From: Pelecanus crispus
Taxonomy: Eukaryota; Chordata; Aves; Pelecaniformes; Pelecanidae
Assembly: GCF_030463565.1 (NCBI RefSeq)
Contig: NC_134675.1
Span: 16,637,862-16,701,861 of the forward strand
Length of the DNA stretch: 64,000 bases
Direction of reading: 5' to 3'
Positions 1 through 64,000 of the stretch are shown piece by piece. The notes under the pieces were generated by a model. The model was given only the letters and a program-made list of their open reading frames with translations, made no database searches and was not told where the DNA came from. The stretch's first letter is position 1. Each line of letters starts with the position of its first letter. A program made the translations under genes and the position numbers.

Positions 1-774
1 ATCAGGAATGGAGGCGAGGAGGGTATATGGATTCGGAACCACAGGGTACACATCTCTAGTTCTCTCATTAACCTCTAATAAATCTTGTACCAATCTATAT
101 TCTTGAGAGTAAGGCTTCTTTAAAGGCCAAATTGGAGTATTAAATTCTGACTGACATTCCCTTAATTGTCCATGCTCTAAAAAAGAATTTATCACAGCTT
201 CTAATCCCTTCCGGGCTTCCAATTTAATAGGGTGTTGTTTCTTTCTTACTGGTTGGGCTCCCGGTTTTAGCTCGATCTTTACTGGAGTCACATTCTTGGC
301 CCGTCCCAGCGTTCCTGATGACCACACTAGGTGTATTACCACATCTATTACTTTGTCTGGAATATCTCCTTCTTCCACTGGATTCTTCTCAGTTAGCAAG
401 CATATCTGGGCTCTCCATGCATTCTCTGGGGGAATACGTAACTGAACAGACTCTTCAAAAAAAGTTAATTTTGCATTTAATTTACAGAGTAAATCCCATC
501 CAAGTAATCGTAAAGGGCATTCTGGCATATAAAGGAATTAATGAGTTAATGTAGTATCTCCAGTCGAGAGCTCCATGGGTTGTAAGAACGGCCTTAAAGT
601 TCTTTTCCCTGTAGCACCAACGCTTACCTTAGTCTTACTTAAGGGTCCCTTAGAACTAGTTACTACGGAATGAGTGGCCCCACTATCAATGAGAAAATCA
701 ACTATTTCATTCCCCAGTTTAACTGGAACCAGAGGATCAGCTAGGGAAGCTTTAATAGATTCCTCCAGTCCTCT
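1..774 (-). pseudogene. class I ERV pro-pol, N-terminal part, cut by window edge
   Basis: Reading down the minus strand from 774, a retropepsin core with an IDSGATHSVV motif appears at about 664-710. A linker and the start of a gamma-type reverse transcriptase follow (an NTPIWPLKK-like block, then VQDL and a VNERTRDVYP block) and run off the window at position 1. The frame is the same as gag and is separated from it by a single TGA (775-777), the arrangement used for stop-codon readthrough in gammaretroviruses. There is one further in-frame TAA in the protease-RT linker (about 540), so this copy is dead. RT palm, RNase H, integrase and any env would lie outside the window to the left. Confidence 0.8.
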
Positions 775-2285
775 TCAGTCCAACCCAATCTCCGCCATTA
801 CCCCAACAGCTTCCTCTACTTCTTTCTCTCTATTATTCGAAAGACGTAGACATTGTCTCTTCCAGTGGCCTTCCTGTTTGCAATAGGCACACTGATTCAT
901 CCCTAAAAGAATTTCACAGTAGCCTCCGCTGTTACCCCCACGACCCCTACCTCTACCTCTAAATGCTCCTTGTACACTTCCTCTGCCTCTTCCCCTTCCT
1001 TGCCCTTCTGTCAGGGTGGCCAGCAAAGAGACCTGCAATTTTGCTGGTCCTCGCCTCTCCTTTTCCTCTACCTCTTCTCTGTTATTATATACTTTATATG
1101 CAATCGATACTAATTGTGAAATTATCATTCTGTCCACACCATCCACTTTCTGCAGTTTCTTCCTAATGTCTGACACTGACTGACCAATAAACAACATATT
1201 AAACAGTTTCATATTACTAGCATCCTCCGGATCCAAAATGGTCCATTTTCGAGCTACTTCACACAGTCTTTCATAAAAAGCAGACGGGGTTTCTTCGTCT
1301 CCTTGTCTTATATCATACAGCTTAGATAAATTTTTGGGCTTCTCTACCCCATTTTGGATTCCATATAGAATTAGTTTTTGATATTCCTTTTCTCTCTTTA
1401 ATCCTTCATCCGTATTAGGGTCCCACCCTGGATCTTCCCTTGGGAGATACGTGTCAGCATTAGGTACTCCTCCATACTGTTGGGCCAGTCCTTCCCTAGC
1501 CTTTTCTGGGATTGCCCTCTTTTCTTCATGGATAAACAAATATTCCAAAAGGGCTTGTATAGCTCCTCAATTAGGATTATGAGTCATCATCTCAGTCTTA
1601 ACAGTGCTATACATCCCCTCTGGATTATTCCAGTAAGACCTGACTGCCTGTTTCCAATTTAATAAGTCAGAAGTGGTAAATGGTAAATGTACATATACTG
1701 GTGCTCCTTCGGGTCCTACCACCTGCCTAAGAGGAGCCAGGTCTCCTTCTCTGTCCCCTAGTCCTTCCAGATACAGGGCTAGTGATTCCATTTTTCTCCT
1801 CACTTGTAGAATCCGGTTCTACTCATTTTGGAGGGGCTACCAAAAGCCGAGTATCTTCCTCCATGTCTTCTGAGCTGGTTTTTTCCATTTTGTAGTTATT
1901 ACAGCACAAATTCCCTTTTTCTTTTTTTTCCCTTATTTTTGGTTAAAGAATATATTTCACTTTGATGCTTCGAACCTACCAGACCACATTTCTTTCTAAC
2001 ATCCCAATCATTTCTTAACACAAAGAACAAATCGACATATGGTACCTCATCCCATTTCTCATTTCTTCGACAAAACAACATTAATTGTAATATAGTGTTA
2101 TATTTCAAAGACCCATTCTCAGGCCATTTTTCACCATACTCCAATTGATATTGTGGCCACCAATGATTACAATACTGTTTTAATTTGTCTCTAGTCATGA
2201 GGTCCCCTCCAAATTTACTCCAATTCTTTAGGATGGATCCTAAGGGACAACAAAGAGGAGCCTCCTTGGAAGCAGTGGAACCCAT
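775..2285 (-). pseudogene. gag: class I ERV gag (MA-CA-NC), broken
   Basis: Gag of a gamma-like retrovirus. It starts at 2285 with MGSTAS, a myristoylation-type N-terminus of a matrix domain. Capsid sequence occupies about 1803-1000, and an Arg/Gly-rich stretch leads to one CCHC zinc knuckle (CAYCKQEGHWKRQC, about 862-903). The reading is interrupted between matrix and capsid (about 1803-1899). An in-frame TGA near 1582 lies where the sister copy at 28.0 kb has Trp, so TGG to TGA is the likely lesion. Gag would act in particle assembly and RNA packaging; this copy cannot make the full product. Confidence 0.85.
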
Positions 2286-2550
2286 TTCGGTACCAAAAAG
2301 AATTTTTCAACCCAACGTTTCATACACCAAAGTTCCAAATACAAAATGAGGGATTTCCTCCCTACGTTACTAATACAACATGTAGAAACAAAACTATGCT
2401 GTTGCTGCTACTGTTGTGTTGCTTACCGCCTGACTGCAGGAAAGGAGCTGATGGAGTCTCCAATCAATAGGTTGGTGCGCACTGGAGTCCCGTCGGACCG
2501 CTTCTCCCCATCGGGTACAGCAAGACAATCCAGGCAAGGCTGTTAGCACA

Positions 2551-2568
2551 GTCCCATTTGGGGTGCCA
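2551..2568 (-). other. primer binding site of the class I ERV
   Basis: On the minus strand the sequence TGGCACCCCAAATGGGAC begins six bases inside the LTR end. It starts with the TGG that pairs with a tRNA CCA end. I could not assign the tRNA. The leader from here to the gag start (2286-2550) has no recognisable gene. Confidence 0.55.
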
Positions 2569-2573
2569 GAAAC

Positions 2574-3118
2574 TGTTTTCCCAAAAGCGGGGTCATTCAC
2601 CCAGTGTGCAATACACAGAGAGCATACACACAGAGCAGAGGTATTTTATTTAATTCATTTCTGCACAGAGATGGGTGCTAGGTGGTAATTCCACAAAGCT
2701 AGCACACCACACACAGGAACCACAATGTATTTATCCCCTTACATGATTAGTAAACACCCACCCAAATTTATGTTCATTGGTCAGTAATTACCATCCCATC
2801 TGCTGTTGGTTAACTATATTTAAATTAGCCTCGCTTGCTACGTAAATTGACACGCATGCTCCTTATGGGGGGGGGGCAAGTCCTTTCCATCTTGAGTCGG
2901 TGGTCTTGATCTCCCCCTGCCGCTTTTACCTTTCCCCCAGTTACCGTGCTTCAGCAATCATCCAGTTTTTCGGCACCTTCTGGGGCAGGATGTTCCCCTT
3001 TATCATTTTCTCCGTTCCCCTTCAAGGTTATAGCCACCAGTTCTTTTCATAGTTAATTGATAGAGTAAATACTTCCTTATTTCTTTGCTCCTCCCTTCAA
3101 CCACCAGATCCTGTTACA
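2574..3118 (-). repeat. 5' LTR of the class I ERV (LTR-C family)
   Basis: In minus-strand orientation the element begins TGTAACAGG at 3118 and ends AAAACA at 2574, about 545 bp. It contains a TATA-like ataaata, a shared block 'gctagcacccatctctgcgc' just downstream of it, and an AATAAA before the terminus. The same blocks recur in the solo LTRs at 6.4, 30.3, 48.5 and 49.1 kb. It sits directly upstream of the primer site and gag, so it is the 5' LTR. The homopolymer of G at about 2871-2877 is also shared by the family. Confidence 0.75.
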
Positions 3119-4263
3119 CATGGTTCATTGTTTTGCTCAGCAGAAAATTCCATTTTCTGCGGTATATCACGTCAGTGCTGCATATGGGACTGCTGGACCC
3201 AACATGACAGTCACCCCAGCTGGGTGAAAGCAACTTATCCCTCACATACCATTGCCTAGAGGGGACGCTGCCTCCCTCCCAAATTATACAAACATCAGAG
3301 AAAGTAGTTTCTGAAGGAGTAATAAACTGAATTCCACTTTTGTGTACACAGTCTGTCTCTCTTGCTAGGCCCAGCCAAAGTAGCTCAGTCAGTGCCAGAG
3401 CTAGAGGGAACACCTTGTCCCCAGACTGACTGGTCCATTGCCTTACATCAAATCACATGGCTCAGCTTTACATATCTCAGGGCCAGGGACAGCAGCACAA
3501 TTTCTGAGCACTGGGGCCCAAGAGTAGCTCAGCAAGAGAGAAGGAGGGATGCCCCAGGGGGCAGATGCCAGCTGCAGGTGCAGCAGGGAGGTAGGCGAGT
3601 GTTGCCCAGGCCCAGAAGGCAGCACTTCAAATCCTGTGAGTGGCTGTACCTGCTCTTTGCACTGCTTCCTTGAGGAGCAAAGAGATATCCCACAGTAGAA
3701 ATGAAAGTTTCAGAAGGAGGTGGAGTATGGCAAAGAGAAGGCCAAATCCACATGCAGGACCAGCTTTAGAGCAGAAGTCAGCTACCTTCAGCATAGGCAT
3801 GGATACACCAACTGGATGTCAAAAGTAATCAAAGGATGTGAAAATGCACTGAATAACACGTTACTCACTTGTTGTATTTGTGAAACCCCCCCATCCTATC
3901 AGATAGTGCTGGGTGGCACTTCATTCAGCAAAAGAGTAATAAGTTACCTCACATTTAAACTGGGTTAAGAATATGCCCACTGCAAGGACTACGCAGCACC
4001 TGGGAGAGGCAAAGGCTGTCTCTATAAAGTCCTTAAGAAGCAATTAAGAAAAGCAAACCTATTGTTGAGGTCAAGCAAAAGTTTGCACCTCCACTAGAAA
4101 ATATGCAGAAGACCAGAAAAAACAAATCTTTATACTAATATATAAATTCTTTATACTAATGGCTGTGTTGATGTAGCTGTGATGGTATAAGGATAAAAGC
4201 AGCCAAGGTTTGTCAGTAGATGCAGTATCTTTTATTAGATTAGGACATGAAGAAGGGCATATA
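3119..4263. other. no gene recognised
   Basis: Unique-looking sequence flanking the class I provirus. Short open frames here have no recognisable motif, and I see no splice-flanked exon or repeat family that I can name. Confidence 0.5.
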
Positions 4264-4709
4264 TCATAGAATCATAGAATCATAGAATCATAGAATGCTT
4301 TGGGTTGGAAGGGACCTTTAGAGGTCATCTAGCCCAACCCCCCTGCAGTGAGCAGGGACAGCTTTAACCAGATCAGGTTGCTCAGAGCCCCGTCCAACCT
4401 GACCTTGAATGTTGCCAGGGATGGGGCCTCCACTACCTCTCTGGGCAACCTGTTCCAGTGATTGACCACCCTCATTGTAAAAAATTTCTTTCTTATGTCT
4501 AGTCTAAATCTATTCTTCTTTAGTTTAAATCCATTATTCCTTGTCCTGTCACAACAGGCCTTATTAAAAAGATTCTCCCCATCTTTTCTGTAGGCCCCCT
4601 TTAAGTACTGGAAGACTATATGCCTGAAAGACTGCCTGTTTTTTCCAAGTATAGCAGTCAATCTAGTAAAAGACATTACCTCTGCAGACAAACTTTGCCT
4701 CATTTTCAT
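4264..4709 (-). repeat. CR1 LINE 3' end
   Basis: A 5'-truncated CR1 retrotransposon in reverse orientation. On the plus strand it begins with the tail repeats ATCATAGA and then a 'gctttgggttggaagggacc' type 3' end. The minus strand encodes the ORF2 C-terminus, including the [16 protein letters not shown] block, with the CR1-typical DIRKKFF segment before it. The same 3' end is present at 36.6 and 39.3 kb. Confidence 0.92.
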
Positions 4710-4721
4710 TACACTATAGAG

Positions 4722-4792
<71 letters not shown>
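4722..4792. repeat. (TTTC)n microsatellite
   Basis: About 17 near-perfect copies of CTTT directly beside the truncated end of the CR1. The open frame of repeating Phe-Leu-Ser residues through it is an artefact of the repeat. Confidence 0.97.
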
Positions 4793-6372
4793 GCCAGGCT
4801 TGCTTATACTAAAAAGACCTACTGTCTGTGTACAACATTGATCTAAAATTGCTTTAATATTATCCCAGAATGGAGGGAGGAGGTCCTCTACTATAACATC
4901 TTTCTCTCACAACAAACCACCACAAGTCATTAGTCTGTACTGAAACTGTGCTGGAAACAAACTAAAACAATAGATTCAGAGTATAACATATTCATGTGCT
5001 TGCCATATGCCTATAGTGCAAGCACTGCCAGGTCTACACACAGTTATTCAATATTAAAAGAATGTTATTCAACTTTTACTGAAATTCCATCAGTAAGATG
5101 AGTTTCTATAATCCAGATGTGATCAGTGACATGGTTTAATAACAGAGGCAACTCTGGAAATCAAGGTGATTATCAACATACAGGCCATCCACTCAGTGCC
5201 ATCCATTTGGATCTGCCAAATAGAACAGGAAGAAAAACTGTGGAGACATATTGTCACTTTATTTATTGATCTTTTTATTTATTTACAATGTGGGGGGGGC
5301 TTTAGAGGAAGAAATTTGTCTTTTAAAGCCTGGGTCTATAAAATCAAAATGTGGGGATAGTTAGATACTGTTCTGCGAATGTTTGTGTCAGACACCGAAC
5401 GCTTCTGCTGTTTCTTTGTGTGGAATATATCATTAAACATCCTCCTGTGCTACATTTTCCTGGAGGAAAACAGTCCCAGAACAGTAATAGGAAGAAATAA
5501 AATTGTTAGGTTATGTGATAAAAGGACAGACTGCGCTGATCAGGCATAGGGCATAGCCAGACAAACGTACGGACCAGCCAACTATTTACATGTGGCCTTT
5601 TTATCCCCTTGTGTCTCTATTTTCCCACTCTTGTTCCTCCCCAAATCATCTAAATCCATCCCTTTCCCTGCCTCTGGTTTGTCCCCTAAGCATCCCATAG
5701 TAAATCCTGTGCAATCCTGACATACTCTTCCTCTGCATCCCATAATGTGTCCCACACCCCTAGGCAGCAACCCCCCTCAGTCCAAAAGGTGTTCCTGTGT
5801 TGACTCATCTTGATGGGTTCCACACCTGGACAATGGGGCTGATGGCTCTCCTGGGATGGCCCTGTGAGGGGTCCAGACAGGGTGTCCTCTGAGTCCTTAA
5901 TTTGGATTACTATCTGCCATTGTGCCCTCTGGGCTTGTGGAGATGGGCCTTTGATGTGCTGATGGCTCCTGAGATGGACCTGGGAGCAACCAGGGCAGGG
6001 TATTATTTGGGCTCCCCTGTCTGCCAGTGTCTGTCTGAGCTCCTTTGTGGGTGTGCAGATGAGCTTTTATCACATAACGGAACAACATTTAGAACCAAGG
6101 TGGGGTTACCATAAACTGTCAAAATTAGGAGACACAGTTAAACATGAAACTGCCCTAATGCTATCAGAGCCATACACCCAAAGAGCTTATTTAAGAGGCT
6201 CAGATGAACAGATTTATTTTAAAAGGGAAAGCTCACATCTCAAAGCAGTATTTCTCAAAAGTGCAGCATTACTACCATTGTCATGCCATGGGAGAACCTG
6301 CTGAGTGGGGCAGGCCACACAACTTCTTGCAGAGAGCAACACGGGTGACATATCTTCGACCCATTCTCACTG
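4793..6372. other. no gene recognised
   Basis: AT-rich to mixed sequence between the microsatellite and a solo LTR. A slightly GC-richer part at 5.75-6.06 kb has repeated 'gatggctcctgagatgg'-like phrases but no convincing repeat unit, exon or RNA gene. Confidence 0.5.
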
Positions 6373-6927
6373 TGTTGTCCCAAATAGGGCTCGTTTACCC
6401 GGTGTGCAATAAGCCAATCTTCACACACTGAGACAAGATATCGTTTTATTCTCAAAGTTGTGCAAGTTTGGGTGCTAGGTGGTAATTCCACAAAGCTAGC
6501 ACACCTACCAAAGTTTTCTCTAACTTTTATACATTACAATTAACACACCACACCTATCTACTACATAATCATTAAATTAGCCAAGCATACTTGTCTCTTA
6601 CTGGTTCATATCTTCTTCGCTTAAATATAAAGGTACAGTATGATTTTAACTTACTACGCATGCTCAAGGAGAGTGGGGGGGTAGTCTCTCTAGTTTTTAA
6701 TTGAGTCGATGGTCACAATCTCCCCCTGCCGAAATTACCTTTCCCCTACTTTCCTTCTTGGCAGATCCTTAGTAACTCTTCATGGTTTACTAATCAAGAC
6801 AATAATACATCACCTTGTGTCCTGTTCCTGGACAATTTGTCATTAGCAATCTATTAACCAAACAAAAGCATAGATAGGGTAGGGCTTTACAATGGACATT
6901 CTATAGCAGCATCAGCTTTGGATAACA
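6373..6927 (-). mobile_element. solo LTR, LTR-C family
   Basis: Plus-strand limits are TGTTGTCC at 6373 and GGATAACA at 6927, an inverted-repeat pair also found at the ends of the copy at 48.5 kb. Shared internal blocks are 'gtgctaggtggtaattccac' near 6472, 'atctccccctgccg' near 6718 and 'agggtagggctttacaatgg' near 6876. No primer site or coding sequence adjoins it. I see no matching target duplication because the right side passes directly into a truncated LTR-B. Confidence 0.8.
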
Positions 6928-7528
6928 GCAGGACCTGTGGACCCGTGGAGAGAGGAGCCCACGCTGGAGCAGGTTTCCTGGCAGGACTTGTGACCCCGTG
7001 GGGGACCCACACTGGAGCAGTTCGTGAAGAACTGCAGCCCATGGGAAGGGCCCACATTGGAGAAGTCCGTGGAGGACTGCCTCCCGTGGGAAGGGACCCC
7101 ATGCTGGAGCAGGGGAAGAGTGTGAGGAGTCCTGTCCCTAAGGAGGAAGGAGTGGCAGAGACGACACGTGATGAACTTGACCGCAACCCCCATTCCCCAT
7201 CCCCCTGCGCCACTCGGGGGGAGGAGGGAGAGAAAAATGGGAGTAAAGTTAAGCCCGGGAAGAAGGGAGGGGTAGGGGGAAGGTGTTTTTTTAAGATTTG
7301 GTTTTATTTCTCATTATCCTTTTCTGATTTCATTGGTAATAAATTAAACTAATTTCCCCAAGTCGAGTCTGTTTTGCCTGTGACAGTAATTGGTGAGTGA
7401 TCTCTCCCTGCCCTTATCTTGACCTACAAGCTTTTCATGATATTTTCTCTCCCCTGTCCATTTGAGGAGGGGATTGATAGAGTGGCTTTGGTGGGTACCT
7501 GGCATCCCGCCAGGGTCAACCCACCACA
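6928..7528 (+). mobile_element. LTR-B, 5'-truncated
   Basis: It starts inside the 45-bp repeat block of LTR-B ('ccacgctggagcagg' phrases). It then runs through the purine-rich section, the 'aataaattaaactaatttcc' polyadenylation region and the terminal 'ggcatcc..ccagggtcaacccaccaca'. The first half of the LTR is missing and the break coincides with the end of the LTR-C copy, so the two are fused rather than simply adjacent. Confidence 0.8.
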
Positions 7529-7871
7529 CCCTCCAAACCTCTTTTGCAGCCAGGTCCACTCCTCCCTCTTCTGCTCTGTCAACCCTCTCCCCAGCCACCT
7601 CTTGTCTCCAGATTTCCTCCCTCTCCACTGGATGCCTCCTTATAATGTATACCTTCCTTCCGTAGAAGGCCCAGTTTCCAGATGAAGAAGACATTTGGCC
7701 ATTGGAAAATACAGGAGAGAAGAGAGAAACTAGATAAAGATGGACCCTCAATTAAAGGTAATTATTGTTGGACTAACATTAGGAGGAAAAATTTGATTTA
7801 TCTTCATCTCAAAGGGACTTTAACTTTCCCAGATATTTGTCCCATCCAAGCACCAAGGCAAACTAAGGAAA
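7529..7871. other. no gene recognised
   Basis: About 340 bp of unique sequence between two LTRs, rich in C and T at its left side. Nothing recognisable. Confidence 0.5.
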
Positions 7872-8437
7872 TGTCCTGGTTTTGGCTGGGATAGAGTTAA
7901 TTTTCTTCCTAGTAGCTGGCATAGTGCTGTGTTTTGGATTTAGTAGGAGAAGAATGTTGAAAACACGCTGATGTTTTTAGTTGTTGCTGAGTACTGCTTA
8001 TGCCAGTCAAGGACTTTTCAGCTTCCCATGCTCTGCCAGGTGCACAAGAAACTGGGAGGGGGCACAGCCAGAATAGTTGATCCAAACTGACCAAAGGGCT
8101 ATTCCATACCATATGACGTCATGCTCAGTATATAAACTGGGGGGGGGTTGGCTGGGGAGCAGCGATCGCTGCTCGGGAACTGTCTGGGTATCGGTCGGCG
8201 GGTGGTGAGCAATTGCATTGTGCATCACTTGCTTTGTATATTATTATTATTATCATTATTATCTTGTTATTATTATCATTACTATTTACTTTATTTCAAT
8301 TATTAAACTGTTCTTATCTCAACCCAGGAGTTTTCTCATTCTTACTCCTCCGATTCTCTCCCCCATCCCATCGGGGTAGGGGGAGTGAGCAAGCGGCTGC
8401 GTGGTGCTGAGTTGCTGGCTGGGGCTAAACCACAACA
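7872..8437 (+). mobile_element. solo LTR, LTR-A family
   Basis: A complete LTR-A of 566 bp, TGTCCTGG to CCACAACA. It keeps a perfect CRE (TGACGTCA, 8114-8121) followed by TATATAAA (8129-8136). Next come the palindrome GAGCAGCGATCGCTGCTC just after the expected transcription start, a TTA/ATT-rich tract, ATTAAA, and the 'aacccaggag' to 'ctggggctaaacc' terminus. It matches both LTRs of the provirus at 17.4-24.3 kb. No target duplication is visible. Confidence 0.88.
8114..8136 (+). promoter_or_regulatory. CRE plus TATA core promoter of LTR-A
   Basis: A palindromic CREB/ATF site TGACGTCA lies 7 bp upstream of TATATAAA. The pair recurs at the same place in the other LTR-A copies; in several the CpG has decayed to TGATGTCA (for example 17627, 27179, 44450). 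Confidence 0.7.
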
Positions 8438-9838
8438 GCTGGAAAACCCGACAATCCAGCAGAAAGTCCTGGTTTTCATACACCTCACAACAGCATGCTG
8501 TCCACATTCATAACTTCCAAAAGAGTCAGCTGGGCATGCTCACACCAAAAGCCCGCTAATGTCAACACAATACTGAAGAAGGATCAACACTACAGGAGAT
8601 CAGCCCATGGGGCACACCTGGTTCTGGTTTATGTCTGCTCTGCTTACAGACTTTGGTCTAAATCTCCTGTATTGTTCTGTTCCTATCTACAGGCTAACAT
8701 ATGGCTAGGAGACAGATCATCTAACTGTTTTATGGGCTCTTATCTTTTGCTTTGCTCCACACAAGCAGATATATTTCTAGATTTTGCTCTGGGAGAGCGC
8801 ACAATGGTATAAGTGACATTAGGTAAATAAAATACTTTTTTTTTTTCTTTGAAGAACATGAAAAAATGTTGTATACCTTTTTGCTGATCAAAGGTGGTTA
8901 TATTGCCCTTTTTGTTATAGATTACTGTTTTATTAATCTAATATTTACAGCATTTAAGGCTGCTTTAATCTGTCACTCAAACTTCTTATTTTGTCTGGCT
9001 ATTGCTTAACCTCTGCTTTGACCAGTAAGATTTAGTGTGAAAGTGCAACTGTGTGTTTACGCTTCCTTTATATTCTAGTCTGGGTTTTCACTTGCATCAC
9101 CTTTCTAATCCACTCCACTCCCCATTCTCCAGCCTACATATATCAGTAGAGCAACACTGATGATTTAAGATTATATTAAACATTTCACTTGAAATAGAAT
9201 TTAAATCTCTCAGATACTACCAGAATGTCATTCTCCCTCATGCACAGGGGAACAGCACCAGACATGCACATGGGAGACAGAAAAGTAGCGAGAACTAAGT
9301 TGAAAAAGGAATTGAATTATGTAATTAGCAGCCAGAGAGGTTGGAGTTCCCCAGGCAGACTGGCAACTGCAAAGTGCCTGGAGGCTTTTCTAGGCAAAGT
9401 CAAGGTAGCAAAGGTCTTGGCGCAAGGCTCCATGCTGGCCTCAGCAAGTCAGTCGAACAGTCACACACATACCTCTCAGCATTGTTTATTAAGCGCTTCA
9501 TCCTAAATCACCTTGAATTGAAAAGTCCAGGTCTGACTTTATAAAAATGTAAATGGAATTGAGTCCATGTGAGAGTTACAAGACAAGCAAAGCTTGTAAC
9601 TTGAGTCAGTTTAAGTCATCTGAGGGCATAATATCTGTTTTAAATATGTAAGTTCTGATTCCCTAATATTTTGCTGTAAAGCATCCAAGTTAGCTTAGCC
9701 AACTACAGGAACCCATCCCAGTGGACCAAGAGGCAGGGAAGGTTTGCTGCAGCTACAGCTATGCCTGCTTCTTCTCTTGTACTTCTTTGATCTCTGGCAC
9801 TAGAGTGGCTCATCCTGCAAAATGGCTTCTTGATTTCC
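8438..9838. other. no gene recognised
   Basis: Unique AT-rich sequence. A frame at 9225-9506 has no domain signature. No exon-like segment with flanking splice sites stood out. Confidence 0.5.
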
Positions 9839-11520
9839 TGTCGTGGTTTAGCCCCAGCCAGCAACTAAGCACCAGGCAGCCGCTCGCTCACTCCCCCTAC
9901 CCCGATGGGATGGGGGAGAGAATCGGAGGAGTAAGAGTGAGAAACACTGCTGGGTTGAGATAAGAACAGTTTAATAATTGAAATAAGGTAAAAATAATAA
10001 TGATAATAATAACAATATAATAATGATAATAATAATAATGATATACGAAGCAAGTGATGCACAATGCAATTGCTCACCACCCGCCAACTGATACCCAGAC
10101 AGTTCCCGAGCAGCGATTGCTGCTCCCTGGCCAACCCCCCGCAGTTTATATACTGAGCATGACGTCATATGGTATGGAATAGCCCTTTGGTCAGTTTGGA
10201 TCAACTATCCTGGCTGTGCCCCCTCCCAGTTTCTTGTGCACCTGGCAGAGCCTGGGAAGCTGAAAAGTCCTTGACTTTCGTATAGGACTCCATACAGCAG
10301 CTTTCCACCTTAGATGCTTTCCCACAAGACGACAGGACCCATCAGTGAACAGGGCATATTGCTTCTCATTTTCTGGCAATTTATTATACAGTGGGGCCTC
10401 TTCAGCACGTGTCACCTCCTCTTCTGGTGATATTCTAAGGTTTTTTCCTTCTGGCCAGTCCATGATCACTTCCAAGATTCCTGGGCGACTGGGATTTCCT
10501 ATTTGAGCCCGTTGTGTGATCAATGCAACCCACTTACTCCACGTAGCATCAGTTGCATGATGTGTAGAGGGGACCCTCCCTTTGAACATCCAGCCCAGCA
10601 CCGGCAGTCGGGGTGCCAGCAGGAGCTGTGCTTCAGTACCAACCACTTCCGAAGCAGCTCGGACCCCTTCATATGCTGCCAATATCTCTTTCTCAGTTGG
10701 AGTATAGCGGGCTTCGGATCCTCTGTATCCCCGACTCCAAAACCCTAGGGGTCGACCTCGAGTGTCCCCTGGTGCTTTCTGCCAAAGGCTCCAGGTAGGG
10801 CCATTCTCCCCGGCTGCGGTGTAGAGCACATTTTTAATATCCTGCCCTGCCCGGACTGGCCCAAGGGCTACTGCATGAACTACCTCCCGTTTAATTTGTT
10901 CAAAGGCTTGTTGTTGCTCAGGGCCCCATTTGAAATCGTTCTTCTTCCGGGTCACTTGATAGAGAGGGCTTACGATCAGACTGCAATTTGGAATATGCAT
11001 TCTCCAGAAACCCACAACGCCTAAGAAGGCTTGTGTTTCCTTTTTGCTAGTTGGTGGGGACATAGCTGTTATTTTGTTGATCACATCCATTGGGATCTGA
11101 CGACGTCCATCTTGCCATTTTATTCCTAAAAACTGGATCTCCTGTGCAGGTCCCTTGACCTTACTCTGTTTTATGGCAAAACCAGCCTTCAGAAGGATTT
11201 GGACTATTTTCTTTCCCTTCTCAAAAACTTCTTCTGCTGTGTTGCCCCATACGAGGATGTCATCAATGTACTGCAGATGTTCTGGAGCTTCACCCTGTTC
11301 CAGTGCTGTCTGGATCAGTCCATGGCAAATGGTGGGGCTGTGCTTCCACCCCTGGGGCAGTCGGTTCCAGGCAATCGCTGCTCCCCGGCCAACCCCCCCC
11401 CCCCCCCCAGTTTATATACTGAGCATGACGTCATATGGTATGGAATAGCCCTTTGGTCAGTTTGGATCAACTATTCTGGCTGTGTAAGAAAATTAACTCT
11501 ATCCCAGCCGAAACCAGGAC
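9839..11520 (-). mobile_element. ERVL-like provirus reduced to LTR-pol-LTR
   Basis: A minus-strand deletion derivative. The 3' LTR-A occupies 9839-10274 but lacks its first part. A 1.1-kb pol fragment occupies 10275-11370, and the right end (11371-11520) is LTR-A with a large internal loss. Primer site, gag, protease, most of RT and all of integrase are gone. Both joins are abrupt, within LTR and within pol, with at most a few bases of microhomology. The left LTR piece carries TGACGTCA and a TATA box like other LTR-A copies. Confidence 0.82.
10275..11370 (-). pseudogene. pol: ERVL-like pol fragment (RT C-terminal half to start of RNase H)
   Basis: Minus-strand reading gives, in order, an LPQGWKHSPTICH block (RT), the YIDDILVWG catalytic loop, RT thumb/connection, and the beginning of RNase H with the LFTDGSC motif near 10340. 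It is open for about 299 codons from 11090 and runs over the junction into LTR sequence, so its C-terminal 30 or so residues are not retroviral protein. It is very close in sequence to the same part of the provirus at 20.9-21.9 kb. Confidence 0.85.
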
Positions 11521-14406
11521 TCCAGCTCAGCATGGAGCTGAAATGTGCTGTGTTCTATGCACAAAGATCACAAGCTGCAAACTTCTTACTTGGGTTTCAC
11601 TGAGCTCTTGCCCAAGTAAAACACTCTTGAAATCAGGATTTTATTTGGTTTGATGGCTGTTGTTTTTTAGAGACTGTATTTACCCTTGGAGAGATAATTA
11701 AATGAATGTGTGAAGCTTATCATGACATACCAGGAAGATTAGCAAAATAAAGGGATATAATGATATCTGGCAAGGATTTATTTTGAGGTCATAGTGCCCC
11801 CTTGCGGTAATGTGTATTCAGATAGCTGCATGGCTCACCATAAATTTTAAGCTATTTATATAGTAGTGCACATAAAACTTAAAGATCTAACTTGGTCTCC
11901 TAACCCTGACTTGTTCTGCATATTGTGCAATTAAGTCTTGTTTTCGGTGTGCTCCTGAACAACCTTAGTTTCTGCAGGTTTTAACGACATACAATTGGTA
12001 TTTTCCATATACGTTGCAGTTATGTTGCCTGGTGTGTTTCAGTTGCGTGCTCTTGTAGCACCCCTTGGTGGTGAAACCACCTCTTGCTTTATTGCTGCAC
12101 AAGAGGGTCTTTCAGTCACCAGATGATGTTTCAATTTTTTAGTATGACACATAAAAAAGGAGCGTACCCTGACTGACCAGCACAAAGACTTCTCCTTAGC
12201 ATTCACCTATTTCACCTTGATCAATTCCCTGAAGAACACATCCCTGCTGCACTCGGGTCCTTCCCAGGGATGAGGCCAATCCCCACCTTGCTCCCAGAAA
12301 ATGGATCAGTGGCCCTGGCCTATGTTAGCATTTCAGATCTGAAGTTTTGTTCTCTTAGTTTTGGTAACAGCAGTTCAATATACAGCAAAACAAATATCAA
12401 TTGGTCTAATTTATACCTTCATTCACTTCCTTGTGAGAAATTTGAGCTATCTCAAATACCCTATTGACACTGAGTAACTAAGTAAACTGGATTATATGCT
12501 ATACTTTTGCTTGAAATACAGTAGCCAGATTCAGCAAAAGATGTGTCTTTCTGCAGTCATTCTGTGTTACTAGGGATCAAGCCAAAGCCCACTGAGATCA
12601 CTGGGAATCTGTCTGCTGTCTTGCTTTCCATGCTGATAGATTACTACTTACTCAAGCATACTGGTAGAAGTTAGATTAATCTTCTCAGGGGAATTCAAGA
12701 AATTATAATAACATTTTATGCTACATTTTTTTCAAGCAAATATTTTAGGCTGTACATTCTTTAGGGTAAGAATTATTTTCCAGCACTCACAGTGCTAACC
12801 ATAGTCCAAGTCATTAAATTGTGATAATACAAACCAGCATTCTGCACGCAGAGGTTTCACATCCTAATATCGCTGATGTGGGGTGAACATGCTTATCTAG
12901 GCTCACCTCGGCCTCTGACACATACAACAGTTGGGATTGCCCAGGTCACCTATCTGTTTGAAGATAGTGAACAGAACATTGATACCTATTTATTTAGTTT
13001 TCATGTAGCTATTCACTGAAGACACTTCCCTGGCACAAACTCACACTGTGCTCACAGTGTAGCAAGGTTTTGCATCAGGAAAATGTCTCCTTCTAGGTCA
13101 CAGCAATTCAGAAAAGTCTTTTTTTGCACTGAAATAGGTCTGCCTTTATCATCCTGGACAGCAGAAAGTATCATTATTGGGCCCCACAGAATTTTGCCAT
13201 CCTCAACATTTCAGAAATGTTCTCTGGGAAAGTCCAATAGATTTTTAATATGTTCACAGGGAATAACAATCCTTGTTGCCTCAGTACTTCAGGGAGGCAC
13301 AGACTGCACTAGGTCTACCTTCAGTAGATTTTACACTCTCCCCTTTGTGCTAACAAAGCTATCCAGTTGGGACTTGGGTGTGTAAAGCTGTGTTTCACTT
13401 TGCCCCCTACTCCTCTCTGTACCATTCACCTCTAAAGTGTGCAGAGTGGCAGGGGGGAGAGAGAGAGGAATGTAATAGTTCTCCTAGCCCAGCTGCCTTT
13501 CCTGTGCTTTTCTTCACTGTGTGAGTAACCAGTAACACTAGCAAAAACAAAATTTCATTCAGCTTTCTTTCTTGGCAATCAAAAAACATCATCTTGGAGA
13601 GACAGAACTATTTCACAGGTTGCTTCTTTCTTGGTCCATTTGCTATAGTTTTCCTTACAAATGCCCTAATTTCCTCAGATTTGAAACACCAGGAGAAGTT
13701 TAGATAGTTTTGATTTGAAACATGTTTTTACACACACTTCACTTACCGTTATTTTTAATCATTTCTGAAAGGTTAAAATGCACCAAAATCAAAGCAGGAG
13801 ACTTTGGCCAGAAGTGTATTTTGTTATTAATCACCTTTCTCAAGTTGCTGAGTAAGCTGGCCAGTGATTTGAATGTAAATTACACATACTGTTCTAAAAT
13901 GGAGACATAAGCATGTAAACATGGATTTAGGTACTTAGGTTCAATATTCAGTGGTGTTTAGAAAGCTCTCATTGTCTCACAGCTGTCCCAGGAGATGCAG
14001 GGGGATGTCAAGGGGCAGTTTATTCCAAATGTCTGCCATGCTTCTACTGTAGTCACAGTGACTGATAGTCTGTCTCACTGTGGAAAACTCTTAGACGTAA
14101 TACTGAGTTCTGACTTCACCTCAGAAACCCAAATGTAAAAAGACATATGCTATCATGGCTTAAAGAGCAAGCATAGAGTCTGAGCGTATGCTTATAACCA
14201 AGAAAGTTCCCTGCATAAAAATAGGGACAGTTGGCCCCTTGCACACAGGTTATAATTCATCCATGATTCTTGAAATGTCATTAGGATGGGAAGACAAGAG
14301 GACACAGCAGAATTGCCAAGGAGACCATTTGGAGTCTTGCTGTCTTTCTGCTGCATTTTAGGATGACTCACATTTTATGAAGTGTGTACTGCAGTCACTG
14401 TCAAGG
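11521..14406. other. no gene recognised (2.9 kb)
   Basis: Unique AT-rich sequence that looks intronic or intergenic. Short frames (for example 13083-13385) carry no motif. I found no LTR, CR1 or exon-like segment here. Confidence 0.5.
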
Positions 14407-14920
14407 TGTACTGGTTTTGGCTGGGATAGAGTTAATTTTCTTCATAGTAGTTTGTATGGTGCTATGTTTTGGATTTGTGATGAAAACAGTGTTGATAACG
14501 CAGGGATGTTTTAGTTATTGCTGAACAGTGCTTGCACAGTGTCAAGGACTTTTCTGCTTCTCACACAGGGCCACCAGCGAGTAGGCTGGAGGTGCACAAG
14601 AAGTTGGGAGGGGACACAGCCAGGACAGCTGACCCCAACTGACCAAAGGGATATCCCATACCATATGACGTCATGCTCAGCAATAAAAGCTGGGGGAAAG
14701 AAAGAGGAAGGGGGAATGTTCGGAGTCATGGCGTTTGTCTTCCCAAGTAACTGTTACATGTGATGAAGCCCTGCTTTCCTGGAGATGGCTAAACATCTGC
14801 CTGCCGATGGGAAGTAGTGAATGAATTCCTTGTTTTGCTTTGCTTGCCTGCGCAGCTTTTGCTTTACCTATTTAAACTGTCTTTCTCTCAACCCACGAGA
14901 TTTTGCACTTTTACCCTTAT
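14407..14920 (+). mobile_element. LTR-A variant (A2), 3' end missing
   Basis: It starts TGTACTGGTTTTGGCTGGG and has CRE TGACGTCA near 14665. In place of the TATATAAA leader of the main family it has a 'cagcaataaaagctgggg' segment and a different R-U5 section shared with the copies at 32.2 and 33.5 kb. It stops at 'cttttaccctt' where the next LTR begins, so about 110 bp of its end is lost. Confidence 0.75.
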
Positions 14921-15443
14921 TGTGGTTTAACCCAGTGGGCAGCCGTTCGCTCACTCCCCCTGCTCCCCAGTGGGATGGGGGAGAGAATCAGGAAAAAAAA
15001 AAAAAGTAAAATTTGTGGGTTCAGAAAAAGACAGTTTATTAGGACAGAAAAGGAAGGAATAATTATCATCATAATATACAAAATAAATGATGCACAATGC
15101 AATTGCTCACCACCCACCAACCGATACCCAACCAGTCCCCGAGCAACGATCACTGCCCACCAGCCAACTCCCCCCAGTTTATATACTGAGCATGACATCA
15201 TATGGTATGGAATAGCCCTTTGGTCAGTTTGGGTCAGCTGTCCTGGCTATGCTCCCTCCCAGCTTCTTGTGCACCTGGCAGAAGCATGGGAAGCAGAAAA
15301 AGTCCTTGACTAGTGTAAGCACTGCTTAGCCACAACTAAAACATCAGTGTGTTATCAGCATTATTCTCATACCAAATCCAAAACACAGCACTATGCCAGC
15401 TACTAGGAAGAAAATTAACTCTATCCCAGCCGAAACCAGGACA
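14921..15443 (-). mobile_element. LTR-A, inverted relative to its neighbour
   Basis: Minus-strand LTR-A, TGTGGTTTAACC at the left and CCAGGACA at the right. It includes 'atatactgagcatgacatcatatgg' (decayed CRE) and a poly-A tract near 14994. It abuts the truncated A2 LTR head to head and the missing end of A2 does not reappear on its right, so this is a rearranged junction rather than a clean insertion. Confidence 0.78.
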
Positions 15444-17261
15444 TATTGCTATAACACAATACAAAATCTCAAGTGACAGCAACATCACAGTCTAATATTG
15501 AACAAAATTACAAGCCAAAAGGTCAAAATACGGCCTCTGAAGCCACTAACTGACCCCCATTGACTGGAGCAAAGCAGGAGCAGTCTCTGCGCTGTATGAA
15601 TTGTTTCATCCTGCTGGGACTACTCACTTGTGTAAATCAAACATATAGAGCTGCATGGCCTCAGTATGTGTTTGGAGGGGAGAGGTAAGGGAGGGACAAG
15701 TGTGCTGCATTTCACACTATATCTGCAAAAATATTCCTTGAAAATATACATCATGGAAAAATGAGTACTTATACTAATGGCAAACACAAATCCTGCATTC
15801 CACTCTTGGGACTCATATTGAATGAGCATTTCTCCAAGGGACTTCAGCTTTTGGCCCACATGTAATATTTATCATATATTATAGTCCATACTTATTTGTT
15901 GAATAGCTGCACAAATATCACACTTAAGAGAATATAATTTAATCACTTGAAAACACAGTCTTTATGAAATGATGAATAAACCATTCCTATTTCTTGTTTT
16001 TCAAACCAACAACACTAAAATGTCCAGTACAGATGTCTCATTTTCACTTCCAGATGTTTTCTACATTGGGTGGTAATATTCAGTATTTTATATAAAGATA
16101 TGAAATACAAGCAATATGTAAAGACCATTTAATTAAAAAGGCTATTAGATGCAACAGGCATATAGCTCAAATATTTCTACAATCATAGAAGAAAATGGTT
16201 TTCTGTTCCAAAGCACAGAATGCAATGGTTTTATGACTAGGCACAACCTAAGAGAAATGAATTAGAAAAGACAACAGATTTCATACTCTAAGAGTCAGTG
16301 ATACTTTTGCTCCTGAACCACAAATGTGTTTTTAAAGAACTTTACCCACTGCTTTTATTTCTAATGGTGATTAAGAACACCAAAAGGAAATATCTCCCTT
16401 GCTGCTTCCTTAAAAAACAGCAAAATGATCTTGAAACATGCACTTTCACATTCACAAAGTGGAAGTTAAAACTTCCGCTTACAGACTGTTAAAGCCATTA
16501 CGTAAAATATCTTCTCGGCGCCAGAAGTGACATTTATTAAGCTTTATCTCCTGTAGATGTAAATGCAGTTATTTCATCTAAGGGGAATTTTGGAAAAAAG
16601 TTCCAAACAGGGACGATCTCCCAAGAGCACATTGCTAGTGTTACATTACAGTGCTCCCACATCTCAACATTTTTTCTACTGTCCTTCAGGAGCCTGGCTC
16701 AGATAATATTTTTATTCAGAGACAGAATTTCATTTTCAGAACAGTCAAAAGGCATGTTTAAAATCCCATCTTATGAGACAAACAATAATGTTGCCACTGA
16801 TAATATTATCAAGATCCATATTTGTTTATGTTTTCCTTAAAGCAAATCTAGAATCATGTCATTATGTATAAATTGGAGTTTATGCGCTTAAACACTTATG
16901 AAATAAAACGCACAATTTTTTATGGCCATAGAGAAAGCATTGAACATGTGAATTTCAAAAGTTCAAAAAAAACCCAAACACCCCCCCCCCCCCAAAAGTA
17001 CTTATCATATATCAAAATTTAATGATTTTAGGGGTGAGCCAAGCATGTTTAATGCTCGGTTTTAGCAATACTGACCTGTAAGTGACCTACTTCTCCCTTC
17101 ATCCCCAATTCTGATATGACTGTATGTGTATGAGCAGCTTCATTGAATACAGTGGAAGGACCTGGTGACCCATGTGAATAAGGTGATTTTTTTTTTTTCT
17201 GATTGTTTGCAGACCTGGATCAAATCTGCTTCTACTGTAGGAAAGATACATATAATTTTTA
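15444..17261. other. no gene recognised (1.8 kb)
   Basis: Unique AT-rich sequence with a poly-C tract at about 16981-16994. No repeats or exons that I can name. Confidence 0.5.
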
Positions 17262-17338
17262 TCCTGGTTTTGGCTGGAATACAGTTAGGGTAGGGCTTTA
17301 CAATGGACATTCTATAGCAGCATCAGTTTTGGATAACA
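17262..17338. mobile_element. 77-bp chimera of LTR-A start and LTR-C end
   Basis: The first 26 bp (TCCTGGTTTTGGCTGGAATA..) match the 5' terminus of LTR-A. At 'agtta' the sequence switches to 'agggtagggctttacaatgg' through 'ggataaca', the 5' terminus of LTR-C in reverse orientation. The two families are otherwise unrelated. Confidence 0.65.
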
Positions 17339-17384
17339 ATATGGTGCATTCGTAGCATCTTAAAAAGAATTGGGCCTTGCCGGG

Positions 17385-17951
17385 TGTCTTGGTTTCAGCT
17401 GGGAGAGAGTTAATTTTCTTCCTAGTAGCTGGCATAATGCTGTGTTTTGGATTTAGTAGGAGAAGAATGCTGATAACACACTGATGTTTTTAGTTGTTGC
17501 TAAGTACTGCTTATGCTAGTCAAGGACTTTTCAGCTTCCCATGCTCTGCCAGGTACACAAGAAACTGGGAGGGGGCACAGCCAGAATAGTTGATCCAAAC
17601 TGACCAAAGGGCTATTCCATACCATATGATGTCATGCTCAGTATATAAACTGGGGGGGGTTGGCCGGCGAGCAGCAATCGCTGCTCGGGGACTGGTTGGG
17701 TATCGGTCGGCGGGTGGTGAGCAATTGCATTGTGCATCACTTGCTTTGTATATTATTATTATTATCATTATTATCTTGTTATTATTATCCTTACTATTTT
17801 ACTTTATTTCAACTATTAAACTGTTCTTATCTCAACCCAGGAGTGTTTCTCACTCTTACTCCTCCGATTCTCTCCCCCATCCCATCGGGGTAGGGGGAGT
17901 GAGCGAGCAGCCGCGTGGTGCTGAGTTGCTGGCTGGGGCTAAACCACGACA
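17385..17951 (+). mobile_element. 5' LTR (LTR-A) of the ERVL-like provirus
   Basis: 567 bp, TGTCTTGG to CCACGACA. Decayed CRE (TGATGTCA, 17627-17634), TATATAAA (17642-17649), leader palindrome GAGCAGCAATCGCTGCTC, ATTAAA near 17814. It resembles the 3' LTR at 23688 at roughly 95% by eye, so the insertion is not recent. Flanking bases on the two sides of the provirus do not match. Confidence 0.9.
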
Positions 17952-17959
17952 GTCCTTTC

Positions 17960-17977
17960 TGGCGCCCAACGTGGGGC
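17960..17977 (+). other. primer binding site, tRNA-Lys(CTT) type
   Basis: TGGCGCCCAACGTGGGGC is the exact complement of the 3' end of tRNA-Lys with anticodon CTT. It lies eight bases after the LTR, an unusually long spacer ('gtcctttc'). The same spacer appears beside the primer site at 62.05 kb. Confidence 0.88.
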
Positions 17978-18044
17978 ACGAAGGGTTTGAGATAATAACA
18001 GATTAACCAGAGCGTATTAAGGAGTCTGTTAACAGTTGCCAGTC

Positions 18045-20034
18045 ATGATATTAGTTCATCTGATCTGCACCATGTTCTTTTTTTTGCTGTACATATTAAA
18101 GCTTGGTGTTGGTTTGTGCAGTGTGCTATGCTCTGCAGTGATTCATGATCTTTTGCTTGGGAGGCTCCTCATCAAAACCCTGACCTTGAGCATTCTTTGG
18201 TATTTGGGTTTCATAAATAAGTCATTACTGTACTTTGGGTACTACCTCATGGAGAGAGATAGCAGTTATACTTCTTCCTCCGAGAGGCTTGTTGTGGAGG
18301 AAATACAGAATGGCACCTTCACTACCTTCTTCTATGATGCTTCCTCCTTCACTACAACAACTTTTCAGTATTTTGAACATCCCTGGGCCGTTAAGATACT
18401 TCTATTGATACTTCTTGGGAATATTGTTTCAGTTTTTACAAAGGTCAGTAAGCAATTTAAGAATATCATCCAGATATCTACCCCAAGGCTGGAGAGTTAT
18501 GAGTGGCAGGGTGCGTGGGATAGTATGGGCAAGTACCTAGGGCAGTGGGCACCTCCCGTGTTTTGGAACTTCACCCCTGAACAAGTGCAGAGTCCTGAAG
18601 AACTAGTAAAGTATTTGGAAAAAGTATGTTGTCACCCTGGCAACTCCAGAGAGACACAAATCATTGCAACATGCTGGGGACTGGCCCATGCCTATTGAGC
18701 CCTGTTCAACACTATTCAGTACCCTCAAGGGAAAGAGAAGGTCTCTGGATCTGATGACAAAACAACAAGCACTGTGGCTACTCAAACCCCTGCCCCAGGT
18801 GCTGCGGCTACTCCAACCACAGCCAGGAGCACTGCGGCTACTCAAACAACAGCCATGGGCACTGCGGCTACTCCAACCCCCACCACAGGCACTGCAGCCA
18901 CTCCAACCGCAGTGACAGGCACCATGGCTAAACCAGAGTACCAACCCGCGCCAGTATCAGTTGCCCCGAAACAGAAGAAAAAATACACAAGAAAATCGGC
19001 TGGTTTAGTAAGGGATGAAGATGAACCAGGGCCATCACGAGAACCAGAGGAGGAAGAACCCATAAATGAGATGGTAACCACCCGATCCCTATCCCTGAGG
19101 GAGCTGCGAGATATGCGAAAAGATTTCAGTCATCATCCAGGCGAGCACATCATCACCTGGCTGGTCCGATGCTGGGATAACGGGGCCAGTAGCCTGGATT
19201 TAGAGGGTAAGGAAGCCAAGCAGCTGGGATCCCTTTCTAGAGAAGGGGGCATTGACAAAGCCTCTGGAGGCGACTTCTGTCAAGCGTGAAGGAAAGGTGT
19301 CCCTTCAAGGAAGATGTTATGTACCGCCCAGGCAAATGGACCACCATAGAGAAAGGTATCCAGTACCTGAGGGAATTAGGCGTGCTGGAGGTGATTTATA
19401 GTGACCTGAATGATGAACAGTTACCCAAAGATCCAGATGAAGTCAGGTGCACACGACCCATGTGGCGGAAGGTGGTACAGAGCGCACCAGCATCGTATGC
19501 CAACTCGTTGGCAATACTGGCCTGGAAAGATGACGAGGCACCAATGGTGGATGAAGTGGCTGGCCGACTCCAGGAATAGAAAGAATCTCTTCCTCCCTAC
19601 CGGCCTGTGTCTCAGCTGTGGAAAAACTCTCTGAATAACTGTCCCGAGAGTTCCAACAACTCAGAGCGGATCTGTCCTACTCCCCACCTGCATGGACCAG
19701 TATCTCAGCCATTAGGAGTCAACGTCCTTATGCTCAAGAGAGAGGATGGAGAGGATACACACCACGGGGCACCCTGTGGTTTTACCTGCATGATCACGGA
19801 GAGGACATGAGAAAGTGGGATGGAAAACCCACCTCAACCTTAGAGGCACGGGTGCGTGAGTTGCAAGGAAAAACTATTAGAAAAGGCGGTTCTCCCAGGA
19901 AAATTGCAGCTCCAGTTTCCAGTGAGCAGTTCCCCAGACAGAGTAAGAGGGCTAATTTTACTTCCGACCTTGATCAGTGGACTTTTGATTCACATTTACA
20001 GGAAGTGAACAGCGAATACTGTGACCAGTGTTAG
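18045..20034 (+). pseudogene. gag: ERVL-like gag with hydrophobic N-terminus, broken
   Basis: The first ATG in the open frame is at 18045. The N-terminal part is strongly hydrophobic, with membrane-type segments at about residues 2-22, 25-40 and 50-70 and another near 120-137 (ILLLILLGNIVSVF). A QSPEELVKYLEK region follows. A TGA at 18696 interrupts the frame. It continues into a Thr/Ala-rich linker made of about four repeats of a TAATPT-type unit (18774-18930), an acidic basic-flanked section and a capsid-like part (DVMYRPGKW block). Two frame changes (near 19258 and after 19579) and the stop at 19577 break it further. No zinc knuckle is evident. The last part (19807-20034) ends in TAG and shares the frame of pro-pol. 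Confidence 0.75.
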
Positions 20035-23000
20035 AGGGGCCCTGCCTCCAGCCAGGTGGAGGAAAGGGACAACCGGGTTTACTGGACTGTGTGGATTCGA
20101 TGGCCTGGAACGTCAGACCCACAGGAGTATAAGGCTCTGGGGGACACTGGTGCACAGTGTACTCTAATGCCATCAAACTATAGAGGGGCAGAACCCATTT
20201 GTATTTCTGGAGTGACAGGGGGATCCCAACAGCTCACTGTACTGGAAGCTGAAGTGAGCCTAACCAGGAATGAGTGGCAAAAACACCCCATTGTGACTGG
20301 CCCAGAGGCTCCGTGCATTCTTGGCATAGACTACCTCAGGAGAGGGTATTTCAAGGACCCAAAAGGGTACCGGTGGGCTTTTGGTATAGCTGCTTTGGAG
20401 ACAGAGGAAATTAAACAGCTGTCCACCTTGCCCGGTCTCTCAGAGGACCCTTCGATTGTAGGGTTGCTGAAGGTTGAGGAACAACAGGTGCCGATCGCTA
20501 CCACAACTGTGCACAGGCGGCAATATCGCACCAACCGAGACTCCCTGATTCCCATCCATAACCTGATTGGTCGACTGGAGAGCCAGGGAGTGATCAGCAA
20601 GACTCGCTCACCCTTTAACAGTCCCATATGGCCAGTGCGAAAGTCTAATGGGGAGTGGAGACTAACAGTGGACTATCGTGGCCTAAACGAAGTTACACCG
20701 CCGCTGAGTGCTGCCGTGCCAGACATGCTAGAACTTCAATATGAACTGGAGTCAAAGGCAGCCAAGTGGTATGCCACAACTGACATCGCTAATGCATTTT
20801 TCTCCATCCCTTTGGCAGCAGAGTGCAGACCCCAGTTTGCTTTTACCTGGAGGGGTGTTCAGTACACCTGGAACCGACTGCCCCAGGGGTGGAAGCACAG
20901 CCCCACCATTTGCCATGGACTGATCCAGACAGCACTGGAACAGGGTGAAGCTCCAGAACATCTGCAGTACATTGATGACATCCTCGTATGGGGCAACACG
21001 GCAGAAGAAGTTTTTGAGAAGGGAAAGAAAATAGTCCAAATCCTTCTGAAGGCTGGTTTTGCCATAAAACAAAGTAAGGTCAAGGGACCTGCACAGGAGA
21101 TCCAGTTTTTAGGAATAAAATGGCAAGATGGACATCGTCAGATCCCAATGGATGTGATCCACAAAATAACAGCTATGTCCCCACCAACTAGCAAAAAGGA
21201 AACACAAGCTTTCTTAGGCGTTGTGGGTTTTTGGAGAATGCATATTCCAAATTACAGCCAGATCGTAAGCCCTCTCTGTCAAGTGACCCGGAAGAAGAAC
21301 GATTTCAAATGGGGCCCTGAGCAGCAACAAGCCTTTGAACAAATTAAACGGGAGATAGTTCATGCAGTAGCCCTTGGGCCAGTCCGGGCAGGGCAGGATA
21401 TTAAAAATGTGCTCTACACCGCAGCCGGGGAGAATGGCCCTACCTGGAGCCTCTGGCAGAAAGCACCAGGGGAGACTCGAGGTCGACCCCTAGGGTTTTG
21501 GAGTCGGGGATACAGAGGATCCGAAGCCCGCTATACTCCAACTGAGAAAGAGATATTGGCAGCATATGAAGGGCTTTGATCTGCTTCGGAAGTGGTTGGT
21601 ACTGAAGCACAGCTCCTGCTGGCACCCCGACTGCCGGTGTTGGGCTGGATGTTCAAAGGGAGGGTCCCCTCTACACATCATGCAACTGATGCTACATGGA
21701 GTAAGTGGGTTGCATTGATCACACAACGGGCTCAAATAGGAAATCCCAGTCGCCCAGGAATCTTGGAAGTGATCATGGACTGGCCAGAAGGCAAAAACAT
21801 CAGAATATCACCAGAAGAGGAGGTGACACATGCTGAAGAGGCCCCACTGTATAATAAATTGCCAGAAAATGAGAAGCAATATGCCCTGTTCACTGATGGG
21901 TCCTGTCGTCTTGTGGGAAAGCATCGGAGGTAGAAAGCTGCTGTATGGAGTCCTATACGACAAGTCGCAGAAACTGCTGAAGGAGAAGGGGAGTCGAGTC
22001 AGTTTGCAGAGGTGAAAGCCATCCAGCTGGCTTTAGATATTGCTGAACGAGGAAAGTGGCCAGTCCTTTATCTCTATACTGACTCATGGATGGTGGCAAA
22101 TGCCCTGTGGGGGTGGCTGCAGCAATGGAAGCAGAGCAACTGGCAGCGCAGAGGCAAACCCATCTGGGCTGCCGCATTGTGGCAAGATATTGCTGCCCAG
22201 GTAGAGAACCTGGTTGTAAAAGTTCGTCATGTAGATGCTCATGTACCTAAGAGTCGGGCCCCTGAAGAACATCAAAACAACCAGCAAGTAGATCAGGCTG
22301 CTAAGATTGAAGTGGCTCAGGTGGATCTGGACTGGCAGCATAAGGGTGAATTATTTATATCTCGGTGGGCCCGTGACGCCTCAGGCCATCAAGGAAGGGA
22401 TGCAACATATAAATGGGCTCGTGATCGAGGGGTGGACTTAACTATGGACAGTATTGCACAGGTTATTCCTTAGTGTGAAACATGCGCTGCAATCAAGCAA
22501 GCCAAGAGGTTCAAGCCCCTCTGGTATAGTGAACGATGGCTGAAATATAAATATGGGGAGGCCTGGCAGATTGATTATATCACACACCCACAAACCCGCC
22601 AAGGCAAGCGCTATGTGCTCACCATGGTGGAAGCAACCACCGGCTGACTGGAAACATATCCCGTGCCCCATGCCACCACCCGGAACACCATCCTGGGCCT
22701 TGAAAAGCAAGTCCTGTGGCGACATGGCACCCCAGAAAGAATCGAGTCAGACAACGGGACTCATTTCCGAAACAACCTCATAGACACCTGGGCCAAAGAG
22801 CACGGCACTGAGTGGGTATATCACATCCCTTACCATGCACCAGCCTCCGGGAAAATTGAGCGATACAATGGACTGTTAAAGACTACCCTGAGAGCAATGG
22901 GTGGTGGGACATTTAAACATTGGGATACGCATTTAGCAAAAGCCACCTGGTTAGTCAACACCAGGGGATCTGCCAATCGAGCTGGCCCTGCCCAATCAAA

Positions 23001-23220
23001 ACTTGAACGTACTGTAGAAGGAGATAAAGTCCCTGTAGTGCACATAAAAAATATGATGGGGAAGACAGTCTGGGTTACTTCCCCCTCTGGCAAAGGCAGG
23101 CCCATTCGTGGGATTGCTTTTGCTCAAGGACCTGGGTGCCCTTGGTGGGTGATGCGAAAGGATGGGGAAGCCCAATGTGTACCTCAAGGGAATTTGATTT
23201 TGGGTGAAAATAGCCAATGA
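20035..23220 (+). pseudogene. pol: ERVL-like pro-pol (PR-RT-RH-IN), one frame with four stops
   Basis: A single frame from just after the gag TAG (20032-20034) to TGA at 23218. Order: protease with LGDTGAQ (about 20142); reverse transcriptase with LPQGW and the YIDD loop (20968-20979); RNase H with LFTDGSC (about 21886); integrase with all three catalytic acids visible (WQIDY about 22572, ESDNGTHF about 22749, KIERYNG about 22857). Four nonsense codons close it: TGA 21577, TAG 21931, TAG 22471, TGA 22645. The long ORF upstream of the first stop covers protease plus RT. The RT signature and lack of env point to the class III/ERVL side; the Lys primer site is unusual for that class, so the class call is tentative. 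Confidence 0.88.
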
Positions 23221-23687
23221 GCTGAATTGTATGATATTAATTGCTTTATAATACTGTATGTTATCTCTTAACTGTATGTTATCTCTTATCTGCATGTTAA
23301 TATAATAATATAGTAGGTTAATATTAAGTATATAATACTGTATATTATGATTGCTATATGCCACATCAATGGTATTGCAGTAAGAATTGCCCAGCTTAAT
23401 GAAAATGAACTTTGATGAAACCATGTTGGAATGAGAACTGACTTCAGCATGCAACAGTGCAACACTGCACAGCACCTCTCCTGCTCTGAAAGACTGTGAT
23501 GACAGATGGAACCCAAAGTCATGGGCTAAATGAACTCAATGGACATTTTAGAGGGATGGGCCATAGACGAAGGGAATGATATCTGTGTGTATATCAAGAT
23601 AGGGAAAGTGGTGGTGATTAATTGGAACACATTGGAAAGGGGAGGGCCTGTGCATGACGTAGATGGTATAGAATAAGGGGTGGATAC
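23221..23687 (+). other. provirus 3' untranslated region, no env
   Basis: 467 bp between the integrase stop and the 3' LTR with no open frame of note, so the element has no envelope gene. It holds two to three imperfect copies of 'ctgtatgttatctctta' (about 23225-23300), also present in the copy at 45.05-45.15 kb. A purine-rich stretch 'gaataaggggtgga' lies just before the LTR, in the position of a polypurine tract. Confidence 0.7.
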
Positions 23688-24257
23688 TGTCCTGGTTTCG
23701 GCTGGGATAGAGTTAATTTTCTTCCTAGTAGCAGGCATAGTGCTGTGTTTTGGATTTAGTAGGAGAAGAATGTTGATAACATGCTGATGTTTTTAGTTGT
23801 TGCTGAGTACTGCTTATGCCAGTCAAGGACTTTTCAGCTTCCCATGCTCTGCCAGGTGCACAAGAAACTGGGAGGGGGCACAGCCAGAATAGTTGATCCA
23901 AACTGACCAAAGGGCTATTCCATACCATATGACGTCATGCTCAGTATATAAACTCGGGGGGGGTGGCCGGGGAGCAGCAATCGCTGCTCGGGAACTGTCT
24001 GGGTATTGGTCGGCGGGTGGTGAGCAATTGCATTGTGCATCACTTGCTTCGTATATCATTATTATTATTATCATTATTATACTGTTACTATTAGCATTAC
24101 TATTTTACTTTATTTCAATTATTAAACTGTTCTTATCTCAACCCAGGAGTGTTTCTCACTCTTACTCCTCCGATTCTCTCCCCCATCCCATCGGGGTAGG
24201 GGGAGTGAGCGAGCGGCTGCGTGGTGCTTAGTTGCTGGCTGGGGCTAAACCACGACA
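23688..24257 (+). mobile_element. 3' LTR (LTR-A) of the ERVL-like provirus
   Basis: 570 bp, TGTCCTGG to CCACGACA, with intact CRE (23930-23937) and TATATAAA (23945-23952). It differs from the 5' LTR by scattered substitutions, including the CRE CpG, which has decayed only in the 5' copy. Confidence 0.9.
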
Positions 24258-25283
24258 CCCATGCTGTACCCGTAAAGCATTCACAAGAAGTATGAACAGA
24301 AGTTTTCATTATTCCTTAAACCCTCCCTTCTGAGAAACAAAAAAATTCTGTCTTCCATTGCTGCTCCACAATACCAAGTTGCCAGGCAACTGATCTTTTA
24401 TGAAGGATCACCATGGTGACTGATGTAAACAAAATCATAACTCCCATTACCTAGCTAAATACTAGGACTGTGTTATAAAAGGAGAAAGAGTACCTCTGAA
24501 TTTGAGAGAGAGAATATATGAATATGAGTGACAATAAGATTTCAGAAAAAAATAAATTGCTATGGTTGATATTATAGTTAATATGATTCTTCTTACTAGA
24601 CATTCTCTTTTTTTCACTGTCCAAACCACATTTCTCCTAATTTAATAAGTACATTTTCAGCATAATTAAGCTAGCTAAGGAAACCACTACACTCATCAAT
24701 TAAACCTTCAGTCACAGTACAACCAACCTGTGCACAGAGGAATTGTGCTAACATTGTCACAATGGATTGAAAAGCCTTTTGGGAAGCTAAACAAAAGCTA
24801 AAAATGTCTAGTAAGCTACAGTGGGTATGCAGATGAATTTTCCTTACTGGAAAGTCAAAATTTTGCCCACTGGAACTCAGCTGACTTTTGTTCCCAGTGA
24901 ACACATTGAGAAATTCAGATTGGCCATAGAACCAGGTCAGATTTGAAAAAACCATGCATGCACTCTCCAAAAGGATCTTATAGCTTCTGAAACTATGGTA
25001 AAAGACCAGGACAAGGCAAACATCTAAATAATGCAAGCAGAGTTTTCATGAACTCAGTGGTAGTGGGTCTAACATCCATTTGGACACCCATGTCAACAAG
25101 TCGCTTTAGAAGCACCCTTAAAAGGTAGAAAAGATGCAATTTTGCACCTTTGAGTGGAAAAAAACTACATTTGCATTTATTTTCTACTTATATCTCTATT
25201 TGTTTATGTTCTTAAGTGTATGTCACAGCCGGGAACCTTTGGGGATTTTAACTTCATAAATACTACTTCCTTCTGGATAGACC
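24258..25283. other. no gene recognised (1.0 kb)
   Basis: Unique sequence. A palindromic GTTGCCAGGCAAC at about 24378 resembles an RFX/X-box site, but nothing else supports a promoter. A 121-codon frame on the minus strand (24671-25036) has no motif. Confidence 0.45.
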
Positions 25284-25495
25284 TTTTCTTATAGAGTAGA
25301 GTAGAGTAGAGTAGAGTAGGGTAGAGTAGAGTAGAGTAGAGTAGAGTAGAATAGAATAGAATAGAATAGAATAGAATAGAATAGAATAGAATAGAATAGA
25401 ATAGAATAAATAGAATAGAATAGAATAGAAATTTTGGTTGGAAGGGACCTACAATGATCATCTACTCCAACTGCCTGACCACTTCAGGGCTGACG
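25284..25495 (-). repeat. CR1 3' end with expanded (TAGAG/TAGAA)n tail
   Basis: About 150 bp of pentanucleotide repeat (first TAGAG, then TAGAA units) followed by 'ttttggttggaagggacct', the reverse complement of a CR1 3' end. The CR1 tail microsatellite has expanded and drifted from the 8-bp to a 5-bp unit. Only about 60 bp of CR1 body remains. Confidence 0.85.
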
Positions 25496-25583
25496 AAAAA
25501 AAGTAGAAGAAATGAAAAAGGTACTTCAGGGATTGTTGTGAAAAGGCATCAAAAGCAGAAACAGATGGCTTTCAACTTTGATG

Positions 25584-26094
25584 TGTTGGGGAATTTTTAT
25601 TGTACCCCTTGAGGCGAATTAATCACATGTTTGTGCTTAAATATAAAGAGATTTAATGAGCAATGCATTGGGCAGAGTGCTATCACCATAAGAGGTTCTG
25701 CAAGGAGTCTGCAAAGATGCGTCACAAGCAGATTCCTTATATAGCTTGCATCTGCACAAATCCTGTGAACATAGGCATTGGGCGCCTTAACCCGGTGTTT
25801 GGTTCATCCCCCAATGCCAGCTCTGTTTACCAAAAGTGGCCCTTGAGCATTCACATTCTACAGGATTGTTACAAGACAATACTGCAGTATTTCTTATCTC
25901 ATCAGCAAACCTCACTCCCTTACAGGGAGTCCTTCTGTCTCTGGCATTCCTGCTTCCAGCCAGTTTAACCCCTTCTGCAGTTGGGCCTTCTTGCCTTCCA
26001 TGCCAGATCATTCCTTGGTCACAAATTGCTGAGCAGCTGCAATCTGAACTTCCCCTTCAGATGAAAAATATGGGAGAAGTCCCATTCCACAACA
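25584..26094 (-). mobile_element. solo LTR, LTR-G family
   Basis: Plus-strand limits are TGTTGGGG (25584) and CCACAACA (26094). Shared blocks with the plus-strand copy at 49.9-50.5 kb are 'aattcgcctcaaggggtac', 'tgcagactccttg', 'tgcagtatttcttatctca' and 'aaactggctggaagcagga' (here reversed). A TATA-like 'tatataagg' lies near 25738 on the minus strand. No internal retroviral sequence adjoins it. Confidence 0.72.
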
Positions 26095-26600
26095 TAATAT
26101 ATTGTCAGCTCAAAACCAGTGGTAGTCTAAAGACTTGTACATTCCAGGCAAAAAATGAGAAGGAAAGTATGCATGTAACTGTAAACATGAACAATTGTCA
26201 ACATTCTCGGGAACTGGAACTATGATTAGAAAGGGAACCTCTCCATTGCAAAAGAATGTTTTTCCCTTTAATAAATAAGTCCAGAAAGAAAAAGCAGAGC
26301 AATGCTTCTCTCGAAAGGTGCCACAAGAATCCTCATTTGCTGCTCAGCAGAAGTCAGCTATGTTTAAATCTATGGTTCCTTCCCAAATTTTCCTTTCAGG
26401 GGGGGAAGTGCTGACATAAGGCATGTCTACCATGTGTTTTGCAGACAAGTTCATTCTGCCTGTGCTTGAAGCTGGCTGGAAGAAGATGAATCTAAACCAG
26501 AAGATATATATGATCGCTTTAACCTAATGCTGTGCTTGACCTAATAAGTCCTTCCAGGAGACCACAAAAGTCATCCTTTCCTATATTTCTCCAAAAGAAA
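26095..26600. other. no gene recognised
   Basis: Unique sequence between the LTR-G copy and a gag remnant. Nothing recognisable. Confidence 0.45.
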
Positions 26601-28429
26601 GCAAGGGGATCTGCTGGGGGAATCATTAAATTCACCCCTGGTCCCCTTCATTCAGAGTCATAAGTCCCCATCATTAACAAATCTGCCTCTGGCACTTGAC
26701 CCCCCTTTGCTGGTGATTGTACTCCCTCTCTCCTGTTTTTGGGACATTCATTTTTCCAGTGTCCTTCTTCTCTACAATATGCGCATTGATTTATCCCAAC
26801 AGGGCTATCACTTAAAGGCCGGGGTGCATATCCTCGCCCCCTTCCTCTTCTTGCCATTCCTCTACAGCCCCTTCTTCCCTCTCTTTGAGAGGCACTCACT
26901 ATTGCAGCAGCTAACAAGCTAACTTGCATCTTTCTATCTGTCCTGGTTTCAGCTGGGATAGAGTTAATTTTCTTCCTAGAAGCTGGTGTAGTGCTGTGGT
27001 TTGGATTTAGGATGAGAAGAATGTTGATAACACACTGATGTTTAAGTTGTTGCTAAGTACTGCTTATGCTAGTCAAGGACTTTTCAGCTTCCCAGGCTCT
27101 GCCAGGTGCACAAGAAACTGGGAGGGGGCACAGCCAGGACAGCTGACCCAAACTGACCAAAGGGCTATTCCATACCATATGATGTCATGCTCAGTATATA
27201 AGCTGCGGGGAGTTGACCAGGGGGCAGAGATTGCTGCTCAGGAACTGTCTGGGTATCGGTCAGTGGGTGGTGAGCAATTGCATTATGCATCACTTGCTTT
27301 GTATATTATTGTCACTGTTATTATTATATTGTTATTATTACTACTACTATTTTACTTTATTTTATTTCAATTATTAAACTGTTCTTATCTCAACCCAGGA
27401 GTGTTTCTCACTCTTACTCCTCCAATTCTCTCCCCCATCCCATTGGGGGAGTGAGCGAGCAGCTGCATGGTGCTTAGTTGCTGGCTGGGGTTAAACCATG
27501 ACACTATATTTTTGTTTTTCCTTCTGTTTTTCTCTTTTTTCCACTTCCTCTCTATTATTATACACCTTATAAGCAACACTTATTAGCTGTGCAATAGTCA
27601 TATCCTCCACACCATCCACCTTCTGTAACTTTTCCCGAGTATCTGGTGCTGGTTGCCCAATAAACAACATATTAAACATCATTCTATTACTATCCTCCTC
27701 GGGATTCAAGTCCGTCCATCTCCTAGCTGCTTCACGTAACCTTTCATAGAATGCTGAGGGATTTTCATCACTTTCTTGTTTTACCCCATATAACTTCCAA
27801 ATATTTTTCTCTTAAGGAACCCCATGCTGTATCCCATACAAGATCAACTGTTGATATTGTTTAACCACTGCTCTCCCCGCGCTGGTATTGGGGTCCCAGT
27901 CTGGTTCCCTTTTTGGCATAAATTGAGCTGGATCATCCCTCGCATTCTGTCTCTCATTTTCCTCGTTTGCTTTTTCCAATACCAGTCGTTTTTCTTCTGG
28001 ACTGAAAAGAGTATTCAACAATGTTTGTACATCTCCCCAAGTAGGATTATGATTTAACATAATTGTTTGTCCTAATCTATGCATCTTTTCAGGGTTATCC
28101 CTGTATGATCCTACTGCATCTATAAATTTACATTTCTTTCTAGTGCCATGATCATTTCACAACGTGAAAAACAGATCAACATATGGAACTTCATCCCACT
28201 TATCCATCCTCCGACAAGACAACATTAATTGCAAAATAGTATGATAATTCAGTGTTCCATTTTCAGGCCATTTCTCTCCATCCTCTAACTTATACATTGG
28301 CCACCACTGACTACAATCCTTTTTCAATTTTTCTTTTGTCAGTGGATCCCTACCAAATTTTCCCCAATGTTTCAGGATGCATCCTAAAGGAGAACAAGGG
28401 TGCACTTCTGTAGAGGAGCCAGATCCCAT
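26601..28429 (-). pseudogene. gag: second class I ERV gag, split by an LTR
   Basis: Minus-strand gag related to the one at 0.8-2.3 kb. Matrix starts MGSGSS at 28429, capsid follows (TWGDVQTLL near 28030, then a VDGVEDM block near 27610), and one CCHC knuckle CAYCREEGHWKNEC lies near 26768-26809. A solo LTR-A (26939-27503) sits between capsid and nucleocapsid. There are also frame breaks near 28150 and 27810. No LTR of its own, primer site or pol is found around it, so only gag survives. Confidence 0.83.
26939..27503 (+). mobile_element. solo LTR-A inserted into class I gag
   Basis: 565 bp, TGTCCTGG to CCATGACA. The flanks are CTATC (26934-26938) and CTATA (27504-27508), a 5-bp target duplication with one change, the size expected for ERVL-type integrases. 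The CRE is decayed to TGATGTCA. It interrupts a gag of another class in antisense orientation. Confidence 0.88.
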
Positions 28430-28557
28430 AGTATTTCCTAGGAAATTGCTTTATCCAGCACTTCAAACACAGCCTCAGTTAGCATCCATGTGCAAGAAGT
28501 ATCCTACTGCAGTGGTCCTTCCATGGAGCGACTTATGTAGAGGTATTCAAACTCACA

Positions 28558-29326
28558 TTGTGCTGGGTCCTGCACTTGGGTCAGAACCCCATGCAATGCT
28601 ACAGGCTTGGGGAAGAGTGGCTGGAAAGCTGCCTGGCCGAAAAGGACCCCGGGATGCTGGTTGACAGCCAGCTGAACATGAGCCAGCAGCGTGCCCAGGT
28701 GGCCAAGAAGGCCAACAGCATCCTGGCTTGTGTCGGGACTAGTGTGGCCAGCAGGAGCAGGAAAGTGATTGTCCCCCTGTACTCGGCACTGGTGAGGCCA
28801 CACCTGGAATACTGTGTCCAGTTTTGAGCCCCTCAGTACAAGAAGGACATTGTGTTGCTGGAGCGTGTCCAGAGAAGGGCAACAAAGCTGGTGAAGGGTC
28901 TGGAGCACAGGCCTTATGAGGAGCGGCTGAGGGAACTGGGGTTGTTTAGCCTGGAGAAGAGGAGGCTGAGGGGAGACCTGAAAGGAGGTTGTAGTGAGGT
29001 GAGTGTTGGTCTCTTCTCCCATGTAGTTAGCGATAGGATGAGAGGAAATGGGCTCAAGCTGCGCCAGGGGAGGTTTAGAATGGAAATTAGGAGAAATTTC
29101 TTCATGGAAAGGGTAGTCAAGCATTGGAACAGGCTGCCCAGAGAGGTGGTTGAGTCACCATCCCTGGAAGTGTTCAAAAAACGGGTAGATGTGGCACTTT
29201 GGGACATGGTTTAGTCTAGTCTACCCTTGACTGGTTTAGTGTGGACTTGGTAGTGTAGGTTAATGGTTGGACTGGATGATCTTAAAGGTCTTTTCCAACC
29301 TAAATGATTCTATGATTCTATGATTC
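28558..29326 (+). repeat. CR1 LINE 3' part
   Basis: Plus-strand CR1 covering the last part of ORF2 ([12 protein letters not shown], then [15 protein letters not shown] and [15 protein letters not shown] blocks), broken by an in-frame TGA after VQF. It ends with the 3' tail 'gattctatgattctatgattct'. It is 5'-truncated and its tail joins directly to the middle of an LTR-A. Confidence 0.93.
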
Positions 29327-29521
29327 TCATTATTATATTGTTATTATTATCCTTACTATTTTACTTTATTTCAATTTATTATTTATTTCAGTTATTATTA
29401 TCTCAACCCAGGAGTTTTCTCACTCTTACTCTTCCGATTCTCTCCCCCATCCCATCAGGGTAGGGAGAGTGAGTGAGCGGCTGTGTGGTGCTTAGTTGCT
29501 GGCTGGGGTTAAACCACAACA
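29327..29521 (+). mobile_element. LTR-A, 3' third only
   Basis: It starts in the TTATTATT tract of LTR-A and ends CCACAACA. The first 370 bp of the LTR are missing and are replaced by the CR1 tail. Confidence 0.8.
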
Positions 29522-29525
29522 CCGG

Positions 29526-29995
29526 GATACATCTGCCTGGCTAGGGACACAACCTGGAGTTTATCGCAGGGGTTCTTAAATAACACCATATATTTTGTGT
29601 TGAGAGTTACCCTGGCAAAAAAACATTCTGGACGCTGTATAGGATGCTAAGATTCCTGTGATGCACATACTTAGTAAAAGCTTTCTCAATTTCATCATTC
29701 TCACAAGCAGAGTTCATCAAATCATCGATCACAACCATATTTACTTTATTAGGGGGAAATAAATGGTTATTGCTTTCAAGAAAATCCTCCACAAACTCGA
29801 AAAAAGGATATTTATAGAGTGGTTCCTAATACAACGGTTGCCAAGAACACTACACAATATTATCAGGCATAACAGATAACAAGTGGTCAGCATTCTCGAA
29901 AAGACTTTTTACAAAATAGCTTTTCCCACAGTTGCTAGGGCCTGCTAGAACAGTAGAAAAGATGTGCTTCCAGAGCATGTCCATGATCAAAAATC
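29526..29995 (-). pseudogene. Polinton/Maverick packaging ATPase (A32/FtsK-like), broken
   Basis: Minus-strand remnants of the DNA-packaging ATPase conserved in Polintons and adintoviruses. A Walker A motif (GPSNCGKSYF) lies at about 29915-29946. Walker B (VVIDDLM) is near 29725, followed by a HHRNLS and VQNVF region. In another frame a C-terminal LFKNP..LARQMYPG block reaches 29530. At least two frame breaks and a TAG separate these. In Polintons this ATPase is thought to pump DNA into capsids; its presence on the same strand as the polymerase remnants at 31.8-37.5 kb supports a single ancient element. The left side is cut off by LTR-A. Confidence 0.8.
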
Positions 29996-30005
29996 ATAGG
30001 GGAGG

Positions 30006-31764
30006 TGTGGTGGGTTGACCCTGGCTGCATGCCAAGTGCCCACCAAAGCTGCTGTATCACTCCCCTTCTCAGCTGGATAGGGGAGAGAAAATATAATGAA
30101 AAGCTCATGGGTCGAGATAAGGATGGGGAGAGATCACTCACCAATTACCATCATGGGCAAAACAGACTCGACTTGGGGAAAATCAGTGTAATTTATTACC
30201 AGTCAAAGCAGAGTAAGGTAATGAGAAATAAAACCAAATCTTAAAACACCTTCCCCCCACTGTTGAAGGCTAACTCTGAAACTTAGCTAACATGGTATCA
30301 GGCCAAGATGTTTTTGTAAGCTGGCAAGTAAAGGACACTTAATCATCCCTAATCAGAAGAACAAACATTCAGTATCCCATAACCAAAGACATCCCGGAGC
30401 AACTAGACCTTGAAGAAGTACTGAGAAACTGATAAAAGGGAACATTTTACCCCAGAAGGTGCCAGAAAAACTGGATGATTGCCAAAAAACAATAACTGGG
30501 GGAAAGGTAATTCTGGCGGGGGGAGATCGCAACCACCGACTCAATTTAGGACCAAAAAGATTTGCCCCCCCCCCCCCCCCCCCAAGGAGCATGCATGCTA
30601 ATTTACATAACAAGTGAGGCTCATTACAATATAGTTGACCAATAGCAGATAGGATGGTAATTACTAACCAATCATCGTAAAAAGAATGATTGCTAACTCT
30701 GTAAGTTTTGTGTATAAATAAGGTGCAGAAAGTCTCATTCAGTGTTCTAGCTTGGTGGAATTACCACCTAGCACCCATCTCTGCGCAGAAATGAAATAAA
30801 ATCGATATCTCGACTCATTGTGTCGATTGGATTGTTGCACACCGGGTAACAAACTCCCTTTGTGAGACAACACCACCCCTCCCTTCTTCCCAGGCTCAAC
30901 TTCACTCCAAATGTTCTCTACTTCCTCCCCCAAGCAGTGCAGGGGGAAGGGGAATGGGGGTTGTGGTCAGTTCATCACATGTTGTCTCTGCCGCTCCTTC
31001 CTCCTCAGGGGGAGGAGTCCTCACATTCTTCTCCTGCTCCAGCGTGGGGTCCCTCCCACGGGAGACAGTCCTCCACGAATTTCTCCTATGTGAGTCCTTC
31101 CCACGGACTGCATTTCTTCACAAACTGTTCCAGCGTGGGTCCCTGCCATGGGGTGCAGTCCTTCAGGAGCAGACTGCTCCAGCGTGGGTCCCCCACAGGG
31201 TCACAAGTCTTGCCAGCAAACCTGCTCCAGCGTGGGCTCCTCTCTCTCCACAGGTCCTGCCAGGAGCGTGCTCCAGCATGGGCTTCCCACAGGGTCACAG
31301 CCTCCTTTGGGCACATCCACCTGCTCTTGTATGGGGTCCTCCACGGGCTGCAGGTGGATATCTGCTCCGCTGTTAACCTCCATGGGCTACAGGGGGACAG
31401 CCTGCCTCACCATGGTCTTCACCATGGGCTGCAGGGGAATCTCTGCTCTGGCACCTGGAGCACCTCCTCCCCCTCCTTCTTCAGTGACCTTGGTGTCTGC
31501 AGAATTGTTCCTCTCACATATTCTCATTCCTCACTCCAGCTGCAGTTTGAGTCCTGGTTTTTTTTTTTCTTCCCTTCTTAAATATGTTATCACAGAGGTG
31601 CTACCACTGTCACTGATTGGCTCAGCTTTGGCCAGTGGTGGGTCTGTCTTGGAGCTGGCTGGCATTGGCTCTATCAGACATAGGGGAAGCTTCTAGCAGC
31701 TTCTCACAGAAGCCACCCTTGTAGCCCCCCCACTCCCAAAACCTTGCCACACAAGCCCAATATA
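30006..31764 (-). mobile_element. solo LTR-B with a nested LTR-C, in the Polinton
   Basis: Plus-strand limits are TGTGGTGGGTTGACC (30006) and CCCAATATA (31764). Perfect 5-bp target duplications GGAGG flank it (30001-30005 and 31765-31769). Without the nested element the LTR is about 1.14 kb. It holds the 45-bp repeat block (30.98-31.2 kb) and a long antisense open frame caused by it. It separates the ATPase and polymerase remnants of the Polinton. Confidence 0.88.
30261..30872 (+). mobile_element. solo LTR-C nested in LTR-B
   Basis: 612 bp, TGTTGAAGG to GAGACAACA, flanked by perfect 4-bp duplications CCAC (30257-30260 and 30873-30876), as expected for class I integrases. It carries 'gtgtataaataagg' (TATA) near 30710, 'ttaccacctagcacccatct' and AATAAA near 30795, and a poly-C tract at 30567-30583. 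The interrupted LTR-B sequence continues exactly on the other side. Confidence 0.92.
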
Positions 31765-31769
31765 GGAGG

Positions 31770-32169
31770 CTTTTAAAATTTTTAGTCATTGCCCTTTCTT
31801 TATAGATCATGTTCTGTATCTTCTGGACGGGCCCGGTTTCTATTGTCCACTTCTGCTTGTTTCTGATGATACAGTGCTGCTCTATCATGATCTTTTTAGG
31901 GTTGTCACTGTCTGGATTTATGCCATATTCCAACCCAAGATCCCTCAGGGCCTCAAAACTGATATTTTCTCATTTTCTTGCATTTAGAGTGATGCCTTTA
32001 ACCTTTAAACAACACTTTCCCCCAGACTGCAAGTAGCCGTAGGATTTGGGGCCTGATCACCCTAACTCTGCAATGTGCTCATCGGGCAGCAACTCGCTCG
32101 TCAACTCGCCTAAATAGTCACCCAGTGAGTGGATTCCAGTCCCCCAGATGACTCATGAATATCACAAGG
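31770..32169 (-). pseudogene. Polinton DNA polymerase B, C-terminal part
   Basis: Minus-strand reading from the LTR at 32.17 kb shows an IFMSH segment, a GPKSYGY motif (about 32040) and a KVKGITLN segment followed by an EALRDLGLEYGI region. This is the C-terminal signature of protein-primed family B polymerases of Polintons. One TGA before the GPK motif, one stop after KVKGITLNARK and other lesions break it. The last part (31622-31933 region) runs into the LTR-B boundary. Confidence 0.82.
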
Positions 32170-32419
32170 TGTGCTGGTTTTGGCTGGGATAGAGTTAATT
32201 TTCTTCATAGTAGCTGGCATAGTGCTGTGTTTTGGATTTGTGATTAAAACAGTGTTGATAACACAGGGATGTTTTGCTTTACCTATTTAAACTGTCTTTA
32301 TCTCAATCCACAGGTTTTATCACTTTTACCCTTCCGATTCTCTCCCCCATCCCACTGGTGAGGGGAGTGAGTGAGTGGCTGTGTGGTGCTTAGTTGATGA
32401 CTGGGGTTAAACCAGGACA
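32170..32419 (+). mobile_element. solo LTR-A (A2 type) with internal deletion
   Basis: 250 bp, TGTGCTGG to CCAGGACA. It jumps from 'acagggatgttttg' directly to 'ctttacctatttaaactg', losing about 320 bp at a short TTTTG(C) microhomology. Flanks are CAAGG (32165-32169) and CAGGG (32420-32424), a 5-bp duplication with one change. It was inserted just after the polymerase catalytic YHDTD motif. Confidence 0.85.
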
Positions 32420-33478
32420 CAGGGTCTGTGTCGTGATAAAGGCAACTGTCTTGCAAGTCATGTAAGAGATTATAAAGCTCTAGACGCGCATATGCAGTGG
32501 TGAAGAAAGCTATAAAAATGTTAGTGTTGCGCTCCAGGGTCATACATCCTTTGGCATGCTTCTATGGGACGGTGGCTGTGTCCTCATCAACAGAATCAAA
32601 AGAGGACACATCATAAGCCAGAGAAAAGCAGTAAGCATACAACTCATCTGGTTCTTTTACAACGGTGGTGTGGGGTAAGTTGGATCTCTGTCATTTTCCC
32701 CACAGAGAATTTAAGAACAGTTTTGCAATTCGCATCTGGCAGGGTTTTTCTTCATATGTTTGGGCTGCAAAACAACATCTCCTTTCTGCCTGTAATCTTC
32801 AACATATTTAGCTTTTTTGTCATCATTTGTGCACCAGCCTGGGTAGCCTGAAACATCCTACTTCTGATGGAGGTGGGTTTTTATATAATCTGAGAAAAAA
32901 CTGCTACCTCTCTGTTCAAAATGCCAGATCTCATAGATGTCAAAAATCCTGTAGCCTTTCTCCAGAGCCTTGTTCAGTTCCGGGGAACACCATGTACCCA
33001 CAAAGGCTCTTTCTTCGTCACTGTGAGTGCATGCTCTCTTTAGGCAGTCCATCTTTTGCTGTGTTGTGTAGTATAAATATCTAAAGGTGGCCCCTGCCAG
33101 AGGGCGCCAGTCATTTTCATTGTAGCATTGATACAGCTATGGAAAAAAACACCCAGTAAATTAAAAGCTGTTGGCACTCCGTCAATGACTGCATAGCCAT
33201 CCAAGAAGTAGGATCCTACTTGATATTCACTACCTTGTAACACATGATGGATTTGAATATTTTCCTTTTCGATCACATACATAAGCCATTGAATAGAGGG
33301 AGTCAAATATCTCTTTTTCGCCTGATGATGGCCATCTGAAGGGAGGAGTGCTACTGCATAAGGTTTAGAGAAACATAAACCAATACATGGACATGGAAGT
33401 AGAGGCCAGAGTAGTATACTGAAAGGGATCTATACAGCATTAAACCTTCACCTTTTCACTGCTCTCTTTCTCATAGAA
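32420..33478 (-). pseudogene. Polinton DNA polymerase B, endonuclease-like and palm part
   Basis: Minus-strand remnants: a GSYFLDGYAV..FNLLGVFFHSC segment (33040-33306), matching the VDGY..GCFWH region typical of Polinton polymerases; an EKGYRIFDIYEIWHF segment (32858-33052); and NTNIFIAFFTTAYARL followed by CLYHDTDPV (32424-32530), the palm motif C with its two aspartates. Stops and frame changes lie between these blocks. The enzyme would copy the element's DNA from a terminal protein primer. Confidence 0.85.
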
Positions 33479-34052
33479 TGTTGTCTGGGTCTGGCTGGGC
33501 TGGAGTTAACTTTCCTCATAGCAGCCATTATAGTGCTGTGCTTTGTATTTGTAGCTAGAAAGGTGTTGATAACACACCAACATTTTGGCTACTGCTGAGA
33601 AGTGCTAACAGAGCATCAAGGCTGCCTCTCTAACTCCCCCACCCAAAAGGCCAGTAGGCTGGGGGTGGGCAAGAGGTTGGGAGGGGACATAGCCAGGACA
33701 GCTGACCCAAACTGGCCAAAGAGATATTCCATACCATATGATGTCATGCTCAGCAATAAAAACTAACAGAAAGGAGGATGAAGGGGGGGACATTTGTGGT
33801 TATGGCGTTTGTCTTCTAAAACAACCGTGACACATACTAAGGCCCTACTTTCAAGGAAGTGGCTGGACATTGCCTGCTGATGGGAAGTAATGAATAAATT
33901 TCCTCTTTTTGCTTTGCTTCTGTATGCTGCCTTTGCTTTTCTTATTAAACTGCCTTTATCTCACCCACGAGCTTGTCCATCTTTTGTTGAGGAGGGGGAG
34001 TGAGAGACCAACTGGGTGGGGTCTGGCAGCAAGCCAAAGTCAACCCACCACA
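33479..34052 (+). mobile_element. solo LTR, LTR-A relative (A3)
   Basis: 574 bp, TGTTGTCTGGGTCTGGCTGGG to CAACCCACCACA. It has TGATGTCA (decayed CRE) near 33739 and 'cagcaataaaaac' as in A2. Its terminus is 'gtctggcagcaagcc..gtcaacccaccaca', like that of LTR-B, so the end combines features of both families. It lies inside the polymerase remnant. I see no clear target duplication. Confidence 0.75.
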
Positions 34053-34960
34053 AATGTGCAACAGGTCATGACCATAATCTCATTCTGGTATGATCTGCAA
34101 GCCTCCCTCAAAATTTATATCTTGTTGGCAATAGTAACTCAGTTCTTTCTGCAAGTCAAAAATCTTCTCCTGATTAGTTGTGTGCCATGCCAAGAACTGT
34201 ATTTTCTCTTCAAGCATCATGCTGTCCACCGAATAATATTCTGGTGGTGGAAGAGGGCCCACTTAAATTGATTTTCAGCAGTGTTGGAAAAAATGAGGGA
34301 ATAACCTTTGCAGCCCTCAATACTCAAAGCTTGCAGAAGGCTGCTTAGTTTCATGCGTAAAAAATTTACAGTCTATGAAGCATATACTCAGGCTGAGTAC
34401 TTCTATGCACATAAGTTTACCACCTTGGGTGATTAATTGCATATCAGTTTTCTCCTTCAGAAGCTGACTAACAATAAAATAGCCATCATAGCCTTTGGCA
34501 TTATGCACTAGGAATGTGTAGCCCTGAAACTTTGTGTCCATAAACAACCCAATAAAGTCTACAAGATGTGTATCCCCTTTAAACGCCCATTCTCCTTCTT
34601 CTTCATCCCAAGGGGCATCTGGTGCTAACTCTATGGCAAAACTGTAGTTTGGGAAATGTGTTCTGGTTTCCTGCATACATTCCATGTTACAGATAATATA
34701 GCCCTGCCCTGCTTCTGGATTTTTGATCATGGGGATGAAACACTGGTGCTGGTTTACGTTGCAGATCTGTTCATAGCATGTTACATACTTCCAGCCTTTA
34801 CATTTGTGTTGGTTTTCTACATAGGCCTTATACTTCTCACAGAAAATCATAGCAAATCAGTTTGGTCTTTTTTTTAAATAGCCAGGGCCTTGTGCCTCTG
34901 TAAGCATTCCCCAGACTTGTTGTTATGCAAAATAGCAGGAATGCATTCACATTCAGAAAT
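34053..34960 (-). pseudogene. Polinton DNA polymerase B, exonuclease domain
   Basis: A 177-codon open stretch (34317-34850) on the minus strand has the proofreading-exonuclease features of this polymerase family, notably FLVHNAKGYDGYF (ExoII, near 34505) and an EVLSLSICFIDCKFF segment in the position of the FIDS block. A Cys-rich segment with C..C and H..H residues precedes it (34700-34960), as in Polintons. The remnant continues left to the LTR at 34052 in decayed form (34080-34262). I infer from gene order that the element reads from high to low coordinates. Confidence 0.85.
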
Positions 34961-35249
34961 GAACCACAACAATGCTGAAATTAATATCCTTTTATTCTGT
35001 ATACTCACAAATTCCTCAGCGGGGGGGAAGCTCCAGGAGCACCCTGAAGGGCGGCATCAGGGAAGACCCAGGCATGGCAGAGCATCCACCCATGGTTGAG
35101 GCTTCAGCAGCTGTGAATTTCTAGGGTGTTTTTCTAAGGAGGGATTGTGTAATTTCTTCCATAAGCATACAATTGTCAGCGAAGTGATTTATGTGTGCAC
35201 TAAATATAGGCTACTTTGTACTTGTTCCATACATCTGTGCATAGATATA

Positions 35250-35492
35250 TTATCTATCTTTTGTTTGTATGTTTGCCAAGCCCTCAAGCAGTGGGACATA
35301 TAGCTGAGCACATTTCTCTAGAGAACCGGGTGAATCGGTCAACATGAGGTACTCCTCCTCACCATTCTTGTTATTTAGTAGTTCCCAGTACGCTTGTACA
35401 ACAGCCTGCAGCTGGGGCACCTTATCCTTGTCCCCAAGTTAACTGCACAGTTGTGAGACAAGCAGAGCCAGCAATAAGACAGCTGTGGCCAT
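35250..35492 (-). pseudogene. small ORF with signal-peptide-like start, one stop
   Basis: On the minus strand an ATG at 35492 begins MATAVLLLALLVSQL, a hydrophobic signal-like N-terminus. A TAA follows at codon 18 and the frame then stays open to TAA at 35250 with an ordinary amino-acid composition (LGDKDKVPQLQAV..., EEEYLMLTDSPG...). The uninterrupted 60 codons after the stop suggest a former gene. It lies between polymerase remnants and an LTR. I cannot name the family; a Polinton accessory gene or an unrelated host exon are both possible. Confidence 0.35.
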
Positions 35493-35736
35493 GGTTATAC
35501 AGTGTATGACAAAACTTAGAGAAGTTTCTCACCCCAAATACCTTCCTGACTTCCTTAAAAGGAGGAAGCAGGTCCTGGAATATCTAAGACAGTTGTTTGA
35601 CTTAAAAATCCCCCAAACCTTTTTCCCCTCGGACAGGAGGATAATGCATATATTAACATGTAGCAGATCCTCAAACAAGGGGATGTCACTCAGCATGACT
35701 GTCCTGTGTATAGGCTATCTCAGTTTGTCATGTAGC

Positions 35737-36519
35737 TGTTGCAGGTGAATTATTAAGAGAAGTCATTGATCCGGGGTTAACTAAAAGGGTTTTATTAATG
35801 ATCAAACAATGATCAAATGGTAATTAATTGATGATTGAATGAAAATCAAATGGCGATTAAGTAATAATTGAATGTTAGTTAAACAGTGATTTAACAATGA
35901 TTTGACAATGATTTAAATGATTTAAATGATAATTTAGATGGTGATTAGATGATGGTTTAGATGATTTAGACAGTAGTCAAACACTACTACTTACTGCACT
36001 TCGAATAATTAAGCTGTAGCTTGATATATATAAATGTTGCTAGCATACAATATACTTTTAGGCCTAATGTAAAATGTTGCTTACCTCGTTATAGATATCA
36101 GATGCTGGGTAAGGGGTCTCTCAGTCTCAAGGAGTAACCTTGAGAGGTGTCCCTGCTCAAGGGGGAGATCACCGCCATGCAGCCTGCTGCTGTACAGGAG
36201 AACTCAATGGGCTCAGAGGCAGGGCTACAAATATTTATAGTGTAAAGTGATTGACTTGTAGTCGAACACCCCTTTGGTGTATGTGCAGGTGTGCAGCTGT
36301 AGCAGTTTTAGTTTTGTCTAGTCCCAGCTCAGGCTGGTACTGTTAGCTCCTGATAAGACATGGCCTAGATTCCTTAGTTCCTGAGAAGATATGGCCTAGC
36401 ACAGTTCACACAGCAAGGCTGATTTCAGTCAGGCCTACTTGTTAGTGATGCCTGAACCAAAGTACTGTTTACTCAGAGTGGGTGCATCTGTCACAGTAGC
36501 TCTTTTGCTCCGCTTAACA
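35737..36519 (-). mobile_element. probable solo LTR, unassigned (LTR-D)
   Basis: Plus-strand limits TGTTGCAGG and GCTTAACA form a plausible inverted terminal pair. In reverse orientation there is a 'ctataaatatttg' TATA-like box (about 36230) and an AATAAAACCC polyadenylation-like site (about 35790), in LTR order. About 225 bp (35766-35990) is a degenerate repeat of 'gatttaaatgat'-like units. No target duplication was found and no other copy is in the window, so the call is tentative. Confidence 0.45.
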
Positions 36520-36612
36520 ATTCTGCACTGCCAGATCCCTTACTGCTGTAAGCGCTGCAAGACTTCCAGCAAAACAGAGATTATTGTCACTGTTATTTAG
36601 ATCAATTAAATA

Positions 36613-37085
36613 GAATCATAGAATGCTTTGGGTTGGAAGGGACCTTTAGAGGTCATCTAGCCCAACCCCCCTGCAGTGAGCAGGGACAGCTTTAACTAGA
36701 TCAGGTTGCTCAGAGCCCCATCCAACCTGACCTTGAATGTTGCCAGGGATGGGGCCTCTACCACCTCTCTGAGCAACCTGTTCCAGTGTTTCACCACCCT
36801 CACTGTAAAAAATTTCTTCCTTATATCTAGTCTAAATCTACTTCTTTTAGTTTAAAACCATTACCCCTTGTCTTATCGCAACAGGCCCTACTAAAAAGTC
36901 TGTCCCCATCTTTCTTATAAGCCCCCTTTAAGTATTGAAAGGCCGCAATAAGGTCTCCCCGCAGCCTTCTCTTCTCCAGGCTGAACAACCCCAACTCTCT
37001 CAGCCTTTCCTCATAGGAGAGGTGTTCCATCCCTCTAATAATTTTTGCGGCCCTCCTCTGGACCTGCTCCAACAGGTCCATGTCT
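36613..37085 (-). repeat. CR1 LINE 3' end
   Basis: Same orientation and same 3' end as the copy at 4.3 kb ('agaatgctttgggttggaag'). The minus strand encodes the [32 protein letters not shown] region of ORF2. 5'-truncated at 37085, inside Polinton-derived sequence. Confidence 0.92.
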
Positions 37086-37289
37086 TTCCTGTGCTGAGGA
37101 CTTCAATAGCACTGCTTCTTGTCTATAATTTTGGAATGGGAGATAGACAGTGGGATTCTGCACACACCACTCCCAACAACCTTTACAATAATGACAGCCA
37201 GGCAGGATGTCTAATCAAAACACAGCTCGCTCTTACTTTGCAGGAGAGCACAGACCCAGTTCAAACAGTTTGCAGCATTCTGCTTGTTT

Positions 37290-37540
37290 AAATTATTAGT
37301 GGGCGAATATAAAGAGCGATGCACACCAATAGCTTCAAGACAGAGCTGAGCGTAATCATCAGGTTCAAACAACTGGCATAAATGGTCAAAAATTTGCTCT
37401 ACATCTTAAACAAATGTTTCATAAGCTTCATGTAGTGGTACCTGATCTAAATTAACAAATCTGTATTCCTCTACATATCGCCTAGCCCTGAACCTCCCAC
37501 ATTCGTGCTCCATGGAAGCAATGGGGTGGTCTGCTACATT
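37290..37540 (-). pseudogene. probable N-terminal region of the Polinton polymerase
   Basis: Minus-strand reading gives a CGRFRARRYVEEYRF segment, then VPLHEAYETF, one stop, then a DYAQLCLEAIGVHRSLYSPT segment. The order and type (RYV.EYRF..VPL.EA, then DDYAQ..L) agree with the N-terminal region that precedes the exonuclease domain in Polinton polymerases as I know them. It is on the same strand and upstream of the exonuclease remnant, with a CR1 and LTR-D in between. Recognition is from memory of the family, without alignment. Confidence 0.5.
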
Positions 37541-37817
37541 TGAAGGTGGGGATAAAGCTGGGCTTTCAAATGCTCCCTCAGGACTTGGGAGTGCAGCAGG
37601 TGGCCCCCCTGTGAAACATCCTCATTGTGTTCAACAGCATCTTGCATTGCAGAGGGCTGCAGTAACTGGAGAGTCCCTTCCAGGGTGTCATCTTCTACCC
37701 TAATAGGAGACGTTCACTGGCCCACCACATTCAGAAAAGCAGTTTGCATTTAAGGGCCCTTGTGGTCCCTTGCCAACAAGACACTTGCAGTGACTCAAAA
37801 TTTGTTTAACTTTTCAA

Positions 37818-38099
37818 TTAGCAGGCCTCAGAACTAATGGCCCCATCAGCCCTTTCGTGACCAGCATCCTGTCTGCTACTCCTTTGTGCCTGAAAATAAT
37901 CATGGTCTTTCAGCTCTGCAACACCTCCATTGCTCTTACTGATCTGCTTTCTCTTTCTGCAGTAGCTGTGATCTCCAAGAACATAGGGGTGTGGTCTGTG
38001 TCCCAAAGCCTGGGTTTTGCTGCTTTTGCAGTAATCATTGTCTAACAGGACAGTCTTGATTGCATGCTCGGTCTTCTGCCTCTTCTTTGCAGCATTGCC
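37818..38099 (-). pseudogene. unidentified Lys/Arg-rich open segment, exon-like
   Basis: Minus strand: 'tttccttag' (AG at 38101-38100) is followed by a 93-codon open frame ending in TAA near 37818. It begins GNAAKKRQKTEHAIK and contains basic clusters (CRKRKQISK). The acceptor-like start and absence of stops make it look like a terminal exon. A further minus frame at 38267-38491 (EEHGDNKKKTLRDSQKDHVNQK) may belong to the same decayed gene. No family recognised; a Polinton late gene or a host pseudogene are possible. Confidence 0.35.
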
Positions 38100-38794
38100 C
38101 TAAGGAAAAGAAAGCACATAAAGCTCCAGCCTGCAGCCCATGATGGTCTTACAGGTAGCTGTAAGATCCTCCACAACCATGGGGAAAGGGAGCTCCCCTC
38201 CCACCACCCACCCTCTCTGTGTGAAACTTATCTTGAAATTCAGTCTGCATTTCACAGGCCCATTGTTCAATTCTTCTGGTTCACATGGTCTTTTTGGGAA
38301 TCTCTTAGGGTCTTTTTCTTATTGTCCCCATGTTCTTCTGAAGATGGCATTTTGTTCTGGTTTTCCATTTCTGCAGACAGTGTTGCCTGTGTCTTGCAGC
38401 ACTGTGCAAATCCCAAAGTCTGCCCCAGCAATACTGCATGGTCATTCTGTTGGGCTGGGCCCAGATGCGGGGGCCACTCAGTCCAGCTCACAGGACTGGG
38501 CTCTTCTTCACATGTGACAAGATTTGTGCCAGGGGCCCCTTGGTGGGCCTCCTAGGAGGGGGCCGTAGCCCTTGGGCATGTTCCAATTTGTCTGTGCCCC
38601 TCCACTCCTTTTGGAGCCACTCCACCCTCTTGAAGTTCCCACTAACCCCAGACATGTTAGGACTTGTCCTGCAGACTTGTAAAGTGGGGGGCCCCAAACC
38701 TGCATTTTGCTTTAGTTTAATTCCTTTCTATTCACATTTAAACTTTAATTATTCCTTCCATTAGCTCTTATTAAAGAATCTTTTATTAATTTTT

Positions 38795-39321
38795 AATTTT
38801 TTGGGTAAAACCTGGCTGGATGGCTGGACGGCTGGACCATTCACTCCATGGTGAATGGAGTTAAATCCACTTGGCGGCCGGACACAAGTGCTGTTCCCCA
38901 GGGCTCAATATTGGGGCCATTTCTGTTTAATATTTTTTTCAATGATCTGGACAAGGGGATCAAGTGCACCCTCAGTAAGTTTGTGGATGACACCAAGTTG
39001 GGTGGGAATGTTTATCTGCTTGAGGGTAGGAAGGCTCTACAAATGGATCTGGACAGGCTAGACTGATGGGCCGAGGTCAACTGTATGAGATTCAACAAGG
39101 CTAAGCGCTGGGTCCCGCACTTGAGTCACAACAACCCCATGCAATGCTACAGGCTTGGAGAAGACTGGCTGGAAAGCTGGCCATCGGAAAAGGACCTGGG
39201 GGTGTTGGTCGACAGCCGGCTGAATATGAGCCGGCAGTGTGCCCCAGGTGGCCAATAGCATCCTGGCTTGTATCAGAAACAGTGTGGCCAGCAGGACTAG
39301 GGAAGTGATCATCCCCCTGTA
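38795..39321 (+). repeat. CR1 LINE, left part, interrupted by another CR1
   Basis: Plus-strand CR1 ORF2 sequence ([18 protein letters not shown], then the RT motif FVDDTKLGG near 38980, then [15 protein letters not shown]). It breaks off at 'atccccctgta' where a reverse-oriented CR1 begins, and resumes at about 40810-40885 with 'ggtactggtgaagctgcacc'. Several stops; dead copy. Confidence 0.88.
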
Positions 39322-40798
39322 GTCATAGAATCATAGAATCATAGAATGCTTTGGGTTGGAAGGGACCTTTAGAGGTCATCTAGCCCAACCCCCCTGCAGT
39401 GAGCAGGGACAGCTTTAACTAGATCAGGTTGCTCAGAGCCCCATCCAACCTGACCTTGAATGTTGCCAGGGATGGGGCCTCCACTACCTCTCTGGGCAAC
39501 CTGTTCCAGTGCTTGACCACCCTCACTGTAAAAAAAATTCTTTCTTATGTCTAGTCTAAATCTATTCTTCTTTAGTTTAAATCCATTACTCCTTGTCCTG
39601 TCACAACAGGCCTTGCTAAAAAGATTCTCCCCATCCTTCCTGTAGGCCCCCTTTAAGTATTGGAAGGCCGCAATAAGGTCTCCCCGCAGCCTTCTCTTCT
39701 CCAGGCTGAACAACCCCAACTCTCTCAGCCTGGCCTCATAGGAGAGGTGCTCCAGCCCTCGGATCATTTTGGTGGCCCTCTTCTGGACCCACTCCAACAG
39801 CTCCATGTCCTTCTTGTGCTGAGGGCCCCAGAGCTTGACGCAGTACTCCAGGTGGGGTCTCACCAGAGCAGAGTAGAGAGGCAGAATCACCTCCCTCGAC
39901 CTGCTGGCCGCGCTTCTTTTGATGCAGCCCAGGATACAGTTGGCTTTCTGGGCTGCATGTGCACATTGCCGGCTCATGTCCAGCTTTTCATCTACCAGTA
40001 CCCCCAAGTCCTTCTCCGCAGGGCTGCTCTCAATCCCTTCATCCCCCAGCCTGTATTGATATCGGGGGTTGCCCCGTCCCAGGTGCAGGACCTCGCACTT
40101 GGCCTTGCTGAACCTCATGAGGTTCACACAGGCCCACCTCTCCAGCTTGTCCAGGTCCCTCTGGATGACATCTCATCCTCCTGGGGTGTCAACCGCACCA
40201 CTCAGCTTGGTGTCGTTTGCAAACTTGCTGAGGGTGCACTCGATCCCACTGTCTATGTCATTGATGAAGATGTTAAACAGCACCGGTCCCAGTACGGACC
40301 CCTGAGGGACTCCACTTGTCACTGGTCTCCATGTGGACATCGAGCCATTGACCACGACCCTCTGGATGAGACCATCCAGCCAATTCCTTATCCACCATAC
40401 AGTCCACCCATCAAACCCATATCTCTCCAATTTAGAGAGAGGGATGTTGTGGGGGACTGTGTCGAAGGCTTTACAGAAGTCCAAGTAGATGACATCCATT
40501 GCTTTTCCCTTGTCCACTGATGCAGTCACTCCTTCATAGAAAGCCACTAGGTTGGTCAGGCAGGACTTGCCCTTGGTGAATCTGTGCTGGCTGTCTCGAA
40601 TCACCTCCCTGTCCTCCATGTGCTTGAGCATATCTTCTAGAAGGATCTGCTCCATGATCTTCCCAGGCACAGAGGTGAGGCTGACAGGTCGGTAGTTCCC
40701 AGGGTCCTCCTTTCTTCCCTTTTTAAAAATGGGCACAACATTCCCCTTTTTCCAGTCAGCAGGGACTTCACCTGCCTTCCATGACTTTTCAAATATCA
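39322..40798 (-). repeat. CR1 LINE nested in the previous CR1
   Basis: 1.48 kb, the longest ORF2 piece in the window. From 40799 downward it encodes RT fingers and palm ([49 protein letters not shown]), then a TGA near 40170, then 252 codons to the C-terminus. The RT catalytic motif reads FANDTK near 40225 rather than the usual FADDTK, so one catalytic aspartate is lost. It ends at the tail repeats (39322-39345). Confidence 0.92.
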
Positions 40799-40809
40799 TG
40801 GAGAGTGGC

Positions 40810-40885
40810 TCAGTGGTACTGGTGAAGCTGCACCTTGAATACCATGTTTAGTTTTGGGCCCCTCAATACAAGACAGACATTATAC
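40810..40885 (+). repeat. continuation of the interrupted CR1
   Basis: Short plus-strand CR1 segment (GEAAP..CVQFWAPQ region) following the nested element. It fades out before a short (GT)n tract at 40891-40909. Confidence 0.7.
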
Positions 40886-41450
40886 TTATTTGTGTGTGTG
40901 TGTGTGTGTATATTTACATCTGAGCGCTTCCTGTTCCAAAGGAAGGACGCAGAAAATCAGTGTGTCAAGAAACAGCTTTTAGCCAATCACAGGGCAGTAT
41001 GAAAACAAATGGGTTATGATTTTTAAAAAAATGGCAGCTGAAACAAAGTTTTGACCCCCATGTGTATGTAGTGGAAGGGACTTCCTGTTCTGATGTACTT
41101 CTGGGTAAACTGGAAAGGGTGGCTTGTCCTGCTAGCTAATCACAACAGACCACATGACTGGAAGAGGGACATGACTTCCCAGGCAAATGGTACACGGGGC
41201 AGCTTGCAAGGAGGGGGACAGATTTCTGACGGAAGCTGGGGCAACTGTCGCTTATTATCTTGAATAAAAGTTGTCCCTAAACTACTGGCCAGTATCAGAC
41301 TGCATCTTTTCTAGTGCAGATAAACAGTCAATCCTGCCACTGCTAATGAGGGTCAGCAGAAATATGTCAAAAAGATTATCATGCAAGTGATATTGTATCT
41401 TACCATATTTGCCTTCATTTGAATGAATTCTCGAAAAATGGTCTGGGATG
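40886..41450. other. no gene recognised
   Basis: A (GT)9 tract at 40891-40909, then unique sequence with two 'cttcctgttc' phrases and 'gaataaaagttg' near 41262. A minus-strand frame at 41282-41464 (KYGKIQYHLHDNLFDIF..) reads like ordinary protein but has no recognised domain. Confidence 0.4.
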
Positions 41451-42163
41451 CTGTCACCTGACACTAAGGAGGCAGACAGGTTCTTTTAGGGATCCTTGGC
41501 AGAATGATGACGGCACTAAATCGTCAAGCAGAATTAATGTAGTACAATTTATAGGTAGCGTAATACAGAATACATAATACAACTTAACTTATAAATTCTA
41601 ATCACATAGACCTTAATTTAACTTATAAATTCTAATCATCTGGACTCTCTGCAGATTGGGTCAAATCTTAATACATGGTTTGCTGTATCAATATAACAAT
41701 CATAATCTAGGCTTGAAAATCATATAAAAGAATACAAGTCACTCAATCCTCGGAGGAAGCAGATGACAGTGGAGGCATCCCTGGCCACTGGGGATTCATG
41801 GGTCTCACTGTCCAGCAGCAGTTCCAGTCCAAGTTCCCCACTTAGGACTTGTAACTGCTTGATTTTATAGACAGTGCTCTGTGTGCTGTTATGCTTCCCT
41901 GTTCTGTGACAGGGTCATCAAAAACACCTCATTGGCCGGGTGCCTGGGACCTTCAAGGCCAGTAAGGAAGGGAGTAGTTGGCCTGGCGCCCAGGAATCTT
42001 GAGGCCGGTAGAGAGGGGAAGAAGAAATCTGTTTGGTTTGTCTACTTGGTTCACAGGACCTTCAGGGCCTGATAATGAGGGGAAAGGGGACTAATATGTG
42101 ACTGGCTCAGTCACAGAGAATGGCCTTTTGCCTTATAAAATGGTTTTAGTTATGCTAACCACA
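41451..42163 (-). mobile_element. possible LTR of unknown family
   Basis: In minus orientation a TATA-like 'ctataaaatcaag' (about 41866) is preceded by a block of three imperfect repeats of about 60 bp (41.93-42.09 kb; core 'ggaccttcaaggcc'-like), as in a retroviral U3. Ends TGTCACC and ACCACA are proposed but no duplication was found. It may also be a non-LTR repeat. Confidence 0.33.
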
Positions 42164-42473
42164 TTGCAGGGGTCAGAAGCAGGGGGTACCGGTCACAGAT
42201 ATTCAAACCTATGGAGTGCAGCCATCCTTGGTGCTCCTGATGTGCTCTGCATGCCCTGGGTGCCCTTTCCAAAGCTTTCTCTTCTCCCTGTGTGCAAATA
42301 TAGGCTTTTTTTTCCCCATATTCTACTGCAGTATCTTTACTTATTCCAAGCAGTACTTTAATCCTTTGCAAGTACCTGTTATTATTTATCAGATGATGTG
42401 AGATTCTGCAGAGTGAATGGCCTTATGTAAATGTTTTATGACATTACACTGTTGTTATGATTTCTTATTTTAG

Positions 42474-42632
42474 GTAGCAGCTCCTTATGTTATTTCTACT
42501 CCAATGACAATTTACCAAAACCCCAGTCGTATTACAAAGATGGCAGAAGAGTTTGTTAGTGAATCGATGGATTACATCACTTTTCAAAATGAAATTTTTG
42601 GATCTTTAGCCCATGAAATATTGGCAATTTAA
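42474..42632 (+). CDS. orphan terminal-exon candidate, unidentified
   Basis: A pyrimidine-rich tract and AG ('tttcttattttag', AG at 42472-42473) precede a 52-codon open frame that ends in TAA at 42630. The frame reads VAAPYVISTPMTIYQNP, then a helical-looking EEFVSESMDYITFQNEIF segment. In this AT-rich sequence a 52-codon open stretch beginning exactly at a good acceptor is uncommon but not impossible by chance. No matching upstream exon was found in the window, and the sequence to the left is repeat-derived. I do not recognise the protein; a last exon of a sex-linked gene cut apart by insertions is one possibility. Confidence 0.4.
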   Translation, partial: VAAPYVISTPMTIYQNPSRITKMAEEFVSESMDYITFQNEIFGSLAHEILAI

Positions 42633-44137
42633 TTTGATAGTTTGTAAATGGAGCCCAAAGACAGCCAAAGCTGTCTAGGCTCAGCAGGGTTCTTTTGAAC
42701 TGATTTCAAGTACCTCAGGATTAGACTTGAAATGAGAAATGGTGGATAGCTTGTTAAGGCTAATATGACACTAGTAAACTACGAAGGGAGGAAGATACTA
42801 GTAACATGCAGTAGTATCAGCAAAGTATGGCATTCTATGCTTTCAATGACCTTTGTGAACACCTAGTTAATTTCTTTCAAGAGCCTTCTGTAATCTTTTG
42901 TCTTTGTATTGGTTTTGCTTGATTGTTTTGAAGGCATGTGTTCTGTAGCTCATCCCTTTATGGATATTCCACAGTGACAGATTTCAAGAAACAGTCCTGC
43001 ATGCATTTGCCAGGTATCTGAAGAAGAGGTGGAAGAACCCCTAACAGAGTTATTTTGGGGGGAAGATACACAATTGGAAACCTCAGAAAGATGCATTTGT
43101 AGTGCCTCTGTGTGTGTGTGAATGGGGAAGGAATCAAATCAGTTTAAAGTATAACGCCATCCAAATCACTTATCAAGGATTAATTTGATCCAATTATTAA
43201 GCAAATTCGTTAATGTCCCTTTCCAAACACCGCAACATTTACTAGAGCTGTTCCAGCGACTCTGGACTTTAGATAGGTTCTAAGAAATGCTGCTGCTGCT
43301 GTTGCTGTTTTAAGAGATGCTTGGAGGCCACAGATATTTGTACTCATTTGATGTTCACAAATAAGATAACTCACTTTATTTCCAAACTTGTTCATAGTTT
43401 ATTTTGACGCTTTCAGAGAGTGCTTTGTATCTTTGGTTTCTTCAGAAAAGACAAGAAAATTTGCAAAAAGAAAAAAAAGGAAGCTTTTGGGGGGAATGTA
43501 CACACTGGAGCTTTGGAAATCTGCAGCCATAAAAAAATTATTACTGCCAAGAGTCTATGAAAGACTTCTTCCTCTGCAGTATTTGATATGAGCTGGAGGA
43601 GGCAGGAGCATGGGCAAAAATATGCAGTAATTCTGTGTTCCTGGATGAAAGCAGAAGGCAAACTTCTTGATTTTAGATATCATTTATTCAGATCTATTTC
43701 AGTTTGTTAAAAATCAGGAGTTTTAATGCATCTTCCAGTTTTGCAGATGTATTTTGTTTCTGCATTTCAAAAAGCTTTTTTTGTAAAGCTGCCTTAAGAT
43801 AGCAAACGCCTTACTGATAAAAAAAAGCATATGTTGATGTTTCTTGGTCAAATGTGACCTGACAGAATCTCTCTAATATTTGCTACACAGGATGGAGAGG
43901 AATAACTAAATATATCCTATTGGCTCCAGAAATTCCTGCATGCCGCATTGAATCTAGTGAAAAATACAGAATCTAGTGAAAAATATAGGCAACACCACAC
44001 AGACTTATGATAGAACATCACAAGTCCCAACTTTCCTCACTTGTCTCCTATACTTATTGCTGTAATTTTCACAAAGAACAATTAATAATTGTGCTGAAAT
44101 CTCTGAACTGAAATAATAAAAGTAATAATATATAAAA
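42633..44137. other. no gene recognised (1.5 kb)
   Basis: Unique AT-rich sequence, possibly the 3' UTR or flank of the exon candidate to the left. A short (CTG)n-like tract lies near 43289-43306. Confidence 0.45.
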
Positions 44138-46860
44138 TGTCATGGTTTAGCCCCAGCCAGCAACTAAGCACCACACAGCCGCTCACTCAGTCTCCCTACC
44201 CTGATGGGATGGGGGAGAGAATCGGAGGAGTAAGAGTGAGAAACACTCCTGGGTTGAGATAAGAACAGTTTAATAATTGAAATAAGGTAAAAATAATAAT
44301 AACAATATAATAATGATAATAATAATAATAATATACAAAGCAAGTGATGCACAATGCAATTGCTCACCACCCGCCGACCGATACCCAGACAGTTCCCGAG
44401 CAGCAATCGCTGCTCCCCGGCCAACCCCCCCAGTTTATATACTGAGCATGATGTCATATGGTATGGAATAGCCCTTTGGTCAGTTTGGATCAACTATCCT
44501 GGCTGTGCCCCCTCCCAGTTTCTTGTGCACCTGGCAGAGCCTGGGAAGCTGAAAAGTCCTTGACTAGCATAAGCAGTACTTAGCAACAACTAAAACATCA
44601 GTGTGTTACCAACATTCTTCTCATACTAAATCCAAAACACAGCACTATGCCAGCTACTAGGAAGAAAATTAACTCTATCCCAGCCAAAACCAGGACAGTA
44701 TCCACCCCTTATTCTATACCATCCACGTCATGCCCAGGTCCTACCCTTTCCAATGCATTCCAATCAATCACCACCATTTTCCCTATTTTGATATATACAC
44801 ACAGATATCATTCCCTTCATCTATGGGCCATCCCTCTAAAATGTCCATTGAGTTCATTTAGCCCATGACTTTGGGTTCCATGTGTCATCACAGTCTTTCA
44901 GAGCAGGAGAGGTGGTGTGCAGTGTTGGATTGTTGCATGCTGAAGCCAGTTCTCATTCCAACATGGTTTCATCAAAGTTCATTTTCATTAAGCTGGGCAA
45001 TTCTTACTGTAATACCATTGATGTGGCATATAGCAATCATAACATACAGTATTATATACTTAACACTAGCATACTATATTATTATATTAACATACAGTTA
45101 AGAGATAACATAAGGTAACTGATAACATACAGTTAAGAGATAACACGCAGTATTATTTTTCATGTGCACTACAGGGACTTTATCCCCCTCTACAGTATGT
45201 AAAAGTTTTGATTGGGCAGGGCCAGCTCGATTGGCAGATCCCCTGGTGTTGACTAACCAGGTGGCTTTTGCTAAATGCGTATCCCAATGTTTGAATGTCC
45301 CACCACCCATTGCTCTCAGGGTAGTCTTTAACAGTCCATTGTATCGTTTGATTGTCCCAGAGGCTGGTGCATGATAAGGGATGTGATATACCCACTCAAT
45401 GCCGTGCTCTTTGGCCCAGGTGTCTATGAGGTTGTTTCGGAAATGAGTCCCGTTGTCTGACTCGATTCTTTCTGGGGTGCCATGTCGCCACAGGACTTGC
45501 TTTTCAAGGCCCAGGATGGTGTTCCGGGCGGTGGCATGGGGCACGGGATATGTTTCCAGCCATTCGGTGGTTGCTTCCACCATGGTGAGCACATGGCACT
45601 TGCCTTGGCGGATTTGTGGGAGTGTGATATAATCAATCTGCCAGGCCTCCCCATATTGATATTTTAGCCATCATTCACTATACCCGAGGGGCTTGAACCT
45701 CTTGGCTTGCTTGATTGCAGCGCATGTTTCACACTAAGGAATAACCTGTGCAATACTGTCCATAGTTAGAGTCCACCCCTCGATCACAAGCCCATCTATA
45801 TGTTGCATCTCTTCCTTGATGGCCTGAGGCATCATGGGCCCACCAAGCTATAAATAGTTCACCCTTATGCTACCAGTCCAGATCCACCTGAGCCACTTCA
45901 ATCTTAGCAGCCTGATCCACCTGCTGGTTGTTTTGATGTTCTTCAGGGGCCCCACTCCTGGGTACATGAGCATCTACGTGACATACTTTTACAACCAGGT
46001 TCTCTACCCGGGCAGCAATATCTTGCCATAATGCGGCAGCCCAGATGGGTTTGCCTCTGCGCTGCCAGTTGCTTTGCCTCCATTGCTGCAACCACCCCCA
46101 CAGGGCATTTGCCACCATCCATGAGTCAGTATAGAGATAAAGGACTGGCCATTTCTCTTGGTCAGCAATATCTAAAGCCACCTGGATGGCTGTCACCTCT
46201 GCAAACTGACTCGACTCCCCTTCTCCTTCAGCAGTTTCTGCAACTTGTCGTATAGGACTCCATACAGCAGCTTTCCACCTCCGGTGCTTTCCCACAAGAC
46301 AACAGGACCCATCAGTGAACAGGGCATATTGTTTCTCATTTTCTGGCAATTTATTATACAGTGGGGCCTCTTCAGCACGTGTCACCTTCTCCTCTGGTGA
46401 TATTCTAATGTTTTTGCCTTCTGGCCAGTCCATGATCACTTCCAAGATTCCTGGGCGACTGGGGTTTCCTATTCGAGCCCGTTGTGTGATCAGTGCAACC
46501 CACTTACTCCACGTAGCATCAGTTGCATGATGTGTAGAGGGGACCCTCCCTCTGAACATCCAGCCCAGCACCGGCAGTCGGGGTGCCAGCAGGCACTGAG
46601 CATGACGACATATGGTATGGAATAGCCCTTTGGTCAGTTTGGTCAGTTTGGATCAACTATCCTGGCTGTGCCCCCTCCCAGTTTCTTGTGCACCTGGCAG
46701 AGCCTGGGAAGCTGACAAGTCCTTGACTAGCATAAGCAGTACTTAGCAACAACTAAAACATCAGTGTGTTATCAACATTATTCTCATCCTAAATCCAAAA
46801 CACAGCACTATGCCAGCTACTAGGAAGAAAATTAACTCTATCCCAGCCAAAACCAGGACA
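44138..46860 (-). mobile_element. ERVL-like provirus, 5' two-thirds deleted
   Basis: Minus-strand deletion derivative with 3' LTR-A (44138-44697, decayed CRE TGATGTCA), the 3' noncoding region, integrase and RNase H (45130-46591), then the remaining U3 part of the 5' LTR-A (46592-46860). Primer site, gag, protease and RT are absent. The inner join lies between RNase H and the LTR at about 46591. A duplicated 'ggtcagttt' lies in the LTR part. Confidence 0.86.
45130..46591 (-). pseudogene. pol: ERVL-like pol fragment (RNase H and integrase)
   Basis: From 46591 downward: connection region, RNase H with LFTDGSC (about 46325) and YTDSWMV (about 46130), then integrase with a SDNGTHF motif (about 45447) and, in the position of the catalytic glutamate, ASGTIKRYN, so the usual E of KIERYN reads K. 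Breaks include stop codons near 45868, 45735 and 45675. It is close in sequence to 21.6-23.1 kb. Confidence 0.85.
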
Positions 46861-47578
46861 AATGGCTCAGTTTATTTTTAAACCAGTGTGTAGTCATCCT
46901 GACCAGAAGACCATTGTACATTGAAGGGTTAGTGAGCCACATAACAGTTAACCTACTTAGGCCCAGGCCTATGCTGTGTTGTGCTGCATGTAAAGCTTGG
47001 CCTTCAGGCCTGTGTTGCGCTGTGCATACGGCCACAGGATAAACTTAGTCTGTTGATTGCAACAGAGGAGCCTGCAGGCAGCTCCCACTCAGTTCTGGCA
47101 ATTACATCACCTGTGTGGCCTTGCCTTTATCTGAAATTGCAGCAAGAAGCTCTTATGCAAACACCTTTCCTGTTTAACAGCAGAAATGATGAACAGAGTT
47201 GTTTTCTTCTAAGAAAAATCCTATAATAGCATGAATGACCAAAATGGAGTAACCCTTCCACGGATGGGATCTACATGGCTTGCTGCACCCTCATCAATGT
47301 TCAATGCTGCACAGCTCAGGGTTCCCAGAACCTGAAGGGATGTAGTGTTATCTATACTGTCCTCTCCTTTATAGTGTTAGCTCTAATAAATAGCCTTTTA
47401 AAATGATACTTTACAGAGTGTGAGTGCCTTTCTTACTGGGATCATAACAAACCAGCACCTTCAGGCACAAAACACTAGTCTCACTAGAAAAAAGTTCTCA
47501 ACTATGAGCACATGGGAATTCCAGCATCTATAAGCACTCGCATTGTAGAAATAGAAAAAAAAAAAATTTCTGCAGATC
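46861..47578. other. no gene; possible LTR end at 47.45 kb
   Basis: Contains 'ctttatagtg', then AATAAA at about 47388 and 'gggatcataaca' at 47438-47449, the order expected at the R-U5 end of a plus-strand LTR. I could not find a start or second copy, so I leave it unassigned. Confidence 0.3.
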
Positions 47579-48412
47579 TGTATTGGGTGTAAGGCAAGGT
47601 TTTGGTAGGGGGGGGGGCTGCAGGGGTGGTCTCTTGTGAGACGAGACCAAGGGTTGCCCTGTGCTGAACACAGCCAGTTCCACCTGGCTTGGCAATGGAC
47701 CCACCGCTGGCCAAAGATGAGCCAATCAGTGTAGTTGGTGATGCCCCTGTGAAAACATATTTAAGAAAGGGCAAAATGCTGCACAGGCAGTGATTAGTGA
47801 GGAAAAAAAGTGTGAGAAACAACCCTGTGAACACCAAAGTCGAAGGAGGAGGAGGGGGAGGGGGAGGGGGAGGAGGTGCTCCAGGCACTGGAGCAGATAT
47901 TCCCCTGCAGCCCATGGAGGACCCTACACCGTAGCAGTTGGATATTTTCTGAAAGAACTGCAGCCTGCAGAGACCCCACGCTGGATCAGATTTTTTTTCC
48001 TTAAGGACTGCAGCCCATGAAGAGGACCCACGCTGGAGCAGGGGAAAAGTGTGAGGAGGAAGGAGCAGCAGAGAGGAACTGTTATGGACTAAACACAACA
48101 CCCCATTCCCCCTGCACCACTGAGGGGGGGAGGTAGAAGAGTCAGGAATGAAGGAGTAAAGTTGAACCTGAGAAAAAGGGGGAGGGGGCAGGAAGGTGTT
48201 TTTCACCATCGTACTCCTTTTTTAATTGGCAATAAATTAAATTAATTTTCCCCAACTCGAGTCTGTTTTGCCTGTGATGGTAATTGGAAAGTGATCTCCC
48301 TGTCTTTATCTTGACCCACAAGCTTCTCCATCTTATTTTCTCCTGCTGAGGAGGGGGAGTGAGAGAGTGGCTGAGTGGGTGTCTGGCAGCCAGCCAAGGT
48401 CAACCCACTACA
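47579..48412 (+). mobile_element. solo LTR-B
   Basis: 834 bp, TGTATTGGGTGTAAGGC to CAACCCACTACA. It is shorter than the copies at 30.0 and 60.6 kb because it holds only one or two of the 45-bp repeats. It keeps a (GGGGGA)n-like tract (47.84-47.88 kb) and the polyadenylation region 'aataaattaaattaa'. No target duplication seen. Confidence 0.83.
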
Positions 48413-48455
48413 CCATCTCTAGATTAAAGCTGCTTCAAGAAGTTCTAGGCACTAC

Positions 48456-49029
48456 TGTTGTCCCAAATGGGGCTCGCTTACCCGGTGTGCAATAAGCCAA
48501 TCTTCACACACTGAGATGAGATATTGTTTTATTTAATTTCTGCACAGAGATGGGTGCTAGGTGGTAATTCCACAAAGCTGGCACACCAAATCGTTGTCAG
48601 CCTCTATTTATACACATTCATTACCATATTTAATTCCCTAATACATATGCAGTGCTATGATTGGTTAAAATCTCTTTGCCTACTATTTAAATTAATGAGC
48701 ATGCTCAGTTGTCCTTCAGTTTGAGTCTGGGGTGTAATTGTGGTAGGGGTCTCATGAGTCGGTGGTCGTGATCTCCCCCTGCTGGAATTACCTGTCCCCT
48801 GATTTCTTTCTTGGCAGATCTTAAATGACTTCTCGTGGTTTACTGATCAAGTCAGTAATACATCACCTAGACTTCTGCTCTCGGACAATCTGTTAACTTC
48901 AGCAAAACCATATTGTATAATTTAGTTAGGGTCACCTTAGACTTCTGCTCTCAATCTGTTAACTAAACAAAAGCATAGTTAGGGTAGGGCTTTACAATGG
49001 ACATCTATAGCAGCATGTTTTGGACAACA
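48456..49029 (-). mobile_element. solo LTR-C with perfect 4-bp duplication
   Basis: Plus-strand limits TGTTGTCCC and TGGACAACA form an inverted pair. The duplication CTAC flanks it (48452-48455 and 49030-49033). In reverse orientation there are 'gtgtataaatag' (TATA) near 48608 and a polyadenylation region near 48530. Same subfamily as 6373-6927. Confidence 0.9.
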
Positions 49030-49060
49030 CTACTTGCTTACTTGTTTTGGGCTGCCACAT

Positions 49061-49752
49061 TGTTACCTCAAACATATATATTTTTCTTGGATGAAATGGA
49101 AATAGTGCAGGAGTTAGTAGTAGTTAAGGAAGGATCACAGTTAGGAGTGGAAACTAACACATAATGTGTAGGCCAGATAAGAGGGTATTAGCAATGCATG
49201 CCTCACCAACGAGTACCTCCTCAAAAGAATACAAATCTGTAGAACTTCAAGGACTGACAATGGAAACATCCTGCTACAAAGAAGGTTGTAAAGATAAGGG
49301 AAGGGCACAAATGTGAGGTCAGCAGTGATAAAAGGGAACATCTTGCCCCAGAAGATCCTGAGAAATCAGGCGATTGCCGAAGCATGATAACTGGGGGAAA
49401 GGTAATTCCGGCAGGGGGAGATTGCGACCACCGACTCAACTGAGGGACGAAAGGACTACCCCCCCGCCACTCCTTTTGAGCATGTGCAGTGAATTAAAAT
49501 CACACTGTAGCTTTAAAATTAAGCAGAAAAGATACAGACTAATGGAAGAAGAGGATGCTCAGTCAGTGCAATGATTATGTATTAGATAGGCGTGGTGTGT
49601 TAACTGTCACCTATAAATGTCAAAATGAACTTCAAGAGGTGTGCTTGATTTGTGGAAATATTCCACCTTGCACCCGGTGCCGAATAAAGTAATGCCTGTT
49701 TCTTAATATAGAAATAAAGTGTTAAGGAGTTTTATTCCCAATTTCGGTGACA
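49061..49752 (+). mobile_element. LTR-C relative, opposite orientation to its neighbour
   Basis: TGTTACC to GGTGACA. Shared blocks include 'gataaaagggaacatcttgccccagaag', here near 49328, and 'gataactgggggaaaggtaatt' near 49387, also found in the 30.3-kb copy. A poly-C tract sits near 49459 and AATAAA near 49683. Target duplication is unclear. Only 31 bp separate it from the minus-strand LTR-C on its left. Confidence 0.72.
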
Positions 49753-49869
49753 TCACATCAGATCTGGCCTTTGTTTCAAAGGAATTCTCAAAGTTTTGGT
49801 CAGACAACTACTAAAAAAATTGGTCTCTCAACATGCTTGAGAAGGTTTACTTATAATAGTCAAATTTCA

Positions 49870-50456
49870 ACAAACAGGAAACATAAACACCTATATGTTC
49901 TGTGATATGTCAGAATGATAGGATTATAGCAATGAGGAAGAGAAGGATTAAGAATTGCCAAACACCACTGAAGGGGAAACTCAAATTGTAACTGCTCAGC
50001 AGTGGTAATTTGTGACCAAGGAATGATCTGGCATGGAAGGCAAGAAGGCCTAACAGCAGAAGGGGTTAAACTGGCTGGAAGCAGGAATGCCAGAGACAGA
50101 AGGACTCCCAGTAAGGGAGTGAAGTTTCCCTCAGTCCTGAGATAAGAAATGCTGCAGTATTGTTTTGTAAAGATCCTGGAATGCAAGTGCTCAGGAGCCA
50201 CCTGTGGGCAGCAGAACTGGCTCTGGGGGATTGACCCAGTGCTGGGCCAAGGCACCCCATGCCTACACTCACGGGACTGGTACTGGTACAAGTGTATATA
50301 AGGAATGGGCTCGTGACGTGACGCATGTTTGCAGACTCCTTGTAGAACCACTTATGGCGGTAGGACTGTCCAATGCACTGATCATTTTTTTTTTTTAATT
50401 TAAGCACAAACATGTGTTTAATTCGCCTCAAGGGGTACAATAAAAATTCCCCAACA
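49870..50456 (+). mobile_element. solo LTR-G
   Basis: Plus-strand copy of the LTR at 25.6-26.1 kb. It contains 'aaactggctggaagcagga', 'gtgtatataagg' (TATA) near 50293, 'gcagactccttgtagaacc' and the terminus 'aaaaattccccaaca' at 50456. The left limit is approximate because the first bases have diverged between copies. It lies about 40 bp beyond the proposed ZNF367 polyadenylation signal. Confidence 0.7.
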
Positions 50457-52706
50457 CCACACACATGTAAACTAAAGTTGAAAGTTAAATCAACTTTTTA
50501 TTCAAAGCACCTATTAAAATGACAGCGCATTTACTCTTCTGCTGTTAAGTCATGCCAAACTACAGCGTAATCTTATGAAGCATAGAACACTTCAATATTT
50601 CTTGTATGCAGTCATTTTTTAATAAACCAAAAAGCAGTCTTCTACCTCAGGTTTTTTACTTGTTATTTTACCCAAAATTTGTTACTTACACAAAAGTACT
50701 TGAGCTGTCTGAATTTTTCCTACAGCTACATAGAATTCAGTGTATTTGTCATACTGAAAGAAGTATTGTGCAAGTTGTCAAAAGCATTACAGCTGATTGG
50801 GAAAATCAGTTCTATTGAATTAAGTTATGACTTGGATCTGCAACTGGCTGGTTATTAGTCTTGTGCCGTGTGAAATACCACTCACAAGCAATTCCAAGTT
50901 ATGACTCACAAGTACAACAGATTCATGCTCAAGGCTCATTTTGGGATCAGACTATTTGTATGCAGCTAACTGAACAGTCAAAAGCATGTAACTGAGAAAT
51001 TCTAAACCCACACCCATGAACTGCCAGGTATTTTTACATAGGCTAAGAAGCCTGAAACGACTACGAAGTGTTTCATTTTTTTAAGCTCAAAAGATCAAAA
51101 CCAAAGTGTATTAATACATTATTTTAAACAAACAGGGTTAATACAATTTACTACCACAACAGGTATCAATTATCAGAGAACATAACCCAACAATTGCAGT
51201 TTCTGCTGTAGAATTAGACTACTTTTCTGAAACAGCTGTATGCATCTAGTCAGTCTATATCAAGTAATTGAACAATGTTTTCTTTTTGCTTAAGAAAGAG
51301 GGAAAGTCTGAATTCTTATCTGAATTTCCTGACCTTCAATGAGAGGGAGGAGTTAAGAGCAAGCGGGTCAGTAAATATGACATTAACATTCCCTAAAGCA
51401 GTAGCTCAACTAAAGAGTTTATCCAATTTGGAAACAAAATTTCCGTAGCATATTAGGAATCTCTGGTTGCCTTCCAAGCAAAATACAGAAAGAGATCACC
51501 ATGAGACAATGGTATTTGAAAGTACACAATACTCATGAGGTGACAAGATGTAGTGCTAAATGCTTTTTATCTGCATCTTAGAGCACTAGGCAGTGTTCTG
51601 TACCTTCATTTATTTGGGAAATATATGAAATCACACAGTTAACATACTCAAAACTACCTTTGGAAGCCTATTTTCTGGTTATATAGTGAATACTTTTTTG
51701 CCATGTTTAATTGATAGCTGTGCTACAGTTAGTGAACACAAAATTGGCATGTTATTCTGAAGTAAAGCAATAAGGCAGCTTTATGCACAGCAAGTATGGA
51801 GGCTTCTATTTGCTAATAATCATATATGAGCAATACTTTAAAACTTAGTGTTTGCTAATAGGAGATCTAAAATAGTTTAGTACAAATCAATACCACCCTG
51901 TCAATACTCCCTTTATTAACAAAAGCAAGTGCCAAATCACTAAAGGGTCCAAAAATATCTAAAAAAATATTACCAATTGTTTACCTTTGTCTAGACTTTG
52001 CAAGACTAATCATTTTCAGATAAACCCAACAATGTGCAAAAGTTCCTAACATCATACATTAGGAATAACAAGTGCTACTCAAACCAAGAGATTCTGCTGA
52101 GATCAAATAAAAAAACATAAAATAGCAAAGTCAAGTCTCATATCTTGAGCAGTTGCAGTGAAGATCCTGAACTATCTTACAGTTTCCTGCCCGAAGCAGT
52201 TTCTTCCCCTCTACGAGTTGAGATAATAGGTAAAAATATACTGACATTAGAAAATTTGGTTCCATTGCTGCTTACAGTATCTTCAGACCTACCACTTAAT
52301 ATAGTTTTGCTTAAACAGTGAGATACTTTCCCTTTTCTCAGCCTTCTTTGGCCACATGTACCATTCTGCTAACCACAAACACTGTGCTCAGAAAGTGCTT
52401 CCTGTGAAAACTGTTTCAAATAAATGAGTTAACCTTGCAAAAAATCTAGCTTCCCACAACATGAAGTTTGTCCACCCTGCATTATGCAGTTCCATATTTA
52501 CAAGATACTTAAACTTTACATTTGTCTTTCACCTTACAAAAAGTGCAACTCTCCCACCCCGTGTTATGGGGCGACAACATTCTTCATAAATTCTACAGAA
52601 CAGCAGCCTATGATAAGTAAATAAGGTGCTCAGATTATGCCCAGGATCTAACTGGTTAAGGACCACAAAGTACCACCATTTTGTAAAGGCAGACTCCATT
52701 CCTATG
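50457..52706 (-). other. ZNF367: ZNF367 3' untranslated region
   Basis: About 2.2 kb of unique AT-rich sequence directly after the ZNF367 stop codon, without repeats. A minus-strand AATAAA (50497-50502 on the plus strand as tttatt) near its far end is the likeliest polyadenylation signal. The assignment follows from position; the true 3' end is not proven. Confidence 0.6.
50497..50502 (-). terminator. ZNF367: candidate ZNF367 polyadenylation signal
   Basis: AATAAA on the minus strand about 2.2 kb after the stop codon, followed within about 40 bp by an LTR-G boundary (50456). The downstream element of the cleavage site may therefore now lie in LTR sequence. Confidence 0.5.
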
Positions 52707-56925
<4,219 letters not shown>

Positions 56926-57300
56926 CTGTATTAAAATAATTAAGAAACTGAAGTGCCATACTTTTCCATGTAAGCAGTTTAGCAAAGAACATCCCCCCTC
57001 CCCCAAACAAACAAACCCACAACACAGCCCACAAGCAACCACACACACAGTATTCTTACATAAGCTCAACAAAATTGAAGGATCTGCTACAATAATACAT
57101 AGGAAAACACATGTATTTTTATGAAAAAAAAGAGAAAAAGAAAAAAAGACACTAGAACTCATTTAGAATTACCCCAAAAATTATTTTACAGAGCTACAAT
57201 GTAGATATATCCAAAGATGGGTAAAACAGCAGAACTGTGTGAACCAAGTCTAAGCCTATCCAACAATATAGCTTATATTATCACAGGAGTCATCAAATAG
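56926..57300 (-). other. ZNF367 intron 1 start, nothing else recognised
   Basis: Sequence upstream of exon 2 on the gene's strand. It contains A-rich tracts and a 'ccccaaacaaacaaaccc' segment. No exon 1 is present. Confidence 0.6.
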
Positions 57301-57309
57301 CAGTATGGG

Positions 57310-57735
57310 GGAGGTTGGTTTTGTGTGGAGGGTGTGTGCGCAGGATATGAGGTGTGTGTAGCATGGTGTGTGTGGTACGCGTGAGGTGCATGGTGTGTGT
57401 GCACAGGGGTGTAGTGTGTGGGGCAGATGTGTGGGCAGTATGTGGTGGACAAGAGCAGTGTGTGAGTGTGGTGTGTGTGCTGCATGGTTGTGTGGGGGTG
57501 TATGTGCTGTGGGTGGGCGCAGGTGTTATGTGGTGTGTGTGGGAGTAGAGTGTGGGGTGCATGGGGTAAGGGGTGCATGCATGCATGGTATGTGGGGAGG
57601 TGCGCATCTGCATGCGTGGTGTGTGGTGTGGGTATGTGTGCATGGGGTGCGTGGTGCATGCATGGGTGCTGTGTGGGGTGCATTTGTGGGGTACATGTGG
57701 TGGGTTGTGGGTAGGTGTGGGGTGTGTCAGGATTA
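57310..57735 (+). repeat. GT-rich degenerate minisatellite
   Basis: About 425 bp built from variants of 'tgtgtggggtgcatgg' (TGTG plus GGGGTGCATG phrases). The plus strand is almost free of C outside 'gcatg' words. The His/Thr/Pro-rich minus-strand frames (up to 180 codons) come from this composition. Confidence 0.85.
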
Positions 57736-57769
57736 GGTAGGGAGTGGGGATGTGTGCATATGGGGGCTT

Positions 57770-58638
57770 TGGGGCCATCTGTTTTGGGGGTTTTTTTCCA
57801 CTCCAGGGTCTTGAGTCATCTGGATTTCTTTTCATTCTGCAATTTTGGGTTGTCAGGGGTTTTTTTTATTCCACGGCTTTGGGTTGTTAGGGATTTTTTT
57901 GGTTATGAGCTTTTGGGTTTCCAAGTTTGTTTGGGTTTTTTTTTACTTTGGTTCCCGCTTTTTGGGCCATCTGAGGGGTTTTTTTTCCATCCTAAGGTCT
58001 TGGGTTGTTGGGGGTTTTATTCGTTCTGGGGTCTTGTATTGTTTGTGGTGTTTGATTCCAGTGTTTTGGGTTGCTTGGGTTTTTTTGTTTTTATTTTTTA
58101 GTTCCGGGGTTTTGGGTTGTTTGGGGTGTTTGACTGTGGGGTTTTGGGTTGTTCAGGTATTTTTCAATTCTGGTGGTTTAGTTTTGGGGTTCTAATGTCT
58201 GGTGTTTCTTTGGGGGGGGGCTGGGGTTCTTATTTGGGTCTGGGTTTTTGGGGGGGAGATCTTTGGTTCTTGTATTTTGGGGGTTTTGGATTCTTGGGCT
58301 TTGGGATTTTGCAGTTCTGGGGTCTTAAGGTTGTTTGCTTCCAGGCTTCTGGGTTGTCTGGGTTATTTTTTTTGGTTCCAGGCTTTTAGGTTGTACAGGG
58401 TGGTTTTCTTTTTTTTTTGTTCCAGCCTTTTGGGTTGTAGGGGTTGGGGTTTTTTTTTGGTTCCTGGCTTTTAGGGCACCTGGTGGTTTTGTTTGGTTCT
58501 GGCCTTTTGGGTCATCTGGTTTTTTTCCTTTTGGTTCCGGGCTTTTGCATAATCTGTTTTGTTTTTTTTTTTTTTGTTTAGCTCCAGGCTTTTGGGGCAT
58601 CTTTTTTTTTTTTTTTTTTTCATTCTGGGGCTTTGGTT
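57770..58638 (+). repeat. G/T minisatellite with 'TTTTGGGTTGT' unit
   Basis: About 20 degenerate copies of a 35-45 bp unit of the form TTCYGGGGY-TTTGGGTTGT-YTGGGG followed by a T-run. The plus strand is very rich in G and T with many GGG/GGGG runs, so both T-tract slippage and G-quadruplex formation are plausible. Located upstream of ZNF367 exon 2. Confidence 0.85.
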
Positions 58639-58639
58639 T

Positions 58640-58838
58640 TGTGGTTGGTTAACCTTGACTGGCCGCCAGGTGCCCACCAAGCCACTCTCTCACTCCCCCT
58701 CCTCAGCAAGACAGGGGGAGAAAATAAGATGAAAAGCTCATGGGTCGAGATAAGGACAGGGAGATTGCTCTTTCCTCCTCATTGTTCCCCTGCTCCAGTG
58801 TGGGGTCGCTCCCACGGGATGCAGTCCTTCACAAACCG
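58640..58838 (-). mobile_element. LTR-B, 3' end only
   Basis: Reverse-oriented terminus of LTR-B ('tgtggttggttaaccttgactgg', 'aaaagctcatgggtcgagataagg') that jumps into the 45-bp repeat region ('ctgctccagtgtgggg') after losing the middle of the LTR. It meets CR1 5' sequence on its right. Confidence 0.72.
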
Positions 58839-58839
58839 C

Positions 58840-60640
58840 TCCTGTCAGCAGCTGTCCCCACAGCCAGTTCAAAACACGGGAAGCCGATACTAGCAGCAGC
58901 AGCAGCAGCAGTTGCCGCGTGCTGATAGGAATGCGAGACTTCTGAGGTCCCTGGCGGTGTCTGAGGGGGTTTCTGGGCCCCTGACACCCTTGGGCTGTGT
59001 GTGTGAGGGACCGGCCAGCTGGCAGCAAGTCTCACGAGAGGGGCGAGTGAGAGTTGGGCGGTGCTGGCTGTCCCCACGGCCAGTTCAAGCCGCGCGAAGC
59101 TGCATAAAACTGGCCCCTAGGGAGCACCAACGACCAGGGCGTGCAAGCAGGGAGCGGCGTCAGTTGGGAGGTGCGTCGGCAGTTCTCGCGGGAAGGGCTG
59201 CACGCTCTGCCAGTTATCGGGCTGCCACCTGCTCTGCTCACCCGCAGGCTTAGGCCGCAGCCCTGACGGTCACCTCTGCAAGCTGGTGGCTGTGCAAGCC
59301 TACCCAGCAGCTTGAGGTCTCCAGGGAATTAGAAGGGCTTATTAGGCAGTGCTTTGAGGTTGTCGAAAGCATAGTGGTAGAGAACAGGCAAGGGTTGCAC
59401 TCTGCAGCAGACAGGAATCAGCTACCTACTCAGGCTAGCCTGTGACAAGTGGAGGAAGCTGCTGTCTGGGTAGAGAGCTGCAAAGACTGCACCCCCACCT
59501 CCTGGGTGGAGGAGGGTGCAAGCTCTACCTGGGCAAGGTGTGCTCTGGTGGAGTCACTCAGGTAAGAGGTGGAGGAGCTGCAGGAGGAAGTCATCAGGCT
59601 ATGACGTATTAGGGAGGGGGAACAAGAAACAGAGTATATTTGAGACTTTGCAAGAAGAAATACTAGGGCCCCATGGCAATGACCTCCAAGGACCACCAGA
59701 CAAAGAGTGTCAACAGCAAACAAACAGCACCTTGGAGGAGGTGCCATGGTGACTCGTGGCAACAGGCTATCACTCCCCCCCATTTCCTCGTATGTACCAA
59801 CCAACAACAGATATGAAGTCTTGGCAGCAGACAAAACCAATGAGCAAAATTCACAGAGAGAAACTGCACCAGCAGCACATACTAAAAGCTGCAAAAGAAA
59901 GAGGCAAGTGCTAGTAGTGGGTGACTCTCTGCTGAGAGGCACAGAGGCACACCCATCTTCCAGCCTGATATATAGTCAAGGGAAGTTTGCTGCTTGCCAG
60001 GAGCCAAGACCTGGGATGTCACAGAGAGACTGCCACAACTGGTTAAAAGCACAGACTACTATCCCCTACTTTTCCATGTGGGCACCAATGACATGGTAAA
60101 GCATAACCTGAGCAAGATCAAGCAAGACTTCAGAGCCCTGGGAGGGCAAGTGATCTTCTCCTCTGTCTTGCCAGTCAGGGATAGGGGTGCCAGCAGAAGT
60201 TGACACATCATGCAGATCAATACCTGGCTTTGCAGCTGGTGTCGTTGCCCTATGGCTTTGCTTTCTATGATCATGGGACTTTCCTCAACATATACAGCCT
60301 ACTGGGGAGAGATAGGATCCACCTACCTAGAAGAGGCAGGGGAATCTTGGCTAGCAGATTGGCTGACTTAGTGAATTGTGCTTTAAACTAACGAACTTGG
60401 GGGGTGGGGTCCAAAGCTGTGACACTTGTGTACTCACAAGCAACAGGGTAGATGAGCCATTACTACCGGAGTAGTGAGGAATGCCCCCCAACCCTCTCCA
60501 AAGGCAAGAACCCTATGTCCAGCCACCTCAAGTGCACATATACCAATGCAAGTAGTCCGGGCAACAAACAGGAGGAACTGGAGCTCTGTGCCCACTCTGA
60601 GAGTTATGATGTCATAGGAATCACAGAAACTTAGTGGGAA
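58840..60640 (+). repeat. CR1 LINE 5' end: 5' UTR, ORF1 and start of ORF2
   Basis: Most CR1 copies lack this end. 58840-59600 is a GC-rich 5' UTR with a repeated 'ccccac(a/g)gccagttcaa' segment (58857 and 59073). ORF1 follows in broken frames (59516-60391) with the SGNH-hydrolase blocks in order: VVGDSLLRG (about 59915), FHVGTND (about 60073) and LLGRDRIHL (about 60302), which contain the Ser, Asn and Asp/His positions of the esterase. ORF2 begins near 60560 (GNKQEELE..ITET) and stops at a TAG where Trp is usual. The element is cut by LTR-B at 60646. Confidence 0.88.
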
Positions 60641-60645
60641 AACTC

Positions 60646-61826
60646 TATATTGGGTTTGCGTGGCAAGGTTTTCATAGCGGGGGGCCTACAGGGGTGGCTT
60701 CTGTGAGAAGCTGCTAGAAGCTTCCCCTATGTCCGACAGAGCCAATGCCAGCCAGCTCCAAGAGGGACCCACTGCTGGCCAAAGCTGAGCCAATCAGCGA
60801 CGGTGGTAGTGCCTCTATGATAATATATTTAAGAAGGGGGAAAAAAATGATGGGACACAAAACTGCAGCTGGAGTGAGAATATGTGAGAGGAACAACTAT
60901 GCAGACACCAAGGTCACTGAAGAAGGAGGGGGAGGAGGTGCTCCAGGCACCAGAGCAGAGATTCCCCTGCAGCCCATGGTGAAGACCATGGTGAGGCAGG
61001 CTGTCCCCCTGCAGCCCATGGAGGTCCATGGTGCAGCAGATATCCACCTGCAGCCCGCGGAGGACCCCACGCCAGAGCAGGCAGATGGGCCCAAAGGAGG
61101 CTGTGACCCTGTGGAGAGCCTGCGCTGGAGCAGGCTCCTGGCAGGTCCTGTGGACCCGTGGAGACAGAAGCCCACGCTGGAGCAGGTTTCCTGGCAGGAC
61201 TTGTGACCCCGTAGGGGACCCATGCTGGAGCAGTCTGCTCCTGAAGGACTGCACCCCGTGGAAAGGACAAGTGGAAAGGACCCACGCTGGAGCAGTTTGT
61301 GAAGAACTGCAGCCTGTGGGAAGGACCCACACAGGAGCAGTTCATGAAGAACTGCAGCCTGTGGGAAGGACCCACATTGAAGAAGTTCGTGGAGGACTGT
61401 ATCCCGTGGGAGGGACCCCACGCTGGAGTAGGGGAAGAGTGTGAGGAGGAAGGAGCGGCAGAGACAGCATGTGATGAACTCACCACAACCCCCATTCCCT
61501 GTCCCCCTGCACCACTTGGGGGGAGGATGCAGAGAAAATCGGGAGTGAAGCTGAGCCCAGGAAGAAAGGAGGAATGGGGGGAAGGTGTTTTAAGAGTTAG
61601 TTTTATTTCTCATTACCCTACTCAGTTTTGATTGGTAATAAATTAAACTGATTTTCCCCAAGTCAAGTCTGTTTTGCCCGTGACGGTAATTGCTGAGTGA
61701 TTTCCCTGTCCTTATCTCGACCCATGAGCTTTTCGTTATATTTTGTCTCCCCTGTCCAGTTGAGAAGGGGAATGATAGAGCGGCTTTGGTGGGCACTTGG
61801 CATCCAGACAGGGTCAACCCACCACA
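60646..61826 (+). mobile_element. LTR-B, full length
   Basis: About 1.18 kb, TATATTGGGTTTGCG (TG of the family start changed to TA, as in the 31.76-kb copy) to CAACCCACCACA. It carries 'gatgagccaatcag'-type CCAAT box sequence near 60788, 'aatatatttaag' TATA-like near 60822, five to six 45-bp repeats (61.17-61.42 kb) and the polyadenylation region near 61636. Confidence 0.85.
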
Positions 61827-61903
61827 GACCTTGTAGAACCACTTATGGGACTGGTACTGGTGCAAGTGTACATAAGGAATGGGCTCGTGACGCATCTTTT
61901 CTA
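61827..61903 (+). mobile_element. 77-bp rearranged LTR-G fragment
   Basis: Sequence from two places of LTR-G in swapped order: first 'ccttgtagaaccacttatg' (normally downstream of the TATA box), then 'ggactggtactggtgcaagt' to 'gctcgtgacgcat' (normally upstream). It separates the full LTR-B from a second LTR-B end. Confidence 0.7.
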
Positions 61904-62039
61904 ATTGCCGAGTGATCTCCCTGTTCTTATCTTGACCCACGAGCCTTTTGTCGTATTTTTCTCCCTGTCCAGCTGAGGAGAGGGATTGATAGAGTAGCTT
62001 GGTGGGCACCTGGCATCCAGCCAAGGTCAACCCCCCCCA
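61904..62039 (+). mobile_element. second LTR-B end (U5) leading to primer site
   Basis: Repeats the last ~135 bp of LTR-B ('attgccgagtgatctccctg' to 'ccagccaaggtcaacc'). It is followed by 'gtccttttt', the same kind of spacer that precedes the primer site at 17960. Confidence 0.78.
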
Positions 62040-62047
62040 GTCCTTTT

Positions 62048-62123
62048 TGGTGCCCAATGTGGAGTACGAACCCACAACCCTGAGATTAAGAGTCTCATGC
62101 TCTACTGACTGAGCTAGCCGGGC
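62048..62123 (-). tRNA. complete tRNA-Lys(CTT) copy including CCA, fused to a retroviral primer site
   Basis: On the minus strand the 76 bases read as a full tRNA: GCCCGGC acceptor arm, TAGCTCAGTCAGTAGAGC D-arm, anticodon stem TGAGA/TCTCA with loop CTCTTAA (anticodon CTT, Lys), GGGTT variable/T-arm entry, and the 3' end GGGCACCA. The encoded CCA, which genes for vertebrate tRNAs lack, and the position exactly at the retroviral primer site (plus strand TGGTGCCCAATGTGGAGT after the LTR spacer) indicate reverse transcription of the whole primer tRNA rather than a tRNA gene. A few changes in the T-arm (TTCGTACTCC) suggest it is not active. Confidence 0.85.
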
Positions 62124-62137
62124 TAGAGGGAGCTCAT

Positions 62138-64000
62138 AAGCTTTCCTAGGCCTTGTGGGATTCTGGAGAATGCATATTCCAGGTTATAGTCAGCTTGTGA
62201 GCCCTCTCTATTGAGTAACCCAAAAGAACTATTTTGAGTGGGGCCCTGAGCAACAGCAAGCTTTTGAGCAGATCACACAGGAGATAGCTCGTGCGGTACT
62301 CTTGGGCCTGTCCAGACAGGACCAGCTGTGCAAAATGTGCTCTACACTGCAGCTGGGAAGCATGGTCTCACCTGGAGCCTCTGGCAGAAAACATCAGGAG
62401 AAACCCGAGGTCAACCTCTAGGGTTTTGGAGCCAGGGGTATCAAGGATCAGAAGTCCCGACTGAAAAAGAGATACTAGCAGCATATGAGGGGGCTCGAAC
62501 TGCTTCAGAAGTTGTTGGTACAGAAACATATCTCCTCTTGGCACCACGATTGCCCGTGCTACACTGAATGTTCAAAGGAAACGTCCCCTCTACACATCAC
62601 GCAACCAGCGCTACATGGAGTAAGTGGGTAGCGTTGATCACGCAACGAGCTCGACTGGGGAAGCCCAGCTGCCCAGGAATCCTGGAAGAGATCATGGACT
62701 GGCCAGAAGGCAAAGATTTTGGAGCGGTGCCTGAGGAGGCAGCTCGTGCCCAAGAGGCACCACCATATAATGAGTTATCAGAAGATTAAAGGCGTTATGT
62801 TTTGTTTACTGATGGATCCTGTCATGTTGTAGAAACCATCGGAAGTGGAAAGCTGCTGTGTGGAGTCCCACACGACAAAGTGTTGAAGCCACTGAAGGAG
62901 AAGGTGAGTCAAGTCAGTTTGCAGAAGTGAAAGCCATCCAGCTGGCCCTAGAGATTGCTGAATGAGAAAAGTGGCCAGTACTCTATACTGACTCATGGAT
63001 GGTGGTTAATGCCCTATGGGGTTGGCTACAGCAGTGGAAGACAATAACCAATTGGCAGCGCAGGGGTAAACCCATCTGGGCTGCTGCATTGTGGCAGGAC
63101 ATCACTGCCTGGGTAGAAAACATCGCTCTAAAGGTACGCCATGTAGGTACTCACATGCCCAAAAGCTGCCCCACTGAAGAACATCAAAACAATGAACAGG
63201 TAGACAAGGCTGTCAAAATTGAAGTGGCTCAGGTGGACCTGGACTGGGAGCATAAGGGTGAACTACTTGTAGCTCCATGCACCCACAAAACATCAGGACA
63301 TCTAGGGAGATGCAACATACAGAAGGGCTCGTGACTGAGGGGTGGACCTGACCATGGAGGCCATCACACAGGTCACTCATGAATGTGAAACGTGCTGCAA
63401 TCAAACGAGCCACACGAGTGAAGTCTCCCTGAAATAGAGGGAGGTGGCTGGGTTTTCGATATGGTGAGGCCTGGCAAATTCACTATATTGGACCACTGCC
63501 ACGAACATGTCAAGGCAAGCGCTACATACTCACCATGGTGGAAGCAACTACTGGTTGGCTAGAAACATACTGTGTAAACCATGCCACTACCTGAAACACC
63601 ATCTTAGGCCTTGAAAGGCAAATTCTGTGGTGACATGGTACCCCAGAAAGAACTGAATCAGACAATGGGACTCATTTCCGAAATAACCTCATAAACTCCT
63701 GGGACAAGAAACACAGCACTGAGTGAGTGCATCACATCCCCTATCACCCATAAGCCTCTGGAAAGATTGAGAGATATAATGGACTGTTAAAGACTACGTT
63801 GAGAGCGTTGGGCAATGGGTCATGGAAGCACTGGGATATAAATTTAGCAGAAGCCACTTGGCTGGTTAACACCAGAGGATCTGCTAACCCTCCTGGTCCT
63901 GCCCAAACAAAACCCCTACATACTGTGGAAGGAGAGAAAGTCCCCGTAGTGCACATAGGGAAGTGGCTGGGGAAGGCAGTGTGGATTGCTCCTCCCGTGG
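62138..64000 (+). pseudogene. pol: LTR-B-associated ERV pol, RT C-terminus to integrase, heavily decayed
   Basis: Starts abruptly 14 bp after the tRNA copy, inside RT (GFWRMHIPGYSQL), so leader, gag, protease and most of RT are missing. It continues through a connection region (PTEKEILAAYEG), RNase H (LFTDGSC-like near 62805, then YTDSWMVV near 62985) and integrase (SDNGTHF near 63660, GKIERYN near 63765) to the window edge. More than ten stops and frame changes, so much older or less constrained than the 20-23 kb copy. The protein is a divergent relative of that ERVL-like pol. Confidence 0.85.

Follow-up and report, generated by a model that had tools for sequence, protein, structure and literature searches.

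A precise stop at m1A58 of the primer tRNA is required for second strand transfer in retroviruses, as is known mainly from work on HIV-1 in vitro and in cell culture. According to a review of HIV-1, m1A58 stops plus-strand synthesis, a tRNA without this modification is copied through to its 5′ end, synthesis runs on beyond A58 when TRMT6 is lost, and minor stops occur at position 37 (PMC13191261). The production of both arrest and mismatched bases by reverse transcription over m1A is the topic of PMC4787781. Work in laboratory systems has found retrotranscribed tRNAs within retroviral DNA or next to it (PMC12220202, citing Colicelli and Goff as well as the Berkhout laboratory).

The window analysed here, a 64-kb stretch of DNA, carries a complement of an entire tRNA-Lys(CTT) at the primer site of an endogenous retrovirus, and similar copies occur elsewhere in the genome, apparently that of a bird. 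The HIV-1 read-through products covered in PMC13191261 (P1, a full copy; P5, a stop at ms2t6A37) are like these copies in the step, the template and the classes of end-point, namely the whole tRNA or near position 37. Those products were obtained in vitro, in TRMT6-mutant cells or with A58U tRNA, whereas the elements described here are integrated and germline-fixed, involve tRNA-Lys(CTT) and have a recurrent A opposite A58. In an earlier case of primer tRNA copied into retroviral DNA, the primer was reportedly spurious, the DNA an unintegrated circle and four 5′ nt were missing; here the primer is the cognate one, the copies are integrated and the 5′ end is complete in several. HIV-1 variants from the Berkhout laboratory likewise captured tRNA sequence during reverse transcription, 63 nt from tRNA-Asp or 65 nt from tRNA-Glu, but these non-cognate tRNAs reportedly lie in the nef region, replacing a hairpin, and not at the primer site (PMC12220202). 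An earlier report of full primer-tRNA copies in endogenous retroviruses was not among the literature matches listed, which gave titles and the beginnings of abstracts and included few subscription journals. The chemistry of reading past m1A58 is already known from HIV-1; what seems new is that such products form a series in nature, passed on in the germline, whose end points are graded, which bears a mark of misreading and whose fates can still be recognised.

A complete tRNA complement at the primer site

The only tRNA that ARAGORN detected in the window is a minus-strand tRNA-Lys(ctt) at 62048-62123, and the Rfam tRNA model matched the same segment with 49 bits (E 1.8e-7; gathering score 29). 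Read on the plus strand, the segment is the complement of mature tRNA-Lys(CTT) from the CCA to the first base, all 76 nt. Aligned with the cellular tRNA-Lys-CTT gene of this genome, to which one T was appended to complete the CCA end, it was identical at 69 of 76 positions; the same number was obtained with what we take to be the vertebrate tRNA-Lys-CTT sequence. The minus-strand search and the alignment agree with the sequence-only reading, which had claimed a 76-nt complement with CCA at the primer site. By our reading, CpG decay would account for four of the seven differences from the cellular gene, as expected of an old insertion.

The U5 end (..CA) at 62039 is followed on the plus strand by the spacer GTCCTTTT (62040-62047), which leads from the LTR to the primer site and is the same, within two mismatches, in 1661 pattern-selected primer sites. 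The tRNA complement starts directly after this U5 end and spacer, at the position of the primer site, with TGG, the complement of CCA. Its first 18 nt (62048-62065) are a tRNA-Lys primer binding site of the length that is normal in relatives. The other 58 nt (62066-62123) are an over-extension, complementary to tRNA nt 58 to 1, with its 3′ boundary at the first base of the tRNA. One of the seven differences, a T-to-A change at 62066, falls on the very base that faces A58. A cellular tRNA gene has no encoded CCA and no LTR at its 3′ side, and the window copy does not conform to this. The cellular tRNA-Lys-CTT gene (L002) does; it adjoins a tRNA-Val gene, has no LTR and encodes no CCA, its flank happening to provide GG.

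Primer sites of human ERVs are treated as 18 nt in PMC4724089. A pattern of the spacer and 17 nt of the primer site, allowing two mismatches, had 1661 matches in the 1.31-Gb genome, and the reversed control had none. No extension into the tRNA was seen in the 30 leaders listed first among the 1661, mostly LTR-A-type (L040 has an LTR-B-like end), or in 18 LTR-B-type leaders, which represent all places within one mismatch of the LTR-B-type pattern. The leader of the family therefore does not include the 76 nt. The sequence-only reading had stated that it would fall if all LTR-B members carried the 76 nt; none of these 18, and none of the 30, did so. After the 18-nt site, ordinary leaders match the tRNA at no more than 13 of 28 bases, as compared with 25-27 in three long extended copies. 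Sixteen of the 18 LTR-B-type copies enter a leader after the 18-nt site and L091 departs inside the site. In L088 (C20:945840-945978), the LTR end and 18-nt primer site are followed directly by an inverted LTR; this copy has no tRNA read-through, so a junction to an inverted LTR also arises without it. By eye, L034, one of the 30, leaves the primer site for other sequence and soon reaches the integrase region.

In the window's LTR-A provirus, whose leader starts at 17952, the site is 18 nt long and the sequence then departs from the tRNA except for CGAA. Many LTR-A-type leaders continue N-CGAA after the site, matching tRNA nt 57-54, a resemblance to the primer over-extension sequence that PMC13191261 describes in lentiviruses and spumaviruses. 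By this analogy, N-CGAA may serve as an over-extension sequence in LTR-A-type leaders.

Extended copies in the genome

A pattern reaching 31 nt into the tRNA had 17 matches; one was the cellular gene, and each of the other 16 was a copy that carries the spacer and primer site. DNA and pattern queries added L005, L007, L013, L094 and L104, resulting in 21 copies including that of the window. A query with the tRNA of L063 returned nine places, itself and eight already known. The ratio of 16 extended copies to 1661 sites, obtained with two patterns of unlike tolerance, corresponds to roughly 1% of detectable primer sites. The 21 leave out two tRNA fragments that do not start at a primer site. One (L017, the same as L069; C45:2408935-2408980) is a tRNA-Lys fragment inside an LTR-A-like element; the other (L105; C3:86093950-86094400) comprises 54 nt, reaches the 5′ end of the tRNA and adjoins gag-like sequence.

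The extent of the tRNA varied. It was 74-76 nt in 7 of the 21 copies (L005, L007, L013, L053, L059, L063 and the window copy), 68 nt in L094, 59 nt in L060, 56 nt in L056, 55 nt in L104 and 47-48 nt in L051, L055 and L064. In another 6 of the 21 (L052, L054, L057, L058, L062 and L067), the tRNA ended at 36-41 nt, near t6A37. For L066 we used about 30 nt; its automatic end point of 44 nt enters the leader by chance. Many copies thus end either at the 5′ end of the template or near a modified position. Since the longest copies are favoured by some of the searches, we turned to the set from a single pattern, without L066, in which 4 of 15 copies end at 75-76 nt (P = 0.003 if end points were uniform). 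Such a peak at the tRNA 5′ terminus is what run-off would predict. The group near position 37, a zone that we chose after seeing the data, would agree with the minor t6A37 stop of HIV-1. A search for shorter extensions listed 100 of 174 places and left out those ending in GAACA or GAACG, so it may have missed some beyond the 21.

Some copies show further irregularities. The primer site of L051 is preceded by integrase-region sequence instead of an LTR, and the LTR of L058 is truncated. Part of the anticodon loop is missing from L053, and about 6 nt beside A58 from L007; the polymerase may have jumped over regions that were modified or folded.

By eye, the sequence after the tRNA differed in all 21 copies. 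The tail rejoins the normal leader in L064 and L066, and leads to internal regions in L059, L094 and the window copy. It is joined to an LTR in the same direction in L051 and L057, to inverted viral sequence in L052, L058, L060, L062 and L063, and to short viral pieces in L067, where the downstream antisense gag-like match is weak (38 bits). In L005, L007, L013, L053, L054, L055 and L056, it is followed by DNA without a match to our six reference pieces, a comparison that did not include the downstream sequence of L104. Microhomology was present at the junctions of L066 and L057. The copies also fall into two types by the anticodon stem, GAG/CTC and GGG/CCC; both sides of the stem are changed in the GGG/CCC type (L007, L013, L060, L063, L094 and L104). 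A GGG/CCC isodecoder exists in human, and a search of this assembly for its gene found none. As the junctions are all different and two isodecoders are represented, we concluded that the copies are independent.

The base opposite A58 was changed from T to A in 7 of 20 copies (the window copy, L013, L056, L058, L059, L067 and L007, whose alignment at A58 is uncertain), and every change at this position was T to A. L104, which lies outside the 20-copy per-position table, has the same change. No other position had more than 2 transversions, with 21 in the 1066 other cells. The excess at A58 had P = 1e-6 with L007 dropped and 1e-4 after correction for the 76 positions. The other 13 of the 20 copies have a plain T, so misreading is not visible in most.

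The simplest reading of this excess is that the polymerase sometimes bypassed a methylated A58 and placed A opposite it, and that A58 of the copied primer carried its methyl group. In the window copy, too, the A points to a methylated base that was there but was read wrongly, and not to its absence; taken alone, the A at 62066 could be an ordinary mutation. In ordinary leaders, the corresponding base (base 19 from the start of the primer site) was A in 75, T in 16, C in 8 and G in 1 of 100 listed out of 432 exact matches to the LTR-A pattern, uncorrected for relatedness. The next two positions, a CpG, varied in only 4 and 3 of the 100, as against 25 with a base other than A. Inherited subfamilies could explain this variation in ordinary leaders but hardly that in extended copies, because there the bases after that position derive from the tRNA.

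Clear LTR termini at both outer ends were found in five copies. Three of them had perfect 5-bp target duplications (L059, GGCAC; L060, TGTCT; L064, TCCTG), and in the other two (L052 and L062) 4 of 5 bp matched. In the three with perfect duplications the tRNA DNA predates integration, and L052 and L062 come close to showing the same. The tRNA-to-gag junction of L059 probably predates integration too because the 5-bp duplication there is perfect. L060 is the clearest case: after a full LTR, the spacer and 59 nt of tRNA, the 12 nt that open the LTR appear in reverse complement, and the duplication comes next. Plus-sense DNA seems to have been primed by the tail at the beginning of U3, which would have given an element with two U3-type ends. 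No target duplication was found in L067, which ends in a U5-like piece, and no clear one in the seven copies joined to DNA without a reference match.

Structure of the window copy around the tRNA

A full-length LTR-B (60646-61826, plus strand) lies inside a LINE, which we take to be CR1. It matches other LTR-B copies of the window at 30878-31765 and 30006-30259 (both on the minus strand), 6950-7528 and 47905-48412. A paralogue of its left flank (59188-60645) at L050 2459-3491 continues without the LTR. On the right, the LTR is followed by a 75-nt insert (61827-61901, plus strand) in which two segments of a different LTR-like repeat stand in exchanged order; insert nt 3-22 correspond to 50338-50357 (100%) and nt 21-66 to 50273-50318 (96%). 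The insert looks like the product of serial template switching. It has CCTT in common with the spacer.

The insert is followed by a second, tandem copy of the U5 end (61902-62039, plus strand), 83.7% identical to 61687-61832 and 86% in a global comparison. The sequence-only reading had placed an LTR-B end before the primer site. A U5 end and a spacer are indeed there, but the U5 is this tandem copy and not the end of the full LTR-B at 60646-61826. Similarly, an extra segment does stand before pol, where a 14-bp one had been claimed at 62124-62137, but it is only 11 nt long (62124-62134, plus strand), as pol homology starts at 62135.

These 11 nt are neither tRNA nor pol and had no match in L097-L099, in the rest of the window or in the other loci compared. 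None of the 39 other scored pol matches, up to 91% identical, begins before query position 12. With one gap allowed, the 11 nt appear to resemble a diverged part of the pol of relatives. We also considered the 5′ leader of a pre-tRNA as their source; by eye, there was only weak likeness to the flank of L002.

The broken pol, truncated at its 5′ side, occupies 62135-64000 on the plus strand and runs past the window to a truncated 3′ LTR of LTR-D type (L050 969-1295, 85% to LTR-D). It is 77% identical to 21203-23085. Pfam RNase_H was detected at 62966-63331 (E 2.6e-8) and RT_RNaseH_2 on two pieces below the cut-off; the pol piece presumably includes the integrase region. In the two cases measured forward (C45:5503098 to 5506790 and C1:203750587 to 203753576), the related pol lies 3.0-3.7 kb downstream of an ordinary primer site, and therefore roughly that much is missing from the window copy. 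The 5′ LTRs of these two relatives are closest to LTR-D (70-78%). Since LTR-D is also the type of the window copy's 3′ LTR, the 5′ end of the window copy is a chimera. We looked for a target duplication between the CR1-like left flank and the truncated LTR-D-type LTR at the right end and found none.

Origin of the tRNA tails

We consider it highly probable that the 76-nt segment was reverse-transcribed from the primer of the provirus itself, when plus-strand strong-stop synthesis passed m1A58. The support lies in the primer position, the CCA, the run-off at nt 1, the relatives with 18-nt sites, the independent sisters, the excess of transversions at A58 and some target duplications. The polymerase would have read past m1A58, placing an A opposite it in the window copy, and copied the primer to nucleotide 1. 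The tail would then have joined other DNA: the middle of pol in the window copy, and the leader, an LTR in direct or inverted orientation or apparently non-viral DNA in the sisters. Either mispriming or end joining may have made the junction with pol. Around twenty accidents of this kind at other places in the genome suggest that the normal chemical stop signal was leaky and at times misread.

Origins that do not involve read-through fit less well. That the segment still folds as a tRNA could be explained by a cellular tRNA gene, a tRNA pseudogene or a tRNA-derived SINE lying beside the LTR by chance. We rejected such a gene or SINE and give this explanation next to no chance: in almost every copy the CCA complement directly adjoins the spacer where the primer site should be, these copies are of tRNA-Lys-CTT, the primer of the family, and the true gene L002 is free of LTRs. 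Insertion beside the LTR of a free, self-primed tRNA reverse transcript, independent of priming, would follow the model of Gurgo and Franchini for tRNA-Gly beside an HIV-1 provirus (PMC12220202). This is very improbable for a cognate primer that starts at the primer site, is complete to its 5′ end in several copies and belongs to a series with partial extensions. A subfamily might instead have inherited one accidental tRNA capture as its normal leader and spread it, as the spacer and full tRNA common to several copies could suggest. The downstream sequence and the extent of the tRNA differ among the copies, two isodecoders are involved and none of the 48 ordinary leaders carries a tRNA extension. 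A single spreading chimera was thereby rejected, and this origin retains a very slim chance.

The junction with pol is a separate matter. The sequence-only reading had held that the polymerase passed A58, copied the whole primer and then switched template into pol, with loss of the leader, gag, protease and RT. The read-through part stood, in view of the 18-nt relatives and the series with varied end points. That a direct switch caused the loss of the leader, gag, protease and most of RT is less well supported: the junction has 11 orphan nt instead of microhomology, the region of the 5′ LTR is a chimera, the 3′ LTR is cut short and belongs to a different type, and no target duplication was found. 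Read-through could have made the tail, with end joining or a later genomic deletion, and no template switch, making its junction with pol. The orphan stretch, the chimeric 5′ LTR region without a matching 3′ LTR and the seven sisters apparently joined to non-viral DNA argue for this, but the tRNA-to-gag junction of L059, with its perfect 5-bp duplication and probable pre-integration origin, and the microhomology in L066 and L057 argue against it; we give it somewhat less than an even chance. The description of the locus as a physical record of failed plus-strand termination is firmer for the genome-wide series than for the window copy alone.

For the series, we lean slightly towards a broader reading, in which the genome holds a fossil footprint of primer-tRNA modification. 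Graded strong-stop 3′ ends would have leaked past m1A58, with A written opposite it in a third. The same base in ordinary leaders, mostly A and variable, would look as if m1A58 had rewritten it over successive rounds. Tails would have snapped back or jumped to plus-sense viral DNA, and the resulting small elements, with an inverted U3 as the far terminus, would have been accepted by integrase (L060, L064, L052 and L062). If this is true, such archives would make it possible to read how tRNA was modified and how reverse transcriptase behaved in the germline of past hosts. Some twenty heritable failures of the m1A58 stop are preserved in this genome. They record how far the enzyme read, which isodecoder it used, which base it placed opposite A58 and what became of the misfit tail, in some cases integration of a form with two U3-type ends. 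Any genome with many recent ERVs could be searched in this way.

We take the element to be an avian, ERVL-like (class III) endogenous retrovirus; in the pol of the window copy, the Pfam match bearing on this is RNase_H, and the 5-bp target duplication, an ERVL-like trait, was seen in sister copies only. Twenty-four of the 40 scored pol matches, the window's own included, were on contig C45, which contains the window and makes up 22 Mb of the 1.31-Gb genome. C45 may be a W-chromosome-like refuge for ERVs.
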